Below are positions 1 through 64,000 of a stretch of 64,000 nucleotides of DNA, in pieces. A model generated the notes under the pieces. That model searched no databases, was not told the DNA's origin, and saw nothing but the letters and a program-made list of their open reading frames with translations. This DNA is from an uncultured Pelagibacteraceae bacterium (GTDB taxonomy: Bacteria > Pseudomonadota > Alphaproteobacteria > Pelagibacterales > Pelagibacteraceae): NCBI GenBank assembly GCA_902542975.1, contig CACBWM010000002.1, positions 62,001 through 126,000 of the forward strand, given 5' to 3'. Numbering within the stretch: the first letter of the stretch is position 1; each line of letters starts with the position of its first letter. A program made the translations under genes and the position numbers.

Positions 1-392
1 ATTATTGGTTAATAAAAGCGTCACACAATGGTTTTTTAAAAAAATTTGGAATAATTCATGAAAGATGTTTAGAATATTTTACAGAAAAAAATAAGTTGGT
101 AGGTTTTGATAAATTAATATCAAAAAAGGTTTTAGAATCAAAAAAGTTTGAAATTAGGTTTCATATGGTACCAGGTATAAAATTAACAAAAACCTTAGAT
201 AATAAAACTATACTCATCGAAATAGAAAATTCAGGTTGGAAATTTTCCTCAAATTGTGAAATTATTAATATTGAATCAGGTATATATTTCGGTATTAAAA
301 ATCAATCTAGGGAAAATCAAAATATATGTTTATCTGGCGAAATAGAGGATATAAATCAGGAAATTAGATGGGAATTCGAAAAAATACAGTAA
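1..392 (+). CDS. Heparinase II/III family protein, C-terminal part (5' end outside window)
   Basis: The reading frame is open from the first bases of the window (codons begin at position 3) to the stop at 390-392, so this is the last ~130 residues of a longer gene; a TTG at 96 is internal, not a start. The phrase SHNGFLKKFGIIHERCLEYF followed by a beta-rich tail (FEIRFHMVPG, ILIEIENSGWKFS) resembles the C-terminal beta-sandwich of the heparinase II/III-like proteins that precede purH in SAR11 genomes. Members are predicted polysaccharide lyases or cell-wall-related enzymes; the catalytic N-terminal toroid is not in the window, so activity cannot be judged. Its end overlaps the purH start by 25 bases, which suggests co-transcription. 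The family call rests on memory of SAR11 gene order and the tail sequence. Confidence 0.6.
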   Translation, partial: YWLIKASHNGFLKKFGIIHERCLEYFTEKNKLVGFDKLISKKVLESKKFEIRFHMVPGIKLTKTLDNKTILIEIENSGWKFSSNCEIINIESGIYFGIKNQSRENQNICLSGEIEDINQEIRWEFEKIQ

Positions 393-1927
393 AAATTAAG
401 ACAGCCTTAATATCATTATCGGATAAATCAAATTTAAAACCATTATTAAATTTATTAAAAAAATATAAAATTAATATCATAAGCTCTGGAGGTACATTTA
501 AACAAATCAAGAGTATGGGCTTTAAGTGCTTAGAAATATCTAAATTTACAAATTCTAAAGAAGTTTTAAATGGAAGAGTAAAAACTTTGCACCCAAAAAT
601 TCACTCTGGTATTTTAAATATAAGAAAAAATAAAGAACACCAAAAACAAATGAAAATTAATAACTACAAAAATATAGACTTGGTTGTTGTGAATTTTTAT
701 CCTTTTGAAGAAGTTTTAAAACAAAAAAAAAATCATAAAAATATTATTGAAAATATAGACATTGGAGGTCCAACAATGGTTAGGGCGGCAGCAAAAAATT
801 ATAATGATGTAACGGTTATCTGTAACCCAAATCAATACAGCAAATTAATTGATAATCTAAAAGTCAACAATGGATCAACAAATTTAAGTTTTAGGGAAAA
901 ACTTGCTGAAGATGCATTTATGGAAACAGCTTACTATGAGTCAAAAATTTTTAATTATTTCAATAAAAGATCAGAGAACCCTTTACCAAACAAAAATATT
1001 TTTTCAGGAAAATTAGTTGAAAAGACAAGATATGGAGAAAATCCTCATCAAAAAGCAGCAGTATACACACAAAATAATAACATAGATATTGTTCAACTCG
1101 GTGGAAAACAATTAAGTTATAACAACTATAATGATCTTTATTCAGCTCTTAATATATCAAAATCTTTACCAAAAGATAAAGGTGTTGCTATAATTAAGCA
1201 TGCTAATCCTTGTGGAGTTTCAATAAATTCAAGTAAGATCAAATCTTTTAGAGAAGCTTTAGAAAGTGACCCTGTTAGTGCTTATGGAGGAGTTGTATCA
1301 TGTAACTTTAAATTGAATATTGGTTTAGCAAAAGAAATTAGTAAAATTTTTTTTGAAGTGTTAATTGCAAATGGATTTGATAAAAAATCTATTAAGCTGT
1401 TAAAAAAGAAAAAAAATTTACGTATAATTGACTCAAGTAAAGTTGACAAAAATTTTAGAGTTAATTTTTTAAGTAAATTTAATTCTATTTTAGTTCAAGA
1501 TCAAGATAACTTGGTTTTTTCTAAAAAAGATTTTAAAATTGTATCAAAATTGAAACCTTCAAGTGAAACATTAAATAAACTTATTTTTGCATTCAATGTT
1601 TGTAGAAATGTAAAATCTAATGCAATAGTAATCACAAAAGAGTACAAAACAATAGGGATTGGTTCTGGTCAACCTAGTAGAATTGATAGTTGCAACATTG
1701 CTATAAATAAAATGAACAAATTTCAGAAATTTAAGGGTGAAAATAAATTGTTGGCAGCCTCTGATGCTTTTTTTCCATTTGTAGATGGCATAGAGAAACT
1801 AGTACAAGCAGGAATTTCAGCTGTTATCCAACCTTCGGGCTCTAAAAATGATAAAGAAATAATTAAATTTGCTAATCAGACAGGAACTATATTAGTTTTT
1901 TCTAAAACTCGGCATTTTAATCATTAG
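368..1927 (+). CDS. purH: Bifunctional AICAR formyltransferase / IMP cyclohydrolase
   Basis: PurH carries out the last two steps of purine synthesis in the cytoplasm: AICAR is formylated with 10-formyl-THF, then closed to IMP. The 519-residue length is normal. The N-terminal MGS-like cyclohydrolase domain shows SSGGT (about 39-43), GRVKTLHPKIHSG (69-81) and DIGGPTMVRAAAKN (131-144). The transformylase half shows GENPHQKAA, IKHANPCGV and SDAFFPFVDGIEKL, and the protein ends in the usual RHFNH. The ATG at 368 lies inside the preceding gene with AGGAA about five bases upstream. The stop abuts, without a spare base, the stop of the convergent pterin dehydratase gene. Confidence 0.97.
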   Translation: MGIRKNTVKIKTALISLSDKSNLKPLLNLLKKYKINIISSGGTFKQIKSMGFKCLEISKFTNSKEVLNGRVKTLHPKIHSGILNIRKNKEHQKQMKINNYKNIDLVVVNFYPFEEVLKQKKNHKNIIENIDIGGPTMVRAAAKNYNDVTVICNPNQYSKLIDNLKVNNGSTNLSFREKLAEDAFMETAYYESKIFNYFNKRSENPLPNKNIFSGKLVEKTRYGENPHQKAAVYTQNNNIDIVQLGGKQLSYNNYNDLYSALNISKSLPKDKGVAIIKHANPCGVSINSSKIKSFREALESDPVSAYGGVVSCNFKLNIGLAKEISKIFFEVLIANGFDKKSIKLLKKKKNLRIIDSSKVDKNFRVNFLSKFNSILVQDQDNLVFSKKDFKIVSKLKPSSETLNKLIFAFNVCRNVKSNAIVITKEYKTIGIGSGQPSRIDSCNIAINKMNKFQKFKGENKLLAASDAFFPFVDGIEKLVQAGISAVIQPSGSKNDKEIIKFANQTGTILVFSKTRHFNH

Positions 1928-2266
1928 CTAGTTTATCTTGTCTATTTTAGCTGCAAGAATAAAATCGCTCTCAGCTAAACCCTTAATAGCATGTGTAAAT
2001 ATTTTTATACTAGCATATCCCCAGCCAAACCACATATCAGGATGGTGTCCTTCGGCCTCTGCAATTTCTCCAACTTTATTAACGAATTCTTGACTTTGTA
2101 AAAAATTATCAAATTTAAAATTTTTAATTAAATGAAAACCATCAATTTTATCCTCAATGACTTTCCAACCATCAACCTGTTTTAAATATTTATGTATTTC
2201 TTCGCTATTAAAAGGCGGAATATTTCCCTCACATGGTATACATTTTTTATTAGCTAGATCACTCAT
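1928..2266 (-). CDS. 4a-hydroxytetrahydrobiopterin (pterin-4-alpha-carbinolamine) dehydratase
   Basis: A 112-residue protein of the PCD/DCoH family, which dehydrates 4a-hydroxytetrahydropterin to the quinonoid dihydropterin. The family signature EGHHPD is at 72-77 and a second histidine follows in THAIKGLAESDF near the C-terminus. The N-terminus carries two extra cysteines (CIPC at 9-12). The start overlaps the stop of the upstream FkbM methyltransferase gene by eight bases, so the two are probably read together from the tRNA-Gly side. No phenylalanine hydroxylase is visible in the window, so the physiological partner is unknown; SAR11 members may serve a molybdopterin or folate-type pterin. 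Confidence 0.9.
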   Translation of the reverse strand: MSDLANKKCIPCEGNIPPFNSEEIHKYLKQVDGWKVIEDKIDGFHLIKNFKFDNFLQSQEFVNKVGEIAEAEGHHPDMWFGWGYASIKIFTHAIKGLAESDFILAAKIDKIN

Positions 2267-3173
2267 CTGAAATAAAGTCCTCTAAAATCTTTGAGAAATT
2301 TTTTATTAAATAATAATTCCCAATTGTTTTATATTTATCTTTAAGCATACTAAGTTTAGTCATAATATTTTCAATACTTACTTTTTTTTTATTAGTATTA
2401 TATATGGAATAATTAAACTTTTGTAAAAAATTTTTAAAATATTCTACATTATTTTTATCTGCAAAAATATACTTTGAAATTTCAATTATTATAAATGGAG
2501 AAGTGCTCTCTATAAAAGTTGTTGCCCCCTTTAATACATTCATTTCATTGCCTTCAACGTCTATTTTAATAATAGGTAAGAAATCTTTGATATTAATATT
2601 TTTTATTAAAGTATCAATTTTCAATGTAATAACTTTATTTATTGAATATGACTTAAATTCATTATGAGTTTGAGAACTTTCCCAGTCGTTATTGCTCTCA
2701 TTAAATAAAACGTAATCATTATCTGTGTTAGATACAGCACAATTTTTTAATGTCACATTTTCAAAATTATTTAATTTTAGGTTTTTTTTAAATTCTTCAG
2801 ATGTCAATTTTGATGCTTCAACAGAGATAACAAAATTTTTTTTCGATAGTGAAGCTGTATAAAAAGAGTAAAAACCATAATTACAACCACAATCTATAAA
2901 CATTACTTTATTTTTAATTGAAAATTTGTTTATTGTTTCTAGTTCTTTATCATCACCAAATTCACATTTTTTTAACAAAAAATAAGAAGTTTTATTTTTC
3001 TTTATACTTCCAAACACTTTAAAATTGTAAATTGAAACTATTATATCAGTGGCTAAAAATTTCCTAATTAATCTAAAAATAATGTAGTATGAAAATTTAC
3101 CTTTAAATTTTCGTATATCGTTATTTATTAAATATTTTTGAAAAACTGATGTTACAAAACTTGATTTAATCAC
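2259..3173 (-). CDS. FkbM family SAM-dependent methyltransferase
   Basis: The protein has the FkbM class I methyltransferase core: a SAM-binding motif FIDCGCNYG around residues 92-100 of the chosen start, an acidic loop ISVEAS, and IIKIDVEGNE near 203-210, the family hallmark. Such enzymes usually O-methylate sugars or polyketides; the substrate here is unknown. The frame stays open to 3242, but that extension (VERLVANEKVVGSSPIARS) is only the translated tRNA-Gly and should be ignored. I therefore chose the GTG at 3173, nine bases beyond the CCA end of the tRNA, giving 304 residues. There is no clear ribosome binding site, so a later start is possible. The stop overlaps the downstream pterin dehydratase start. 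Confidence 0.82.
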   Translation of the reverse strand: MIKSSFVTSVFQKYLINNDIRKFKGKFSYYIIFRLIRKFLATDIIVSIYNFKVFGSIKKNKTSYFLLKKCEFGDDKELETINKFSIKNKVMFIDCGCNYGFYSFYTASLSKKNFVISVEASKLTSEEFKKNLKLNNFENVTLKNCAVSNTDNDYVLFNESNNDWESSQTHNEFKSYSINKVITLKIDTLIKNINIKDFLPIIKIDVEGNEMNVLKGATTFIESTSPFIIIEISKYIFADKNNVEYFKNFLQKFNYSIYNTNKKKVSIENIMTKLSMLKDKYKTIGNYYLIKNFSKILEDFISDE

Positions 3174-3181
3174 ATTTATAA

Positions 3182-3256
3182 TGGAGCGGGCAATGGGACT
3201 TGAACCCACGACCTTCTCGTTGGCAACGAGACGCTCTACCACTGAGCTATGCCCGC
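3182..3256 (-). tRNA. tRNA-Gly (anticodon GCC)
   Basis: On the minus strand the sequence begins GCGGGCATAGCTCAGTGG and ends with a 7-bp acceptor match (TGCCCGC), discriminator T and an encoded CCA at 3184-3182. The anticodon loop reads TTGCCAA, giving GCC for glycine, and the T arm contains GGGTTCAAGTCCC. All arms fold normally. It is immediately followed by an FkbM methyltransferase gene, which probably shares its transcript. It is the only complete tRNA gene I find in the window. Confidence 0.97.
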
Positions 3257-3377
3257 TTGTTCATTTTATTAAAATTAAAGCTTTTAAATAATTAAGCAAG
3301 TAGTTAAATAAACAAATGCGACTATCACAACATTTCTGTCTGGTTGTAACCTGAGAAAGAATTATTATAATCAAGTC

Positions 3378-4019
3378 ATGAAAATAAATGAATTACCAGA
3401 TATCGTACCCGTTTTCCCTCTATCAAATTTTATAATGTTCCCAGGCACAACTGTTCCTCTGAATATTTTTGAACCAAGATACCTACAAATGGTTAATGAT
3501 AGTATGAAAAAGCATAGAATGATAGGAATGATACAACCAAGAAAATCAGGATCTTTAAAAAAACCTGATTTATATGAGATTGGATGCATTGGAAAAATCA
3601 CTAGTTTTAATGAGACTGAAGATGGAAGAATTCTTATTATTTTAAATGGAATTTGCAGATTTAAAATAAATTCAGAAATTAATACAGACAAACTATATCG
3701 CGAGTGCATAGTACATTATGATAATTTTTCCAAAGATATATCGCAAAAAAGTAATGAAGTTAACTTTTCTGACTTAAAATTAATTATGGAAAACATGAAA
3801 AAATTTTTTAAAAAACAAGGTTATATTGTCAATCTAAAAGACTTAGAAAAAAAAGATCTAAGCCAAACTCTTAATGACCTTTCTATGGCTTCACCATTTT
3901 CATTGGAAGAAAAACAAATATTACTAGAAAGTCTTGATGTAAATGTAAGAAAGGAAAAAATGGAGCAAATATTAAATAACTATATCAAGGACGAATTTGA
4001 AAATAATACTCTTCAATAG
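3378..4019 (+). CDS. LON substrate-binding-domain protein without protease domains
   Basis: The 213-residue product matches the N-terminal substrate-recognition domain of Lon (PUA-like fold) as a stand-alone protein: VPVFPLSNFIMFPGTTVPLN near the N-terminus and FEPRYLQMVND at 31-41 are the typical landmarks, followed by IGCIGKITSFNETEDGRILIILNG. The ATPase and protease domains are absent, as is usual for this alphaproteobacterial family. A helical C-terminal half (from about 120) rich in lysine and glutamate follows. Its function is not established; a role as adaptor or regulator of proteolysis is an inference from the fold. It is monocistronic and converges on the broken monooxygenase gene. 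Confidence 0.88.
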   Translation: MKINELPDIVPVFPLSNFIMFPGTTVPLNIFEPRYLQMVNDSMKKHRMIGMIQPRKSGSLKKPDLYEIGCIGKITSFNETEDGRILIILNGICRFKINSEINTDKLYRECIVHYDNFSKDISQKSNEVNFSDLKLIMENMKKFFKKQGYIVNLKDLEKKDLSQTLNDLSMASPFSLEEKQILLESLDVNVRKEKMEQILNNYIKDEFENNTLQ

Positions 4020-4020
4020 A

Positions 4021-5105
4021 TTATAAATTTAATCCTTTATCAGAAAAAATATTAGAATACTTTTTAAAAGAAGAATTTTTATTTAAAATTTTAAAAATTG
4101 GTATCGAAATTATATTATTGACGTTATTATCTAATCTAAAAAATTCATATATCCCATCAATTGCTTTTCCATAAAGATAATTTAAGTGTCTTGTTGAACT
4201 TTGAAAATTTTCACCAACAGAAATGTCTATTGGAAGGCCTAACAACATTTTATCATCAACAATTTTTGAAATTATTTTAATATCTCTAAGTGTCATATTA
4301 AACCCTTGACCTGCAAGAGGGTGAATACGGTGTATTAAATCACCAAAAGCCAGAATATTATCATGGGTATAGTTCCTTAACATTTCAAAACTAATACTAA
4401 ATTTTTCAATTCTGTTAATTTTAGTTAAAGTGTAGAAGGAATTATATTTTTTAAATAAGTTTAGAATTTTTTCATCACTTATTTCTTTGCCATAAAGAGA
4501 ATATACTATAGAAGTTTGGGTATTAGATAAGGGAAGAAAGGCAAGTGGCCCAAATTTTGTAAATACCTGAATTGCTGTATCATTTTTTTTGTGTTTATGA
4601 TTTATTAAAAATGTATAAGCAATACTTTTATAATTTTTTTTTATTTTATTTATAAAAAACTTTTTTGTAATTAAATTTTTATTTTCAGTATTAATTACTA
4701 AATCGTAATTTTTAATTTTCTTTAGTATTGCAGAGTTTGAATTATCTGAATAAAATAATTTTATATATTTTGATTTTTTTCAATTTTTTCAAAAAAATTG
4801 AATTTAATTCTATATAAGATATTAGATTAAAAGCTTCCTTTTTTTTTTTATTAAAATTAATTATCTCATTATTTTTTGTATCGTTTGTGAAAATTTTAAT
4901 TTCTTTAGTTTTCCACGATACTATATCTGATTTTGCTATCGATTTTAAAAATTCAAAATTTTCAGTAGAAATGGCTATTGTTCTGTTTGTTTCTATTTTT
5001 TGGATTTTTTTATTTAAATATACGTCAACATTGAGTTTTTTTTTCTGCAAAAACATTAGCGAGAATTAAATTTGTTAAATTTTGGCCTATAAGACAGATT
5101 TTCAT
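4021..5105 (-). pseudogene. UbiH/COQ6-type FAD monooxygenase with two +1 frameshifts
   Basis: Three consecutive frames together spell one FAD-dependent ubiquinone-pathway hydroxylase of about 360 residues. It starts at ATG 5105 (MKICLIGQNLTNLILANVFA, the dinucleotide-binding strand), then shifts at the nine-A run (5036-5044) into a frame encoding KLNVDVYLNKKIQ and NRTIAIS, then shifts again at the seven-A run (4774-4780) into the frame encoding KKSKYIKLFYSDN, FGPLAFLPLS, YSLYGKE, and the C-terminal FGDLIHRIHPLAGQGFNMTLRD FAD motif. Removing one A from each run would restore a single open frame. The rest is well preserved, so this is either a recent pseudogene, a gene expressed through slippage on poly-A, or a pair of sequencing errors. 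An intact homologue would hydroxylate the ubiquinone ring. Confidence 0.8.
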
Positions 5106-5166
5106 AACAAAATAATTTTAACAATAAAAATTAAATGATACAAAGTGACAAAAGCAGTTTTGATTC

Positions 5167-7245
5167 ATGATAATTAAAAATTATATCAATAAAATAGGGG
5201 ATTTTGTCATAAGAAGAGTAGCGGAATTAGTTGGTATTTTCTTGATAATTTCTTCGATATTACTATTTATATCTCTAATCAGTTATTCACCCGAAGACCC
5301 AAATTTTATATTCCCAGAAAATCAAATCATTAAGAATTTTCTTGGATTTAGAGGAAGTTTTGTTGCTGATATTTTTTTTCAGTCGATCGGCATTATATCG
5401 CTTTTAATTCCATTTTCCTTACTCTTCACTGGAGTATCGATAACTTTAAATAAGAGATTAATTACTATTATTGAAAATATTTTCTTCGTAATTCTTTACA
5501 TAATTACTGCAACATTTTTTTTTAGTATTTTCCACAAAGAAACTTATTGGCTTGTAGTAAATGGAAATAATGGTTTTGTAGGAGACTTAATGTCTACGAC
5601 GATTATTGCAGATTTTTTATTGATTAATAAAAATATAAGTTATTATTTATTAGTTTTTTTAATATTTTTATTTTTTCTTTTAAGTAGTAATTTCAAAATA
5701 TTTCATATTTTTAATTTTTTCTCATTTATGAGAAAATTATTCTCGAAAAAGAAAGGGGAAACTCTTAACCAAGAGAGAATTTTTAAAGAAAGTGAAATAG
5801 TTGAGGCTATTAAGGAACCACTTATACAAGAGGATTTATTTTCGAATAATAAGTCTATTGTAAAAGATTTAAAAATAAAACTCCCTTTAATCGATTTTTT
5901 AAAAAAACCAGAAAAGAATATAGGTAATAAGGAGGATATTAAAATTGATGCTGAAGGGTTAGAAAAAATACTACTCGACTTTGGAGTTGAGGGAAAAATT
6001 AAAAAAATTAGTCATGGTCCAGTTGTTTCACTTAATGAATTTGAACCAGCTGCAGGTGTGAAAGTGTCTAAAATTATTAATTTGTCTGAAGATATTGCTA
6101 GAAATACTAGTTCAGAGTCTGCAAGAATAGCTACAATACCAGGAAGTAACACTGTTGGTATTGAGTTGCCTAAAATATCCAGAGAAAATGTTTTTTTAAG
6201 AGAAATAATTTCTGATAAAAATTTTAAAAAAAGAGAAATTAAATTACCTATTGCCTTAGGTAAAAGTATATCTGGGGAACCAATAACTAGTGATTTAAGC
6301 TTGATGCCTCATTTATTAATTGCTGGAACTACTGGCTCAGGAAAATCAGTATGCATAAACACAATTATCTTATCACTAATTTATAAACATACCCCAGATA
6401 TCTGCAAATTCATTTTAATTGATCCAAAAATGTTAGAGCTATCAACTTATGAAGGAATTCCTCATTTATTATGTCCAGTTATAACAGAAGCAAAAAAGGC
6501 AGCGTCTGTTTTAGGTTGGGTAGTTAAAGAAATGGAAAGTAGATACAGGTTAATGACTAAAGTAGGTGTAAGAAACATTGATGGATATAATGAAAAGCAT
6601 AAAGTTAAGATGCCTTATATTGTTGTGATTGTTGATGAGATGTCAGATCTTATGTTAGTAGCTGGGAAAGAAATTGAAAACTATATTCAAAAATTATCAC
6701 AAATGGCTAGAGCCGCCGGTATTCATATTATAATGGCTACTCAAAGACCAAGCGTAGACGTAATAACTGGAACTATAAAAGCTAATTTTCCTACCCGTAT
6801 TTCATTCCAAGTTACCTCTAAAATTGATAGTAGAACTATTTTAGGTGAGCAAGGAGCTGAGCAACTTTTAGGCAAAGGAGACATGTTATATATGTCTTCT
6901 GCAAACAGAATTACTAGAATACATGCACCTTATGTATCTGAAATAGAGATTGATAAAGTGAATAACTTTCTGAGAAATCAAGCAGAACCAGATTATGTAG
7001 ATGAAATTTTGAATTTTGCTGACGAAAAAGAAATTGGTGAAAAAAATAAGGATAATTCTGATATTGATGAATTGTATAGCGAAGCATTAGAAATAATTAA
7101 ATCAGAAAAAAAGGCATCCACTTCATTTTTGCAAAGAAAATTACAAATTGGATACAATAGAGCTGCAAGAATTATTGATCAAATGGAAGCTAATGGTGAA
7201 GTTAGTAAAGCAAATCATGTTGGTAAAAGAGAAGTATTAAAATAG
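5167..7245 (+). CDS. ftsK: DNA translocase FtsK
   Basis: FtsK anchors at the division septum and pumps chromosomal DNA to help resolve dimers at dif. The 692-residue protein has an N-terminal membrane domain with about four hydrophobic segments within residues 15-175, a short linker, and the RecA-like motor with Walker A GTTGSGKS at 387-394, VIVDEMSDLM (Walker B) and MATQRPSVDVITG. The C-terminal gamma winged helix (SFLQRKLQIGYNRAARIIDQME) that reads orienting KOPS sites is present. The linker is short compared with E. coli. lolA follows with a one-base overlap (TAGTG). The 61-base gap to the divergent monooxygenase gene should hold the promoters. Confidence 0.97.
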   Translation: MIIKNYINKIGDFVIRRVAELVGIFLIISSILLFISLISYSPEDPNFIFPENQIIKNFLGFRGSFVADIFFQSIGIISLLIPFSLLFTGVSITLNKRLITIIENIFFVILYIITATFFFSIFHKETYWLVVNGNNGFVGDLMSTTIIADFLLINKNISYYLLVFLIFLFFLLSSNFKIFHIFNFFSFMRKLFSKKKGETLNQERIFKESEIVEAIKEPLIQEDLFSNNKSIVKDLKIKLPLIDFLKKPEKNIGNKEDIKIDAEGLEKILLDFGVEGKIKKISHGPVVSLNEFEPAAGVKVSKIINLSEDIARNTSSESARIATIPGSNTVGIELPKISRENVFLREIISDKNFKKREIKLPIALGKSISGEPITSDLSLMPHLLIAGTTGSGKSVCINTIILSLIYKHTPDICKFILIDPKMLELSTYEGIPHLLCPVITEAKKAASVLGWVVKEMESRYRLMTKVGVRNIDGYNEKHKVKMPYIVVIVDEMSDLMLVAGKEIENYIQKLSQMARAAGIHIIMATQRPSVDVITGTIKANFPTRISFQVTSKIDSRTILGEQGAEQLLGKGDMLYMSSANRITRIHAPYVSEIEIDKVNNFLRNQAEPDYVDEILNFADEKEIGEKNKDNSDIDELYSEALEIIKSEKKASTSFLQRKLQIGYNRAARIIDQMEANGEVSKANHVGKREVLK

Positions 7246-7799
7246 TGAGATATATAATTTTTATTTTAATATTTTTTTATCCAATTAATATTTTTGCATC
7301 TTCAAAGGAGCTGATAAAAAATAAATTAAATGAGACTGATAATATATCTTTTAAATTCATACAAAAGATTGGAAAAAAAACTGAGAAAGGCGATTGTATA
7401 ATTTTCTATCCAAAAAAAATTTTATGTAAGTATGATGATATTTATAATAAAATTTTAGTCTCTAACGGAAGATCACTCGTGATAAATAGTAAAAAAATTA
7501 ATAATTATTTAAGATACCAACTTAAAGATACTCCACTTAATTTAATCTTAGATAAAAAATTTCTATTAGATAAACTAGATCAAGTTGAAACAATTGAAGA
7601 GAATGATGAAACGTTCTCTTTTAAAATTGCACATAACAATAATTTATTAAATATTTTTTTTGATAAAATTAATTATGAAATTAAAGGTTGGACTACAACT
7701 GACATTTATCTTAATAAAGTTGAAACTAAGCTATCTAATGTAGAAACAAATATAATGATTGATGAAAGAATATTTAGAGTTCAAAATTATATTAACTAA
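7245..7799 (+). CDS. lolA: Outer-membrane lipoprotein carrier protein LolA
   Basis: LolA is the periplasmic chaperone that carries lipoproteins from the LolCDE exporter to the outer membrane. The 184-residue product has a signal peptide (residues 1 to about 19, ending IFASS) and the family pattern: SFKFIQ, a GDCIIFYPKKILCKY strand pair, NDETFSFKI and WTTTDIYLNKVETKLSNVE. It starts at GTG 7245, sharing its G with the ftsK stop. Placement directly after ftsK is the usual alphaproteobacterial order and supports the call. The 3' end overlaps the convergent GNAT gene by eight bases. Confidence 0.9.
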   Translation: MRYIIFILIFFYPINIFASSKELIKNKLNETDNISFKFIQKIGKKTEKGDCIIFYPKKILCKYDDIYNKILVSNGRSLVINSKKINNYLRYQLKDTPLNLILDKKFLLDKLDQVETIEENDETFSFKIAHNNNLLNIFFDKINYEIKGWTTTDIYLNKVETKLSNVETNIMIDERIFRVQNYIN

Positions 7800-8304
7800 T
7801 ATCCAAATTAATAGTTTCAGATTTAAAAATTTTCATCCCCCGTCCTAGATAGTTTTTTAGAGCATGTTTATGATCTAAAGAACAAGTATGTAACCAAACT
7901 TTCTTAGTATTTTTTCTAAAGCCTAGTTTCAAAGCCTCAGATAAAAGATAACCACCATATTTTTTTCCAATAAATTGATCAAGGATACCAAAATAGGCAA
8001 CTTCACACTTTCTTGTCTCTGGATGAAATAAAAGTTCAAAAAAGCCTATTAGATCTTCATTTTCTGTAAGAATGTAAGTCTCTAAATTGGAATTGTTTGT
8101 ATAATCCGTCCATTTAGTATCATTCCAAACTAATCTATCAATCCAACGATAACTTTTACCAATTTGCTTGTAAAAAAATTTATTGATTTGAAAATCTGGT
8201 GGATTTTTTTTTTCTACTTTGCAATTACTTTTGGGTTTTTTTGATAAATTAATTTCATCAATTGAATTAATTTCTAAGTATTTCCTATCTACTTTAGTGA
8301 TCAC
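7792..8304 (-). CDS. GNAT family N-acetyltransferase
   Basis: A 170-residue acetyltransferase-fold protein. Recognisable elements are the acceptor strand ENEDLIGFFELLFHPETRKCEVAYFGIL, the acetyl-CoA-binding loop FIGKKYGGYLLSEAL, and WLHTCSLDHKHALKNYLGRGMKIF, where the N/Y region of the fold lies. The substrate cannot be told from sequence; small-molecule or protein amino groups are both possible. Its start overlaps the stop of the upstream HIT gene by four bases (ATGA), so they form a two-gene operon. The 3' end overlaps lolA on the opposite strand. Confidence 0.85.
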   Translation of the reverse strand: MITKVDRKYLEINSIDEINLSKKPKSNCKVEKKNPPDFQINKFFYKQIGKSYRWIDRLVWNDTKWTDYTNNSNLETYILTENEDLIGFFELLFHPETRKCEVAYFGILDQFIGKKYGGYLLSEALKLGFRKNTKKVWLHTCSLDHKHALKNYLGRGMKIFKSETINLDIS

Positions 8305-8666
8305 GAAACCATTTTTCCAACTTTTTCACCACCAAATAAGTGGAAATGAAGATGTGGTACTTCTTGACCGCCATAATCACTTATATTAGCGAGAGCTCTA
8401 TAACCTTTCCCATCTATAGAAGAAATGCCTAATTTTTTTGCAACTGTAGTAATACCTTTCATTAAACCAATAATTTCTTCATTTGAGGCGTTGGTATTAA
8501 AATCATCCAAATCTATATACTTTCCTTTGGGTATTACTAAAGCATGAATCTTTTTTTGTGGATTAATATCATAAAAAGATAATACAAAATCATCTTCGTA
8601 TATTTTGTTACAAGGAATTTCTGCTCTTATTATTTTGGCAAAAATATTATTATTATCGTAATTCAT
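8301..8666 (-). CDS. HIT (histidine triad, HINT-like) nucleotide hydrolase
   Basis: The 121-residue protein carries the histidine triad HLHFHLFGG at 105-113 and the HINT-type N-terminus NIFAKIIRAEIPCNKIYEDD. Proteins of this kind hydrolyse adenosine phosphoramidates and related AMP conjugates; the middle histidine is the nucleophile. It is the first gene of a pair with a GNAT acetyltransferase (four-base overlap). Length and motif spacing are normal for bacterial HinT. Confidence 0.93.
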   Translation of the reverse strand: MNYDNNNIFAKIIRAEIPCNKIYEDDFVLSFYDINPQKKIHALVIPKGKYIDLDDFNTNASNEEIIGLMKGITTVAKKLGISSIDGKGYRALANISDYGGQEVPHLHFHLFGGEKVGKMVS

Positions 8667-8720
8667 AATTTATTTGAGTATCTATTTATATTATTTCTTT
8701 CTTATAATAATTAAAATTAT

Positions 8721-9194
8721 TTATTCGTCTATAATTGTCTCGATAACATTATTATCACAAAGCGTTCTAATTCTAAACTGAGAAGAAGATATTGAATGAT
8801 AAAAAGATCTACCTTCTGTTGTAGGAGTTGAGCTATTACCCATCCAATCATATCCCCAATGATTATTTGGAGTATATGCATTTTTAAGAATATTAGTCAT
8901 ATGAATACCAACATTTTGAGCTAAAGATGAAAAAGTATTTGAGCAATTAAAATCATATTCAGCGCCCTTTTTGAAACCTGAGTACCACGTTCTTAGTTTA
9001 ATTGTATCATTGAATTCACAAAAAGTTTTTTTCTCGACAATTGTTTTAACAATTTTTTTGTGATTGTCTTTACACATATTATGTCTAGCACTGGTGGTAT
9101 AACCACTATACGCAACTACACCTACAGCCGCTAAAATACCTATAATTGCTACTACAACGAGCAATTCAATTAAAGTAAAACCGTTTTGCTTCAT
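8721..9194 (-). CDS. Type IV pilin-like protein (prepilin)
   Basis: The chosen start gives the classic short leader MKQNG followed by FTLIELLVVVAIIGILAAV, a class III signal cut by prepilin peptidase between G5 and F6 with E10 conserved. An ATG at 9233 would add 13 residues (MQIFKKISKFIYC) and cannot be excluded. The mature body (about 150 residues) has four cysteines and ends LCDNNVIETIIDE, not a strongly conserved tail. Pilins of this type build type IV pili or pseudopili used in adhesion or DNA uptake. No assembly ATPase, secretin or peptidase is in the window, so it is an orphan locus here. Confidence 0.9.
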   Translation of the reverse strand: MKQNGFTLIELLVVVAIIGILAAVGVVAYSGYTTSARHNMCKDNHKKIVKTIVEKKTFCEFNDTIKLRTWYSGFKKGAEYDFNCSNTFSSLAQNVGIHMTNILKNAYTPNNHWGYDWMGNSSTPTTEGRSFYHSISSSQFRIRTLCDNNVIETIIDE

Positions 9195-9284
9195 ACAGTA
9201 AATAAACTTACTAATTTTTTTAAAAATTTGCATTGTTTAAAATATATTCAACTATTAAGATAATATTTAAAAAAGAGAGGAAAA

Positions 9285-10301
9285 ATGAATAGATTTAAAT
9301 CAATTTACAAAGCTATTATTAGCTTAACGTTTATTTTTTCATTTGTTCTTACTTCAACAGCTGCTTTTTCAGAGATAGTTGGACGTTTATCTGTTCACTG
9401 GAGCCCGAAGCACCATAGTGCTAAACATGCACAAATTTTCGCAGATGAAGTTAATAAAAGAGCAAAAGGAAAATTAAAAATAGAAGTTTATCCATCTAAA
9501 CAATTATTTGGAATTAGAGAAGTAATGGGTGCGGTAACTTCTGGTGCAGTTGAACTTGGGGGAATTGTTGGAGTGGTAAGTTTTCCACCAATCAATAAAA
9601 ACTTTAATGTTGCTTCATTTCCAGGTTTGTTTAATTCATGGGAACAACAAAGAGGTTTCTTTCAAAACTCACCAAAAGGAAAAGAAATTTGGGGTGAATT
9701 GACTAAAAAAACTAATTCAACATTAGTTATGTATAACCCAGTTGGACCTGTAATGACTTTTTCAAGTGCAAAAGAATTAACAGGTATTGATGCTATGAAA
9801 GGTCTAAAGGCTAGAAGACTTTTAAAAAGTGAAGAGCCTATGTGGGATGCTTTAGGTGCAAATAGAGTGTCTTTGCCTACAGGTGAAGTTTACACGTCTT
9901 TACAAACAGGAATGATTGATACAATCAATAGTCCTCCAGGAAGTATAGAGGCATATAGCTGGTGGGAGTTTTTAAAATACGCTCAAAAGCCTTATCAATA
10001 TTACGCCGACGCATACATTATGGCTAACTCTACTTGGTTTAATAGTCTGTCTCCAGACTTACAAAAAATCATAATGGATGTTGGTAAAGAAATTGGAAAA
10101 AGATCAACTGACTTAATTATGGATACTGGAGAAAGCACTCTTAAAAAATTCCAAGAAAGAGGTGGAGTTGTTACTACACTTTCAGGGGCTGAAAAAGCTA
10201 AGTTTGATAAGCTTATGAAAGATGAAGTAATGCCAGCAATGGCTAAAATGATTGATGCTGACGCCTTAGAAGCAGCACAAGCATATGCTAAGAGCAATTA
10301 G
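9285..10301 (+). CDS. dctP: TRAP transporter periplasmic solute-binding protein (DctP family)
   Basis: The 338-residue protein has a signal peptide (1 to about 30, ending AAFSE) and DctP landmarks: HSAKHAQIFADEVNKRAKGKLKIEVYP, SGAVELGGIVG, GLKARRLLKSEEPMWDALGA with the substrate-carboxylate arginine region, and TGMIDTINSPPGSIEAYSWWEF. It captures a carboxylate-type solute in the periplasm for the membrane genes that follow. A GAGAGG motif precedes the ATG. The specific substrate is not determinable by eye. Confidence 0.93.
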   Translation: MNRFKSIYKAIISLTFIFSFVLTSTAAFSEIVGRLSVHWSPKHHSAKHAQIFADEVNKRAKGKLKIEVYPSKQLFGIREVMGAVTSGAVELGGIVGVVSFPPINKNFNVASFPGLFNSWEQQRGFFQNSPKGKEIWGELTKKTNSTLVMYNPVGPVMTFSSAKELTGIDAMKGLKARRLLKSEEPMWDALGANRVSLPTGEVYTSLQTGMIDTINSPPGSIEAYSWWEFLKYAQKPYQYYADAYIMANSTWFNSLSPDLQKIIMDVGKEIGKRSTDLIMDTGESTLKKFQERGGVVTTLSGAEKAKFDKLMKDEVMPAMAKMIDADALEAAQAYAKSN

Positions 10302-10329
10302 AAGAAGTTAAACTTTTTCTATAAAGATT

Positions 10330-10824
10330 ATGAGGGCATTGCGAGCTATTAATAATTTGCTAGCAAAAGCTGCAATTTCGCTCGCAATGTTCATTGTCTT
10401 TTTGATGGTGGCAGCTTTAGCTTTGAGCGCCACAACAAGATTTATCACAGGTACAGGATTTGCATGGTTTATAGAATTACCTCCAGTAATGGTAAGTTGG
10501 CTAGTTTTTCCATTACTTGGTCCTTTATTAAAACAAGGACAACATATTAAAGTAGATTTTTTAAGTCATTATTTATCTGAAAAATCAAAAAATATTATTG
10601 GAACAATAGTAAATTTAATTGCGTTAATTTCTGCATGTGTCTTCTTTAAAGCAGGGGTTGATGCAACAACAATGTATTACAATTTAGGACAGATGATGGA
10701 ATTAGAAATTAATATTCCTATTTGGTGGATGTTTTTAGCATTTCCAGTTGGTTTTTTAATTTTAGCATTAACTTCATTAGAACTTATTTTGGATAATTTA
10801 AAAAAGCTTTCAGGAAAAGAATAA
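10330..10824 (+). CDS. dctQ: TRAP transporter small permease subunit (DctQ)
   Basis: A 164-residue membrane protein with four predicted helices (about 15-37, 52-68, 94-115 and 135-155) and the DctQ phrases AWFIELPPVMVSWLVFPLLG and GQHIKVDFLSHYL. It partners DctM in the sodium-driven TRAP transporter. It lies 28 bases after dctP, and its stop is immediately followed by the dctM start, which implies tight translational coupling. Confidence 0.92.
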   Translation: MRALRAINNLLAKAAISLAMFIVFLMVAALALSATTRFITGTGFAWFIELPPVMVSWLVFPLLGPLLKQGQHIKVDFLSHYLSEKSKNIIGTIVNLIALISACVFFKAGVDATTMYYNLGQMMELEINIPIWWMFLAFPVGFLILALTSLELILDNLKKLSGKE

Positions 10825-12090
10825 ATGTTTGGATTAGCTTTTATTATTTCTCTTATAACATTAGTCATCTCAGTTCCGATTTTTTTAGTATTTGGTTTAG
10901 GAAGTTCATTAGCTGCAATTGCTGGATTAAATTTACCTTGGTCAGTTTTAATTCAAGTTTCATTTGGTGCACTAACTAAACATGTTCTTATTGCAGTTCC
11001 ATTATTTATATTTACTGGAATGGCGATGTTAAAAGGTGGAGCAGCATCAAGACTAGTTAAGTTTACAACAACACTTGTTGGACATTGGCCAGGTGGCTTA
11101 GGCGTTGCGATGGTTATTGCGATGGGTTTCTTTGCAGCTTTTTGTGGATCCATACTTGCAGCAATTACAGCAGTTGGAACAATTATGATGCCAAAGATGA
11201 TTGAACAAGGTTACCCAACTCCTTTTGTTGTTGTCCTAGCTGCTTCTGCTGCACTTTTAGAAGCATTGATACCTCCATCCAATGCAGCAATATTATTTAG
11301 TGCTCTAACTAACGTACCTGTATCCAAAACCTTTGCAGCAGGGGTTATTCCAGGCCTTGTTCTACTAGTTTTGATGGTCCTTTTAGTTTTGTTTAAATGC
11401 AGGCATATTAGAACAGATGAAAAGGCTTCTTTTAAAGAAAGAGTAAGTTCTTTCATCGCTGCGCTACCAGCATTAATCACCCCAGTGATTATTTTGGGTG
11501 GAATTTATGCAGGGATACTAACTCCCTCTGAGTCTGCAGCTGTTGCAGGAGTATATGCGGTTCTAATTGGATTTTTAATTTACCGTGAACTTACTTTTTC
11601 ATCTTTGATGAGCTGTTTAAGGGAAACTGCAATCATAACTGCTGTAATTTTTGCAATTATAGCTACTGCTACATTCTTAAGTGTAGTTTTAACTTACACT
11701 CAAGCTCCTCAAAAAATTATTACTTTCTTCACAGATAAAGGTGTGAGCGTGAATCTGTTCTGGATAATGCTTGGAGCAATTTGTTTAATTCTTGGAACGT
11801 TTATAGAAATTGTTCCTGTATTTTATTTAACCGTGCCCATATTTGCAGCAATTACATTATCTTTCAACCAAAGCCTACTTCATCTTTATGTGGTGTTTGT
11901 TGCATTTGCGGGAATAGGAATGATCACACCCCCCGTGTGCGTAGGTATTTATACAGCTGCAGGTGTGATCAAAGAAAACCCAGCCAAAGCTTTTAAAGAG
12001 GTTCCTTTATTTACAATCGTTGGAATAATTTATGGAATACTAATGATACTTTTTCCAATATTCTCAACCTGGTTACCTGGGAAATTATAA
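10825..12090 (+). CDS. dctM: TRAP transporter large permease subunit (DctM)
   Basis: A 421-residue protein with about twelve transmembrane helices. DctM motifs include VPLFIFTGMAMLKGGAASRLV, GFFAAFCGSILAAITAVGTIMMPKM, ALIPPSNAAILFS and GIYAGILTPSESAAVAGVYA, the last around the second ion-binding hairpin. It is the transport subunit that moves the solute with sodium. The start codon follows the dctQ stop with no gap. It ends the dctPQM operon; a GC-rich hairpin with tRNA-like sequence lies just beyond (12104-12141). Confidence 0.95.
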   Translation: MFGLAFIISLITLVISVPIFLVFGLGSSLAAIAGLNLPWSVLIQVSFGALTKHVLIAVPLFIFTGMAMLKGGAASRLVKFTTTLVGHWPGGLGVAMVIAMGFFAAFCGSILAAITAVGTIMMPKMIEQGYPTPFVVVLAASAALLEALIPPSNAAILFSALTNVPVSKTFAAGVIPGLVLLVLMVLLVLFKCRHIRTDEKASFKERVSSFIAALPALITPVIILGGIYAGILTPSESAAVAGVYAVLIGFLIYRELTFSSLMSCLRETAIITAVIFAIIATATFLSVVLTYTQAPQKIITFFTDKGVSVNLFWIMLGAICLILGTFIEIVPVFYLTVPIFAAITLSFNQSLLHLYVVFVAFAGIGMITPPVCVGIYTAAGVIKENPAKAFKEVPLFTIVGIIYGILMILFPIFSTWLPGKL

Positions 12091-12103
12091 GGGAAGAAAA
12101 GCT

Positions 12104-12141
12104 AAACTCGGGCTTATGAGTCCCGCGCTCTGATGAAGTTT
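12104..12141 (-). other. GC-rich hairpin resembling a tRNA-Met anticodon arm (remnant or 3' element)
   Basis: In a very AT-rich gap between convergent dctM and the small his-operon gene, the minus strand reads CAGAGCGCGGGACTCATAAG then CCCGAG. This is close to the D-stem end plus anticodon arm of a bacterial tRNA-Met (loop CTCATAA, anticodon CAT). The stem is CGGG/CCCG with an A-G mismatch closing the loop. An outer AAACT/AGTTT pair brackets it with an 11-base bulge. No acceptor stem or T arm (GTTCAA) follows, so it is not a functional tRNA. It could be a tRNA fragment or simply a transcript-end hairpin. Confidence 0.4.
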
Positions 12142-12150
12142 GTTATTTTG

Positions 12151-12294
12151 CTAAAAAAAGAAATGATAAATTAATAATCCAACCAAAATTCCCTTTATAA
12201 AAGATACCCACGCAAGTCCATGTTCAGAAAGTCCTAGTTTTTTCTTCCACCACTGAATTTGTTTTTTTTCCCAATTAATATAACCTTGCATCAT
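12151..12294 (-). CDS. Small single-helix membrane protein at the end of the his operon
   Basis: A 47-residue open frame starts at ATG 12294, two bases after the hisE stop, and ends at TAG 12151. It begins MMQGYINWEKKQIQWWKKKL, a basic, tryptophan-rich amphipathic segment, and ends in a hydrophobic helix from about 27 to 47 (WVSFIKGILVGLLIYHFFF). A second ATG at 12291 could also serve. Position, spacing and composition suggest a real co-translated gene. I do not recognise a named family; a small inner-membrane protein is all that can be said. Confidence 0.6.
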   Translation of the reverse strand: MMQGYINWEKKQIQWWKKKLGLSEHGLAWVSFIKGILVGLLIYHFFF

Positions 12295-12296
12295 TA

Positions 12297-12569
12297 TTAT
12301 TTCTTACGACTATTTAGTTCATCCATTACATCTTCAATTTTTATGCCACTTTTTTCAAGATACATGATTAAGTGATATAAAACATCTGCTGCTTCATGGA
12401 TTTTATTTGAGTCTTGCTCTACAGCTTCTATTAGTTCATTTATTTCTTCTAAAACCTTTTCTTTTGCCAATGATTTATCTTTCAAAAGCTTATTAGTGTA
12501 TGAACCTTCAACAGGATTACTTTTTCGCTCTCTTGCAAGGTTAACTAGATCTTCTAAAATCTTTAACAT
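12297..12569 (-). CDS. hisE: Phosphoribosyl-ATP pyrophosphatase
   Basis: HisE removes pyrophosphate from PR-ATP in the second step of histidine synthesis. The product is 90 residues from ATG 12569, one base after the hisF stop; a TTG at 12620 would only add residues overlapping hisF. MazG-like helices are visible: SYTNKLLKD near 23-31, KVLEEINELIEAVEQ with metal-binding glutamates, and HEAADVLYHLIMYL. HisI (cyclohydrolase) is not in this operon. Confidence 0.93.
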   Translation of the reverse strand: MLKILEDLVNLARERKSNPVEGSYTNKLLKDKSLAKEKVLEEINELIEAVEQDSNKIHEAADVLYHLIMYLEKSGIKIEDVMDELNSRKK

Positions 12570-12570
12570 A

Positions 12571-13323
12571 CTAAATCCTAACAGGTATATTTTTTGAAGC
12601 CAAATATTGTTTAGCTTCATTTACTGAATAAGTACCATAATGGAATATAGAAGCAGCTAAAACAGCACTGGCACCTGATTTTATTCCATCTACTAAGTGA
12701 TCTAAAGTTCCAACTCCACCAGATGCAATAACTGGAATATTGACCATAGATGATATCTTTTGCATCAATTCAATATCATATCCAGATTGAGTGCCATCTT
12801 TATCCATAGAGGTCACTAGAAGCTCTCCAGCACCACATTTTTCCATTTTAGAAGCAAATTCTAAAGCATTTATACCAGTTGGATTTCTTCCCCCATGAGT
12901 AAAGATTTCCCATCCATCGTTTTTTCTCTTTGCATCAATTGCAACAACAATACACTGTGATCCAAATTTTCTTGAGCTATCTTCAACTACTTTTGAATTT
13001 TGAACAGCTGCTGTATTTATTGATACTTTATCAGCACCACAATTAAGTAATTTGTTAATATCATCAATACTTCTGACACCACCACCAACTGTTAAAGGTA
13101 CAAAACATTTTTTAGAAGTTTTCTCTACTACTTCATAAATAGTATCTCTATTTTCATTTGAAGCGGTAATATCTAAAAAACAAATCTCATCAGCACCACC
13201 ATCGCTATAAATTTTTGCTTGTTCAACAGGATCTCCTGCATCTTTAAGATCAACAAAGTTAATACCTTTTACAACACGACCATTTTTAACGTCTAAACAA
13301 GGTATAATTCTATTTTTAAGCAT
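12571..13323 (-). CDS. hisF: Imidazole glycerol phosphate synthase cyclase subunit
   Basis: HisF uses ammonia from HisH to convert PRFAR into imidazole glycerol phosphate and AICAR; the AICAR product feeds purH, also in this window. The 250-residue TIM barrel begins [20 protein letters not shown], with catalytic aspartate in CLDVK, the phosphate-binding TVGGGVRS and ASGGVG loops, and [15 protein letters not shown] carrying the second aspartate. It overlaps hisA by eight bases. Confidence 0.97.
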
Positions 13324-14035
13324 CTATTTCTTTTGCAAGTTCATCGAGCTTTATATCACCATCGTATATAGCTTTTCCGACTATTACACCTTCAATATTA
13401 TTTAAATCTTTAGCTTTTTTAATATCATTAATCGATGAGACCCCACCTGATATAACTACTGGACAGTTTGAAATATCTGCCACTTTTTGTGTTTCCTCAA
13501 AATTTGGGCTTTGCTTAGTTCCATCTCTATTTATATCGGTGTAAATAATTCTGCTTACGCCATAATCATTAACTTTTTTTAAATACTCGGTTGTTAATTT
13601 ATCAGCTTCCTCTGTCCACCCTGAAATTGCAAGATGACCATCTTTTGCATCTAAACCTAATGCAATTTGATTTGGAAATTTTTTACAAGCTTCTTCTAAA
13701 AATCTTCTATCTTTAATGGCAGCACTTCCCAAAATTACTTTTTCAACACCAGCATTGATGTATTTTTGAATAGTCTCAAAATTTCTTACTCCGCCTCCTA
13801 TTTCTATTTTAAGATCAAATTTTCCAACAATATCATGAATAATATTAATATTAATCGGATCTCCAGTTAATGCACCGTCTAGATCAACTATATGTAAATT
13901 TTTAAATCCATTGTCTTTATATTTTTCAGCTTGCTCCACAGGAGATATTTCATATTCAGTTTTATTTTCAAAATCTCCTTTGATTAATCTAACGCACTTT
14001 TTATCTTTGATATCTATTGCAGGAAAAATTTTCAT
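13316..14035 (-). CDS. hisA: Phosphoribosylformimino-5-aminoimidazole carboxamide ribotide isomerase
   Basis: HisA is the Amadori isomerase turning ProFAR into PRFAR. The 239-residue barrel starts [17 protein letters not shown] (catalytic D8 within AIDIK), with IEIGGGVRN and VISGGVSS phosphate loops and [13 protein letters not shown] holding the second catalytic aspartate. It is one base downstream of hisH and overlaps hisF by eight. Confidence 0.97.
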
Positions 14036-14036
14036 T

Positions 14037-14663
14037 TTACAATTTTATAAAATTATTAATTATTTTAAGTCCTAACTTATCACTTTTTTCTGGGTGAAAT
14101 TGAGTTCCAAATAAATTCTCTTTTTCTACTGCACAAACTATATTTGATGCATAATCTGTTGTCGCGGCTGTGACTGAATTATCATTTGGAATAAATTCAT
14201 AACTGTGAACAAAATACATATGAGAATTGCTCTCAATATCTTTAAAAATTTTACTGTCTTTAACAATATTTATTTGGTTCCAGCCAATATGGGGTAGTTT
14301 ATATTTTCCGTTTTGATTATCAATTTTAGATACTTTGCCTGAAATCCAACCTAGTCCTTTGGTCTCAACTTCTTCGTATCCAACATCTGCAAACATTTGA
14401 AGACCTACACAAATTCCTAAAAGAGGTTTTTTATTATTTAAAGCGAATTCGTTTAAAGTATCAATCAAACCATTTATGCCATTTAGACCATCTATACAGC
14501 TCTTAAAGGATCCCTGCCCTGGTAAAACTACCTTATCACTAGATTTAATTTTATCTAGATCTGAGGTTACTTCTATATTAACTTTATCTTTAGCAACTTC
14601 TTTAAAGGAGTTTATTACAGAGCTAATATTACCCGACTTATAGTCAACAATTGTGACGTCCAT
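14037..14663 (-). CDS. hisH: Imidazole glycerol phosphate synthase glutaminase subunit
   Basis: A class I glutamine amidotransferase of 208 residues that passes ammonia to HisF. The nucleophile is C85 in LLGICVGLQM, with partners H190 and E192 in GTQFHPEKSD; PGQGSF (about 48-53) is the oxyanion-side loop. It follows hisB by five bases and precedes hisA by one, the usual operon arrangement. Confidence 0.96.
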   Translation of the reverse strand: MDVTIVDYKSGNISSVINSFKEVAKDKVNIEVTSDLDKIKSSDKVVLPGQGSFKSCIDGLNGINGLIDTLNEFALNNKKPLLGICVGLQMFADVGYEEVETKGLGWISGKVSKIDNQNGKYKLPHIGWNQINIVKDSKIFKDIESNSHMYFVHSYEFIPNDNSVTAATTDYASNIVCAVEKENLFGTQFHPEKSDKLGLKIINNFIKL

Positions 14664-14668
14664 TAATT

Positions 14669-15259
14669 TTATAAAGAGCCTTTTGTGGAAGGAATAGTGC
14701 TTTTATTCCTTGGATCCAATTCTAATGCAGCTCTTAAAGTTCTAGCAAGTCCTTTGTAACAAGACTCTATGATATGGTGACTATTATCACCATAAATATT
14801 TTCAACGTGCAAAGTAATTCCAGCGGCTTGTGAAAATGCTTGGAACCACTCTTTAAATAATTCAGTGTCCATCTCACCAAGTTTTTCAACTTTTAATTTT
14901 ACATTCCAGATCAAATAAGGTCTGTTTGAAACATCTATTGCAACTCTTGTTAATGTTTCATCCATTGGTAGCAGAATGTGAGCATATCTTTTAATACCTA
15001 CAAATTTTTTTGAAGCTTTCTTTAAGCATTCTCCAATAGCAATTCCAGTGTCTTCTGTTGTGTGGTGAAGATCAATGTGTGTGTCGCCTTTGGCTTTAAC
15101 AGTTAAATCCATAGATGAGTGTTTAGATAACTGCTCGAGCATGTGATCTAAAAAACCTATTCCTGTGTCAACTTTGTACTTACCCTTACCATCAATATTA
15201 AGGTCAACACTAATATTGGTTTCTTTTGTTTTTCTGGCTATTTTTGCTTTTCTTTTCAT
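14669..15259 (-). CDS. hisB: Imidazole glycerol-phosphate dehydratase
   Basis: Monofunctional HisB (196 residues), lacking the phosphatase domain of the enterobacterial fusion. The manganese-binding repeats are clear: [14 protein letters not shown] and [20 protein letters not shown] in the first half, [20 protein letters not shown] in the second. It is the first gene of the hisBHAFE operon. The 90-base gap to hslV must carry divergent promoters. Confidence 0.97.
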
Positions 15260-15314
15260 AAATTAAATTAGGTATATAGGTATTTTTGATTATATCAATA
15301 ATACTAAACCTAGG

Positions 15315-15342
15315 CTTGAACTATTTAAATTCATATCCATTT
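15315..15342 (+). promoter_or_regulatory. Putative heat-shock (RpoH-type) promoter of hslVU
   Basis: CTTGAA at 15315-15320 and ATCCATTT at 15335-15342 are separated by 14 bases, close to the sigma-32 consensus (CTTGAA, then CCCCATNT). hslVU is a classical heat-shock operon. The ATG lies only eight bases past the -10-like element, so the transcript would have almost no leader. Matches are by eye, in an AT-rich genome where chance hits occur. Confidence 0.45.
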
Positions 15343-15349
15343 ATAGTCT

Positions 15350-15865
15350 ATGACAACAATTGTACTAGTAAGAAAAAATAATGACGTAGTTGTGGCCAGT
15401 GACGGTCAAGTTAGCATGGGTAATACAGTAATTAAGAAAACTGCTAACAAAGTTCGTAAAATTGAGAAAAGAAATGTGATCGCAGGATTTGCGGGATCTA
15501 CTGCAGACGCACTTACTTTATTTGAGAGGCTAGAGTCAAAGCTTGAAAAACACGCAGGAAACCTGACAAGAGCTGCAGTAGAATTAGCTAAAGATTGGCG
15601 TACTGATAAGTATTTAAGAAGATTAGAAGCCTTAATGGCAATAGGCGATAAAGAAAAAAGTTTTATAATTTCAGGAACTGGTGATGTTCTTGAACCAGAA
15701 GGTGATGTAATTGGAATTGGTTCGGGTGGGAATTATGCTTTAGCAGCAGCAAAGGTATTAATGGATACAGAGATGTCTGCAGAGGAAATTGCAAAAAAAT
15801 CTATTAAAGTTGCATCTGATATTTGTGTATTTACAAATGACAATTTAAGTATGGAGAAAATATAA
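15350..15865 (+). CDS. hslV: ATP-dependent protease peptidase subunit HslV (ClpQ)
   Basis: HslV is the proteasome-like chamber of the HslUV protease. The catalytic threonine is T2 after removal of Met ([10 protein letters not shown]), with [20 protein letters not shown] containing the conserved lysine, and [15 protein letters not shown]. The 171-residue length is typical. No ribosome binding site is visible before the ATG; the near-leaderless promoter placement may explain this. hslU starts within the stop codon (TAATG). Confidence 0.97.
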
Positions 15866-17232
15866 TGGAAAAATCAAATGTTACATCTTTTCCTAAAGGC
15901 AAGGTTACAAAAGAGAGAATTACAATAGCAAACTCACTGTCACCAAGAGAAATTGTTTCTGAATTAGATAGATTTGTTGTCGGACAAAACAAAGCTAAAA
16001 GAGCTGTTGCAATCGCGCTAAGAAATAGGTGGAGAAGACAAGCATTAGAAGATGATATGAAAGATGAAGTTCTTCCAAAAAACATTTTAATGATCGGACC
16101 AACTGGTGTTGGTAAAACTGAAATCTCAAGAAGACTTTCAAAATTAGCAGAGGCCCCATTTGTAAAAGTTGAGGCTACAAGATTTACTGAAGTAGGATAT
16201 GTGGGACGTGATGTAGAACAAATAGTTAGAGATTTGTTAGAAATTGCAATTGCTATGGAGAAAGTAAAAAAAAGAAAAGAAGTTCATGCTCAAGCCCAAA
16301 AGCTAGCCGAAGACCGTGTTTTAGATGCGCTAGTCGGTAATAAAGCAAGTGTTGCAACAAGAGAAAGCTTTAGAAAAAGATTAAGAGATGGAGATTTAGA
16401 CAATAACGAAATTGAAATAGCCGTAAGTGAGTCTAATCAAATGCCATCATTTGAAATACCTGGAATGCCGGGTGCAAATGTTGGAATGATAAATATATCT
16501 GACATGCTTGGAAAATCTATGGGTCAAAAGCCAAAGAAAAAGAAAATGTCAGTTAAAGAGTCTCACGAAATTTTAATAAATGAAGAGTCAGACAAACTTA
16601 TCGAACAAGATAAAATTATAAAGTCTGCAAAAGATTCAACAGAAAATAATGGTATAGTTTTCTTGGACGAAATTGACAAAATTTCAGCAAGAACGGACCG
16701 TGTTGGTGGTGATGTATCTAGAGAAGGTGTTCAGAGAGATTTATTGCCACTGATTGAAGGCACAACAGTAAGTACTAAATATGGACCCATTAAAACCGAT
16801 CATATTTTATTTATTGCTTCAGGTGCATTTCAATTAGCAAAGCCATCTGATCTTTTACCAGAATTACAAGGAAGATTACCTATAAGAGTTGAGCTTGATG
16901 CACTTAATAGTAAGGACTTTATAAGAATTTTAAAAGAGCCAGATAATAGTTTAATAAAACAATATAAGGCTCTTTTAAAAACTGAAAATGTTGATTTAGA
17001 ATTTACAGAGGATGGAATAAATACTATTGCTCATATAGCAAGTGAAGTCAATTCATCAGTAGAAAATATTGGAGCAAGAAGACTGCACACTATAATTGAG
17101 AGAGTATTAGATGAGATTAGTTTTACAGCAACTGATAGAGCTGGGGAAAAGATAAGTGTGGACGGAAAATATATAAAAGACAACATTGGCGAACTAGTAA
17201 AAGACACTGATTTATCTAAGTTTATTTTATAG
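15865..17232 (+). CDS. hslU: HslU (ClpY) ATPase subunit
   Basis: The 455-residue AAA+ unfoldase of HslUV. Walker A is GPTGVGKT at 78-85, Walker [10 protein letters not shown] near 266-274, and [18 protein letters not shown] forms the sensor-2 region; the protein ends in the HslV-docking tail DLSKFIL. The I domain between the Walker motifs is shortened but present. It ends overlapping the convergent smr gene by 11 bases. Confidence 0.97.
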
Positions 17233-17635
17233 TTTTCAAAAATATTTCAAAATTTCCTTTTGATGGACTATTTACAGACTCAAAATCAATTCTAATAATT
17301 TTCTTCATTAATTCAGGGTTATTTTTAACGTAATCTGGCACAGAATATTTTAGAATACTTAAGTCAGTAGACTGATAAGGATCATCTAAATTTTTAGATC
17401 TCATACCTTTGCCAGTAATAATATTTATTTTTTTTACTCTATTCAAATAGCAATTTTCAATAAATTTTGAAATTTTTTCATTGGCTTCTTTTAAAGTATA
17501 TCCGTGTAAATCTATAGATTTCTCAGAAGTGATTTGACTATTTGATTCATTTACATCTTTATTCTGAATTTTTTCAGAACTATTCAAAAAATCTTGCCAA
17601 TCTTTTTTATCTTTTTCTGATAGCTTATTTGTCAA
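17222..17635 (-). CDS. Smr (MutS2 C-terminal-like) domain protein
   Basis: A 137-residue protein whose second half is an Smr domain: [22 protein letters not shown] (DLHG at 42-45) and [10 protein letters not shown] (TGKG at 74-77). Smr domains bind or nick nucleic acids. The N-terminal 40 residues are charged and unstructured-looking. It overlaps the upstream Tim44-like gene by four bases. In many alphaproteobacteria an mltA gene separates these two; here it is missing. Confidence 0.9.
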
Positions 17636-18219
17636 GCTTGTGTATCAATTAGTAACCAATTAGGATTGGATGATCTGCTATCTTTTGAAAATTTCCAAGT
17701 ATCAAGAACCTTTTTTATTTTTTCAGGATCTCCTGATACCACCTTGTTATCTTTATCTTTAACGCAAGATATGATCTCGCTAACAAATTCAACAGTTACT
17801 TCTAGCATATTTTTATTTTGCTGGTGCTCTTTTATTTCTGCAGAATTAATACCAATAAAAGTTGTTTCTGATAAAAACTTTTTTGCGTCTCTATCTTTAA
17901 TTGCATCTTCAAACTGTTTATAAACACTTTTGTCTAAAAGTGATTTTATATCTTTTAGTTTACCTTTGGCAAAATTTGTTATTATAGTCTCATATGCAAT
18001 TTTTGCCCCTTTTACGAATTCTTTTTTTGCATTTTCATCAAAAGTATTTGCATTTAAATCAACGACTGGTTTTGCAGGTGGCGCTTCATGAGGAAAACTT
18101 GAATTTATATCTTCTTCAAAACCTGTTTTTTTTCCTAAAATTCCTCTTAATCTTAGAAAAATAAATCCAGCAATCATTGCAAGAAGTATGATATCTATAT
18201 ATTCAAAGCTGTAACTCAT
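17632..18219 (-). CDS. Tim44/TimA-family membrane-associated protein
   Basis: A 195-residue protein with one N-terminal hydrophobic helix (about 8-23, IDIILLAMIAGFIFLRL), a proline-rich linker, and a C-terminal Tim44-like domain (from about 65: EFVKGAKIAYETIITNFAKGKLKDIKSLL, then DTWKFSKDSRSSNPNWLLID). The mitochondrial relative tethers the import motor; the bacterial version is membrane-linked and its role is uncertain. The neighbours fxsA and secB (divergent) are the standard alphaproteobacterial context. Confidence 0.88.
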   Translation of the reverse strand: MSYSFEYIDIILLAMIAGFIFLRLRGILGKKTGFEEDINSSFPHEAPPAKPVVDLNANTFDENAKKEFVKGAKIAYETIITNFAKGKLKDIKSLLDKSVYKQFEDAIKDRDAKKFLSETTFIGINSAEIKEHQQNKNMLEVTVEFVSEIISCVKDKDNKVVSGDPEKIKKVLDTWKFSKDSRSSNPNWLLIDTQA

Positions 18220-18277
18220 ATATGTATAATATTTACTATGCTAATAAATTTCAACCTGCTATTTAAGTTATAGACAA

Positions 18278-18703
18278 ATGAACACAGCATTAATCTTGAT
18301 CATTGGGATACCTCTCATCGAAATTTACTTATTTATTAAAATTGGATCTCAAATTGGAGCTTTTAACACAGTTTTATTAATTTTAACTACTGCAGTAGTT
18401 GGGGTTGCGTATGCTAGATTTGAGGGATTTAACACTTTAAAATCAGGAATTGCCCAATTGGTTAAAAATGAAATGCCAGTTTATGAAATTATTTCTGGAG
18501 CAACATTAGCATTTGCAGCTTTCCTATTGATCTTACCGGGTTTTGCTACGGATTTCATTGGGATACTTTTGGTTATTCCTCTTTCTAGAAAAATATTACT
18601 AAACAGGTTTATTAAAAAAAATAAACAAAGGGTAAAGGAAAATAAAGAATTTATAGAGGGAGATTATGAAGATATAAGCGAAGATAATGACAAAAAAATA
18701 TGA
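18278..18703 (+). CDS. fxsA: FxsA family membrane protein
   Basis: A 141-residue inner-membrane protein with three or four helices. The family phrase IGIPLIEIYLFIKIGSQIGAF and GATLAFAAFLLILPGFATDF with GILLVIPLSR are diagnostic. In E. coli, FxsA overproduction relieves phage T7 exclusion by the F plasmid; its native job is unknown. The cytoplasmic tail is lysine- and acidic-rich. secB starts inside its last codons (17-base overlap). Confidence 0.9.
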   Translation: MNTALILIIGIPLIEIYLFIKIGSQIGAFNTVLLILTTAVVGVAYARFEGFNTLKSGIAQLVKNEMPVYEIISGATLAFAAFLLILPGFATDFIGILLVIPLSRKILLNRFIKKNKQRVKENKEFIEGDYEDISEDNDKKI

Positions 18704-19109
18704 AATAATTATAAAATATATCCAAGATCTTTCAGTTGAAATACCAACAGCTGAAACATTTATTTTTAGCCGAGAACATATTACTAAGTATGTCCTTGGT
18801 ATCAATATTTCTACAAAAACCCTAAAAAATAAAATGATAGAGATAGTTACAAAATTAACTTACAAAGATCCACATGAAAATAAAAGAAAATCTCATTTTG
18901 AAATCTCCTTTGCAACAGTAATTAGAATGTTGGGAGAAAAAGTGGATAAAGTAGAGATTGAAAAAATATTACTTTGTGATGTACAAAAAGAAATCTATCC
19001 TGAGCTAGAGACAATTTTAATCAGACTAATTAAAGATTCTGGGTTTCCAGAATTAAAGTTAGATAAAAAAATTGATTTTGATCAACTTTACCTGAAAAAA
19101 TCAAATTAG
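18687..19109 (+). CDS. secB: Protein-export chaperone SecB
   Basis: SecB holds preproteins unfolded for SecA. The 140-residue sequence is divergent but keeps the family pattern: YIQDLSVEIPTAE near the N-terminus, KSHFEISFATVIRM, and the C-terminal FPELKLDKKIDFDQLY (compare PPVNL..IDF..LY). The order fxsA-secB opposite dnaQ is typical and supports the call. Its stop shares the tetranucleotide TTAG with the dnaQ stop on the other strand. Confidence 0.85.
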   Translation: MTKKYEIIIKYIQDLSVEIPTAETFIFSREHITKYVLGINISTKTLKNKMIEIVTKLTYKDPHENKRKSHFEISFATVIRMLGEKVDKVEIEKILLCDVQKEIYPELETILIRLIKDSGFPELKLDKKIDFDQLYLKKSN

Positions 19110-19768
19110 AAATAATTTTTTTTTAATTCTTTTTTCAAAAATGAAGAGTGTTCTTCTAATTCTTCTTTTGTAATTTTAATTATTTTTTTTGAGTAACTAT
19201 TCATAATCAAAGATTTTTTTTCCAATGATTTTTTGTCTTGAAATTCAAAAATTGGTTCTTTTTGATCGATTAAATTAATATATACTTTTGCAAGTAGTTC
19301 ACAGTCTACCAATGCAGTATGTTTTATTCTTCTTGAATTATCTACTCTGAAGCGTTTACATAGTGCATCCAAACTAATACTCGATCCTGGAAATTTATTC
19401 CTTGCAATCTCTAATGTATCAATAACATTGTCTTTGGATATATTTGTTTTATTTATTAAATTAAGTTCGTTGTTTAAATGACCAATATCAAATTCAGCAT
19501 TATGGATGACAATTTTTTTATCCTTAATGAAGTTTAAAAAGTCATCTGCAATATCAATGAATTTTTTTTTGCCTGACAAAAATTCATCGGTATATCCATG
19601 AATTTTAAGAGCACTCTCGGAAACTTTTCTCTCCGGATTCAAATAACAATGGAAAACGTTTTTTGTAGGAATTAAATTATCTAATTCTATACATCCTATT
19701 TCGACTATCCTATGACCATCTTTTACAGATAAACCAGTTGTCTCAGTATCAAGTACTATTTCTTTCAT
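19106..19768 (-). CDS. dnaQ: DNA polymerase III epsilon subunit (proofreading exonuclease)
   Basis: The 220-residue 3'-5' exonuclease has ExoI DTETTGL (7-13, D7 and E9 metal ligands), ExoII HNAEFDIGHLNNEL, and ExoIII HTALVDCELLAKVY. It proofreads replication together with the alpha subunit. The C-terminal tail expected to bind alpha is short. The start overlaps the end of coaE by 20 bases. Confidence 0.95.
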   Translation of the reverse strand: MKEIVLDTETTGLSVKDGHRIVEIGCIELDNLIPTKNVFHCYLNPERKVSESALKIHGYTDEFLSGKKKFIDIADDFLNFIKDKKIVIHNAEFDIGHLNNELNLINKTNISKDNVIDTLEIARNKFPGSSISLDALCKRFRVDNSRRIKHTALVDCELLAKVYINLIDQKEPIFEFQDKKSLEKKSLIMNSYSKKIIKITKEELEEHSSFLKKELKKNYF

Positions 19769-20336
19769 AAAGAATTTTTTTTTTAAGAAAGTTAACTTTT
19801 TTTTTCATTATAATCTTTGTAAAATTGTTATCGACAATATAATTTGCTAGTTTTCTTTTTTTTAACAGAATTATTTGATTTTCCTTGAGACTTTTAAATA
19901 CTTTTACATCAAAGTTAGCTCTTTTTTTAAGTCTTTTTAAAACTTCTTTTTTTTTAGATTTAACAAATAGCAAAACATCATCTTTTTTGTTAAGTTTATT
20001 TTCAATAAGAAGAGGGACATCAAGAACAACCATTTTATTTTTTTTATTTTTTGCTAAAAAAACTTTCATTCTTTTTCTAACTATTGGATGAACTATTGAA
20101 GATATTTTAGTTAAATTTTTTTTATCTTTTTTGATAGCATTAATTAACTGTTTTTTTTTTACAGGAAAAGAATTGATGAAATTTGGTAATTTTTTTTTCA
20201 ACTTAACAAAACAATTTTTATCATTTTTATAAACTCTATTTACTTCCTTATCAGCGTTAAATACCGGGCAATTGAATAATTTAGCAATGAATGACTTACC
20301 AGAACCTATTCCACCCATAACACCAACTCTAATCAT
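19749..20336 (-). CDS. coaE: Dephospho-CoA kinase
   Basis: CoaE phosphorylates dephospho-CoA in the last step of CoA synthesis. The 195-residue protein begins with the P-loop GGIGSGKS (8-15) and shows CPVFNADKEVNRVY, VHPIVRKRM and VVLDVPLLIENKL, the family core. It is unusually lysine-rich, which reflects the AT bias. It sits between an SDR gene and dnaQ. Confidence 0.95.
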   Translation of the reverse strand: MIRVGVMGGIGSGKSFIAKLFNCPVFNADKEVNRVYKNDKNCFVKLKKKLPNFINSFPVKKKQLINAIKKDKKNLTKISSIVHPIVRKRMKVFLAKNKKNKMVVLDVPLLIENKLNKKDDVLLFVKSKKKEVLKRLKKRANFDVKVFKSLKENQIILLKKRKLANYIVDNNFTKIIMKKKVNFLKKKILYERNST

Positions 20337-20340
20337 TTTT

Positions 20341-21081
20341 TTATATGCACCTTCCTCCGTCTACTTCTAATACAGCTCCTGTTATCATGCTTGCTTCGTC
20401 TGAACATAAAAAACATGCAGCGTTTCCCATATCTTTAGGTGTAGAAAATCTACCAATTGGAATTGTTGATAAAAATGCTTGTTTTTTTTCGGGTGTATCA
20501 CCGCCCATAAAAGATTTTAACAATGGTGTTATTCCAGCAACAGGAGCTATTGCATTTACTCTTACTTTATATGGAGCAAGTTCAATTGCCATCGCTTTTG
20601 TTGCAGTTATCATCCAGCCTTTACTTGCATTATACCAATTTAGCTTTGGTCTAGGAGATAAACCTGCGGTTGATGCAACATTTAAAATAACACCTTTTTT
20701 AAGTTTTTTCATTTTTGGAACAAAAAATTTTCCACAATAATAAACTGACTTGGCATTTACGTTAAAAACTTTGTCAAACTCTTTCTCAGTCACAGTTTCC
20801 ATAAATTTAGGCTTATGAGTTACTCCTGCGTTATTTACTATTATATCTATTTTATTATATTTTTTATAAACATGGTTAAATAATGATTTAAAATTTGATG
20901 CTTTTGAAACATCAGCAACAAAATAATCTTGAGACAAGTTTTTTGAAGCCTTTTTTAATAACTTTGAATTTAGGTCTACCATTATTAAATTAGCACCCTC
21001 GTTGGTAAACTTTTCTGCTATACCTCTTCCAAATCCAGATGCTGAACCTGTTACTATTGCAACTTTATTTTTTAATCTCAT
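20341..21081 (-). CDS. Short-chain dehydrogenase/reductase (SDR family)
   Basis: A 246-residue classical SDR: cofactor loop TGSASGFG at 11-18, NNAG at 83-86, catalytic S137, Y150 and K154 (NWYNASKGW), and the C-terminal ITGAVLEVDGG typical of FabG-like oxidoreductases. D36 after the second strand (LIMVDL) favours NAD over NADP. The substrate is unknown. It interrupts the conserved order coaE-aroE-maf, with gaps of only four and three bases, so it is well integrated in the operon. Confidence 0.92.
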   Translation of the reverse strand: MRLKNKVAIVTGSASGFGRGIAEKFTNEGANLIMVDLNSKLLKKASKNLSQDYFVADVSKASNFKSLFNHVYKKYNKIDIIVNNAGVTHKPKFMETVTEKEFDKVFNVNAKSVYYCGKFFVPKMKKLKKGVILNVASTAGLSPRPKLNWYNASKGWMITATKAMAIELAPYKVRVNAIAPVAGITPLLKSFMGGDTPEKKQAFLSTIPIGRFSTPKDMGNAACFLCSDEASMITGAVLEVDGGRCI

Positions 21082-21084
21082 AAT

Positions 21085-21879
21085 TCAATTTTTTAATAAA
21101 TTTATAGTTTCTTCATCAATATCTGGTTCAACATTATGCCAAATATTAAAAGCTTTTTGAGCTTGGTACAGGAACATATTCAATCCATTTTCAAAATTGT
21201 TACCTTTTTGATTTCCTATATTTAAAAATTTCGTCTCAAGGGGATGATAAATTACATCATAGAAAAATTTATTTTTTCCGAATTGACTAAAATCATGTTC
21301 AAAATCATCTTCTTTTTTTAGGCCTATACTAGTTGCATTAATTATCATATCAAAATCTACTAAGTCGCCCCAATCCAATACCATTAAGTCATTAAATGAA
21401 TCTTTTAACTCATCAGCTTTGCCTTTTGTTCTATTGCTCACAAATATTTTTGAAGCATTCATTCTTTTTAACGCATATATTATTGATGGAACTACACCAC
21501 CAGCACCTAGAATAATTATAGTCTTGTTAGTTACATTATAATTTAATTTTTTTATGCTGAGTTCAAAACCGTCGATATCAGTGTTGTGGCCTATTAAATT
21601 TCCATTTTCAACAGAAATGGTATTTATGGATTTTGTTCTCAAAGCATGGCCACTTAAAACATTGATATAGGGAATAATTTCCTTTTTAAAAGGTACAGTT
21701 ACATTAAGACCATTCAACTGACCTTGTTTTAAGTTTTCACATAATTCAGCTAGATCACTTTTATTTGTCTCCAATTTTCCATAAATTGCTTCTAAATTAT
21801 ATTTTTTTATCCAAAAATTATGCAATTTCGGAGATAGAGAATGATCTATTGGATTTCCAATAACTAAAAATTTTTTCAT
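21085..21879 (-). CDS. aroE: Shikimate dehydrogenase
   Basis: AroE reduces 3-dehydroshikimate with NADPH. The 264-residue product shows NPIDHSLSPKLHN (shikimate-binding serines), NVTVPFKKE with catalytic K65, HNTDIDGF with D101, ILGAGGVVPSIIYAL as the cofactor loop and SNRTKGKAD for the NADP phosphate. It overlaps maf by four bases. Confidence 0.96.
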   Translation of the reverse strand: MKKFLVIGNPIDHSLSPKLHNFWIKKYNLEAIYGKLETNKSDLAELCENLKQGQLNGLNVTVPFKKEIIPYINVLSGHALRTKSINTISVENGNLIGHNTDIDGFELSIKKLNYNVTNKTIIILGAGGVVPSIIYALKRMNASKIFVSNRTKGKADELKDSFNDLMVLDWGDLVDFDMIINATSIGLKKEDDFEHDFSQFGKNKFFYDVIYHPLETKFLNIGNQKGNNFENGLNMFLYQAQKAFNIWHNVEPDIDEETINLLKN

Positions 21880-22460
21880 TTATAATTTCCCAGGTACTCT
21901 TTAATATAAATTATAGGTAATCCCATAATAGTATTTTCATCTCCATCAATCGATGTAAATAAATTTCTACCCTCTCCTTCTATTTGATAAACATTGTATG
22001 CATACAGGATTTCGTCTGTTATTTTTTCTAAATATTCTTTTAATTGTTTGTCTGAAAAATTTTTCATTGTAAGGTACGCTTTATCTGTATAATTCCAAGT
22101 CATTGATCCATTTTTAGATATACAAACAGAACTTATCAATGAATGTTTTTTTCCATTTAATTTTTTTAAGATATTAAAAGCTTCTATCCTATTTTCAGGT
22201 TTTGAAATTAATTCTCCGTTTAAATCTATTACACTATCTGCACCAAGGACTAAAACATCATAATTTTTTTGGCTAACTTTGTTTGCTTTTAGTTCAGCCA
22301 AATTTTTTGAAATTAATTCTGGAGATGCGCCTTCATTTAATAAACTTTCTTTTACAGGATCCTCATCAATATTTGAAGGAGAGACTACACATTTAATTCC
22401 ATTTTTTTTCAAAATTTCTTCTCTAACTTTACTTTTTGAAGCTAAAATAATTTCAACCAT
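21876..22460 (-). CDS. maf: Maf-like nucleotide pyrophosphatase
   Basis: A 194-residue Maf/HAM1-fold protein that hydrolyses non-canonical or modified nucleoside triphosphates. Landmarks are ILASKSKVREEIL, the conserved VLGADSVIDLNGELISKP and YNVYQIEGEGRNLFTSIDGDENTIMGLP. It lies between ppsR (eight-base overlap) and aroE (four-base overlap), the standard order near alphaproteobacterial origins. Confidence 0.94.
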   Translation of the reverse strand: MVEIILASKSKVREEILKKNGIKCVVSPSNIDEDPVKESLLNEGASPELISKNLAELKANKVSQKNYDVLVLGADSVIDLNGELISKPENRIEAFNILKKLNGKKHSLISSVCISKNGSMTWNYTDKAYLTMKNFSDKQLKEYLEKITDEILYAYNVYQIEGEGRNLFTSIDGDENTIMGLPIIYIKEYLGNYK

Positions 22461-23274
22461 TTTTATTTTGTATTTCGAATATTTTAATTATTGATGCCGC
22501 AGTTTCTTCAACAGATTTTCTAGTTACATCTATTGTTGGCCATTTATTTTTTTTAAATATTTTCTTAGATTGTTCTACTTCAAGTCTAATTTTTTCTAAA
22601 TTTGTGTAATCTGATGCCTCATTCTCTTTCAGTGAATTTAATCTATTTCTTCTTATGTCATAGAGCCTTTCAGCTTCTGTGGTTAAGCCAACAACACATA
22701 GTGTCTTTGATTTGCTAATATCATTTGGGATACTCATATCATTTACAAGTGGAATATTTGAAGTTTTTAATCCCTTGTTTGCAAGATATATAGAGGTTGG
22801 TGTCTTACTTGTTCTGCTAACACCAACCAATATAATATCTGACTCCAAAATGTTTTCGGCATTATTTCCATCGTCATGGTTCATGGTAAATTGTATTGCT
22901 TCAATCCTTTTATAATAATCTTCATCTAAAACGTGTTGAGCACTTGGCTGGTGTGTAGCTCTTTCGTTTAAAATTTTAGAGAAATTGAGTATTAAATCAC
23001 CTAGAACGCCAAAACAAGGAATGTTTTTTTTATTAGCTTCTTCTGCTAGAAACTTTGCTAACTTACTATTTACAACAGTATATAAAATTATTGGACTCTC
23101 TTGTCTTTTAGCATCATTTAATATTGTAGTAATCTGATTTTCGGTCCTTGTAAACGAAAATTGATTTAGATCATAATCAAAGTTATTAAATTGCGCTTTA
23201 AGAGCCATGAATATTCTATCGAGTGTTTCTCCTGTTGAGTCTGATATTAAATAAACCTGGTGTGTATTCTTCAT
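22453..23274 (-). CDS. ppsR: Pyruvate, phosphate dikinase regulatory protein (DUF299)
   Basis: A 273-residue bifunctional kinase/pyrophosphorylase of the family that switches PPDK or PEP synthase by threonine phosphorylation. The family shows LISDSTGETLDRI at the start, HQPSAQHVLDEDYYKRIEA and the P-loop-like GVSRTSKT at 151-158. Orthologues (RP001 in Rickettsia) flank the chromosome origin opposite hemE, exactly as here. It is the first gene of the leftward operon ppsR-maf-aroE. Confidence 0.93.
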   Translation of the reverse strand: MKNTHQVYLISDSTGETLDRIFMALKAQFNNFDYDLNQFSFTRTENQITTILNDAKRQESPIILYTVVNSKLAKFLAEEANKKNIPCFGVLGDLILNFSKILNERATHQPSAQHVLDEDYYKRIEAIQFTMNHDDGNNAENILESDIILVGVSRTSKTPTSIYLANKGLKTSNIPLVNDMSIPNDISKSKTLCVVGLTTEAERLYDIRRNRLNSLKENEASDYTNLEKIRLEVEQSKKIFKKNKWPTIDVTRKSVEETAASIIKIFEIQNKNG

Positions 23275-23379
23275 GTATAAATCGTTTATAAATTAATTAT
23301 AGAATAAGAAAAACTTTTGATTTAGCAACCAAATCTAACTTTAGTATACGTGTTATCTTTTAATTAACATTTTTATAAA

Positions 23380-23388
23380 TGTGAATAA
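23380..23388 (-). promoter_or_regulatory. DnaA box-like site
   Basis: TGTGAATAA on the plus strand is TTATTCACA on the minus strand. This fits the relaxed box TTWTNCACA exactly and differs by one base from the E. coli consensus TTATCCACA. It lies in the proposed oriC. Confidence 0.55.
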
Positions 23389-23503
23389 CTTATTAACAAT
23401 TTTCATATATATAAAAATGATCAAATAAAGCCTGTTTTAAAGGATTTTTTTTTTAGGATAATGGATAAAAAGTTAATAAAGTGTTGAAATTGAGTAATTT
23501 ACG

Positions 23504-23512
23504 TTATCAACA
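23504..23512 (+). promoter_or_regulatory. DnaA box-like site
   Basis: TTATCAACA has one mismatch to TTATCCACA. It lies 44 bases before the hemE start, in the proposed oriC, in inverted orientation relative to the site at 23380. Confidence 0.45.
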
Positions 23513-23555
23513 ATTCATACTAATAATAAATCTAAATATAATTATCTTATTATAA

Positions 23556-24557
23556 ATGACACCAATAAAAGAATGTTTAATAAATAGTAAAACAGATCTA
23601 GTTCCTATTTGGCTAATGAGACAAGCAGGCAGATATTTGCCTGAATTCAGAGAAATAAGAAAAAATAATCCAAATTTTATAAATCTTTGTTTAAATTCAA
23701 AACTATCAAAAGAAATAACTCTTCAGCCAATAAAAAGGTTTGGCTTTGATGCAGCAATTATTTTCTCTGATATTTTAATGATACCCCACGGACTTAATCA
23801 AAAAGTTGAATTTAAGAAAAACTTTGGACCAAACCTTGAAGATTTCAACATAGACAAATTACTAGAAATTGATGAAGAAAGATTTACAAAAAATTTATCT
23901 TCAATATACCAACTTCTAAATGATTTAAAAGAAAATGAAGATTTAAAAAAAAAAGACATAATTGGTTTTGTAGGAGCTCCTTGGACTTTACTTGTATATA
24001 TGATAAATAAGGTCTCTCCAAAAAATGGTTTAAAAACTAATTTTTTTTCAGACATAGGCTTAATCAATAATTTGTTAAAAATTTTAGATAAATTTATTAA
24101 AATTCATATTAAAAACCAAGTAAATGCAGGAGCCACTATAATCCAAATATTTGATAGCTGGTCTGGACTGATCAAATCCGATTTGGACAAATACTTGTAT
24201 AATCCAACTTTTTCTTTAGTTAATTATACTAAGAGCTTAGGAGTACCAGTGATTTGTTTTCCAAGAGGAATTAAAGACTACAGTCAATTTTGTAAAATCG
24301 TTAAACCAAGTATGATTAATTTAGATTATGACGTTGATCCAAAAAATTTACTCAAAAATATAGATATACCTATACAAGGTGGTTTGCACCCTGAGGTACT
24401 ATTAACAAATAAGGTGCACTTAAAAAAAGAAGTAAATAAATATTTAGATATTTTTAAAGATCACCCATATGTATTTAATCTTGGACATGGTATTCTTCCA
24501 GAAACAAAAATTGAGATGGTAGAGGAATTAGTAAAAATAGTTAGAGACTTCACATAA
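23556..24557 (+). CDS. hemE: Uroporphyrinogen decarboxylase
   Basis: HemE converts uroporphyrinogen III to coproporphyrinogen III in heme synthesis. The 333-residue protein carries RQAGRYLPE at 22-30 with substrate-binding arginines, AAIIFSDILMIP, GFVGAPWTL and NLGHGILPET. It starts the rightward operon hemE-hemH-hemJ beside the origin. hemH begins within its stop codon. Confidence 0.96.
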   Translation: MTPIKECLINSKTDLVPIWLMRQAGRYLPEFREIRKNNPNFINLCLNSKLSKEITLQPIKRFGFDAAIIFSDILMIPHGLNQKVEFKKNFGPNLEDFNIDKLLEIDEERFTKNLSSIYQLLNDLKENEDLKKKDIIGFVGAPWTLLVYMINKVSPKNGLKTNFFSDIGLINNLLKILDKFIKIHIKNQVNAGATIIQIFDSWSGLIKSDLDKYLYNPTFSLVNYTKSLGVPVICFPRGIKDYSQFCKIVKPSMINLDYDVDPKNLLKNIDIPIQGGLHPEVLLTNKVHLKKEVNKYLDIFKDHPYVFNLGHGILPETKIEMVEELVKIVRDFT

Positions 24558-25546
24558 TGAAAGATCACCCGAAAATTAAATTTGGTAAAACTGGAGTTTT
24601 AATTATTAACCTAGGCACACCTGACTCAACAAAATGGTTAGACATTAGACGGTATCTAAAAGAGTTTCTGTCTGATAGAAGAGTTATAGAAGTTAATCCA
24701 ATCCTATGGCAATTAATATTAAATCTTATAATTTTAAATTTAAGACCATCTAAAACAGCAAAAGCCTATAAAGAAATTTGGATGAAAGATATAAACATGT
24801 CTCCATTAATGTATTATACACAAAAGCAAGCTGAAAAAGTTTCAAATTCAATATCAAATGAGGAAATATTAGTAGACTTCGCAATGAGATATGGAAATCC
24901 GAGTATTAAAAGTAAAATAAAAAAATTACATGATAGTGGTTGCGAAAATCTCGTAATTTTACCTTTATATCCACAGTATGCTGCTCCAACCACAGCAACA
25001 GTATGCGATGAAGTTTACAGAACATTAATGTCTATGAGATGGCAGCCTTCACTTAAGATTATTCCCCATTATGAGTCTGATCCTTTGTACATTGATGCTT
25101 TAGTGAACTCCATTAAATTTAAAATTAATGACATAAAATGGAAACCTGATTTAATATTAGCCTCTTATCATGGGATTCCAAAAAAATATTTTGATAAAGG
25201 AGACCCATATCATTGTTATTGTCACAAAACTACAAGACTTATTTCTGAAAAGTTTAAAGAAATCGAAATTAAAACTACTTTTCAATCAAGGTTTGGACCC
25301 GAAGAATGGTTACAACCCTATACTGACAAAACTTTAGAAAGTTTACCAAAAGAGGGAGTAAAAAATGTTCTTGCAATTTGCCCAGGATTCTCTTCAGATT
25401 GTGTAGAAACATTAGAAGAAATATTAATTCAAGGAAAAGAAAGCTTTTTGGAAGCTGGTGGTGAAAATTTTGATATGGTTTCGTGTCTTAATGATAATGA
25501 TGACCATATAAAATTAATTAATAATTTGATTAAACGAAATATTTAA
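24557..25546 (+). CDS. hemH: Ferrochelatase
   Basis: HemH inserts iron into protoporphyrin IX. The 329-residue sequence has VLIINLGTPDS near the start, PLYPQYAAPTTATV, the metal-handling H205 in ASYHGIPKKYF, and CPGFSSDCVETLEEI with the conserved glutamate. The one-base overlap with hemE (TAATG) implies coupling. DPYHCYCHKTTRL holds two cysteines, as in many alphaproteobacterial versions. Confidence 0.96.
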   Translation: MKDHPKIKFGKTGVLIINLGTPDSTKWLDIRRYLKEFLSDRRVIEVNPILWQLILNLIILNLRPSKTAKAYKEIWMKDINMSPLMYYTQKQAEKVSNSISNEEILVDFAMRYGNPSIKSKIKKLHDSGCENLVILPLYPQYAAPTTATVCDEVYRTLMSMRWQPSLKIIPHYESDPLYIDALVNSIKFKINDIKWKPDLILASYHGIPKKYFDKGDPYHCYCHKTTRLISEKFKEIEIKTTFQSRFGPEEWLQPYTDKTLESLPKEGVKNVLAICPGFSSDCVETLEEILIQGKESFLEAGGENFDMVSCLNDNDDHIKLINNLIKRNI

Positions 25547-25549
25547 TTA

Positions 25550-25984
25550 ATGAATTATTATCTTCTTTTTAAATCTTTGCATTTAATTTCAGTTATTTCA
25601 TGGATGGCAGGTCTATTATATCTACCAAGAATTTTTGTGTATCATGCTGAAAATAATGATAATAGAAAAATTTTAGATGTATTTAAGACAATGGAAAAAA
25701 AATTGTATTTTTACATTATGACACCAGCCATGATTCTATCATGGATATTTGGATTGCTTTTAATTCATAGCATAGGATTTCAGCAAATAGGTCAAACGTG
25801 GATGGTATTAAAAATAATATTTGTGATATTACTTACTCTGTATCATTTCTATCTAGGGAAAACCTTAAATCAGTTTAAATTTGATCAAAATACTCATTCT
25901 CATAAATTTTACAGATTAATTAATGAAATACCTACAATTTTGCTTATTTTGATTGTTTTTGTTGTAATATTTAAGCCTTTATAG
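25550..25984 (+). CDS. hemJ: Protoporphyrinogen oxidase HemJ
   Basis: A 144-residue membrane protein with four predicted helices. The family start YLLFKSLHLISVISWMAGLLYLPRIFVYHAE contains conserved His, Trp and Arg, and later KIIFVILLTLYHFYLGK holds another histidine. HemJ oxidises protoporphyrinogen IX and replaces HemG/HemY in many alphaproteobacteria; its position after hemEH supports this role. A hairpin straddles its stop codon. Confidence 0.92.
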   Translation: MNYYLLFKSLHLISVISWMAGLLYLPRIFVYHAENNDNRKILDVFKTMEKKLYFYIMTPAMILSWIFGLLLIHSIGFQQIGQTWMVLKIIFVILLTLYHFYLGKTLNQFKFDQNTHSHKFYRLINEIPTILLILIVFVVIFKPL

Positions 25985-25988
25985 GCTT
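25973..25988 (+). other. Perfect hairpin across the hemJ stop codon
   Basis: AAGCCT-TTAT-AGGCTT forms a 6-bp stem with a four-base loop, and the hemJ stop (25982-25984) sits in it. No T-run follows, so it is not a classical intrinsic terminator. It lies about 57 bases upstream of rho and could act on hemJ 3' stability or read-through into rho. Confidence 0.35.
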
Positions 25989-26045
25989 GAAATCTTTCAA
26001 ACAGATTATTATATTAATATTATCTAATTACAAACCTCCCAAATT

Positions 26046-27317
26046 ATGAATATTCAAGAATTAAAAGAAAAAAGCTCAGAAAAACTTATTGACGAAGCAG
26101 AGAATTTAGGAATTGAAAACGCGAGCACCCTAAGACGGCAGGAAATTTATTTCGCTATACTAAAAAAATTAGCTGAAAAAGGTGAAGAAATAACTGGTGG
26201 CGGTGTTCTTCAATTACTTCAAGATGGTTTTGGTTTTCTAAGAGCTATTGAATCAAATTATCTTCCTGGTGCAGACGACATTTACGTAAGTCCAAATCAA
26301 ATCAGAAGATTTGGATTAAGAACAGGAGATACTGTTGAAGGACCAATTAGAGCACCAAAGGAAGGTGAAAGATATTTTGCTCTACTTCAAGTTACTAAAA
26401 TAAATTTTGAAGAAACAGATAAGTTTAAACATAAAATTGCTTTTGATAACTTAACTCCCCTGTATCCAAATAAACAATTAGTTATGGAAGTAGAAAGTAA
26501 TAAAGTTGAAAAAAAAGTAGATTTAACTCCACGTCTCATTGATTTAGTTAGCCCTATTGGCAAAGGTCAAAGATCATTAATAATATCTCCTCCAAAAGCA
26601 GGAAAAACTATGATCTTACAAAGCATTGCTAACTCAATAACTGCAAATCACCCAGAGTGTTATCTTATGGTTTTATTAATTGACGAAAGACCAGAAGAGG
26701 TCACAGATATGCAGAGAACTGTAAAAGGAGAGGTAATTAGCTCAACTTTTGACGAACCTGCACAAAGACACGTTGCTGTAGCTGAGATGGTTATAGAAAA
26801 AGCTAAAAGACTAACGGAACACAAAAAAGATGTTGTTATTCTTTTGGACTCCATAACAAGACTCGGAAGAGCATATAATGCCGTTGTTCCTAGTTCTGGA
26901 AAAGTTTTAACAGGTGGAGTAGATGCAAATGCGCTGCAAAGACCAAAAAGATTTTTTGGTGCAGCACGAAATATTGAAGAAGGTGGTTCTTTAACAATCA
27001 TTGCTACAGCTTTAATAGATACCGGCAGTAGAATGGATGAAGTTATTTTTGAGGAATTTAAAGGAACCGGAAATAGTGAGACTATTCTAGACAGAAAAAT
27101 ATCAGAGAAAAGGATATTTCCAGCAATTGATATAACTAAATCTGGAACAAGAAGAGAAGAATTAATTTTTGAGAAAAATGATCTTCAAAAAATGAATGTC
27201 TTAAGAAGGATAATCGCACCCATGGGATCAATGGATGCTATAGAGTTTATTAATTCTAAATTAAAGAATACTAAAAATAATGCAGAATTCTTTAATTCTA
27301 TGAACAAGCCATCTTAA
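26046..27317 (+). CDS. rho: Transcription termination factor Rho
   Basis: The 423-residue hexameric RNA helicase. It has the N-terminal helical domain, the primary RNA-binding OB fold ([17 protein letters not shown], then [21 protein letters not shown]), Walker A PPKAGKT at 182-188, [16 protein letters not shown] and [20 protein letters not shown] (Q and R loops). No large insertion domain is present. Position between heme genes and mnmE is the usual one in alphaproteobacteria. Confidence 0.97.
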
Positions 27318-27353
27318 TAAACCATTTTTTAAAATACCTGTTATACTTTGTTA

Positions 27354-28685
27354 ATGACAATATACGCACTTTCCACAGGACCAGGTGTTTCTGGACTTGC
27401 TGTAATTAGAGTATCTGGCAAAGATACTAGGGTTGTTATAAATAAAATAACTGGAAAAAGCGTTCCAAAGCCAAGAACCGCGGTTAGGAGAAAATTCAAC
27501 AAAATTAGTGATAATCAGCTAATCGACGAAGGTTTATTACTGTGGTTTCCTGGACCAGCAAGCTACACAGGTGAAGATATGGCCGAATTTCATGTTCATG
27601 GTAGCAGGGCTGTTATAAACGAAATCCAGAACTCTTTATCTCAAATATCGAATTTAAGATTGGCAGAGGCTGGTGAATTTACAAAATTAGCATTTCAAAA
27701 TGGTAAGATTAATTTATTAAGAGCGGAAAGCGTTGCAGATTTAATTTCATCAGAAACAGAAATCCAAAGACAACAGGCGATAAATGTTATGTCTGGAAAA
27801 AGTTCAGACAAATTTAATTCACTTAGAGAGAGACTTTTAAAAATTTTATCGAAAGTAGAAGCTAAAATTGATTTCCCAGAAGATGATTTGCCGGATAATA
27901 TTTTACTAAATATTCACTCAGAAGTAAAAAGTATTAGAGAAGAAATTACGAAAATTTTAAATGATCAAAAAGTTGGAGAAAGAATTAGAGAAGGATTTAA
28001 AATATCAATAGTAGGTCCAACAAATGCAGGTAAATCATCTTTGTTAAATTATTTATCTAAAAGGGATGTGGCTATAGTCTCGGAAATTGCAGGAACAACG
28101 AGAGATATTATAGAAACTCACCTAAACTTAGATGGATATCCAGTTGTCATTTCTGATACTGCTGGGATTAGAGACTCAAAAGATGAAATTGAAAAAAAAG
28201 GAATAAAGTTAGCTTTAAAAAAAGCCGAAAATGCTGATTTAAATATAATTGTAATAGAGCCTAAAAGCATTGATTTTACTCACTTTTTTAATGATAAAAT
28301 ATCGAAAAAAGCAATATTAGTTATTAATAAAATGGATTTAGGTACAGATCAAATTAGTAATGAGATAAAAGCACATGACCCAATTTACATATCTATTAAA
28401 GAAGAAAAAAATTTAGACAAACTTATCAATTCAATTAAAGAAAATTTAAAAAATAAATTTATATCATCAGAAGAAATTTTTATAACGAGAGAAAGACATA
28501 GAATAAATTTAGAGCAGTGTTTTGTGAGTTTGAAAAATTTTGAACAAAAAAAATCTTTAGAAGATTTTGATAAAGCTGCTGAAGATTTAAGGTTAGCAAC
28601 CAGATATCTTGGAATAATAGTAGGAAAAGTAGACATTGAAGAGATTCTAGGTTCTATTTTTAATGATTTTTGTATAGGCAAATAA
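27354..28685 (+). CDS. mnmE: tRNA uridine-5-carboxymethylaminomethyl GTPase MnmE
   Basis: MnmE with MnmG makes cmnm5U at wobble position 34. The start is the ATG at 27354 (MTIYALSTGPGVSGLAVIR); a TTG two codons earlier is less likely. The N-terminal formyl-THF-binding domain, helical domain and G domain are present: G1 GPTNAGKSS from 221, G2 AGTTRD, G3 DTAG, G4 NKMD. The C-terminus is CIGK with the catalytic cysteine. mnmG follows. Confidence 0.97.
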   Translation: MTIYALSTGPGVSGLAVIRVSGKDTRVVINKITGKSVPKPRTAVRRKFNKISDNQLIDEGLLLWFPGPASYTGEDMAEFHVHGSRAVINEIQNSLSQISNLRLAEAGEFTKLAFQNGKINLLRAESVADLISSETEIQRQQAINVMSGKSSDKFNSLRERLLKILSKVEAKIDFPEDDLPDNILLNIHSEVKSIREEITKILNDQKVGERIREGFKISIVGPTNAGKSSLLNYLSKRDVAIVSEIAGTTRDIIETHLNLDGYPVVISDTAGIRDSKDEIEKKGIKLALKKAENADLNIIVIEPKSIDFTHFFNDKISKKAILVINKMDLGTDQISNEIKAHDPIYISIKEEKNLDKLINSIKENLKNKFISSEEIFITRERHRINLEQCFVSLKNFEQKKSLEDFDKAAEDLRLATRYLGIIVGKVDIEEILGSIFNDFCIGK

Positions 28686-28761
28686 TCGTTGATAATACTT
28701 GCTTTTTAGAAATTTTTAACTGTTTTCTTGTAAATTTGAATATCAATAATAGATTACGTCT

Positions 28762-30633
28762 ATGAATAATGAATTATCATTTGATGTTGTTGTAATAGGA
28801 GGTGGACATGCGGGTTGTGAAGCAGCAGCAGCATCAGCCAGATTAGGAGTTAACACTGCCCTATTTACACACAAATTTGATACAATAGGAGAAATGTCTT
28901 GTAATCCAGCCATCGGAGGTTTGGGCAAAGGGCATTTAGTTAGAGAGATAGATGCATTAGATGGTGTCATGGGGGAAGTAGCAGATAAATCAGGTATACA
29001 ATTTAGATTATTAAATAGGAGTAGAGGGCCAGCAGTAAGAGGACCACGAACACAAAGTGACAGGTCGCTTTATAAAAAATATATGCAAGAAAAACTTGTA
29101 AACTACTGTAATTTAAGCATTTTTTCAGATCCTGTAATTAAGTTTATTTTTAAAAATAACTGCATAATCGGTTTTTATACTAAATCAGGTAAAGAGGTTC
29201 AATCATCAAAGATAATTTTAACAACTGGAACTTTTTTAAATGGTTTAATTCATATAGGTGAGGAAAAAACTCCTGCTGGAAGATTTAATGAGAAACCCTC
29301 AACAGGTTTGAGTGAGCAATTAGAAAAATATAAATTTAAAATTGGACGATTAAAAACTGGAACTCCTCCAAGACTAGATGCCCGCACAATAAATTTTGAA
29401 AGTCTAGAAGAGCAGCATGCAGATGATGATCCATACTTCTTTTCGTTTTTAACTACAAAAAATTTTAATAAACAAATCTCATGTCGTATGACTTATACAA
29501 ATGAAGAGGTTCATAAAATAATATCAAAAAACATGAAGCGAAGCGCTATGTATTCTGGAAGTATAAAGGGAGTTGGACCAAGATATTGTCCATCTATAGA
29601 GGATAAAATAAAAAAATTTGCTGATAAACAAAGCCATCAAATTTTTTTAGAGCCAGAAGGCTTAAATGATCACACAATTTACCCAAATGGTATTTCAACA
29701 TCTTTACCAGCTGACATTCAGCATGAAATATGTAGTAAAATCAATGGTTTAGAAAGTGTTAAAATTATTAGGCCTGGATATGCTATTGAATACGACTTTG
29801 TTGATCCACGAGAGCTTTTTTTAACATTAGAAACAAAAAAAATAAAAAATCTTTTTCTTGCAGGGCAAATCAATGGAACAACAGGATATGAAGAGGCGGC
29901 TGCTCAAGGACTGATAGCAGGAGCAAATGCAGCGCTTGCATTTAGAAATGAAGAACCTTTTATTTTGGATAGATCAGAGGCATACATAGGAGTTATGATA
30001 GATGACCTTGTAACTAAGGGTGTAGCAGAACCATATAGAATGTTCACATCAAGAGCTGAATACAGACTTTCATTAAGATCAGATAATGCAGATGTTAGAC
30101 TTACTAAAAAAGGTATAAAAATAGGAATTGTAAATAAAGAGAGAGAGAAGTTATATAAAGAGAAATACCAACAATTATCAAAAACGCAGCTTAAAATGGA
30201 TAAATTGAAAATCACCCCTTCAAAAGCGGAAAAATTTGGTATTAATATAGCAAAAGATGGAGTTAGCAGGTCTGCAAATCAGTTACTAGGCCAAAAATCA
30301 GTAAATATGAGCAAAATAAGAGAAATTTGGCCTGAAATTAAGTATGTTTCACGTGAAATTGACGAACAATTAGAAATTAATTCACATTATAAAGGTTACT
30401 TAAAGAAGCAAAAAGCCGATATATTAGCATTTAAAAGAGATGAAAATTTAATTATTCCAGATAATCTTAATTACGATAATTTTTCTGGACTATCTAATGA
30501 GGTTAAGTCAAAATTCAAGAAAATTAGACCTAAAACCATGGGTCAGGCTTTAAGAATTGACGGTATAACACCTGCTGCAGTATATATTTTGTTGTCTCAT
30601 CTTAAAAGAAAGTCTATTAAGCATATAGCTTGA
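28762..30633 (+). CDS. mnmG: tRNA uridine-5-carboxymethylaminomethyl FAD enzyme MnmG (GidA)
   Basis: The 623-residue FAD-binding partner of MnmE. GGGHAGCEAA follows the first strand (FAD loop, 13-22), MSCNPAIGGLGKGHLVREIDALDG and PRYCPSIEDKI are highly conserved signatures, and FLAGQINGTTGYEEAAAQGL closes the FAD site. The C-terminal helical domain binds MnmE. A parS-like site lies inside the gene (30345-30360). rsmG follows with a four-base overlap. Confidence 0.98.
   Translation: MNNELSFDVVVIGGGHAGCEAAAASARLGVNTALFTHKFDTIGEMSCNPAIGGLGKGHLVREIDALDGVMGEVADKSGIQFRLLNRSRGPAVRGPRTQSDRSLYKKYMQEKLVNYCNLSIFSDPVIKFIFKNNCIIGFYTKSGKEVQSSKIILTTGTFLNGLIHIGEEKTPAGRFNEKPSTGLSEQLEKYKFKIGRLKTGTPPRLDARTINFESLEEQHADDDPYFFSFLTTKNFNKQISCRMTYTNEEVHKIISKNMKRSAMYSGSIKGVGPRYCPSIEDKIKKFADKQSHQIFLEPEGLNDHTIYPNGISTSLPADIQHEICSKINGLESVKIIRPGYAIEYDFVDPRELFLTLETKKIKNLFLAGQINGTTGYEEAAAQGLIAGANAALAFRNEEPFILDRSEAYIGVMIDDLVTKGVAEPYRMFTSRAEYRLSLRSDNADVRLTKKGIKIGIVNKEREKLYKEKYQQLSKTQLKMDKLKITPSKAEKFGINIAKDGVSRSANQLLGQKSVNMSKIREIWPEIKYVSREIDEQLEINSHYKGYLKKQKADILAFKRDENLIIPDNLNYDNFSGLSNEVKSKFKKIRPKTMGQALRIDGITPAAVYILLSHLKRKSIKHIA
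30345..30360 (+). promoter_or_regulatory. parS-like centromere site (within mnmG)
   Basis: TGTTTCACGTGAAATT matches 14 of 16 bases of the near-universal parS TGTTTCACGTGAAACA, with the core TTTCACGTGAAA intact. It lies about 1.0 kb upstream of parA and 6.8 kb from the proposed origin, where ParB would load and spread. Confidence 0.65.
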
Positions 30634-31274
30634 TTGATTCGAATATATTAAAAATTAAAAATTTTAAACTCTCAAATGTTTCACGTGGAACACTAGAAGA
30701 GCTTAAAGATTACTCAAAAGCAATTATCTCAAAAAATAAAACTATAAACTTGATAAGTAAAAGCACAGAAAAATCAATAAACTCTAGGCATATTAATGAT
30801 AGTGCACAAACAATTGATTTTATTGATAAAAAAGATATAAAAATATGTACAGACATTGGATCGGGAGCTGGGCTCCCTGGTATAGTTTTAGGTATATTGA
30901 TGAAACCAAAAAAACCACTATTTAAACTGATTTTCTATGAAAAGAGCTATCACAAGAGTGTTTTTTTAAGAGAAATGACAAAAAAATTTAATTTAAACTC
31001 AGAAATTCATCAAAAAAATATTTTTGAAGAAAAAAATCTGTGTACAGACGTAATTATTTCAAGAGCATTTAAACCTTTGCCAATAATTTTCCAGATTGCA
31101 AAAAATAATTTTAAAAATTTTAAGTATATTATTTTGTTTTTAGGCAAAAGTGGAAAAAAAATCTTAGATGATGCTTTTGAAACATGGAAATTTGATTATG
31201 AGGAAAAAAAAAGTTTAACAAATGATGAATCTATGATCGTAAAAATTTCTAATTTGAGAAAAAAAAAAGCGTAG
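30630..31274 (+). CDS. rsmG: 16S rRNA (guanine527-N7)-methyltransferase RsmG (GidB)
   Basis: The 214-residue SAM methyltransferase shows the RsmG phrase TDIGSGAGLPGIVLGI around 73-88, YEKSYHKSVFLREMTKKF and DVIISRAFKPL. It starts at TTG 30630 overlapping the mnmG stop (TTGA). A second parS-like site is embedded in its first codons, encoding NVSRGTLE. The gidA-gidB-parA-parB order is typical of origins. Confidence 0.93.
   Translation: MIDSNILKIKNFKLSNVSRGTLEELKDYSKAIISKNKTINLISKSTEKSINSRHINDSAQTIDFIDKKDIKICTDIGSGAGLPGIVLGILMKPKKPLFKLIFYEKSYHKSVFLREMTKKFNLNSEIHQKNIFEEKNLCTDVIISRAFKPLPIIFQIAKNNFKNFKYIILFLGKSGKKILDDAFETWKFDYEEKKSLTNDESMIVKISNLRKKKA
30677..30692 (+). promoter_or_regulatory. parS-like centromere site (within rsmG)
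   Basis: TGTTTCACGTGGAACA matches 15 of 16 bases of TGTTTCACGTGAAACA. It sits 675 bases upstream of parA. With the site at 30345 it forms a pair 332 bases apart, start to start. Confidence 0.85.
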
Positions 31275-31366
31275 GAAAAATATTTTGATATTAAAATTAT
31301 TAATTGAACTTAAAAAAAATTTTTAAATGAAAAAACCGAGCCATAAAATAAATAATTAAAAATAAA

Positions 31367-32167
31367 ATGGATAAAAAAATTATTTCAGTAATAAATCAAA
31401 AGGGGGGTGTAGGAAAAACAACTACAGTAATTAATCTTGCGGCCGGATTGTCTATGAAAGGAAAAAAAATATTAGTGATTGATCTTGATCCCCAAGGAAA
31501 CGCAACTACTGGCCTAGGTCTTTCAAATTCTACAAACTCAGAAACAACTATTTATAGTGTACTTAATGGAAATAGAAATATTTCGGAAGTAATTCAAGAA
31601 ACAAAATTTGACAACCTGAATTTAATCACCTCTAATGTTGATTTATCAGGACTTGAAGTAGAAACAGCTGGAGATAGTCGAAGAGCGTTTAAACTGAAAG
31701 ACGAATTAACCCTTATTTTAAACGATTCTGGAGCATCATATGATTATATTCTAATTGACTGTCCCCCATCATTAAGTCTGCTTACAATTATGGCATTGGT
31801 GGCTTCTGATGCTTTAATAGTACCACTTCAGACAGAATTTTTTGCTTTAGAAGGTCTTACTCAACTAATGAAAACCATAGAAAGAATAAAGTCTAATTTA
31901 AATCCATCACTAGAGATAAGGGGGATACTTCTTACAATGTTCGATAAGAGGAATAAGCTTTCAGGGCAAGTTGAGATAGAGGCCAGAAATTATTTCAAGG
32001 AAAAAGTATACTCTACTGCTGTACCTAGAAATGTTAGGTTATCGGAGGCACCATCTCATGGAATACCAGTATTACTATATGATAAAATTTGTCCTGGTAG
32101 TAAAGCTTATTTTAAATTTACTGAAGAATTTTTAGAACAAGACAAACAAGTTGAGAGTGCAGCATGA
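31367..32167 (+). CDS. parA: Chromosome partitioning ATPase ParA
   Basis: A 266-residue Walker-type partition ATPase (Soj-like, no N-terminal HTH). KGGVGKTT at 12-19 has the deviant Walker signature lysine, VIDLDPQGNATTGLG follows, and YDYILIDCPPSLSLLT is the A' region. It moves ParB-parS complexes after origin replication. parB overlaps by four bases. The 92-base gap after rsmG probably has its own promoter. Confidence 0.97.
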   Translation: MDKKIISVINQKGGVGKTTTVINLAAGLSMKGKKILVIDLDPQGNATTGLGLSNSTNSETTIYSVLNGNRNISEVIQETKFDNLNLITSNVDLSGLEVETAGDSRRAFKLKDELTLILNDSGASYDYILIDCPPSLSLLTIMALVASDALIVPLQTEFFALEGLTQLMKTIERIKSNLNPSLEIRGILLTMFDKRNKLSGQVEIEARNYFKEKVYSTAVPRNVRLSEAPSHGIPVLLYDKICPGSKAYFKFTEEFLEQDKQVESAA

Positions 32168-33015
32168 TAAATCCTTTTAAAAGTAAAAAAGGACTTGGTA
32201 GAGGCTTGTCATCATTAATAGGTGACACTGATATAAAAGTATCTAATGATAAAATTTCTATAAGCTTAATAGTCCCTAATAAAAATCAACCAAGAAAATT
32301 TTTCGAAAAAGAAGCTTTAATAGAATTAACAAACTCAATAAAGGAAAGAGGTATAATCCAACCCCTTATAGTTAGAAAGTCTGATGACCAAGATGATAAA
32401 TTTGAATTAATTGCTGGAGAAAGAAGATGGCAGGCAGCGCAATCTGCAGGTTTGCATGAGGTTCCTGTAGTAGTTTTAGAAGCCGATAATTTAAAATCAT
32501 TAGAGCTTGCAATTATTGAGAATGTTCAAAGGAAGGATTTAAATTCAATAGAAGAGGCAGAAAGTTATAAAAAACTTATTGAAAAATTTGGTTATGATCA
32601 TGATAAAGTTTCAAAATTTATAGGTAAGAGTAGATCGCATATTTCGAATTCAATTAGGTTGTTATCATTACCAGAAAAGATAATAGAATTGATTAGAAAT
32701 AACAAATTGACCCAAGGACATGCAAAAATTTTAGTTGGCCTAGAAAATGCAACTTTTTTAGCTGAAAAAATAATAAAGAAAAAACTTTCCGTCAGACAAA
32801 CAGAAAATCTAATAAGAATTCTTAAGAGTGGATCAAAATCAAAATATAAGTCAAAAGACCCAAACGTAATTGCAACAGAAAATGATTTAACAGAAAAAAT
32901 TGGAATGAGAGTCATTTTAAATAACAAAAAAAACAACAATGGAACAATTACTTTTACCTACAAAAGTTATGATCAGTTAGATCGATTAATAAATGTGATA
33001 AAGAAAAATTATTAA
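32164..33015 (+). CDS. parB: Chromosome partitioning protein ParB
   Basis: A 283-residue ParB/Spo0J protein. The N-terminal GLGRGLSSLIGD is the ParA-stimulating segment, NQPRKFF starts the CTP-binding domain with GERRWQAA at 85-92 (CTPase motif), and a helix-turn-helix follows (VSKFIGKSRSHISNSIRLLSLP). The C-terminal dimerisation domain is present. It ends sharing TTAA with the holA stop on the other strand. Confidence 0.97.
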   Translation: MINPFKSKKGLGRGLSSLIGDTDIKVSNDKISISLIVPNKNQPRKFFEKEALIELTNSIKERGIIQPLIVRKSDDQDDKFELIAGERRWQAAQSAGLHEVPVVVLEADNLKSLELAIIENVQRKDLNSIEEAESYKKLIEKFGYDHDKVSKFIGKSRSHISNSIRLLSLPEKIIELIRNNKLTQGHAKILVGLENATFLAEKIIKKKLSVRQTENLIRILKSGSKSKYKSKDPNVIATENDLTEKIGMRVILNNKKNNNGTITFTYKSYDQLDRLINVIKKNY

Positions 33016-33989
33016 TAGTTTATAAAAAAATTTGTTAAGATATTAAGTGAATTATTTGAGTTAGCCTTAATGATTGCCTCTATTTCATTTAATTCGTATA
33101 TTTTGCTTTTAAGATCTTCTAATTTCCAAGATTTTGCTTGTATTCTGACTATTTCCTTGTCTTTCCAAAATATTGGTGGTTTTGTTGCAGATATTACTTG
33201 ATCTAGATTATTTGTTTGTTGATATTTATCGATTATTGTAAGTAATTTTTTTGATTTATTTAACAGAGTTCTTAAAATTAATATACAATCTTCATTTGAG
33301 TAATTATTTTCATTAAAAATTTTTGCAATAATCTTTGTATTTTTAGCAAGATAGCAATTAGCCAATTCATTTACGTCATAATTTTCAGATAAATTACTTA
33401 ATTTATCAATTGTTTCATAGGTAATATTTTTTTTTGTCATCGAATAATTCATAATTTTATTTAGTTCCTGTTTTAAGTTGTGTCTATCCCCTGCAGATCT
33501 GTTAATTACTAAATTTATAGCCTCTCTTGAGATTTTAATTTTATTTTCATTTAGGAAATTAGTAACAAGTGAAGTAAGGTTTCTTTCATTATCTTCGTAC
33601 GTAGGTATTGTTGCAAATGTCTTACCTTTTTCAAAAAAACTTCTTAACTTAGATCGTTTTTCAAGAACACCACTTTTTAAAATTACTTTTACGTCTTGTA
33701 ATTTTTTATCTGACAATTCTTCGATAAAATTTAATATTTTATCACTTACTCTAGAAATAATTAAAATTTTTTCATTTTCAAAAAGTGATCTATTCATTAG
33801 TTCAGTTAATATTTTTTCGCTATTAATAATAAGTTCACCTTCTTCGTACTTATTTATCTCTCCATCAAAATTATTTGTCAAATAAGTATTAATTATATGG
33901 TTTTGTAAACCGCTGTTCTTACCATATATTAAAAATAGATGATAATTGGAAATATCTATTTTTCCTAACTCAAAACTTTTAATGATCAT
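33012..33989 (-). CDS. holA: DNA polymerase III delta subunit
   Basis: Delta is the clamp-loader wrench that opens the beta ring. The 325-residue protein is divergent but fits the family: LIYGKNSGLQNHIINTYL near the N-terminus, LMNRSLFENEKILIISRVSDK, LKSGVLEKRSKLRSFFEK and SREAINLVINRSAGDRHNLKQELNKI (domain III). The overlap with lptE (four bases) and location by leuS match the common order leuS-lptE-holA-parB. Confidence 0.92.
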   Translation of the reverse strand: MIIKSFELGKIDISNYHLFLIYGKNSGLQNHIINTYLTNNFDGEINKYEEGELIINSEKILTELMNRSLFENEKILIISRVSDKILNFIEELSDKKLQDVKVILKSGVLEKRSKLRSFFEKGKTFATIPTYEDNERNLTSLVTNFLNENKIKISREAINLVINRSAGDRHNLKQELNKIMNYSMTKKNITYETIDKLSNLSENYDVNELANCYLAKNTKIIAKIFNENNYSNEDCILILRTLLNKSKKLLTIIDKYQQTNNLDQVISATKPPIFWKDKEIVRIQAKSWKLEDLKSKIYELNEIEAIIKANSNNSLNILTNFFINY

Positions 33990-34438
33990 TCGCTTAAAGC
34001 ATTTACAGACATAAGTATTCCAGATGATATGTTTAAAGCCACATTATTTATGATGTTACTTTCGTACTGCGATAATTCAAATTTATCATCGATATTATTA
34101 TAAATAATTTGTTTTGATATTTTGTTAACCAAAATATTTTTTTTTTCTTTTAACAATAAGTATGATGTATCAATTTTGAGTTGGTATACTGTAGGATCAC
34201 CCTTTTCATTTGAAGATAAGATTTCTTTTAATTTTACTGTTTCAATTTGTAGGTCATACTTGATTGAGCCATTACTCTTTCTAGCTAAATCACTTCTTAT
34301 AATTTTGTTAATTTTATCATCTCCCTCAAAATAAATATTAACAAACTGAAAATCATACTTTTTATTTGAAAGAATAGGCTCGTATGAGCAAGCACATATT
34401 ATAAAAAAAATTAATGTTTTAATTATATTTCTAATCAT
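33986..34438 (-). CDS. lptE: LPS-assembly lipoprotein LptE
   Basis: A 150-residue lipoprotein. The signal peptide ends [10 protein letters not shown] with the acylated cysteine at 17 (a slightly unusual lipobox with two cysteines). LptE plugs the LptD barrel that inserts LPS into the outer membrane. Its sequence is weakly conserved; the call leans on size, lipobox and the fixed position between leuS and holA (eight- and four-base overlaps). Confidence 0.8.
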
Positions 34439-36974
34439 TTATTAAAATGTTTATTAATCTATTTTGAACATAAATAACTTTATTTATCTTAGTATTGTTT
34501 ATATACTTTTCTGTAATATTATCTTTTTTTATAAATTCCAAAAGATCTGTTTCTCTAATATTTTTTTTAACATTTAACAAAGCTCTTTTTTTTCCGTTTA
34601 TTTGAACTACAATATTTACCTTATCTTCATCTAATAGATCCTTCTGGTATTCTGGCCAGCTTAAATTCTCTAAAGCACCCAAATCATTTAAGCACTCACT
34701 TGTAAAATGTGGGATAACAGGAAAAAAACAGGTTAGTATTTTTTTATAATTACTCTCTAGGTTTTTAATATTTTTATTAATTTTTATATAATTGATTAAA
34801 AAATTGTAAGTTTCATACATATTAGCAATTATAACATTGTAATTAAATTTTTCTAAATTATTAGTTATCTTTGAAATTGTTTGGTTAGTAAACTTTTCTA
34901 TCTTATCATCTAAAATATCCCTACCTTCTTTTTTAATTTTTCTTTTAATTTCTGTATTTAGTATCCATAACTTTTGAATAAATTTATATGAGGATACCAT
35001 TCCTTGCTCTGACCATTGAACATCCTTCTCAGGAGGACTATCTGATAATATAAATAGTCTAACAGAATCAGCACCATAATTTTGAATTATTAATTCAGGG
35101 TCAATGACATTTTTTTTAGATTTCGACATTGACTCGGATGGCCCTACTTTGACTACTTCATCCTTTTTTTCCTTAATAAAATATTTATCTCCATCTCTTT
35201 CCACTTGATCTGGGCTTAACCAATTATTATTTTTATCTTTATATGTTTCGTGACATACCATTCCTTGAGTAAACAAACTTTTGAATGGTTCAGTAATATT
35301 AAAATTGTCATTCTTATAATTTAAAGCTCTCATAAAAAATCTTGAATATAATAAGTGAAGTATAGCGTGTTCTACACCTCCAATATATTGATCAACTGGC
35401 ATCCAGTAATCGATATCTTCTTTTCGAAAACCATAATTTTTTTCGTCTGGAGAACAAAATCTAAGATAGTACCAAGATGAACATACAAACGTATCTAACG
35501 TGTCAGTTTCTCTAGTAAATTTTTTTCCATTTATTTTTACTTCTTTCCAATTTTTTTGGCTATCAAGCGGGTTTCCTTTGACATTTAATTCAATGTTTTC
35601 TGGTAGTTTGACCGGGAGCATATTTTCAGGAACTGGATGAGCCTGTCCATCTTCATCATAAATAATTGGTATTGGACAGCCCCAATATCTCTGTCTTGAT
35701 ACACCCCAATCTTTCAATCTATAATTAATTTTTTTCTTTCCTAATTTTCTTTTTTCCAAAATTTTTATTGTTTCACTTACTGAGATGTTTGGTGCTTCTA
35801 GACCATTTAAAAAGTCGGAATTTATTAATTTTCCTGGTCCTGGATATGCTTTGTCTATAACTTTAAAATTATCGTCTTCTGTTAAAGGTTTAACAACTGT
35901 TTTAATATCTAAATTATATTTTTTTGCAAAATCAAAATCTCTTTGATCATGTGCTGGGCAACCAAAAACTGCACCAAAACCATAATCCATGAGTACAAAA
36001 TTTGCAAAAAATACTGGAACCTTTTCGTCTGGTTTCAAGGGATTTATTGCTAACAGGTTCGTTCTGAACCCTATTTTATCACCTACAGCAATTGCTTCTT
36101 CGGTTGTCCCAGTTTTAGAACATTCTTCTTTGAATTCCAAAAATTTTTTATTATTTAAAAAATACTTTGAAATTTCATGGTCGGCAGAGATAGCTAAAAA
36201 TGAAAAGCCAAATAAAGTATCTGGTCTAGTTGTGAAACATTTAATTTTATCCACAGGAAGATCTCCCTCTACTTTGAATTCAATTTCACATCCAAATGAT
36301 TTACCAATCCAATTTTTTTGCATAGTTTTAACTTTATTTGGCCAAGTATCTAGTTCATCAAGTCCATCTAAAAGTTCTTGGGAAAACTTAGATATATTAA
36401 AGAACCATTGACTTAATTTTTTTCTTTCTACTATTGCTCCAGATCTCCATCCTTTTCCGTCTATTACTTGCTCATTTGCAAGTACGGTTTCATCCACGGG
36501 ATCCCAATTGACGTAATTTTCTTTTCTATAAACAAGTTTTTTTTGCAATAATTCAAGAAAAAATTTTTGTTGGTGTTTATAATAATCTTCAGAACAAGTT
36601 GAAATTTCTCTATCCCAATTTATTGATAATCCTAATCTCTTTAATTGACTCTTCATAGTTCTTATATTTGAGTTAGTCCAATCTTTAGGATCTAATTTAT
36701 TATCTCTTGCTGCATTCTCTGCTGGCATCCCAAATGCATCCCATCCCATTGGATGTAACACATTAAAACCTTTCAATAGTTTATATCTGGATAATACATC
36801 ACCAATTGTATAATTTCTCACATGTCCCATATGAATTTTACCCGATGGATAAGGGAACATTTCAAGGCAATAAAATTTATTTTTTTTCTTATCTATTTTT
36901 TTTGAAAAAGAATTATTATCTGACCATAATTTTTGCCATTTTTCCTCAATATCTTTGAAATTATATCTTTCCAC
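34431..36974 (-). CDS. leuS: Leucyl-tRNA synthetase
   Basis: A class I synthetase of 847 residues. HMGH at 48-51 is the HIGH motif in [16 protein letters not shown], the editing domain shows TRPDTLFG and the T-rich region, and WGCPIPIIY precedes the catalytic half. The second signature reads SMSKSKKNV where KMSKS is usual: the first lysine is serine, the catalytic second lysine is kept. C-terminal anticodon-binding and zinc-less tail look complete. Confidence 0.97.
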
Positions 36975-36991
36975 TATTTGACTATTGAGGA

Positions 36992-37543
36992 TTAATCATC
37001 CAACTTAGAATTAATATATTTCTTTTTTTTCTTTGTCTTATTTTCTTTTTCGTAAATCGAAGCTTTTGTTAATATTTTTTTTGATAAGTCAGCAGACAAA
37101 TCTTCAGATCTGTCTAAAATTTGACAACTATTTTGTACCGAACATTTTTTATAAAAGACTTTTACTGACAAAGCATCAGATCTTATTTCGTTACTTAAGA
37201 ATCTTATTGAAATTTTTACTGATTCATTTTCAGAACTTCCATCACTATACCAATCAGTAACAATAATTCCTCCACTGTAGTTAGCTAATGCGAGAGGCAT
37301 AAATTCTAAAGTATCTAAGGAAGCTCTCCATAACTCATTCGAACTTGCAAAATCAAACTCTCCAGATTTTTTTTCACCTCCTAATGTGCCTAATCTAAAT
37401 CCTCTTCCCTCTTCTATATTTTGTTTCACTCGATCTTCCGCTCTAGGTGGAATCTTTCTAGCATCACCCGGATTACATGAATAAAGAAACATACAGCATG
37501 CAAAAATGCTCAGAATGAAAATTGTGTTTTTTTTAAAATACAT
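36992..37543 (-). CDS. DUF3576 family lipoprotein
   Basis: A 183-residue predicted lipoprotein with signal peptide ending FLYSC (acylated C23). The core [46 protein letters not shown] and [20 protein letters not shown] is the DUF3576 signature seen next to leuS in alphaproteobacteria. Function unknown; an outer-membrane or periplasmic role is likely. The lysine-rich C-terminus ([15 protein letters not shown]) is AT-driven. Confidence 0.88.
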
Positions 37544-37744
37544 AAATTTTAATAACCGATTATTTTATATACAATATATGTAATTTTAATAATGCTCTAT
37601 TTTATTGATGTTTTTATGATGCAAATATGCAACACTCATGATTATTCTAATAAAATTAATGTAAATTATAAGAATTTGCTCGCTTTTTTGATAAAAAGTC
37701 AATGTTTAATATTAATATTAACATAATACGAAGGAGTATTAAAT
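37544..37744 (+). promoter_or_regulatory. Porin upstream region with strong ribosome binding site
   Basis: A 201-base, very AT-rich gap between the divergent DUF3576 gene and the porin. AAGGAG at 37731-37736, eight bases from the ATG, is the best Shine-Dalgarno in the window. TGCAAATATGCA at 37620-37631 is a small inverted repeat that may bind a regulator. A TTTAATATTAATATTAA stretch (about 37705-37721) could hold the -10. Individual promoter boxes cannot be fixed by eye. Confidence 0.5.
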
Positions 37745-38680
37745 ATGAACAAACTAAAAAAAATAGGGTTAACAGCATTAGCTGGTTCCCTAGTTGCAGG
37801 AACTGTAAATGCTGCTGAAATGTCAGTATCAGGTTCTGCTGGAATCAATTTCACAGGTAAAGACACGTCTGAGGTATCTGGAAATGGTTTCACAATGGGT
37901 GATTCTTTAACATTTTCTGCATCAGGAGATGTAAATGATATTGGAATTACTCTAAGTTATGAGTTAGATGGTCAAGGTGCAGCAGTAGATACTTTTGACG
38001 ATCATTCAATCACTTTAGACTTCGGTGATGCAGGAACATTAGTTTTTGCTGGTCACGGTGGTTCAAGTGCTTTGAGTGCTAGAGACGACGTAATGCCAAC
38101 GGCTAAAGAAGAGCCATGGGATGTTGTAACTGGTGCTGATGCTGGAATTATCAACGGTGAAAGTGGTGAAAACATGTTTAACTATAAGTACAGCCATGAG
38201 TCAGGTTTCATGGTTCAAACAGCATACCTTCCATCAGGTACATCAATGGCAGAGTCTTACCAAGACTTTGCAGTTGAGTACACAGGTGTAGACGGATTAA
38301 GAATTGGTGTCGCTATGGGTGAAAGTGAAGCTACAGCTGGTACTGAAATAGAAGAAGACACTATGTTTGCAACTTACGCAATGGGTGGAATGACTATTGG
38401 TATACAGATGTCAGAATTTGATACATCTGCATCAACAGGTGATACTGAGTCAACTGGATATGGTATTTCTTACCAAATCAATGATGACTTAGCGGTATCT
38501 TACGGTGCACACTCAATTGAAAAAGATGGTTCTGAAGATCAGGATTCATCTGCAGTTGGTTTCTCGTACACTATGGGATCAATGTCTATTAGTGCAACTA
38601 TGAACAAAGTTGACAACGTAGCACATGCATCTGCTTCAGACTTAGATAGTTATGAAGCTGGAGTATCATTCTCATTCTAA
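37745..38680 (+). CDS. Outer-membrane porin
   Basis: A 311-residue secreted beta-barrel. The signal peptide ends GTVNAAEM (cut about residue 23), mature strands alternate (SVSGSAGINFTG, DIGITLSYELDG, SVGFSYTMG-like repeats), and the last residue is phenylalanine in YEAGVSFSF, the BAM-recognition signal. Its base composition is richer in GC and in A, G, S, T and D/E than neighbours, consistent with high expression. It resembles the Gram-negative porin family abundant in SAR11. It has a strong RBS before it and an intrinsic terminator after it, so it is a solo unit. Confidence 0.9.
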   Translation: MNKLKKIGLTALAGSLVAGTVNAAEMSVSGSAGINFTGKDTSEVSGNGFTMGDSLTFSASGDVNDIGITLSYELDGQGAAVDTFDDHSITLDFGDAGTLVFAGHGGSSALSARDDVMPTAKEEPWDVVTGADAGIINGESGENMFNYKYSHESGFMVQTAYLPSGTSMAESYQDFAVEYTGVDGLRIGVAMGESEATAGTEIEEDTMFATYAMGGMTIGIQMSEFDTSASTGDTESTGYGISYQINDDLAVSYGAHSIEKDGSEDQDSSAVGFSYTMGSMSISATMNKVDNVAHASASDLDSYEAGVSFSF

Positions 38681-38700
38681 TTAGAGAATTATATTTAATT

Positions 38701-38729
38701 AAAGGCCCCTTTCTAGGGGCCTTTTTTTT
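38701..38729 (+). terminator. Intrinsic terminator of the porin gene
   Basis: AAAGGCCCC (38701-38709), loop TTTCTA, GGGGCCTTT (38716-38724), then five more T. This is the clearest Rho-independent terminator in the window. It overlaps the last codons of the convergent ThiE-like gene and, being palindromic with A-rich ends, could work in both directions. Confidence 0.92.
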
Positions 38730-39255
38730 GCTCAAAATAAGAAATTCCGCTAAAACCATCTATAGATATTAGATTTAATTTTTTTTGGTTAGATTTGGAA
38801 ATTCCCCCTAAAGCTATAACTTTTCTTTTAGTTAACTTCTTCAATTTAATAAATTTATATATTCCAAGGAAATTTTTATTTTTTTTGAATATTGAAGAGA
38901 TAAAGATTGAATTAACATTTTGAATTTCTTTTATACGCATCTCTTTAATATTATGTGCAGATCCTAGTATAAGAAACGAACGTTTATTAGAATAACTCAG
39001 ATGTCTAAAATCTTTGTTAAAGGATGGAATGTATACTCCATCAAGCCCTAATTTTACTGCAATTTTATAATAATTTGATAAATAGAATTTAATTCTTTTC
39101 TTGCTACAATATTTTTTTATTTTTAATATTTCTCTAACATTCAAGCTATTATTATAGTTTCGGTAAATTATCCCTGTATTATTATCTAATTTATCAATAT
39201 TATTTTTTGTAAAAGAATTTATAAAATAAAATTTATTTGGAAAATTTTTATGCAT
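38713..39255 (-). CDS. Thiamine phosphate synthase (ThiE/TenI)-like protein
   Basis: A 180-residue TIM-barrel-like protein, shorter than usual ThiE (about 210). Recognisable phrases are AVKLGLDGVYIPSF (compare GADGVHLPQ), LILGSAHNIKEMR (SxH..E), SSIFKKNKNFLGIYKF and VIALGGISKSNQKKL (GGI..N). ThiE joins HMP-PP and thiazole phosphate. The replaced phosphate-loop residues make catalytic activity uncertain. Its stop lies in the porin terminator; its start codon abuts the divergent yggS start in the palindrome ATGCAT. Confidence 0.7.
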   Translation of the reverse strand: MHKNFPNKFYFINSFTKNNIDKLDNNTGIIYRNYNNSLNVREILKIKKYCSKKRIKFYLSNYYKIAVKLGLDGVYIPSFNKDFRHLSYSNKRSFLILGSAHNIKEMRIKEIQNVNSIFISSIFKKNKNFLGIYKFIKLKKLTKRKVIALGGISKSNQKKLNLISIDGFSGISYFEQKKGP

Positions 39256-39912
39256 ATAACTGTTAAAAACTTACTTAATATTAACGAAAAAGTTAAGGTA
39301 AAGTTTAATTCAAATAAAAATTTATTAAAACAACCCGAGATAATAGCGGTATCCAAAACATTTAAAATGGATCATATTATGCCTGTTTTAAACCATGGTC
39401 ATGTCAACTTTGGAGAAAATAAGGTTCAAGAAGCTTTAGAGAAATGGACTTTAGTAAAGAATGAAAATAAAAAAATAAAACTTCATTTAATTGGCAAACT
39501 TCAAACTAATAAGGTTAAATCTGCATTAAAATTATTTGATTATATTCATTCATTGGATAGTGAAAAACTTGCAAATAAAATAAGTAGAATACAAAAAGAG
39601 TTAAACATAAATAGAAAATTATTTATTCAAGTAAATATTGGAAATGAGATACAAAAATCTGGAATAAGTATTAATGAAGTTTTAGATTTTCATAATTATT
39701 GTAAAACTTTGGATTTAGATATAAGAGGGTTAATGTGTATTCCCCCATTTCAAGAAGATTCAAAAAAGTATTTTATTCAAATTAACAAATTAAATGAAAA
39801 ATTAAAATTAAAAGAACTAAGTATGGGAATGTCTTCAGATTATTTAGAAGCAATAGAAAATAATGCGACTTTCATAAGAGTAGGATCTAGTATATTTGGT
39901 GAAAGAAGTTAA
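39250..39912 (+). CDS. YggS/PLPBP family pyridoxal-phosphate homeostasis protein
   Basis: A 220-residue alanine-racemase-fold PLP protein. IIAVSKTFKMDHI carries the PLP lysine, FGENKVQEALEKW and HLIGKLQTNKVK are signature loops, and LSMGMSSDYLEAIENNATFIRVGSSIFG closes the phosphate site. It buffers PLP and affects amino-acid balance. Its start overlaps the divergent ThiE-like gene by six bases, and its stop shares TTAA with the next convergent gene. Confidence 0.95.
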   Translation: MHITVKNLLNINEKVKVKFNSNKNLLKQPEIIAVSKTFKMDHIMPVLNHGHVNFGENKVQEALEKWTLVKNENKKIKLHLIGKLQTNKVKSALKLFDYIHSLDSEKLANKISRIQKELNINRKLFIQVNIGNEIQKSGISINEVLDFHNYCKTLDLDIRGLMCIPPFQEDSKKYFIQINKLNEKLKLKELSMGMSSDYLEAIENNATFIRVGSSIFGERS

Positions 39913-40403
39913 AGAATTTGAATTTTAGTTTTACTATTTATTAACTTTAGCAGAATCAAAAAATCTTTTTCCAATAATCCAATACATCCAGCTGTAGATT
40001 TATAATGTTTTGTTAAGTGTATAAAAATTGCACTACCTTTACCTATATTGGAATTTTTCCAATTATACTTAATTGGAATAAAATAATCATATTTGTAATC
40101 GTTCCTAAATAATTTTTCAGCTTTATACTTAGAATTTAAATCAACTAATTTATTATATTTATTTCTTGAATTTATGTCATTACACCAACCCATATTTTTC
40201 TTTATTTCAAATACTTTTAATTTAGTTTGTGGTATTTTTTTTCTATCTTTTCTATAATAAAGAGAGCCTAATGCGTATTTACCTGTTGGTGTTCTTTTAT
40301 CACCCTCATATTTGTTCTTTGAAAATCCATTTTTTCCCACACAACATTTAAATTTAAAATCATCAAATATTAATGTATGTTTATTTTTTATAATAATTGT
40401 CAT
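39909..40403 (-). CDS. L,D-transpeptidase family protein (YkuD)
   Basis: I set the start at ATG 40403 (MTIIIKNKHTLIF), giving 164 residues; an upstream ATG at 40424 would run past the divergent regulator start. The YkuD motif is IFIHLTKHYKSTAGCIGL, with catalytic His and Cys (H...GC), but GDKRTPTGKYALGSLYY and the lack of a signal peptide place it in the DUF/ErfK-like subgroup found in the cytoplasm or at the membrane. It is predicted to act on peptidoglycan or a similar peptide. It is divergent, with only 11 bases between starts. Confidence 0.85.
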   Translation of the reverse strand: MTIIIKNKHTLIFDDFKFKCCVGKNGFSKNKYEGDKRTPTGKYALGSLYYRKDRKKIPQTKLKVFEIKKNMGWCNDINSRNKYNKLVDLNSKYKAEKLFRNDYKYDYFIPIKYNWKNSNIGKGSAIFIHLTKHYKSTAGCIGLLEKDFLILLKLINSKTKIQIL

Positions 40404-40414
40404 TTTTTTTATTA

Positions 40415-40975
40415 ATGGATTCAAACCAATATTTACTTATTCATAAGTTCCCAACGTTATTTAATATATTAAATGAAATAAAAATTAATTTAAATTTTAA
40501 AATAGAATATTTTGAGGATGATAAATTCAAAAATATAGATAATAGAAATTTAGTAGTTATTTCTGGAGATAAGAAAATTAACTTTCAAAATCAAGCTAAA
40601 ATTGAGTCATATCCAATAAATATTCAAAAATTTATTGAATTAATTAATATTCAATTTTTAAAAAATAAATTTAATCAACAGAATGACGTAAAAGTTGGAA
40701 AATACAGGTTCAATTTAAATTCTAGAGTTATGAAATATGAATTAAAATCACTGCAACTTACCGAAAAAGAGATGAAAATCATAAGTTTCCTTAAAAATTC
40801 TAAAGTACCAATCAGTATAAGAAAACTACAATCAGAAGTTTGGGGATATAAATCGAGATTAGAAACACATACTGTTGAAACTCATGTCTACAGATTAAGA
40901 AAAAAAGTTGAAAAAAAATTTAATGATAAATCATTCATTATAAGTCTTAAAAATGGGTATAAAATCGAAATCTAG
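40415..40975 (+). CDS. Winged-helix (OmpR/PhoB-type) transcriptional regulator, degenerate receiver
   Basis: The C-terminal third is a clear trans_reg_C winged helix: LTEKEMKIISFLKNS, ISIRKLQSEVWGY and THTVETHVYRLRKKVEKKF, then IISLKNGYKIEI. The N-terminal ~100 residues resemble a shrunken receiver, but the phospho-aspartate strand reads LVVISGDKK with no clear acceptor site, so it may work without a kinase. I start at ATG 40415 (MDSNQYL); a TTG at 40397 is possible. It probably controls the divergent L,D-transpeptidase gene, 11 bases away. An ArfA-like gene overlaps its 3' end. Confidence 0.85.
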   Translation: MDSNQYLLIHKFPTLFNILNEIKINLNFKIEYFEDDKFKNIDNRNLVVISGDKKINFQNQAKIESYPINIQKFIELINIQFLKNKFNQQNDVKVGKYRFNLNSRVMKYELKSLQLTEKEMKIISFLKNSKVPISIRKLQSEVWGYKSRLETHTVETHVYRLRKKVEKKFNDKSFIISLKNGYKIEI

Positions 40976-41081
40976 TAAAAACCACTTTGCTAAAGAATTA
41001 TTCTCGAAGAAATACAAACCAAGAGTTATAAAGCCAAAAAAGGGTAAAGGAAGCTTTAGCAGAAAAAATGTTAAAGTCTAG
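40953..41081 (+). CDS. Small ArfA-like ribosome-rescue factor
   Basis: A 42-residue frame starts at ATG 40953, inside the last codons of the regulator gene, and stops at TAG 41079-41081. Its C-terminal half RVIKPKKGKGSFSRK matches the E. coli ArfA core RVEKNKKGKGSYMRK, including the lysine/glycine patch that lies in the empty mRNA channel. The N-terminus (NHFAKELFSKKYKP) aligns with the ArfA helix that recruits RF2. It is shorter than ArfA (72 residues) because the extra tail is missing. It overlaps the regulator by 23 bases and the convergent sugar kinase gene by 11. Confidence 0.75.
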   Translation: MGIKSKSSKNHFAKELFSKKYKPRVIKPKKGKGSFSRKNVKV

Positions 41082-42000
41082 CGCCAATCTGTTGTATAAC
41101 TTTTGAGGACATTTCTTTGCCTTTGTTCAAGCATTCAACAGTATTTAAATTATTTAAATAACCATGCAAAAACCCTGCAGCAAACAAATCACCTGCCCCG
41201 GTAAGATCTTTTATTTCTAAGTTTTTTTCAACTCCATTTTCGGATATTTCATCACCTAATATTGAAATAGCTCCTTTTTCCCCTCTAGTAATAACTATTA
41301 GTTTTTTTAAACTCTTTCCAAACTCAATTACGTCTTTAAAGTTTTTAGCATCTATTAATGACATCATTTCCTGTTCGTTTGCAAAAGTGATATCTAGTTT
41401 ATTTTCTACTAGATCTAAAAAATGTGGTTTATGTCTATCAACACAGAATTGATCTGATAAAGACATAGCAACTTTATTAGCGTTATTAATAGCTTTTTCA
41501 AATGCCTTTTTTGGTTCCCCCTCGTCCCATAAATATCCTTCTAGGAAAATCATTTCTGATTGTTTTATTACCTTGGGATTAATATCGTTCTCGTTTATTT
41601 TTCCCGCAGTGCCAAGGAACGTACACATAGTCCTTTCCGAGTCCGGGGTTACTAAAATTAAACAGGTTCCAGTTGGAAGTTCTTCTTTCTTTTTGTTGTA
41701 AAAATATTCAACATTCTCAGACTTTAAACCATCTTCATATTTATTTCCTAAATCATCGTCACTCACTTTACCAATAAACCCTACTTTATCCCCTAGTTGA
41801 GATAATCCAACAATAGAATTAGCCACCGACCCACCTGATATAGTTTTTTCAATATTTAAATTTGAAATCATTGATTGAAATTCTTTATCATCAAAAATAA
41901 GTTTCATTGTCCCTTTTGTTAATTTATTTTGATTGATGAAATTTTCATCAACTTTACAAATCACATCTACTATTGCATTACCTATCCCTAAAGTTCTCAT
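41071..42000 (-). CDS. PfkB-family sugar/nucleoside kinase (adenosine kinase-like)
   Basis: The product from ATG 42000 is 309 residues (MRTLGIGNAIVDVICKV). The reading frame extends further up but overlaps nth; the one-base gap after nth fits this start. GGSVANSIVGLSQLG is the PfkB substrate loop, VITRGEKGAI the ATP side, and TGAGDLFAAGFLHG (catalytic D271) the second signature. Adenosine kinase is the common label for the SAR11 gene, but substrate is not proven. Confidence 0.88.
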   Translation of the reverse strand: MRTLGIGNAIVDVICKVDENFINQNKLTKGTMKLIFDDKEFQSMISNLNIEKTISGGSVANSIVGLSQLGDKVGFIGKVSDDDLGNKYEDGLKSENVEYFYNKKKEELPTGTCLILVTPDSERTMCTFLGTAGKINENDINPKVIKQSEMIFLEGYLWDEGEPKKAFEKAINNANKVAMSLSDQFCVDRHKPHFLDLVENKLDITFANEQEMMSLIDAKNFKDVIEFGKSLKKLIVITRGEKGAISILGDEISENGVEKNLEIKDLTGAGDLFAAGFLHGYLNNLNTVECLNKGKEMSSKVIQQIGARL

Positions 42001-42001
42001 T

Positions 42002-42655
42002 CTAAGCTTTCTTTGTTTTAATTGGTTTTTTTCTTTTAGGATAACAAGTAGTGCAAATTTTACAAGAAATACCATAACATTCTCTTGCTTTACAATATTG
42101 TCTACCATAATAAATTATTTGAAGATGCAACTTGTTCCAATATTTTTTTGGAAATAAACGCTTTAAATCTTCTTCCGTCTGAATAACATTTTTACCATTA
42201 GTTAAACCCCATCTTTGAGCGAGTCTATGTATATGAGTATCTATTGGAAATGCAGGGTAGCCAAAGCCTTGGGACATAACTACGCTTGCTGTCTTGTGCC
42301 CAACTCCAGGGAGTTGTTCTAATTCTTCAAAAGTTTTTGGAACTTTGCTATTATATTTTTCAACTAAAGTTTTTGAAAGGTTATAGACACTTTTAGCTTT
42401 AATTCTAAAAATACCTATGCTCCTTATTAGTTTTTCTATTTTTTTTCTACCAAGTTTAACAAAGTGTTCAGGTCTATTATATTTTGGATAAATATTTTTG
42501 GTAACACTATTAACATTAACATCTGTACATTGAGCTGAAAGCAAAACAGATATTAATAGTGTGAATATATTTCTGTGTTTTAACGGTATAGGTGTTTTTG
42601 GATAAGTTTTATTTAATATTTTTAAAACTATTTTGGCTCTTTGTTCTTCATTCAT
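42002..42655 (-). CDS. nth: Endonuclease III (base-excision DNA glycosylase)
   Basis: A 217-residue glycosylase/AP lyase that removes oxidised pyrimidines. LPGVGHKTASVV holds the helix-hairpin-helix with catalytic K121, and FPIDTHIHRLAQRWG the aspartate D139. The iron-sulphur loop is unusual: cysteines at 188, 193, 198, 201 and 204 instead of the C-x6-C-x2-C-x5-C pattern. dapB ends one base into its start (TAATG). Confidence 0.95.
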   Translation of the reverse strand: MNEEQRAKIVLKILNKTYPKTPIPLKHRNIFTLLISVLLSAQCTDVNVNSVTKNIYPKYNRPEHFVKLGRKKIEKLIRSIGIFRIKAKSVYNLSKTLVEKYNSKVPKTFEELEQLPGVGHKTASVVMSQGFGYPAFPIDTHIHRLAQRWGLTNGKNVIQTEEDLKRLFPKKYWNKLHLQIIYYGRQYCKARECYGISCKICTTCYPKRKKPIKTKKA

Positions 42656-43431
42656 TATTTAAAATTGAGAAGATTTCTCATTGAATAAAGTCCTGGTCTT
42701 TTATTTGTTAACCATTTTGCAGCAGTTATTGCTCCTTCAGAATACAAAGCTCTATCGAAAGCTTCATGATTTAATGTCAAAATTTCTTTTCCACTTGAAA
42801 AAGTAACTTCGTGTTCACCTATAATTTCACCTTTTCTAATTGAATTAAAATTAATTTTTTTTCCATAAGGAAATTTTTTTTTATTTAAATAATTTTTTCC
42901 CATTAATTTATAAAAGTCTTTATTTTTCCCGATTGCTATACCTTTTCCAAGCATTAAAGCAGTCCCAGATGGGTGATCTTTCTTATGTTTGTGATGTACT
43001 TCAAAAATCTTACTTAAATATTTATCACCAAGTGATGCTGATGTGATTTCTGTAAGATACATAAGTAGATTAATTCCAAGGCTCATGTTTCCTGCTTTTA
43101 AAATTGGAATTTTTTTAGAAAACTTTTTTATTAATTCTTCCTCTTTTTTTGTAAAGCCTGTTGTTCCAATGACAACCTTTTTTTTTAATTTTGCAGCTAT
43201 TTTTAAAACTTCGAACGTACATTTTGGTATAGTAAAATCTATTATGACATTTGCTTTACTTAAAGCTTTATCAGTATTTAATTCTGGTTTAATTCCATTA
43301 ATTTTTTTATTGATTATCCTATTTTCCGTAAGCGCAACTAACTTGGTAGTCTTATCTTTATTAACAGATTTAATGAGCTGTTGACCCATCCTACCCATAC
43401 ATCCAGTTATGGCTAATTTAATTTTACTCAT
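42655..43431 (-). CDS. dapB: 4-hydroxy-tetrahydrodipicolinate reductase
   Basis: DapB reduces the cyclic intermediate of lysine and diaminopimelate synthesis. The 258-residue sequence has ITGCMGRMGQQLIK as cofactor loop, VVIGTTGFTKKEEE, the catalytic histidine pair in EVHHKHKKDHPSGTAL with the conserved lysine, and GEIIGEHEVTF near the end. It lies between dnaJ (27-base gap) and nth. Confidence 0.96.
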   Translation of the reverse strand: MSKIKLAITGCMGRMGQQLIKSVNKDKTTKLVALTENRIINKKINGIKPELNTDKALSKANVIIDFTIPKCTFEVLKIAAKLKKKVVIGTTGFTKKEEELIKKFSKKIPILKAGNMSLGINLLMYLTEITSASLGDKYLSKIFEVHHKHKKDHPSGTALMLGKGIAIGKNKDFYKLMGKNYLNKKKFPYGKKINFNSIRKGEIIGEHEVTFSSGKEILTLNHEAFDRALYSEGAITAAKWLTNKRPGLYSMRNLLNFK

Positions 43432-43458
43432 TATAAAGATTTAGATTAGCACTATTGG

Positions 43459-44583
43459 CTAGTTTTTCCAAAAACTTTTGGCTTTTTGAAAGAATTTTTT
43501 AATACTTGGATTAGATTTTTCATTTTCAATTACTCTAAATTTTTCTAATAATTCTTTTTGTTCTTTATTTAGTGATATTGGAACTTCAGTATTTACTTGC
43601 ACATAAAGGTCTCCAAAATCACTACCTCTCATGTAAGGCATGCCTTTTCCTTTCAATCGAAATTGTTTTCCACTTTGGGTTCCTGCTGGGATTTTTATTT
43701 TAGCTTTTCCACCATCAATAGTTGGAATTTCAATTGAGGTTCCTAGGGCAGCATCTGCTATAGAGACTGGACATTCAAAAAATAAGTTTTCATCAGACCT
43801 TTTAAATAAATCGTGAGAGTGAACATTAATGAATAAATATAAATCACCATTACCAGCACCTCTTGATCCTGCTTCACCTTTACCAGAGAGTCTTATTCTT
43901 GTTCCATCATCTACACCTTTTGGTATCGTTACTGATAATCTTTTAGAGGCTTGTTTTTTACCTTGACCATTGCAACTTAAGCAAGGATTAGTAATTTCTT
44001 CACCAGCGCCTGCACATTGGGGACATGTCTGTTGGACTGTAAAAAAGCCTTGGCTAGATCTTACTTGACCATGACCACCACACATTGAGCATGCTCCAGC
44101 TTGATGTCCAGGTTTTGAACCTGAACCACTACAAGTTTCACATTTTTCAGATGTGGAGAATTTTATATCTTGTTTTTTTCCAGAAAAGGCTTCCTCCAAA
44201 GATAAAGATAAGTCATATCTTAAGTCTGAGCCTCTATTATTTGTCCTTCTTGATCTACGACCTCCACCAAAACCCTCACCAAAAAAGTCTTCAAAAATAT
44301 CAGAAAAATGATTTGAAAAATCGAAATTTCCAAATCCTCCTCTTCCACTTCCTCCATTCTCAAAAGCAGCATGACCAAAATTATCGTAATTTTGCTTTCT
44401 TTCAGAATTAGATAGTACGTGATAAGCTTCTGAAGCCTCTTTAAATTTTTCTTCAGCCCCTTTATCACCCTTATTTTTATCAGGATGAAATTTAACTGCG
44501 AGTTTTCTATAAGCTGATTTTATTTGATCTGCAGAAGCACTTTTATTTACACCTAAAACTTCGTAATAGTCTCTTTTTGCCAT
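43459..44583 (-). CDS. dnaJ: Chaperone DnaJ (Hsp40)
   Basis: The 374-residue co-chaperone has a J domain with HPD at 33-35, a G/F-rich stretch ([13 protein letters not shown] and [12 protein letters not shown], about 74-115), four CxxCxGxG zinc repeats (from [24 protein letters not shown] to CLSCNGQG) and the C-terminal substrate domain. It stimulates DnaK ATPase. It is 28 bases downstream of dnaK. Confidence 0.97.
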
Positions 44584-44611
44584 AACATGTTATAGACAAA
44601 CGGTTGTTTTG

Positions 44612-46534
44612 TTAGGCGCTTTTTTCTTTATTCTCGTCTTTTACTTCTTCAAAATCTGCATCAACAACGTTATCGTCTTTCGTATCTTCTTTCTTTGCGT
44701 CTTTTGGAGCATCATCAGGTTTTGCACCTTGTTGTGATTTATAGATTGCCTCACCTAATTTCATAGATGCTTGAACTAAATCTTGTGTTTTTTTCTTAAT
44801 TTCTTCAACATCAGTTCCTTTTAGTGCATTTCTTAAGTTTGCTGATGCATCCTCAATAGCTTTTTTATCTGCATCAGAAACTTTGCCTCCATGTTCTTTT
44901 AAATTTTTTTCAGTTGAATGAATTAATGTATCTGCTTGATTTCTTGCATCAACTGCTTCTCTTTTCTTTTTATCTTCCTCTTTATTTGACTCTGCATCTT
45001 TTACCATTTGATTAATTTCTTCATCACTTAATCCTCCAGATGCTTGAATTTGAATTTTTTGTTCTTTGCCAGTTCCTTTGTCTTTAGCTGAAACATTCAC
45101 AATACCATTTGCATCTATATCAAATGTCACTTCAATTTGTGGAACTCCTCTTGGTGCAGGGGCTATTCCAACTAATTCAAAGTTTCCTAATACTTTATTA
45201 TCTGAAGCCATCTCTCTTTCACCTTGAAGAACTCTGATTGATACAGCAGGTTGATTATCCTCTGCAGTAGAAAATACTTGGCTCTTTTTGGTTGGAATTG
45301 TTGTATTTTTATCAATTAATTTTGTTGATACACCACCCAATGTTTCTATTCCTAAAGATAAAGGAGTTACATCTAAAAGTAACACATCTTTTACATCACC
45401 TTGTAATACACCCGCTTGAATTGCAGCACCCATAGCAACAACTTCATCAGGATTTACAGATTTGTTAGGATCTTTCCCAAAGAAATTTTTTACTTCTTCT
45501 ATAACTTTTGGCATTCTAGTCATACCACCAACTAGTACTATTTCATCTACTTCGCTTGCAGATAAACCTGCATCCTTTAGAGCTGTTTTGCATGGTGGAA
45601 TTGTTCTTGAAATTAGATCTTCGACTAATGCCTCTAATTTAGCTCTAGTCATTTTCAAGTTTATATGTTTTGGTCCAGTTTTATCAGCAGTAATAAATGG
45701 AAGATTTATCTCAGTTTGCGTTGCAGATGATAATTCTATTTTTGCTTTTTCTGCAGCTTCTTTCAATCTCTGCAAAGCTAGTTTATCTGATTTTAAATCA
45801 ATACCGTTTTCTTTTTTGAATTCCGAAAGTAAGTAATCAACTATTGCATTATCAAAATCTTCTCCACCTAAAAATGTGTCACCATTGGTTGACTTAACCT
45901 CAAATACACCGTCACCTAATTCAAGAATCGAAACATCAAATGTTCCTCCACCTAGATCATAGACTGCTATTTTTTTATTTGCTTTTTTATCTAAACCATA
46001 TGCAAGAGATGCTGCTGTTGGCTCATTTATAATTCTTAAAACCTCAAGCCCAGCAATTTTACCTGCATCTTTAGTAGCTTGTCTTTGAGCATCATTAAAA
46101 TAAGCTGGAACGGTAATAACTGCTTGCTTCACTTCGGAGCCTAAATATTTCTCTGCTGTCTCTTTCATTTTCTGAAGTGTGAAAGCTGATATTTGTGATG
46201 GCGAATATTTTTGGCCTTTTGCTTCAATCCATGCGTCGCCTTTATCTGAGTTAACTATTTTAAAAGGTGCAGTCTCAACATCTTTTTTTACTGTTGGGTC
46301 ATCAAAATTTCTCCCAATTAATCTTTTAACAGCAAATATCGTATTTTCAGGATTTGTAACTGCCTGTCTTTTTGCGGGTTGACCTATTAATTTTTCACCT
46401 TCATCTGTAAAAGCAACAACTGAAGGTGTCGTTCTTGCTCCTTCAGCATTTTCTAAAACCTTTGCTTGTGTTCCCTCCATGACTGCTACGCAAGAGTTTG
46501 TTGTTCCTAAATCAATTCCAATAACTTTACTCAT
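44612..46534 (-). CDS. dnaK: Chaperone DnaK (Hsp70)
   Basis: A 640-residue Hsp70. [10 protein letters not shown] at 5-14 binds the phosphates, [21 protein letters not shown] and [14 protein letters not shown] are signature sequences 1 and 2, and the substrate domain ends in an acidic lid tail ([21 protein letters not shown]). It runs after grpE (61-base gap) and before dnaJ. An RpoH-like promoter is seen just upstream. Confidence 0.98.
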
Positions 46535-46555
46535 AATCTATACCGTTTGATGCTC

Positions 46556-46583
46556 ATATAAGTGCTAATTCTGCAACTACAAC
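46556..46583 (-). promoter_or_regulatory. Putative heat-shock (RpoH-type) promoter of dnaK
   Basis: On the minus strand GTTG (46583-46580), a 17-base spacer, then CTTATAT (46562-46556). This agrees with the alphaproteobacterial RpoH pattern CTTG-N17-CYTATNT with one mismatch in the -35. It ends 21 bases before the dnaK ATG. It would let dnaKJ be induced separately from grpE. Confidence 0.45.
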
Positions 46584-46595
46584 CATAATAAATAA

Positions 46596-47234
46596 TTAAT
46601 TTTTTGCCTCTTTTTCTCTATTTTCTTGGTTTTCTTGGTTTTTTTGTTTCTCTTCAACTTTTTTTTTAGATACAGCTACCAACGAAGGTCTCAGCAACCT
46701 ATCCTTCATCATAAAACCTTTTTGAATTTCTTGAACAATTGTTCCTTGATCTTTGGTATCATCTTCAACTTCCATCATAGCCTGATGTAAATTTGGATCA
46801 AGTTTTTCGTTAATAGCTTTAATTGGCTCAATATTATTTTTTTTAAAAATTGAAATCATATCATTATTAATAATATTAATATGCTCTATCAATTTCTTTA
46901 ATGTGTCTTTATCTTTTATAGTCTCATCATTTTCCAAAGTTTGTTTTGATCTTTCTAGATTATCTAGAAGATTAAGTGTTTCTCTTGCAAATGAGAAGCC
47001 GCCATATTCAAAAGCTTCATCTTTCTCTTTCTCAAATCTTCTCCTCTGATTTTCCATTTCTGCAAATGTTCTAGCAACTTTATCTTTAAGATTTGTAATT
47101 TCTTCTTCAGGAGAAATTTGCTCATCTTTTTCTTTTTTTTCAGTTTCTTCTAGAGCCTGTTTATCTATATTTATCTCTGAGTTTTCGTCTTTTAAAGTTT
47201 GATCTTTCTTATTTTTTAATTCTTCTTTTTCCAT
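46596..47234 (-). CDS. grpE: Nucleotide exchange factor GrpE
   Basis: A 212-residue DnaK exchange factor. The N-terminal ~60 residues and the C-terminal tail are highly charged and low-complexity; a long coiled coil follows (EITNLKDKVARTFAEMENQRRRFEKEKDEA) and the beta-wing region reads EPIKAINEKLDPNLHQAMMEVEDD, then IVQEIQKGFMMKDRLLRPSLVAVS. Its start is 36 bases from divergent rdgB. Confidence 0.96.
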   Translation of the reverse strand: MEKEELKNKKDQTLKDENSEINIDKQALEETEKKEKDEQISPEEEITNLKDKVARTFAEMENQRRRFEKEKDEAFEYGGFSFARETLNLLDNLERSKQTLENDETIKDKDTLKKLIEHINIINNDMISIFKKNNIEPIKAINEKLDPNLHQAMMEVEDDTKDQGTIVQEIQKGFMMKDRLLRPSLVAVSKKKVEEKQKNQENQENREKEAKN

Positions 47235-47270
47235 TAGAGACTATATGGTAAGAAATTCATGAAATTCTAG

Positions 47271-47873
47271 ATGTTAAAAAAAAAAAATAAAGAAATCGTA
47301 ATAGGGTCAAATAATGATGGAAAAATAAAAGAAATTAAAGATTTACTGCCCAAATATTACACCATTACTTCTCCAAAAGAGTATGGCCTCAATAGCCCTA
47401 GAGAAAACGGAAATACTTTTCTAAAAAATTCTTTAATTAAAGCAAAGTACTTTTCAAAAAAAACAAAAAAAATTTGTATTGCAGATGATTCTGGCCTTGA
47501 AATTGAATTACTAAATAATCAACCAGGCATTTATTCAGCAAGATGGGGTGGAAAAAAGGGTGATTTTAATTTGGCAATATCCAAAGTATATCAAAAATTA
47601 TCGAAGGTAGATAAAAACTGGAAATCAAAAAAAATTAAAGCAAGATTTATTTGTGCATTAACTATTTATGGATTAAAAAAAAATCCGATTCAATCTTTAG
47701 GGATTATTAGTGGTAGGATTTCTAAAAAGAAAATTGGAAATAAAGGTTTTGGCTATGATCCAATTTTTATACCTGAAAATAAAAAATTAACATTCGGTCA
47801 AATGAGTCAAAAGTTAAAATTTAAAAACGATCACCGAGCACAAGCTTTCAAAAAAATTAAAAAATTTCTTTAA
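47271..47873 (+). CDS. rdgB: XTP/dITP diphosphatase (RdgB/HAM1)
   Basis: A 200-residue house-cleaning nucleotidase for deaminated purine NTPs. IVIGSNNDGKIKEIKDLL, CIADDSGLEIELLNNQPGIYSARWGG and GKGFGYDPIF-like GNKGFGYDPIFIPE are the family motifs; FGQMSQKLKFKNDHRAQA closes it. The second to sixth codons lie in a run of eleven A. It overlaps the convergent gene by 17 bases. Position beside grpE is normal. Confidence 0.96.
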   Translation: MLKKKNKEIVIGSNNDGKIKEIKDLLPKYYTITSPKEYGLNSPRENGNTFLKNSLIKAKYFSKKTKKICIADDSGLEIELLNNQPGIYSARWGGKKGDFNLAISKVYQKLSKVDKNWKSKKIKARFICALTIYGLKKNPIQSLGIISGRISKKKIGNKGFGYDPIFIPENKKLTFGQMSQKLKFKNDHRAQAFKKIKKFL

Positions 47874-49014
47874 AATTTTCTCCTTGAATTTCATAAAAGT
47901 TCAATTGATGCGTTATTGTTTTTTTATCTATTTCAAAGATGCCGATTTTTCCTTTGAACTTATTTTTTTTAATAAATAAATTTTCATTAGTCTTAAAATC
48001 ATTATTTATCAACAAGTAATACACTAAACCGATTAGATCATAACTTAAAAAAGAAATTTGATTAGGTTTATTATTGAAGTTTTGAATGTACTCTTTTTCA
48101 AATATTTCAAAATTATCTTTGTTTATTGACGGGAAATATATTGGATGTAATGAAATTTCTTTCAGAAGACTTTCATCAAACCATTGGTTCAGCGTAATAT
48201 ATTTTATTCTTTCTGACGATATATCGGTATATAATAATGAAGTAGCAACACTTTTTAGACTTTCACTAAAATCACCAATTATTACTGAGTCAAAATTAAT
48301 GAAACCTAAAGTATCTTTTTTTTTTAATTCATCTATTTTTTTCTTTTTATTAAAAGTATTTGAGTTCTCTATTCTTTTAATTTCGTCCTCTAAGTTTTGT
48401 TTTCTTTGTTGATACCTTGTTAAATCTTCTATTTGCTTTGTTAATAATGTTGGGTCTTTGGTATAAATAAATTTTTCTTTTAATATTAAATTAGATTTCT
48501 CAATAGCCTCTTCAATTTCTCTTTTATAGCCTGTTTCAGGTATTAAAAATATTGTATTATTTAAATTTTTTTCACTTAAATATTTTTTAATTGTATTTAT
48601 TTGTGATATTGCATTTACTCCTGCCGAAATTACATTTCTTGGATTATTTCTAATTTTGTTTGTAAAAGATAAGAATGTTACTTCACTTAACTCATCTAAA
48701 TATTTATTACTCTCATTGAATACCGGTCCAATAATTATGTTTACACCGTTATTGTAAAGCTCATTTGATACTTTTAATGCATCTATTGGGTTTGCTTTAG
48801 TATCTTTAGGAATTATTGTTAATCTGTCATCATTAATTTTATTCAATGCCATTCTTGTAGATTTAAGAATTGAATTACCAATATATGAATATTCACCTGA
48901 TAGAGGTACAATTAAACCTATTTTAATTCTCTCATCTGAAATTGCTTTAAGATGTGAGGAAACGATTATAAGAAAAACTTTTAAAAATATGATATATAAT
49001 TTTCTCATTTTCAT
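47857..49014 (-). CDS. Periplasmic binding-fold protein (penicillin-binding protein activator, LpoA-like)
   Basis: A 385-residue secreted protein; the signal peptide runs to about residue 25 (SSHLKAIS). The remainder is a type I periplasmic binding fold: IKIGLIVPLSGEYSYIGNSILKSTRMAL, IIGPVFNESNKYLDEL, and IYFPSINKDNFEIFEKEYIQNFNNKPNQISFLSYDLIGLVYYLL. The same gene in alphaproteobacteria is placed before rsmI and called a penicillin-binding protein activator; a branched-chain amino-acid-type binding role is the alternative. A charged coiled segment (about 199-235) is inserted. Confidence 0.82.
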   Translation of the reverse strand: MKMRKLYIIFLKVFLIIVSSHLKAISDERIKIGLIVPLSGEYSYIGNSILKSTRMALNKINDDRLTIIPKDTKANPIDALKVSNELYNNGVNIIIGPVFNESNKYLDELSEVTFLSFTNKIRNNPRNVISAGVNAISQINTIKKYLSEKNLNNTIFLIPETGYKREIEEAIEKSNLILKEKFIYTKDPTLLTKQIEDLTRYQQRKQNLEDEIKRIENSNTFNKKKKIDELKKKDTLGFINFDSVIIGDFSESLKSVATSLLYTDISSERIKYITLNQWFDESLLKEISLHPIYFPSINKDNFEIFEKEYIQNFNNKPNQISFLSYDLIGLVYYLLINNDFKTNENLFIKKNKFKGKIGIFEIDKKTITHQLNFYEIQGENFKEIF

Positions 49015-49017
49015 TAA

Positions 49018-49875
49018 ATGTATAATTTTGAAATAAATGATATTTTAAAACCTGGGCTATATTGTGTTTCTACGCCGATAGGAAACTTAGGTGATATAAC
49101 TTTTAGGGCTATATACATACTTAATAAATCGGATCTAATTTTGTCAGAAGACACCAGAGTTTCAAGTAAACTATTATCTAGGTTTAATATAAATACAAAA
49201 TTACTATCTAATCACAAATTTAATGAAAAAAAAAATATTAAATACTTATTAAATTTATTAAAAGAAAATAAAATAATTTCTATCATTTCAGATGCAGGTA
49301 CACCAACAATTTCAGATCCTGGTGGGGTTTTAATAAACGAATGCATCAAAAATAAAATTGATATATTTCCAGTTCCAGGATCTTCTGCTGTTGCTTCGGC
49401 TTTTTCTATAAGTGGTTTTTCAAACAATTTTTTTTTTTGTGGGTTTTTGCCTGATAAAAAGATACAAATTGATCAACTCTTTCAAAAGATTTCTAATTTA
49501 AATTGCTCAATTATTTTTTTTATTTCGCCCAAAAAAATAAAAAAAATAATACCTCAAATCCAAAAATACTTTAATGATAGAGATATTTTAGTTACTAGAG
49601 AAATGACAAAATTACATGAGGAATACATTAGAGAAAAAGTAAAAAATCTTAATAATGTCAATATATCTCAAAAAGGTGAAATGACTGTTGTTATATCGGA
49701 AAATCCAAATTTACAAAATAGGTTACAAGTAATCGAAGAATCAGTTAAAAAAAAAATTATTAAACTTTTAAAAAAAATGTCAATTAAAGATATAACAATA
49801 AAAATAAGTAAAGAAAATAATATATCGAAAAAAATAATTTATGATTTTTGTTTGAAAAAAAAAAATGAAATCTAA
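49018..49875 (+). CDS. rsmI: 16S rRNA (cytidine1402-2'-O)-methyltransferase RsmI
   Basis: A 285-residue tetrapyrrole-methylase-fold enzyme. STPIGNLGDITFRA at 18-31, LSEDTRVSSKLL, ISDAGTPTISDPGGVLINEC and FPVPGSSAVASAFSISGF are the strongest motifs. The C-terminal domain is degenerate, lysine-rich. It starts four bases from the divergent start of the binding-fold protein; the next gene overlaps it by 11 bases. Confidence 0.97.
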   Translation: MYNFEINDILKPGLYCVSTPIGNLGDITFRAIYILNKSDLILSEDTRVSSKLLSRFNINTKLLSNHKFNEKKNIKYLLNLLKENKIISIISDAGTPTISDPGGVLINECIKNKIDIFPVPGSSAVASAFSISGFSNNFFFCGFLPDKKIQIDQLFQKISNLNCSIIFFISPKKIKKIIPQIQKYFNDRDILVTREMTKLHEEYIREKVKNLNNVNISQKGEMTVVISENPNLQNRLQVIEESVKKKIIKLLKKMSIKDITIKISKENNISKKIIYDFCLKKKNEI

Positions 49876-50458
49876 AAACTTAAAATTAATAATAATTTTT
49901 CTATTAATTTCAGGATGCGTCGGCTATTCATCTACAGGTGTTTTGGGTACAGGAGTTTCGGTTGCTATGGATCCAAGGACTATAGGAACACAAATTGATG
50001 ACTCATTAATGCAAAAAAATTTAAGAACAAAATTAATATTGATGAATAAAGGTTACCTACTTAACGTAAAGACTAAAGTATTGGATGGTCGAATTTTCAT
50101 AACAGGTAAAGTAGACACTGTAGAGGAAAAATTAAAAATTACGAAGCTTGGGTGGGAAATAAAAGGAGCTAGATCGGTAAAAAATGATTTAAAAATAAAA
50201 GAAAAGTTTAATTTTCAACAAACTGCAAAAGATGTATTAATTACTTCTCAATTAAGAACTGCACTAATAACAAATAAGAAAATAGCGTCTGCAAATTATG
50301 ACATCGATACATATAAAAAGATTATTTATGTTTATGGTATTTCACAAAATGAGGATGAAAGAGCTGAGGTTATAAATGAAGCGAAGAAAGTTCTTGATGT
50401 TGAAGACGTCATTACAAGTATATTTTTAGTAGAGGATTTGAGAGTGATAAAAAACTAG
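49865..50458 (+). CDS. BON-domain lipoprotein (DolP/YraP-like)
   Basis: A 197-residue lipoprotein with signal peptide ending LLISGC (acylated C18), then two BON repeats (about 50-115 and 125-190: DDSLMQKNLRTKLI..VKTKVLDGRIFITGKVDTVEEK and DVLITSQLRTALITNKKIAS..KKIIYVYGISQNEDE). Such proteins sit on the inner face of the outer membrane and help keep its integrity. It overlaps rsmI by 11 bases; the yraN gene usual between them is absent. Confidence 0.92.
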   Translation: MKSKNLKLIIIFLLISGCVGYSSTGVLGTGVSVAMDPRTIGTQIDDSLMQKNLRTKLILMNKGYLLNVKTKVLDGRIFITGKVDTVEEKLKITKLGWEIKGARSVKNDLKIKEKFNFQQTAKDVLITSQLRTALITNKKIASANYDIDTYKKIIYVYGISQNEDERAEVINEAKKVLDVEDVITSIFLVEDLRVIKN

Positions 50459-52743
50459 TTTGGTTTTTTATAATTAATCACTCCAGCTGAATAAGCTGCC
50501 ACTGATGCCAAATTTAATATGTCGGAGGTCGATGATCTTAACGGAGCAATTTCAATTGCCTGACCCAAACCAATTAATAGTGGTCCTATGACTTTTGCAC
50601 CACCCAAAGTTTTCATTGTTTTATAAGTTATAGCAGCACTATGCTGCCCAGGCATAATTAATATATTCGCATTACCAACAATCTCAGAGAATGGATAAAG
50701 ATCTTTATATTCGTCGCTTAAAGCTACATCAGGCTGCATATCTCCATCAAACTTAAAGTTAACGTTTTTATTTTTTAATATTTCTACAGCGTCTCTTATG
50801 TGTTTAGTTCTAGCTGTGATCGGTTGGCCAAAGGTTGAGTGTGAAAGAAAAGCAACTTTTGGTTCAAATCCAAATAATTTTGCAACTCTAGATGCAGAAA
50901 TAGCAATTTCAGAAAGTTGTTCAGATGTTGGATATTCGTGAACACTTGTATCTGCAATAAAAACTGTTTTTCCCCTATTTACAATCATGTTTAATCCAAA
51001 CATAATTTCTCCCGGTCGTGCATCTATGACCTTTTTTACTTTCTCAAGAGATTGTCCATACCTTCTTGAATTTCCAGTAACCATTGCATCAGCATCACCA
51101 CATGCAACCATGCAAGAACCCCATATAACTCTGTCATTTCTGACCATTTTATCACAATCTCTTTCAAGTAATCCCTCTGTTCTTTGAAGTTTTTTAAATA
51201 GGTAATTTACATATTTTTTTCGTTTGTCACTTAAAGTAGAGTTCACAATCTTAATATCAAAGTTTTCTCCGTAACCAATCTCTCTGAGTTTTTCTTTAAC
51301 CACTTTTTCTTTAGCAACCAAAATAGGCGTACCTAATCCACTATTTTTGAATGCTATAGCAGCCTTCAAAGTATTTTCATCTTCACCGTCAGCAAATACA
51401 ACTTTTTTGTTTGTTTTTTTAATTTGGTTATTTATTCCCTGCATAATAGTTACAGATGGATCAAGCCTTTGTTTAAGCTGTTCAGAATATTGATCAAAAT
51501 TTTCTATTTTTTTTCTAGCAACACCAGATTTTATAGCAGCTTTTGCGACTGCTACTGGTATTACACTTATTAATCGAGGGTCAAAAGTAGATGGAATAAT
51601 ATATTCTCTTCCGTAATTAGGTCTTTCCCCACCCATTGCAGCTGCCACTTCGTCAGGTACAAATTCTCTAGCAAGTGAAGCAATAGCATTAGCTGCCGCA
51701 ACTTTCATTTCTTCATTTATTGTTTTTGCTCTAACATCTAATGCTCCCCTAAATATGTATGGAAATCCAATTAAATTATTTACTTGATTTGGATAATCGG
51801 ATCTACCCGTTGCTATAATTGCATCATTCCTCACTTCTTCTATATCTTCTGGTTTAATTTCAGGATCTGGATTTGCACAAGCGAATATAATTGGATTTTT
51901 TGCCATTTTTTTAATCATACTCTTTTTTACAACACCCGCTGCGGATAAGCCTAAAAATACATCTGCATTTTTCATCGCATCATCTAAACTTTTATCATTT
52001 GTTTCAACTGCAAATCCTTTTTTCCAAGAATTAATATCTTTTCTATTTTTATTTATTACACCTTTTGTATCCAGCATTTTGATATTATTTTTTGGAATAC
52101 CTTTGCTTCTAAATAATTTTGCACATGCCATAGCTGCAGCACCAGCACCATTGATTACTATTTTAATTTTTTTTAAGTTTTTTTTTGCAATATCAACTGC
52201 ATTAATTAATGCAGCCGTTGTTATAATAGCTGTCCCATGTTGATCGTCATGAAAGACAGGAATATCTAGAATTTTTTTTAATTCCTCTTCAATTATAAAA
52301 CAGTTTGGAGCCGCAATGTCTTCAAGATTTATACCACCAAAACTTTTTGCTATATGTTTTATGGAATTAATTATTTCTTTTGTATCCTCTGTGTCTATTT
52401 CTAAATCTATAGAGTCAATATCTGCAAATCTTTTAAATAGAACAGCTTTTCCTTCCATCACTGGTTTTGATGCAATCGCACCCAAATTTCCTAGTCCTAA
52501 TATTGCTGATCCATTACTAATAACTGCAACTAAGTTTCCTTTAGTAGTATATTCATAAGCCAACTCAGGATTATCAGCTATTGCCTTCACTGGAGCTGCC
52601 ACACCAGGAGAATAAGCTAAGGCCAAGTCTCTTTTTGTAGTTACAGGCTTAGATGAAACGATCTCTATTTTGCCAGATTTATCATTAGTATGAAAATCTA
52701 AAGCTTCTTTATCAGAATAATGTTCAATTTTGTTTTTTTTCAT
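50455..52743 (-). CDS. maeB: NADP-dependent malic enzyme with phosphotransacetylase-like domain
   Basis: A 762-residue fusion. Residues 1 to about 420 are malic enzyme (KRDLALAYSPGVAAPVKAI, NLGAIASKPVMEGKAVLFKRFADID, VFHDDQHGTAIITTAALINA, INGAGAAAMACAKL). The remainder is a PTA-like domain (ADGEDENTLKAAIAF, DAMVTGNSRRYGQ), known to be regulatory and catalytically inactive in homologues. It decarboxylates malate to pyruvate with NADPH. It shares CTAG with the BON gene stop. Confidence 0.96.
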   Translation of the reverse strand: MKKNKIEHYSDKEALDFHTNDKSGKIEIVSSKPVTTKRDLALAYSPGVAAPVKAIADNPELAYEYTTKGNLVAVISNGSAILGLGNLGAIASKPVMEGKAVLFKRFADIDSIDLEIDTEDTKEIINSIKHIAKSFGGINLEDIAAPNCFIIEEELKKILDIPVFHDDQHGTAIITTAALINAVDIAKKNLKKIKIVINGAGAAAMACAKLFRSKGIPKNNIKMLDTKGVINKNRKDINSWKKGFAVETNDKSLDDAMKNADVFLGLSAAGVVKKSMIKKMAKNPIIFACANPDPEIKPEDIEEVRNDAIIATGRSDYPNQVNNLIGFPYIFRGALDVRAKTINEEMKVAAANAIASLAREFVPDEVAAAMGGERPNYGREYIIPSTFDPRLISVIPVAVAKAAIKSGVARKKIENFDQYSEQLKQRLDPSVTIMQGINNQIKKTNKKVVFADGEDENTLKAAIAFKNSGLGTPILVAKEKVVKEKLREIGYGENFDIKIVNSTLSDKRKKYVNYLFKKLQRTEGLLERDCDKMVRNDRVIWGSCMVACGDADAMVTGNSRRYGQSLEKVKKVIDARPGEIMFGLNMIVNRGKTVFIADTSVHEYPTSEQLSEIAISASRVAKLFGFEPKVAFLSHSTFGQPITARTKHIRDAVEILKNKNVNFKFDGDMQPDVALSDEYKDLYPFSEIVGNANILIMPGQHSAAITYKTMKTLGGAKVIGPLLIGLGQAIEIAPLRSSTSDILNLASVAAYSAGVINYKKPN

Positions 52744-52786
52744 TATTTGTTAGATATACAAAAGGATTAAGTTACTAATATGATTT

Positions 52787-54313
52787 ATGAATTTAATTAA
52801 GTCAACAGGCACATTTAGTCTGTTTGTTATACTAAGCAGAATTTTAGGATACATTAGAGACTTTTTTATAGCTATTTATCTTGGATCGGGACCAATTGCT
52901 GATGCATTCTTCGTAGCATTTAGAATACCAAACACTTTTAGGAGATTATTTGCAGAAGGTACTTTTAATGCAGCTTTTGTTCCATCTTATACATCAGAAC
53001 TTCTGTCCAATAAAAAAAAGGCTCAAAAATTTGCAAACTCAGTATTTAATTTATTGGTCTTAGCACTTTTAAGTTTAACAATATTAGTAGAGATCTTTAT
53101 GCCAAGCTTTATAAAATTGATTGCCCCTGGCTTCTCAGATTTAGATGAAAAGTTCAAATTAGCAGTTGATTTAACAAGAATTACTTTCCCTTTTTTATTT
53201 TTCATAAGCATAGCTTCTTTTTTTTCAGCAATTTTAAATTCACATAACAAATTTGCTGCCGCTGCCGCTGCTCCTCTTTTTTTAAATGTAATATTAATAA
53301 TATGCTTCCTAATTATAAAAAATGATACAGATTTAGTTTTCTATCTAAGTTATGGTGTAACCTTTGCGGGAATTATACAATTTATATTTTTAATTATTTT
53401 TACAAGAAAATACTTTAATCCAAGTTTTAAATTCAATTTCCAAATAGATAACAAAATAAAATTCTTTTTTAAAAAGCTCTTACCAAGTATATTTTCATCT
53501 GGTGTTACACAAATAAATATATTAGTTGGAACAATAATTGCTTCTTTTCAAGCAAGTGCGGTTTCATATTTGTATTATGCAGATAGAATATACCAGATAA
53601 ATTTAGCAATAGCAGGGATTGTAATCGCTATAATTATTTTACCCAACCTCAGTAGACATGTTAAGAGTAAAAATAAAGTAAAATTGGAAATCTTACAAAA
53701 TAAATCTTTAGAGTTAAGTTTATTTTTAAGTCTTCCTGCAACCCTTGCATTAATTTTTGCTTCTGAAGAAATTGTTTCTGCACTTTTTGGGTATGGATCT
53801 TTTAGCGAAGAAAGTGTTAAAAATTCAGCTCTTGCATTATTTTATTTTGCATTGGGTCTACCTGCATTTTCAATAATAAAAATATTTTCTAGTTTTGTAT
53901 TTGCCAGAAATGATACTAAAACACCCTTTTACTTTTCATTGATTTCTGTAATTTTGAATATTGTTGTTAGTGTATCTTTATTTAGTAAACTAGGTTTTAT
54001 TATAATTCCTATAGCAACAACTATTTCTTCGTGGCTAAATGGATTCTTACTTATGGTATTTGTCCTTAACAAAAATTACTTTAATTTCAATAATTCCTTT
54101 TTTAAACAGCTATTAAAAATATTTATTGCAAATTTAATTTGTTTGGGATTATTCAAAATATTAATAAATTATTTTAGTAATTATTTTTTATTTACAAATA
54201 GTTATAAATTTTTAGCAATTATATTATTAGTTCTTTTAACTTTTGCTTTTTATTTGTTAATTTCAGTACTCATTAAGGCCTTTAAAATATCTGATATTAA
54301 ATTAAACTATTAA
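52787..54313 (+). CDS. murJ: Lipid II flippase MurJ
   Basis: A 508-residue MOP-superfamily protein with about 14 helices. FSLFVILSRILGYIRDFFIAIYLGSGPIADAFFVAFRIPNTFRRLFAEG contains the conserved arginines lining the cavity, and AAAAAAPLFLNVILIIC and VSYLYYADRIYQINLAIAGIVIAI are family landmarks. It flips undecaprenyl-linked peptidoglycan precursor across the inner membrane. trpS follows three bases later. Confidence 0.95.
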   Translation: MNLIKSTGTFSLFVILSRILGYIRDFFIAIYLGSGPIADAFFVAFRIPNTFRRLFAEGTFNAAFVPSYTSELLSNKKKAQKFANSVFNLLVLALLSLTILVEIFMPSFIKLIAPGFSDLDEKFKLAVDLTRITFPFLFFISIASFFSAILNSHNKFAAAAAAPLFLNVILIICFLIIKNDTDLVFYLSYGVTFAGIIQFIFLIIFTRKYFNPSFKFNFQIDNKIKFFFKKLLPSIFSSGVTQINILVGTIIASFQASAVSYLYYADRIYQINLAIAGIVIAIIILPNLSRHVKSKNKVKLEILQNKSLELSLFLSLPATLALIFASEEIVSALFGYGSFSEESVKNSALALFYFALGLPAFSIIKIFSSFVFARNDTKTPFYFSLISVILNIVVSVSLFSKLGFIIIPIATTISSWLNGFLLMVFVLNKNYFNFNNSFFKQLLKIFIANLICLGLFKILINYFSNYFLFTNSYKFLAIILLVLLTFAFYLLISVLIKAFKISDIKLNY

Positions 54314-54316
54314 AGT

Positions 54317-55318
54317 ATGTCTAAAAAAATTTTTTCAGGAGTTCAACCAACGGGAAATTTGCATCTTGGTAATTATATAGGTGCAATAAAAAATTTTGTA
54401 GATTTACAAAATAATAAAAATAATAATTGCATTTTTTGCGTTGTTGATCTTCATGCCATTACAGTACTGCAAGATCCGACAGAGTTAAAAAATAATATTA
54501 GAGAGACAGCAGCAGCATTTATTGCAAGCGGTATTGATCCAAAAAATAGTATAATATTCAATCAATCTTTAGTTCCTGCACACTCCGAGGGTTCGTGGAT
54601 TTTAGGATGTGTTGCCAGAATGGGTTGGCTCAATAGAATGACACAATTCAAAGAGAAAGCTGGAAAAGACAAGGAAAAAGCTAGTGTTGGTTTATATATT
54701 TATCCAATTCTAATGGCCTCTGATATTCTTTTATATGATGCTACTCATGTGCCAGTCGGCGATGATCAAAAACAGCATCTAGAACTATGTAGAGATATAG
54801 CTCAAAAATTTAATAACGAATATAAATGTCCAGATTTCTTAAAACCTCCAGAGCCTCTAATACAAAAAAATTTTTCAAGAATAATGAGTTTGAAAGATGG
54901 CACAAAAAAAATGAGTAAATCAGATATTGCTGAAGGAAGTAGGATCAATCTTACAGATACCGAGGATCAAATTATTAACAAAATAAAAAAAGCAAAGACA
55001 GATAATCATACTTTACCTGGTGATGAAAATGGACTTAAAGGAAGACCTGAAGCAGAAAATTTAATGAGTATTTACTCAAGTTTAAGCAATCAAAATATTA
55101 CTGATACATTAAATGAATTTGAGGGAAAAAATTTTTCTGATCTAAAAAATAAATTATCTGAAATAATTGTGACGAAACTGTCACCTATATCAAAAGAAAT
55201 GCATAAATTGTTAACTGATAAAAATTACATAGATAAAATTTTAGAGGATGGTGCAGCAAAAGCTCAAGATATTTCATTTAAAAAAGTTAAAAAGATAAAA
55301 GAAATAGTTGGTTTTTAA
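54317..55318 (+). CDS. trpS: Tryptophanyl-tRNA synthetase
   Basis: A class I synthetase of 333 residues. [17 protein letters not shown] carries the HIGH-type motif (HLGN 16-19) and KKMSKSD the KMSKS motif around 198-202. [18 protein letters not shown] is a substrate and dimer region. It is preceded by murJ and followed by nfuA, 37 bases away. Confidence 0.97.
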
Positions 55319-55355
55319 CCATTTAATATTTTGAAATAAATACTATATAAAGTCT

Positions 55356-55898
55356 ATGTTTATACAAACTGAAAATACACCAAACCCAAATTCATTAAAG
55401 TTTCTACCTGGTAGAAAGGTATCTAATAATGGTCCTTTAGAAGTTTTAAACCAAGAAGATACAAATAATTTATTGATAAAGAACTTACTGCAGATAAATG
55501 GAGTAACTGGAGTATTTTTAGGGGAAGATTTCTTTTCTATAAATAAAGAAGAGAATAAAAAATGGGAAGACATTCAGCATATTGTTATTTCTTATGTAAA
55601 TGAGCATTATGCAAATGGTAACGCTTGTATTATAGATAAAATAAATGAAGACGAGAACAACAAAAATTATTCAGAGATTGAAAAAAAAATAATAAGTATT
55701 TTAGACTCTAAAATTAGACCTGCTGTTGCAAGAGATGGAGGAGATATAAAGTTCCAAGAATTTAAGGATGGAAAAGTTAAAGTTTTATTAAAAGGCAGTT
55801 GTTCAGGTTGTCCATCTTCAACTCTCACTTTAAAAAAAGGTGTAGAAAACTTGCTTTGTCATTATATTCCTGAAGTTAAAGAAGTTTTAGCTGTATAA
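55356..55898 (+). CDS. NifU-like iron-sulphur scaffold/carrier (NfuA type)
   Basis: A 180-residue protein with an N-terminal Nfu_N domain (TENTPNPNSLKFLPGRKV, VTGVFLGEDFFSI) and a C-terminal NifU domain (RPAVARDGGDIKFQEF, then the cluster-binding C149-x2-C152 in GSCSGCPSSTLTLKKGVENLL). It accepts a 4Fe-4S cluster and passes it on to targets. MiaB, in the same neighbourhood, is a known kind of target. Confidence 0.95.
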   Translation: MFIQTENTPNPNSLKFLPGRKVSNNGPLEVLNQEDTNNLLIKNLLQINGVTGVFLGEDFFSINKEENKKWEDIQHIVISYVNEHYANGNACIIDKINEDENNKNYSEIEKKIISILDSKIRPAVARDGGDIKFQEFKDGKVKVLLKGSCSGCPSSTLTLKKGVENLLCHYIPEVKEVLAV

Positions 55899-55926
55899 TT
55901 AAAAAATAATAATTATATTAAAATTA

Positions 55927-57018
55927 ATGGTTAGACGGACAAAAAATAAAAGTATTAAATTTAAGCAAAAGAAAAATAATGTATCTAGATTTTCTGCAAT
56001 TTGTATTTTTGTAATTTTCTCATTCTTTTCTTTACCAACCGTAAGCAATTTTTTAGATAAGAATTTAAATTTCAAAAAATCTGTGATCTCAAATGCTGGT
56101 GTAAATTTTGACCAGGAACTAGATAAAAGAAAAAAAATCCTTGATGGAGAGGAAGAAACTAAAACAAATAAACTTAGTCTAAAAAATATTTTTGCTGATA
56201 TTGATTTTTTCAGTACGGATGACGAGGGACAGAATTCAATAAGATTTGACGCAAGAACAATTGAGCAATTATTTAAAGATACAAATTATAATCTTGAAAG
56301 AGTTAGAGAGACCAAGTTAGTTAACATTGGTAATAAAATTGACCATCTTCCAAAAGAGATTAAAGGTATTGAGAGTTCAAAAAAGAGAAAGAGACTATTT
56401 ATTCAAATAGTTTTACCTCTAATCGTAGAGGAGAACGCTAAAATTCGACTTGATAGAAAAGAATTATTTAGAATATTGGCTAAGAACATAAATAATCAAA
56501 AAGAAAAGAATTGGTTAAAAGAAAAATTTAAACAATATGGTTTAAAAGATGGAGATTTTTATTCCCTGAAAGTTCGAATGGATGAAATTCCTGTTTCTTT
56601 AGCACTCGCTCAAGCCGCCAAAGAAACTGGTTGGGGAACATCAAGATTTGCACAAGAGGGTAATGCATTATTTGGACAATGGACTTGGAATGGTGAAGGA
56701 ATTAGACCAGCAGGTGTAGATAAAGATGCAAAACATAAAGTTGCGAAATTTGCAGTTCTTAAAGCATCAGTTAGAGCATATCAACGAAATTTAAATACTC
56801 ATAGTAGTTATATCGAATTTAGAAAAGAAAGAGCAATTCAAAGGGACAACGATGAAAAATTAGACAGTTTAAAGCTGGTAAATTATTTAGATAAATACGC
56901 AGAGACAGGGCAACAATACATTGACGTGTTAAAACAAATAATAAAGCAAAATTCTCTTACGGATTTTGATGATGTAAATGTAATGCCTACAAGTAACAAG
57001 ACTAAAAAATTAATTTAA
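55927..57018 (+). CDS. Glucosaminidase-domain protein (Bax-like)
   Basis: A 363-residue protein with an N-terminal membrane anchor or signal (about 22-42, SAICIFVIFSFFSLPTV) and a C-terminal glucosaminidase (GH73-like) domain: VSLALAQAAKETGWGTSRFAQEGNALFGQWTW, with the likely catalytic E233, and VRAYQRNLNTHSSYIEFRKERA. It probably trims peptidoglycan in the periplasm. The region in between is charged and helical. It shares TTAA with the next stop. Confidence 0.92.
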   Translation: MVRRTKNKSIKFKQKKNNVSRFSAICIFVIFSFFSLPTVSNFLDKNLNFKKSVISNAGVNFDQELDKRKKILDGEEETKTNKLSLKNIFADIDFFSTDDEGQNSIRFDARTIEQLFKDTNYNLERVRETKLVNIGNKIDHLPKEIKGIESSKKRKRLFIQIVLPLIVEENAKIRLDRKELFRILAKNINNQKEKNWLKEKFKQYGLKDGDFYSLKVRMDEIPVSLALAQAAKETGWGTSRFAQEGNALFGQWTWNGEGIRPAGVDKDAKHKVAKFAVLKASVRAYQRNLNTHSSYIEFRKERAIQRDNDEKLDSLKLVNYLDKYAETGQQYIDVLKQIIKQNSLTDFDDVNVMPTSNKTKKLI

Positions 57019-58067
57019 TTTTGAACAAATTGGAAACCTGAAAATCTCCAACCATTTTCATCTTTTAAAGAGCAGTTAATTCTCCCTCTTCTTTCAATAA
57101 ATTTTTCTGAAAAATTAATATTTAATATATTATCGTTCAAGATAATTTTTGTTTTTCTCCATTTTGAGCCTTCATTTGAAAAGCAATTAATATTTTCTAA
57201 ATTTTTTTGATCTTCGAAAAATTCTATCGTCATTTTAGGCGGGTTTTCTCCGTCATTCATAAATTTGTTTTCAGGTTTAATAATTTTATACTGAAGTGGC
57301 AAATACGATATTACTTCTTTAAATCTTTTTATTTCTCCATATTTTTCGTTTATAGGGAATCTTGGTAGCTCATATCTATCTTTGTTTAAATCAATAACAC
57401 CTGAATGTTGGCCAAATGCAAATTCAAAATTGTTTGAAATATAATTTTTCTGCTCTAAATTATATTCACCAAAGGGATAAGAAAAATAAATTGGATTATA
57501 TCCCAATTTATTTTTAAAAATTTTAATTGATTCCTCAATATCCTCTACAAACTTTTGAAAAACAAATTTAGTTAAATAATCGTGAGAATGTGAATGATTA
57601 CCAATGTATGCAAAGTTCTCTTTTTCTACTTCTTTTATTTGGTCCCAACTCATATATCCTTTATTCCCAACCGCCTCTGTTGAAACAAATAAAATAAAAG
57701 GAATTTTTTCCTGTTTTAAGATTGGCCATGCATTTTCATAGAAAGATGTGAATGCATCATCAATAGTTAATAAAATTTTTTTTTGTTTTTTAATCTTTTC
57801 AAAATTTATTGAAAATTCACCAGGATTATAAAAATGTAAATTATTTTCTTTTATTAAATTAATATGTTTTTTAAATATATCTAATCTTATATTTGTTGAT
57901 GGATACTTATTTTCTTCAAATCTATGATACATAATTGCCAAAACTCCTTGTTCATTCTTAAAATATTTTTTATTTACTACTTCAGCTTTAACGTTTAAAA
58001 AAATAATAAAAAAAATGAATACTTTAGTTATTAATGCTGCAGATGATAAAATTTTATTTTCTCTCAT
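57015..58067 (-). CDS. Polysaccharide deacetylase family protein
   Basis: A 350-residue protein with a hydrophobic signal (about 12-28, ending VKAEV) and a NodB-type domain: LLTIDDAFTSFYENAW with D103/D104, IGNHSHSHDYL (metal ligands H158, H162) and YFSYPFGEYN. The C-terminal ~100 residues are a beta-rich extension. Probable substrates are cell-envelope glycans. The ATG at 58067 lies 53 bases inside the divergent tsaB; no nearer standard start codon is visible before the signal helix, so this overlap appears genuine. Confidence 0.85.
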   Translation of the reverse strand: MRENKILSSAALITKVFIFFIIFLNVKAEVVNKKYFKNEQGVLAIMYHRFEENKYPSTNIRLDIFKKHINLIKENNLHFYNPGEFSINFEKIKKQKKILLTIDDAFTSFYENAWPILKQEKIPFILFVSTEAVGNKGYMSWDQIKEVEKENFAYIGNHSHSHDYLTKFVFQKFVEDIEESIKIFKNKLGYNPIYFSYPFGEYNLEQKNYISNNFEFAFGQHSGVIDLNKDRYELPRFPINEKYGEIKRFKEVISYLPLQYKIIKPENKFMNDGENPPKMTIEFFEDQKNLENINCFSNEGSKWRKTKIILNDNILNINFSEKFIERRGRINCSLKDENGWRFSGFQFVQN

Positions 58068-58392
58068 AACGAACTTAGAATCTTATACTACCGCTCACAC
58101 AAACAGTAGAGAAAATTTTGATAAAATAATGATATTAATTTTGAATTTTCTTAAAGAGCATGATTCAAATTTAGATAAAATAAGTGAAATATTTGTAAAC
58201 CAAGGTCCTGGGAAAATCTCAAGCATTAGAAATTCGATAGCAATTGCAAAAGGCATTGCTTTTGCAAAAAATATTGATTTATATGGATTTTTGAGTGAAC
58301 ATTTAACTGATAAAGATGTAAATCAGTTAGTAAAAACTGATAAAAAAAATTTTACAAATATTAATTTGATTAAACCCCTTTACTCGAGTTAA
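58015..58392 (+). CDS. tsaB: TsaB-like protein (N-terminal half only)
   Basis: A 125-residue protein, about half the usual length. It matches the N-terminal lobe of TsaB (YeaZ): LVINAADDKILFSLI, HTNSRENFDKIM, IFVNQGPGKISSIRNSIAIAKGIAFA (compare GPGSFTGLR). TsaB dimerises with TsaD to make t6A37 in tRNA. The C-terminal lobe is absent and the frame simply stops; fur follows eight bases later and rimI, often here, is missing. The 53-base overlap with the divergent deacetylase is unusual. Confidence 0.75.
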   Translation: MNTLVINAADDKILFSLITNLESYTTAHTNSRENFDKIMILILNFLKEHDSNLDKISEIFVNQGPGKISSIRNSIAIAKGIAFAKNIDLYGFLSEHLTDKDVNQLVKTDKKNFTNINLIKPLYSS

Positions 58393-58400
58393 AATATATT

Positions 58401-58820
58401 ATGCTAGAAACTATTGAAGAAAAATGCCAAAAAAATGGTGTAAAACTTACAGATCAAAGAAGGATAATCGCAAGAGTAATATCTGAATCTAAAAAAACAT
58501 ATGGAGAATCTGACCATCCAGATGTTGATGAATTATATAATAGAGTTTCTCAAATAGATTCTAAAATTAGTATTGCTACTGTTTACAGGACAGTTAAGCT
58601 TTTTGAGGAAGCAGGTATATTAACAAAACATGATTTTAAATCCGGAAAGGCAAGATATGAATTAAATGATGATCATAATCATTTGATTGATATAAAAACT
58701 GGAGAGATAATAGAATTTGTTGATGAAGAAATCGAAGAATTACAAAAAAAAATTGCTGATAAATACGGTTATAAGCTTGTTGATCATAAATTAGAACTAT
58801 ACGGTATCAAAAAAAAATAA
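58401..58820 (+). CDS. fur: Fur family metal-responsive repressor
   Basis: A 139-residue Fur. The winged helix reads VKLTDQRRIIARVI, HPDVDELYNRV and ISIATVYRTVKLFEEAGIL. The dimer domain keeps YELNDDHNHLIDIKTGEIIEF, where HDH-type histidines remain but no CxxC zinc site exists. In alphaproteobacteria Fur homologues may respond to iron or manganese (Mur), so the metal is open. It is followed three bases later by miaB. Confidence 0.93.
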   Translation: MLETIEEKCQKNGVKLTDQRRIIARVISESKKTYGESDHPDVDELYNRVSQIDSKISIATVYRTVKLFEEAGILTKHDFKSGKARYELNDDHNHLIDIKTGEIIEFVDEEIEELQKKIADKYGYKLVDHKLELYGIKKK

Positions 58821-58823
58821 TTC

Positions 58824-60155
58824 ATGAATAAGAAGGTTTTTATAAAGACATTTGGTTGTCAAATGAATGAGTATGACTCCAACAGGATATACGATGCTGT
58901 TAGGTCGATAGGTTATAATAAAACTGAAAATCAAGAAGAGGCTGATTGTTATATTTTAAATACTTGTCATATTAGAGATAAAGCTAAAGATAAAGTTTAT
59001 CATGAGATTGGGAGAGTAAAAAAATTATATAAAGACAAAAAAAAACCAATTATGGTTGTTGCAGGTTGCGTTGCACAAGCTGAAAATACTGAGATGCTTA
59101 ATAGAGAGAAATATATAGATTTAGTTATAGGTCCTCAATCTTATCAAAAAATAAATAATCTTTTGAAAAACTTTGAAGAAGAAAATAAAGTTGAAGAAAC
59201 TGAATTCGACTCAGTTTCAAAGTTTAGGTATTTCGATAATATTAAAAATAACAACACCAAGGTTTCATCTTTTTTAACAATTCAAGAAGGTTGTGATAAG
59301 TTCTGTCACTTTTGTGTTGTTCCTTATACGAGAGGACCAGAGTATTCTAGACCATTCAAAAGCATTATTGATGAAGCTGAGAGATTGATAAAGAATGGAT
59401 CTAGAGAAATAACTTTTCTTGGCCAAAACGTAAATGCATATTCTTATAAAGACGGGTCTAGGGAGCATCGACTGTCAGATCTTATAAATACACTCAGTAA
59501 ATATTCTGAAATAAGTAGAATTAGGTATACCACATCTCATCCAAGAGATATGACAGATGATCTTATCGAATGTTATAAAAATTCAAAAAAATTAATGCCT
59601 TTTGTTCATTTACCAATTCAAAGTGGTTCTGACAGAATATTAAAAATGATGAACAGAAAGCACACTGTGAGTTATTATTTAAACATTTATGAAAAATTAA
59701 TCAAAATTAATCCTGACATAAAATTTTCTAGTGACTTTATTATTGGATACCCCGGAGAAACAGAGAATGATTTCAAAGAAACCATAAATTTAGTTAATAA
59801 AATTAAATTTATAAATTCATTCTCATTTATTTTTAGCCCGAGACCAGGGACAAAGGCTGCAGAATTAGACATTACTGATAAAGATAAACTTAAAAATAGA
59901 CTGATAACTATTCAAGACAAATTATTTAGCAATCAAATAGAATTAAATAAATCTTTAGAAGGAAAAACTTTAGAGGTGCTTGTTGAAAACAAACTTAAAA
60001 ACCAAAACAAATATTTTGGAAGAAATAAATTTTTAAGTTCAGTTATTTTTGATGGCAATGAAAGTCATATTGGCAAATTAATTAAAGTGAATATCGAAAA
60101 AAGTAATCAAAATTCTTTATTTGGTAAAGTAACAGATCAAATGAAAGCAGCATAA
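58824..60155 (+). CDS. miaB: tRNA-2-methylthio-N6-dimethylallyladenosine synthase MiaB
   Basis: A 443-residue radical-SAM methylthiotransferase. The N-terminal cluster domain begins KTFGCQMNEYDS with cysteines in LNTCHIRDKA and VAGCVAQ. The SAM cluster is C157-x3-C161-x2-C164 (EGCDKFCHFCVVPYTRG). The C-terminal TRAM domain is present. It methylthiolates A37 of tRNAs. The neighbours nfuA and phoH/ybeY match the usual RNA-maturation block. Confidence 0.97.
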   Translation: MNKKVFIKTFGCQMNEYDSNRIYDAVRSIGYNKTENQEEADCYILNTCHIRDKAKDKVYHEIGRVKKLYKDKKKPIMVVAGCVAQAENTEMLNREKYIDLVIGPQSYQKINNLLKNFEEENKVEETEFDSVSKFRYFDNIKNNNTKVSSFLTIQEGCDKFCHFCVVPYTRGPEYSRPFKSIIDEAERLIKNGSREITFLGQNVNAYSYKDGSREHRLSDLINTLSKYSEISRIRYTTSHPRDMTDDLIECYKNSKKLMPFVHLPIQSGSDRILKMMNRKHTVSYYLNIYEKLIKINPDIKFSSDFIIGYPGETENDFKETINLVNKIKFINSFSFIFSPRPGTKAAELDITDKDKLKNRLITIQDKLFSNQIELNKSLEGKTLEVLVENKLKNQNKYFGRNKFLSSVIFDGNESHIGKLIKVNIEKSNQNSLFGKVTDQMKAA

Positions 60156-60156
60156 T

Positions 60157-61164
60157 TTGAAAAATTTTGCAAAATCAAAAATTAATCCTGATTTAAAATA
60201 TGTATATTCAGAAAACAATGCCTTAAGTATTGTATTTCAAAGCAACGAATTACTTTTAGGTGTTTTGGGAGAATTTAATAATAACTTAAAAGAATTAGAA
60301 AAAATTACAAATTCTAGCATTTACTCTAGAGGAAACTCAATTTTATTAAAAAATACTCCTGAAAAAAATGAAATAATAAAGAATGCAATTCAATTCCTTG
60401 TAGATCAATTTTTAAATAATGGAACATTAGAAAAAAAGGATATAGAGTCATCAGTTAACAAATTTATGATTGATGAAAAAGTTACAAATAAAAGTGGAAA
60501 TGTAGAATATATAATAAAAACTCCAAAAAAATCTGTAATACCAAGATCAGAGAAACAAAAAAATTATATAAGGGCTTTAAAAGAATCTGATATTGTTATT
60601 TCTGCAGGACCAGCGGGAACTGGTAAAACTTTTTTAGCTGTAGCTGTTGCTTTAACAATGTTGCTTGAAAAAAAAATAGAGAGAATCATTTTATCTAGAC
60701 CAGCGGTAGAAGCAGGAGAGAGATTAGGTTTTTTACCAGGAGATATGAGAGAAAAAGTTGATCCTTATTTAAGACCTCTTTACGATTCATTATATGACTT
60801 ATTAGATTTTGAAAAAATTCAAAAAAAAATAGAAGTTGGAGATATTGAGATTGCACCACTTGCATTTATGAGGGGAAGAACTTTAAAAAATTCATTTGCA
60901 ATACTCGATGAAGCACAAAATGCAACAGACACTCAAATAAAAATGTTTTTAACAAGAATTGGGGAAAATTCCAAAATAGTAATTAACGGTGATCCTTCCC
61001 AGATAGACTTACCTAATAAAACAATGTCAGGTTTAAATAGATCAAAAAAATTACTTGGTCATTTAAAAGAGATATCCGTGGTAGATTTTGATCATACTGA
61101 TGTTGTAAGACACCCACTAGTTTCCAAGATAGTCAAGGCTTATTCTGATAAAAATTCAGATTAA
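60157..61164 (+). CDS. PhoH-like ATPase (YbeZ)
   Basis: A 335-residue protein starting at TTG 60157, one base after the miaB stop. The P-loop GPAGTGKT is at 151-158, Walker B in SFAILDEAQNAT, and VVDFDHTDVVRHPLVSKIVKAY closes the domain. In other bacteria it works with YbeY in ribosome and rRNA maturation. ybeY starts within its stop codon. Confidence 0.95.
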   Translation: MKNFAKSKINPDLKYVYSENNALSIVFQSNELLLGVLGEFNNNLKELEKITNSSIYSRGNSILLKNTPEKNEIIKNAIQFLVDQFLNNGTLEKKDIESSVNKFMIDEKVTNKSGNVEYIIKTPKKSVIPRSEKQKNYIRALKESDIVISAGPAGTGKTFLAVAVALTMLLEKKIERIILSRPAVEAGERLGFLPGDMREKVDPYLRPLYDSLYDLLDFEKIQKKIEVGDIEIAPLAFMRGRTLKNSFAILDEAQNATDTQIKMFLTRIGENSKIVINGDPSQIDLPNKTMSGLNRSKKLLGHLKEISVVDFDHTDVVRHPLVSKIVKAYSDKNSD

Positions 61165-61610
61165 TGATTAAAGCTAACATAGTTTTAGATAAAAAAATTT
61201 GGGAAAAGAAATTAAAAAAACCAGAGATATACTTCAAAAAGAAATTAAACAAATTATCTAAATTAAGCATCTTTAAAAATAAAAACCAAGAATTTACTGT
61301 GATGCTTACTAATAATAAAAAAATGAAAGATTTAAATTTAAAATTTAGAAATAAAAATGTTTCAACAGACGTACTTTCTTTTCCTTTAAAAGTTAAATTA
61401 AAAAATAAATTATATTTAGGAGATATAGCAATTTCTTTTGAAATAATTAACAAAAGAGCAAAATCAACGAGTTTTGATCATGAATTAGATAAAATGTGGA
61501 TACACGGTTATTTACATCTCTTAGGACATGATCATAAAAAAAATAAAGATTATTATTTAATGAACAAAAGAGAAAATTTAATATTTAAAAAATTGAATAA
61601 AATAAATTGA
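61164..61610 (+). CDS. ybeY: Endoribonuclease YbeY
   Basis: A 148-residue zinc metalloprotein that helps 16S rRNA 3'-end processing. The metal motif HGYLHLLGHDH places H114, H118 and H124, and STDVLSFPLK with LGDIAISFEI are conserved. Overlap TAATG with phoH and TTGA with lnt makes a coupled operon. Confidence 0.96.
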   Translation: MIKANIVLDKKIWEKKLKKPEIYFKKKLNKLSKLSIFKNKNQEFTVMLTNNKKMKDLNLKFRNKNVSTDVLSFPLKVKLKNKLYLGDIAISFEIINKRAKSTSFDHELDKMWIHGYLHLLGHDHKKNKDYYLMNKRENLIFKKLNKIN

Positions 61611-63127
61611 AATCTATTCTACAAAATAAAGCTTATCTATATTTAACATGTTTATTTTTAGGTATAATAACATCATTTAGTTTACCGCCATATAATTTTG
61701 TATTTCTCAATTTTTTATCACTTCCGACATTACTTTATTTATTAATAAATTATACCCATAAAAAAATCATATCATTTTTTGTTGGTTGGGTCTTTGGATT
61801 TGGTTATTTTATTTCTAACCTTTATTGGATTACAAATTCTTTAACATTTGATGTAAATTTTAAATTAATTATTCCATTTGCATTAATATTAATACCTTTA
61901 TTTTTGGGAATATTTTATGGTTTAGTAACTTTTCTAAGTAGCCTTTTCAATTTAAAAAATAAACTCTCATCAGTTTTGATTTTTTCGATTTTTTTTGGTG
62001 GGATTGAATTTCTAAGAAGTTTTATTTTAGGTGGTTTTCCTTGGAATCTATTAGTCTTTAGTGTTTCAAATAACTTACCTTCTTTACAAATTTTATCCTA
62101 TATAGGGACCTACTCGTTAAATTTATTATCAATCACAATTTTCTTATTACCAATAATATTTTTTCATAAGTATAAAAGTTCAGCAACAGTTATCTTTTTT
62201 TGTTTTGGATTAATTCTACTAGTAATAAATTATTCATATGGATATTTTAACATTAAAAATTTTGAAAAAAAAAAATACGACAAGCTAGACTCTATTATTC
62301 GGGTTGTTTCTCCAAAAGTACCAATTGAAAGATTCTTAACAAATCAGAGTCCTGAAAAAAATATCGATGAATTACTTACTTTAAGTGATCCAAATAAATC
62401 TGAAAAAAAAATATTTATTTTTCCCGAAGGTATAATTACTAGTATTTATTTTAGAGATCTCAAATTTTTTAAAAATATCTTCAAAAAAAAATTTAATGTA
62501 AACCATAAAGTCATTTTGGGAATTAATAGTATTAAAGAAAATAAAATTTATAATTCTTTAGTAGTATTAAATTCTGACACAAAATTATTGTATAAATACA
62601 ACAAGAATAAGCTAGTTCCATTCGGAGAATTTTTACCATTTGAAAATTTCTTCAAAAGATTAGGTTTAAAAAAAATAACACAAGGGTATCAATCATTTTC
62701 AGCTGATAATAAAAGAGAAATTCTGAACATTGATAAATTAAAATTTATCCCACTTATTTGTTATGAAATTATTTATTCAGGAAAAATTAATCCAAATAAA
62801 AAATATTACGATTTTATATTAAATATTTCTGAGGATGGTTGGTTTGGCAAATCTATTGGACCCGCTCAACACTTATCTCATTCGATATTTAGATCAATTG
62901 AAGAAGGTAAAAATGTTATTAGATCTACAAACAATGGGGTTTCTGCTTTTGTTAATCCCAAAGGTCAAATTATTAAACAAATAAATGAAAAAGGATATTT
63001 TGATGTTAATAAAATCAAACGTGTTGATAAAACTTATTTTGCTGAAAACGGTAATAAGATCTTCTTTTATTTTGTCATAATTTATACTACTTTCATTGTG
63101 ATTTTAAAAATTAGGGAGAATAAATGA
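61607..63127 (+). CDS. lnt: Apolipoprotein N-acyltransferase
   Basis: A 506-residue inner-membrane enzyme that adds the third acyl chain to lipoproteins. It starts at TTG 61607, overlapping the ybeY stop. Six or seven N-terminal helices precede a nitrilase domain with E274 (FPEG), a lysine near [10 protein letters not shown] and nucleophile C385 in LICYEIIY. It ends with a C-terminal helix ([16 protein letters not shown]). CorC, often next to it, is absent here. Confidence 0.95.
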
Positions 63128-64000
63128 AAAAAGATTACTTATTTACTAGCGAGTCAGTATCCGAAGGTCATCCAGATAAAGTTTGTGATAGAATTTCAGA
63201 TATGGTTGTAGATACATATTTGGCTGCTGAACCTCAATCGAGAGTTGCTTGTGAAACTTTAACAACAACAAACAAAGTTGTCTTAGCTGGTGAAGTAAGA
63301 GGTCCAGAAATAAAAAAAAAAGATTTAATAGAAAAAGTAAGGCACTGCATCAAAGATATTGGTTATGATCAAGAAGGATTTACTTGGAAAGAAGCAACAT
63401 CAGTCGAAAGTCATTTACACTCTCAATCAGCTGATATTGCTATGGGTGTAGATTCCTCTGGAAATAAAGATGAAGGTGCAGGCGATCAAGGAATTATGTT
63501 CGGTTATGCGTGTAATGAAACCGATGTGCTGATGCCCGCTCCAATACACTACTCGCATAAAATATTAAGACTTATGGCTCAAGATAGAAAATCTGGAAAA
63601 TTAAAAAATATAGAACCAGATTCAAAAAGCCAAATTACAATTGAATATAAAGATGGAAAACCATCATCAGTAAAATCTGTAGTTATATCGACACAACACT
63701 CTCCAGATGTCAATCAAGCTCAAGTTAGAGAATTGGTAAAACCTTATATTGAAAGATCAATACCAAAAGAATTATTGAGTTCATTAGATGAAAAGGAAAT
63801 ATATGTGAACCCAACGGGAAATTTCGTAATTGGAGGGCCTGACGGTGATAGTGGTTTGACTGGCAGGAAAATTATTGTTGACACATATGGTGGAGCAGCA
63901 CCACATGGAGGAGGTGCATTTTCTGGAAAAGATCCAACCAAAGTTGATAGATCAGCTGCTTATGCATCCAGATATTTAGCAAAGAATGTTGTTGCATCTA
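63124..64000 (+). CDS. metK: S-adenosylmethionine synthetase (3' end outside window)
   Basis: The frame from ATG 63124 runs to the end of the window (292 complete codons of about 385-390). [30 protein letters not shown] and [40 protein letters not shown] are diagnostic. It makes SAM, used by MiaB, RsmG, RsmI and FkbM in this window. It overlaps the lnt stop by four bases (ATGA), so no room for a leader riboswitch exists directly upstream. Confidence 0.97.

Follow-up and report, generated by a model that had tools for sequence, protein, structure and literature searches.

The window, a 64,000-nucleotide stretch of a Pelagibacteraceae contig, contains a short open reading frame that lies between a winged-helix gene and a convergent kinase gene (Table 1). 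The frame encodes the peptide MGIKSKSSKNHFAKELFSKKYKPRVIKPKKGKGSFSRKNVKV and overlaps both neighbors, as a preliminary description of this DNA had reported. That description proposed an overlooked ArfA-like ribosome-rescue gene, and we refer to the frame as arfA. The upstream gene starts with TTG, and its only Pfam match above the cut-off is the OmpR-type DNA-binding domain, at residues 118-188. It is probably a regulator coupled to arfA. We take the kinase gene to be adoK and the other neighbor genes to be thiE, yggS, nth, and dapB. Pfam testing of the neighbors in this slot covered PF00486 and YkuD (PF03734) only.

Table 1 Features of the arfA locus in the window.
Feature	Positions	Strand	Description	Evidence
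arfA-like gene	40953-41081	+	42 codons (42 aa), ATG start, TAG stop	PF03889 match, conservation, dN/dS
N-terminal (putatively RF2-facing) half, residues 10-25	40980-41027	+	aligns with E. coli ArfA 14-29	hhalign, ungapped
Basic, putative mRNA-channel segment IKPKKGKGSFSRK, residues 26-38	41028-41066	+	corresponds to E. coli ArfA 30-42	conservation in 25 SAR11 sequences
Overlap of arfA start with end of winged-helix gene	40953-40975	+	23 bases	
Upstream winged-helix gene	40397-40975	+	OmpR/PhoB-type DNA-binding domain PF00486	PF00486, 47.9 bits; syntenic neighbor
Convergent kinase gene	41071-42000	-	start chosen inside ORF 41071-42108; stop overlaps arfA stop by 11 bases	

The window peptide matches the ArfA family profile PF03889 with 28.0 bits, above the Pfam cut-off of 25.5 (E 1.5e-6), and this is the single match to the profile at E ≤ 10 in the window's own genome, which is 81% complete. 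An NCBIfam scan of the peptide gave no match. A PDB search returned six sequences, all named ArfA, at E-values of 0.08 to 0.21. The weakness of this single-sequence similarity and the span of the Pfam match, residues 17-39 only, count against assignment to the family. All 25 sequences of a SAR11 alignment, A1, match PF03889 at E ≤ 0.01, and the profile derived from A1 detects the gene in the window's own genome with an E-value of 3.9e-18. Compared with ArfA of other Pseudomonadota, A1 aligns over 37 columns without a gap (hhalign probability 97.6); the comparison sequences come from genomes outside the Alphaproteobacteria in a sample of the phylum, presumably gamma- and former betaproteobacteria. 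The 42 residues contain no GGQ domain, the trait of ArfB, and a PF00472 scan of them gave no hit. The ArfA-like character of the gene is thus borne out by the above-cut-off PF03889 hit, which had been proposed as a check, by the ungapped profile-profile alignment, and by the conservation of the gene.

The selection acting on the frame was estimated from 140 loci, 124 of which fit a fixed 29-codon core; the remaining 16 were left out of the selection, slot, start, and length/hairpin counts. Some genomes recur among the 124 loci, and dN/dS was calculated on the 109 distinct cores. Over 50 disjoint pairs, dN/dS is 0.10 by naive counting with mutation bias uncorrected, and synonymous changes make up 323 of 494 substitutions, where 20% would be expected. 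Codon positions 1, 2, and 3 carry 90, 64, and 340 substitutions. When the first five or eight codons, which in some loci overlap the upstream gene, are omitted, dN/dS is 0.09 and 0.07, respectively. The frame at 40953-41081 is a genuine gene under strong purifying selection, as the preliminary description had predicted for its synonymous sites.

The surroundings of the gene are conserved as well. Downstream of arfA, 117 of the 124 loci carry a homolog of the window kinase gene in convergent orientation; in 107 of those 117, at most about 20 bases separate the two stops. A homolog of the winged-helix gene is found upstream in 110 of the 116 loci that have enough sequence. Of 103 distinct loci, 92 have an arfA start that overlaps the stop of the winged-helix gene, an arrangement that makes translational coupling of the two genes probable. 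The start codon varies among 103 loci (85 ATG, 9 TTG, 7 GTG, and 2 CTG). A phage gene mistaken for a cellular one was considered and rejected, since the slot is conserved and lies between genes that look cellular.

A six-frame search of 297 genomes of the order Pelagibacterales with PF03889 gave matches at E ≤ 0.01 in 199 genomes, 114 of them above the cut-off and 85 below it; at the same threshold, E. coli was the only one of 14 control genomes to match. The A1 profile matched 203 of the 297 genomes at E ≤ 0.001. Inspection by eye of six of the weakest A1 hits showed the N-terminal half but no KGKGS, and three weak PF03889 hits (G008, G014, and G095) are unmatched by A1. After removal of the weak hits, 196 (PF03889) and 197 (A1) of the 297 genomes carry arfA, and both searches find it in 112 of the 150 high-quality genomes. 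The matching genomes listed have one match each. The frame is therefore conserved across related genomes, as had been anticipated. Named relatives number at least 401 among at least 598 pattern matches, and the 80 listed, mostly labeled isolates and metagenome-assembled genomes, are all Pelagibacteraceae, Pelagibacterales, or Candidatus Pelagibacter records, in agreement with the initial assignment of the DNA to a SAR11-type genome.

The gene is missing from 38 of the 150 high-quality genomes and is therefore dispensable in some, which counts against a rescue role. The kinase was sought in 15 arfA-less genomes, three of which (G138, G140, and G148) gave no match. In all 12 kinase loci found, the winged-helix gene ends at most about 40 bases from the kinase gene, with no arfA frame between them, and these twelve genomes look like clean losses. 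The same check of four arfA-carrying genomes showed the frame in three; arfA and the kinase gene of G001, the fourth, are about 1.5 kb apart, which places arfA outside the stretch examined. Within SAR11, the gene appears to have descended by vertical inheritance. The frame-free loci also bear on whether a protein gene exists here at all. An open frame arisen by chance, or a regulatory overlap of two genes, would fit the overlap with both neighbors, the very short length, and the variable start codon. It would not produce a dN/dS of 0.07-0.10 over 50 disjoint pairs that is lowest furthest from the upstream gene, nor 12 of 12 arfA-less loci in which the winged-helix gene adjoins the kinase gene with no such frame. 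Conservation, dN/dS, and the frame-free loci together reject this explanation, to which we assign a negligible probability. The gene is real, overlooked, conserved, and ArfA by descent.

Residue i of the window peptide corresponds to residue i+4 of E. coli ArfA. In the channel tail, P28-S34, R37, and K38 are invariant in the 25 SAR11 sequences. The basic tail KKGKGS(Y/F).RK, which had been recognized at the outset as a match to the E. coli ArfA core, is present, and the predicted mRNA-channel segment is essentially intact relative to E. coli ArfA. In the N-terminal half, N10 and L16 are invariant in the same sequences, and A13, K20, and R24 are conserved in at least 90% of them. As described in passages of PMC5378476, residues L19, L24, and F25 of E. 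coli ArfA bind RF2 residues Trp319, V198, and F217, and P23 stacks on A1492/A1493. At the corresponding E. coli positions, the 25 SAR11 sequences have mostly D/E at 19, an invariant L at 20, often P or K at 23, mostly K at 24, and Y/F at 25. Only F25 of the L19/L24/F25 patch is thus kept, as Y/F, which counts against recruitment of RF2. So does the residue at position A18, mostly K/R in SAR11 and K, R, or A in six other alphaproteobacterial copies, since the A18T substitution blocks RF2 activation by E. coli ArfA according to part of a 2021 review (PMC8012679). The residues preceding the tail had been described as aligning with the RF2-binding helix of ArfA; they do align with ArfA, but two of the three hydrophobic RF2 contacts (L19 and L24) are mostly replaced, and the description holds only in part.

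The SAR11 proteins are 34-42 residues long, most commonly 35 (44 of 124 loci), and end at about E. coli K44. The preliminary description had noted one shorter form of ArfA; it is indeed short, and it is the standard SAR11 form in 124 loci rather than one odd short gene. Two features of its C-terminus count against an active ArfA. It ends a few residues past the point at which E. coli ArfA, cut to 40 residues, is inactive, and the KH motif of ArfA, both as given in sections of the review (PMC8012679), follows the core in none of the 124 SAR11 loci. Several canonical ArfA sequences likewise lack KH.

The SAR11 form shares with ArfA of E. coli, other gammaproteobacteria, and some betaproteobacteria (PF03889; YhdL) the basic tail and the N, L, F/Y, and R positions of the N-terminal half, and both occur in lineages with tmRNA-SmpB and an RF2 bearing a tryptophan in its switch loop. 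The SAR11 form differs in its length, its ordinary stop codon, the absence of a strong 3' hairpin and of KH, its occurrence in Alphaproteobacteria, and the overlap of its start with a winged-helix gene. BrfA of Bacillus and ArfT of Francisella are likewise small rescue peptides that recruit release factors, as portrayed in parts of two papers (PMC8012679; PMC6299226); BrfA is set apart by its description there as distinct from ArfA in sequence (PMC8012679). ArfB (YaeJ) does the same job of backing up tmRNA, but is a GGQ-bearing hydrolase of about 140 residues.

The rescue factors that accompany arfA were surveyed in 41 genomes of the order, of which 19 have KGKGS-type arfA, 16 lack it, and 6 belong to genus g3 or family f2. 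Alpha-type tmRNA is present in all 41, and SmpB in 39, with none found in the incomplete window genome and in G084. PF00472 matches twice in 39 genomes and once in two, always in frames of 310-374 residues; the matches are one RF1 and one RF2 in the 16 SAR11 genomes read, and RF2 alone was read in one more. ArfB is a common alphaproteobacterial backup. In the 41 SAR11 genomes, no PF00472 frame outside 310-374 residues, as expected of ArfB, was detected. As a positive control, a third, weaker PF00472 match is present in 17 of 38 other alphaproteobacteria, and we read it as ArfB from its weaker scores and matched range. A hidden ArfB in SAR11 was rejected on these counts. Since ArfB is undetected in the 41 SAR11 genomes, ArfA is their only detectable backup.

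The altered RF2 patch raises the question of the partner. An adaptor descended from ArfA could have RF1 as its partner in place of RF2, or use both factors, as was reported for Francisella ArfT in part of PMC6299226. Such an adaptor would fit the replacement, mostly by D/E and K, of L19 and L24, two of the three E. coli residues (F25 is the third) that contact RF2 Trp319, and the presence of both RF1 and RF2 in SAR11. Against it, the switch-loop Trp (IGWGHQIRSY) is present in all 17 SAR11 RF2 sequences read, that of the window genome included, and Trp is absent from the RF1 switch loops read; Y/F is kept at the F25 position; and the positions of the window-genome RF2 that we take for F217 and V198, mapped on an E. 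coli sequence, hold Phe and Ile. We consider recruitment of RF1 or of both factors unlikely. A partnership of the SAR11 peptide with RF2 is the likely one.

In E. coli, RNase III cuts the arfA mRNA and thereby yields a truncated message, as stated in a portion of PMC4245945. Folding of the 3' region reaches z ≤ -2.9 in 16 of 18 loci from other Pseudomonadota, and some of the hairpins straddle the stop codon. Of 36 comparison loci, 20 entered the hairpin calculation; the other 16 were lost to the motif and placement filter, and some of these were recovered later. SAR11 loci have no strong 3' hairpin, with a mean z of -0.15 in the first 45 distinct loci and of 0.27 in all 110 distinct loci; z ≤ -2.9 occurs in one of the 110, and the window locus has a z of -0.9. 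A non-stop hairpin in SAR11 arfA, whether RNase III site or terminator, was rejected on these values. Unlike its E. coli counterpart, SAR11 ArfA appears to be translated from an mRNA that has an ordinary stop codon, and it would therefore escape silencing by tmRNA via a non-stop message. The tmRNA-gated switch thus seems to have been abandoned in SAR11, and constitutive or operon-level expression may have replaced it. The in-gene hairpin is a regulatory trait, outside the protein itself.

The loss of the hairpin implies a different mode of expression. It could therefore be argued that a former ArfA was co-opted for another role on the ribosome, for example as a hibernation or stress peptide that plugs the channel, with only the mRNA-channel tail retained, and the tail is the most strongly conserved part of the protein. 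We regard such co-option as quite improbable, because N10 and L16 are invariant, A13, K20, and R24 nearly so, and the N-terminal half aligns gap-free to canonical ArfA. An ArfA-like function of the SAR11 peptide is strongly likely.

Relatives of the SAR11 gene occur in a few other Alphaproteobacteria. Among 387 genomes of a class sample, seven non-SAR11 genes match PF03889, five of them over the cut-off; two of these five are in genomes with 7-10% contamination, and the weak match L038 looks spurious. The phylum sample added G915. Six of the other alphaproteobacterial ArfA-like sequences match A1 at 98.1% in a profile comparison. The genes L034, L035, L036, and L311 share the core NP.A..L ... 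(K/R)KGK(G/A)(S/A)Y with the SAR11 form and differ from it in longer frames and an internal hairpin (z -2.2 to -5.7, three with a T run); KH is kept in three of the four. No internal hairpin was found in L032, L033, and L037.

A second type of relative lacks GKGS. In genus g3 and family f2, proteins of 35-44 residues, with starts that we chose, are encoded at about position 1501 of L321-L326 (G009, G027, G054, G018, G077, and G004, respectively). They combine the ArfA N-terminal half NP(I/V)AK.LRT.K(F/Y) with a GKGS-less tail, and the neighboring genes are conserved around them in four f2 genomes. DUF7230 (PF23876) matches three of these six proteins, one of them at its cut-off and the other two below it. 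DUF7230 matches occur in 7 of the 387 class genomes, and a literature search on DUF7230 found no paper. Eight DUF7230-like sequences align with SAR11 ArfA at a profile probability of 96.5% and with ArfA of other Pseudomonadota at 71%. The DUF7230-like alphaproteobacterial frames L330, L332, and L334 have a GC-rich hairpin directly after the core, which in two cases comes with a T run. These hairpins resemble terminators inside arfA, with z below -2 in one of the three; no hairpin is present at that place in L328 and L329.

ArfA-like proteins are also encoded by marine phages. Pelagibacter phage HTVC027P gp30 was named ArfA (PMC12753301, in the part consulted), and it scores 20.2 bits against PF03889, below the Pfam cut-off. 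Phages HTVC034P and CRP-212 have ArfA-like frames as well, and the recorded host of HTVC027P and HTVC034P is HTCC1062. The marine-phage proteins resemble the SAR11 form in the N-terminal half and the tail KPKKG(K/R)GSF, and differ in being phage-encoded and in some cases part of longer phage proteins. Searches by tblastn with the SAR11 peptides against phages and plasmids, and with one phage peptide against phages, gave no hits, probably owing to the low-complexity filter, as gp30 does recover relatives; these blanks do not speak for absence. A scan of viral contigs gave at least 226 relatives among at least 600 pattern matches. In each of 80 viral stretches retained from it, an open frame surrounds the motif; 27 of these frames exceed about 110 codons, and a search of these stretches for seven SAR11 neighbor genes gave no match. 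In the L156 protein (IMG/VR), the ArfA core is flanked by N-terminal phrog_2423 and C-terminal phrog_17747, both of unknown function; L133, L140, L157, L186, and L193 (IMG/VR) resemble it by eye, with an ArfA core and a C-terminal domain. Caulobacter phage Cr30 has an unannotated ArfA-like frame between two annotated genes (L336, 332-496). HTVC115P gp18 (L339) and ZZ1p0006 of Acinetobacter phage ZZ1 (L338) combine the ArfA N-terminal half with a GKGS-less tail, comparable to the DUF7230-like set.

We consider it most likely that the frame encodes a genuine ArfA family member of minimal form that backs up tmRNA-SmpB by recruiting RF2. We infer that the protein is expressed, binds ribosomes, and supports release. 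In a SAR11 ribosome that has run past the 3' end of a broken message, the basic tail (KPKKGKGSF.RK) would settle into the vacant mRNA entry channel. The N-terminal half would dock at the decoding center and recruit RF2, whose GGQ loop would hydrolyze the peptidyl-tRNA. SAR11 ArfA would thereby back up tmRNA-SmpB in cells where ArfB is undetectable, and it would be made from a stop-codon mRNA as a coupled cistron behind the winged-helix gene. More tentatively, and with doubt about the whole taken together, we speculate that an unrecognized ArfA branch exists in Alphaproteobacteria and phages. It would comprise the minimal stop-codon form of SAR11, standing rather than tmRNA-gated, in ArfB-less cells; a GKGS-less, DUF7230-related form in g3, f2, and other alphaproteobacteria; and phage copies that supply rescue to arfA-less hosts, as may hold for HTVC027P and HTVC034P.

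SAR11 bacteria are among the most abundant cell groups in the ocean. We found no description of their ribosome rescue beyond tmRNA in the open-licence literature. ArfA and SAR11 are joined there only in the phage report, the consulted part of which mentions no host arfA (PMC12753301). According to passages of the 2021 review (PMC8012679), ArfA is confined to some of the beta- and gammaproteobacteria, and a 2024 survey, as far as its consulted sections go, found arfA in none of 2,376 Alphaproteobacteria, using nhmmer with profiles from annotated genes (PMC11633108). Contrary to that census (PMC11633108), the range of ArfA extends to SAR11, a few other Alphaproteobacteria, and marine phages. The SAR11 form is a natural minimal ArfA whose length is close to that of inactive, truncated E. 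coli ArfA, and its stop-codon message suggests that the non-stop control of arfA, the textbook view, is not universal. The pattern of presence and absence within SAR11, together with the phage copies, makes it directly testable under which circumstances a backup is needed.
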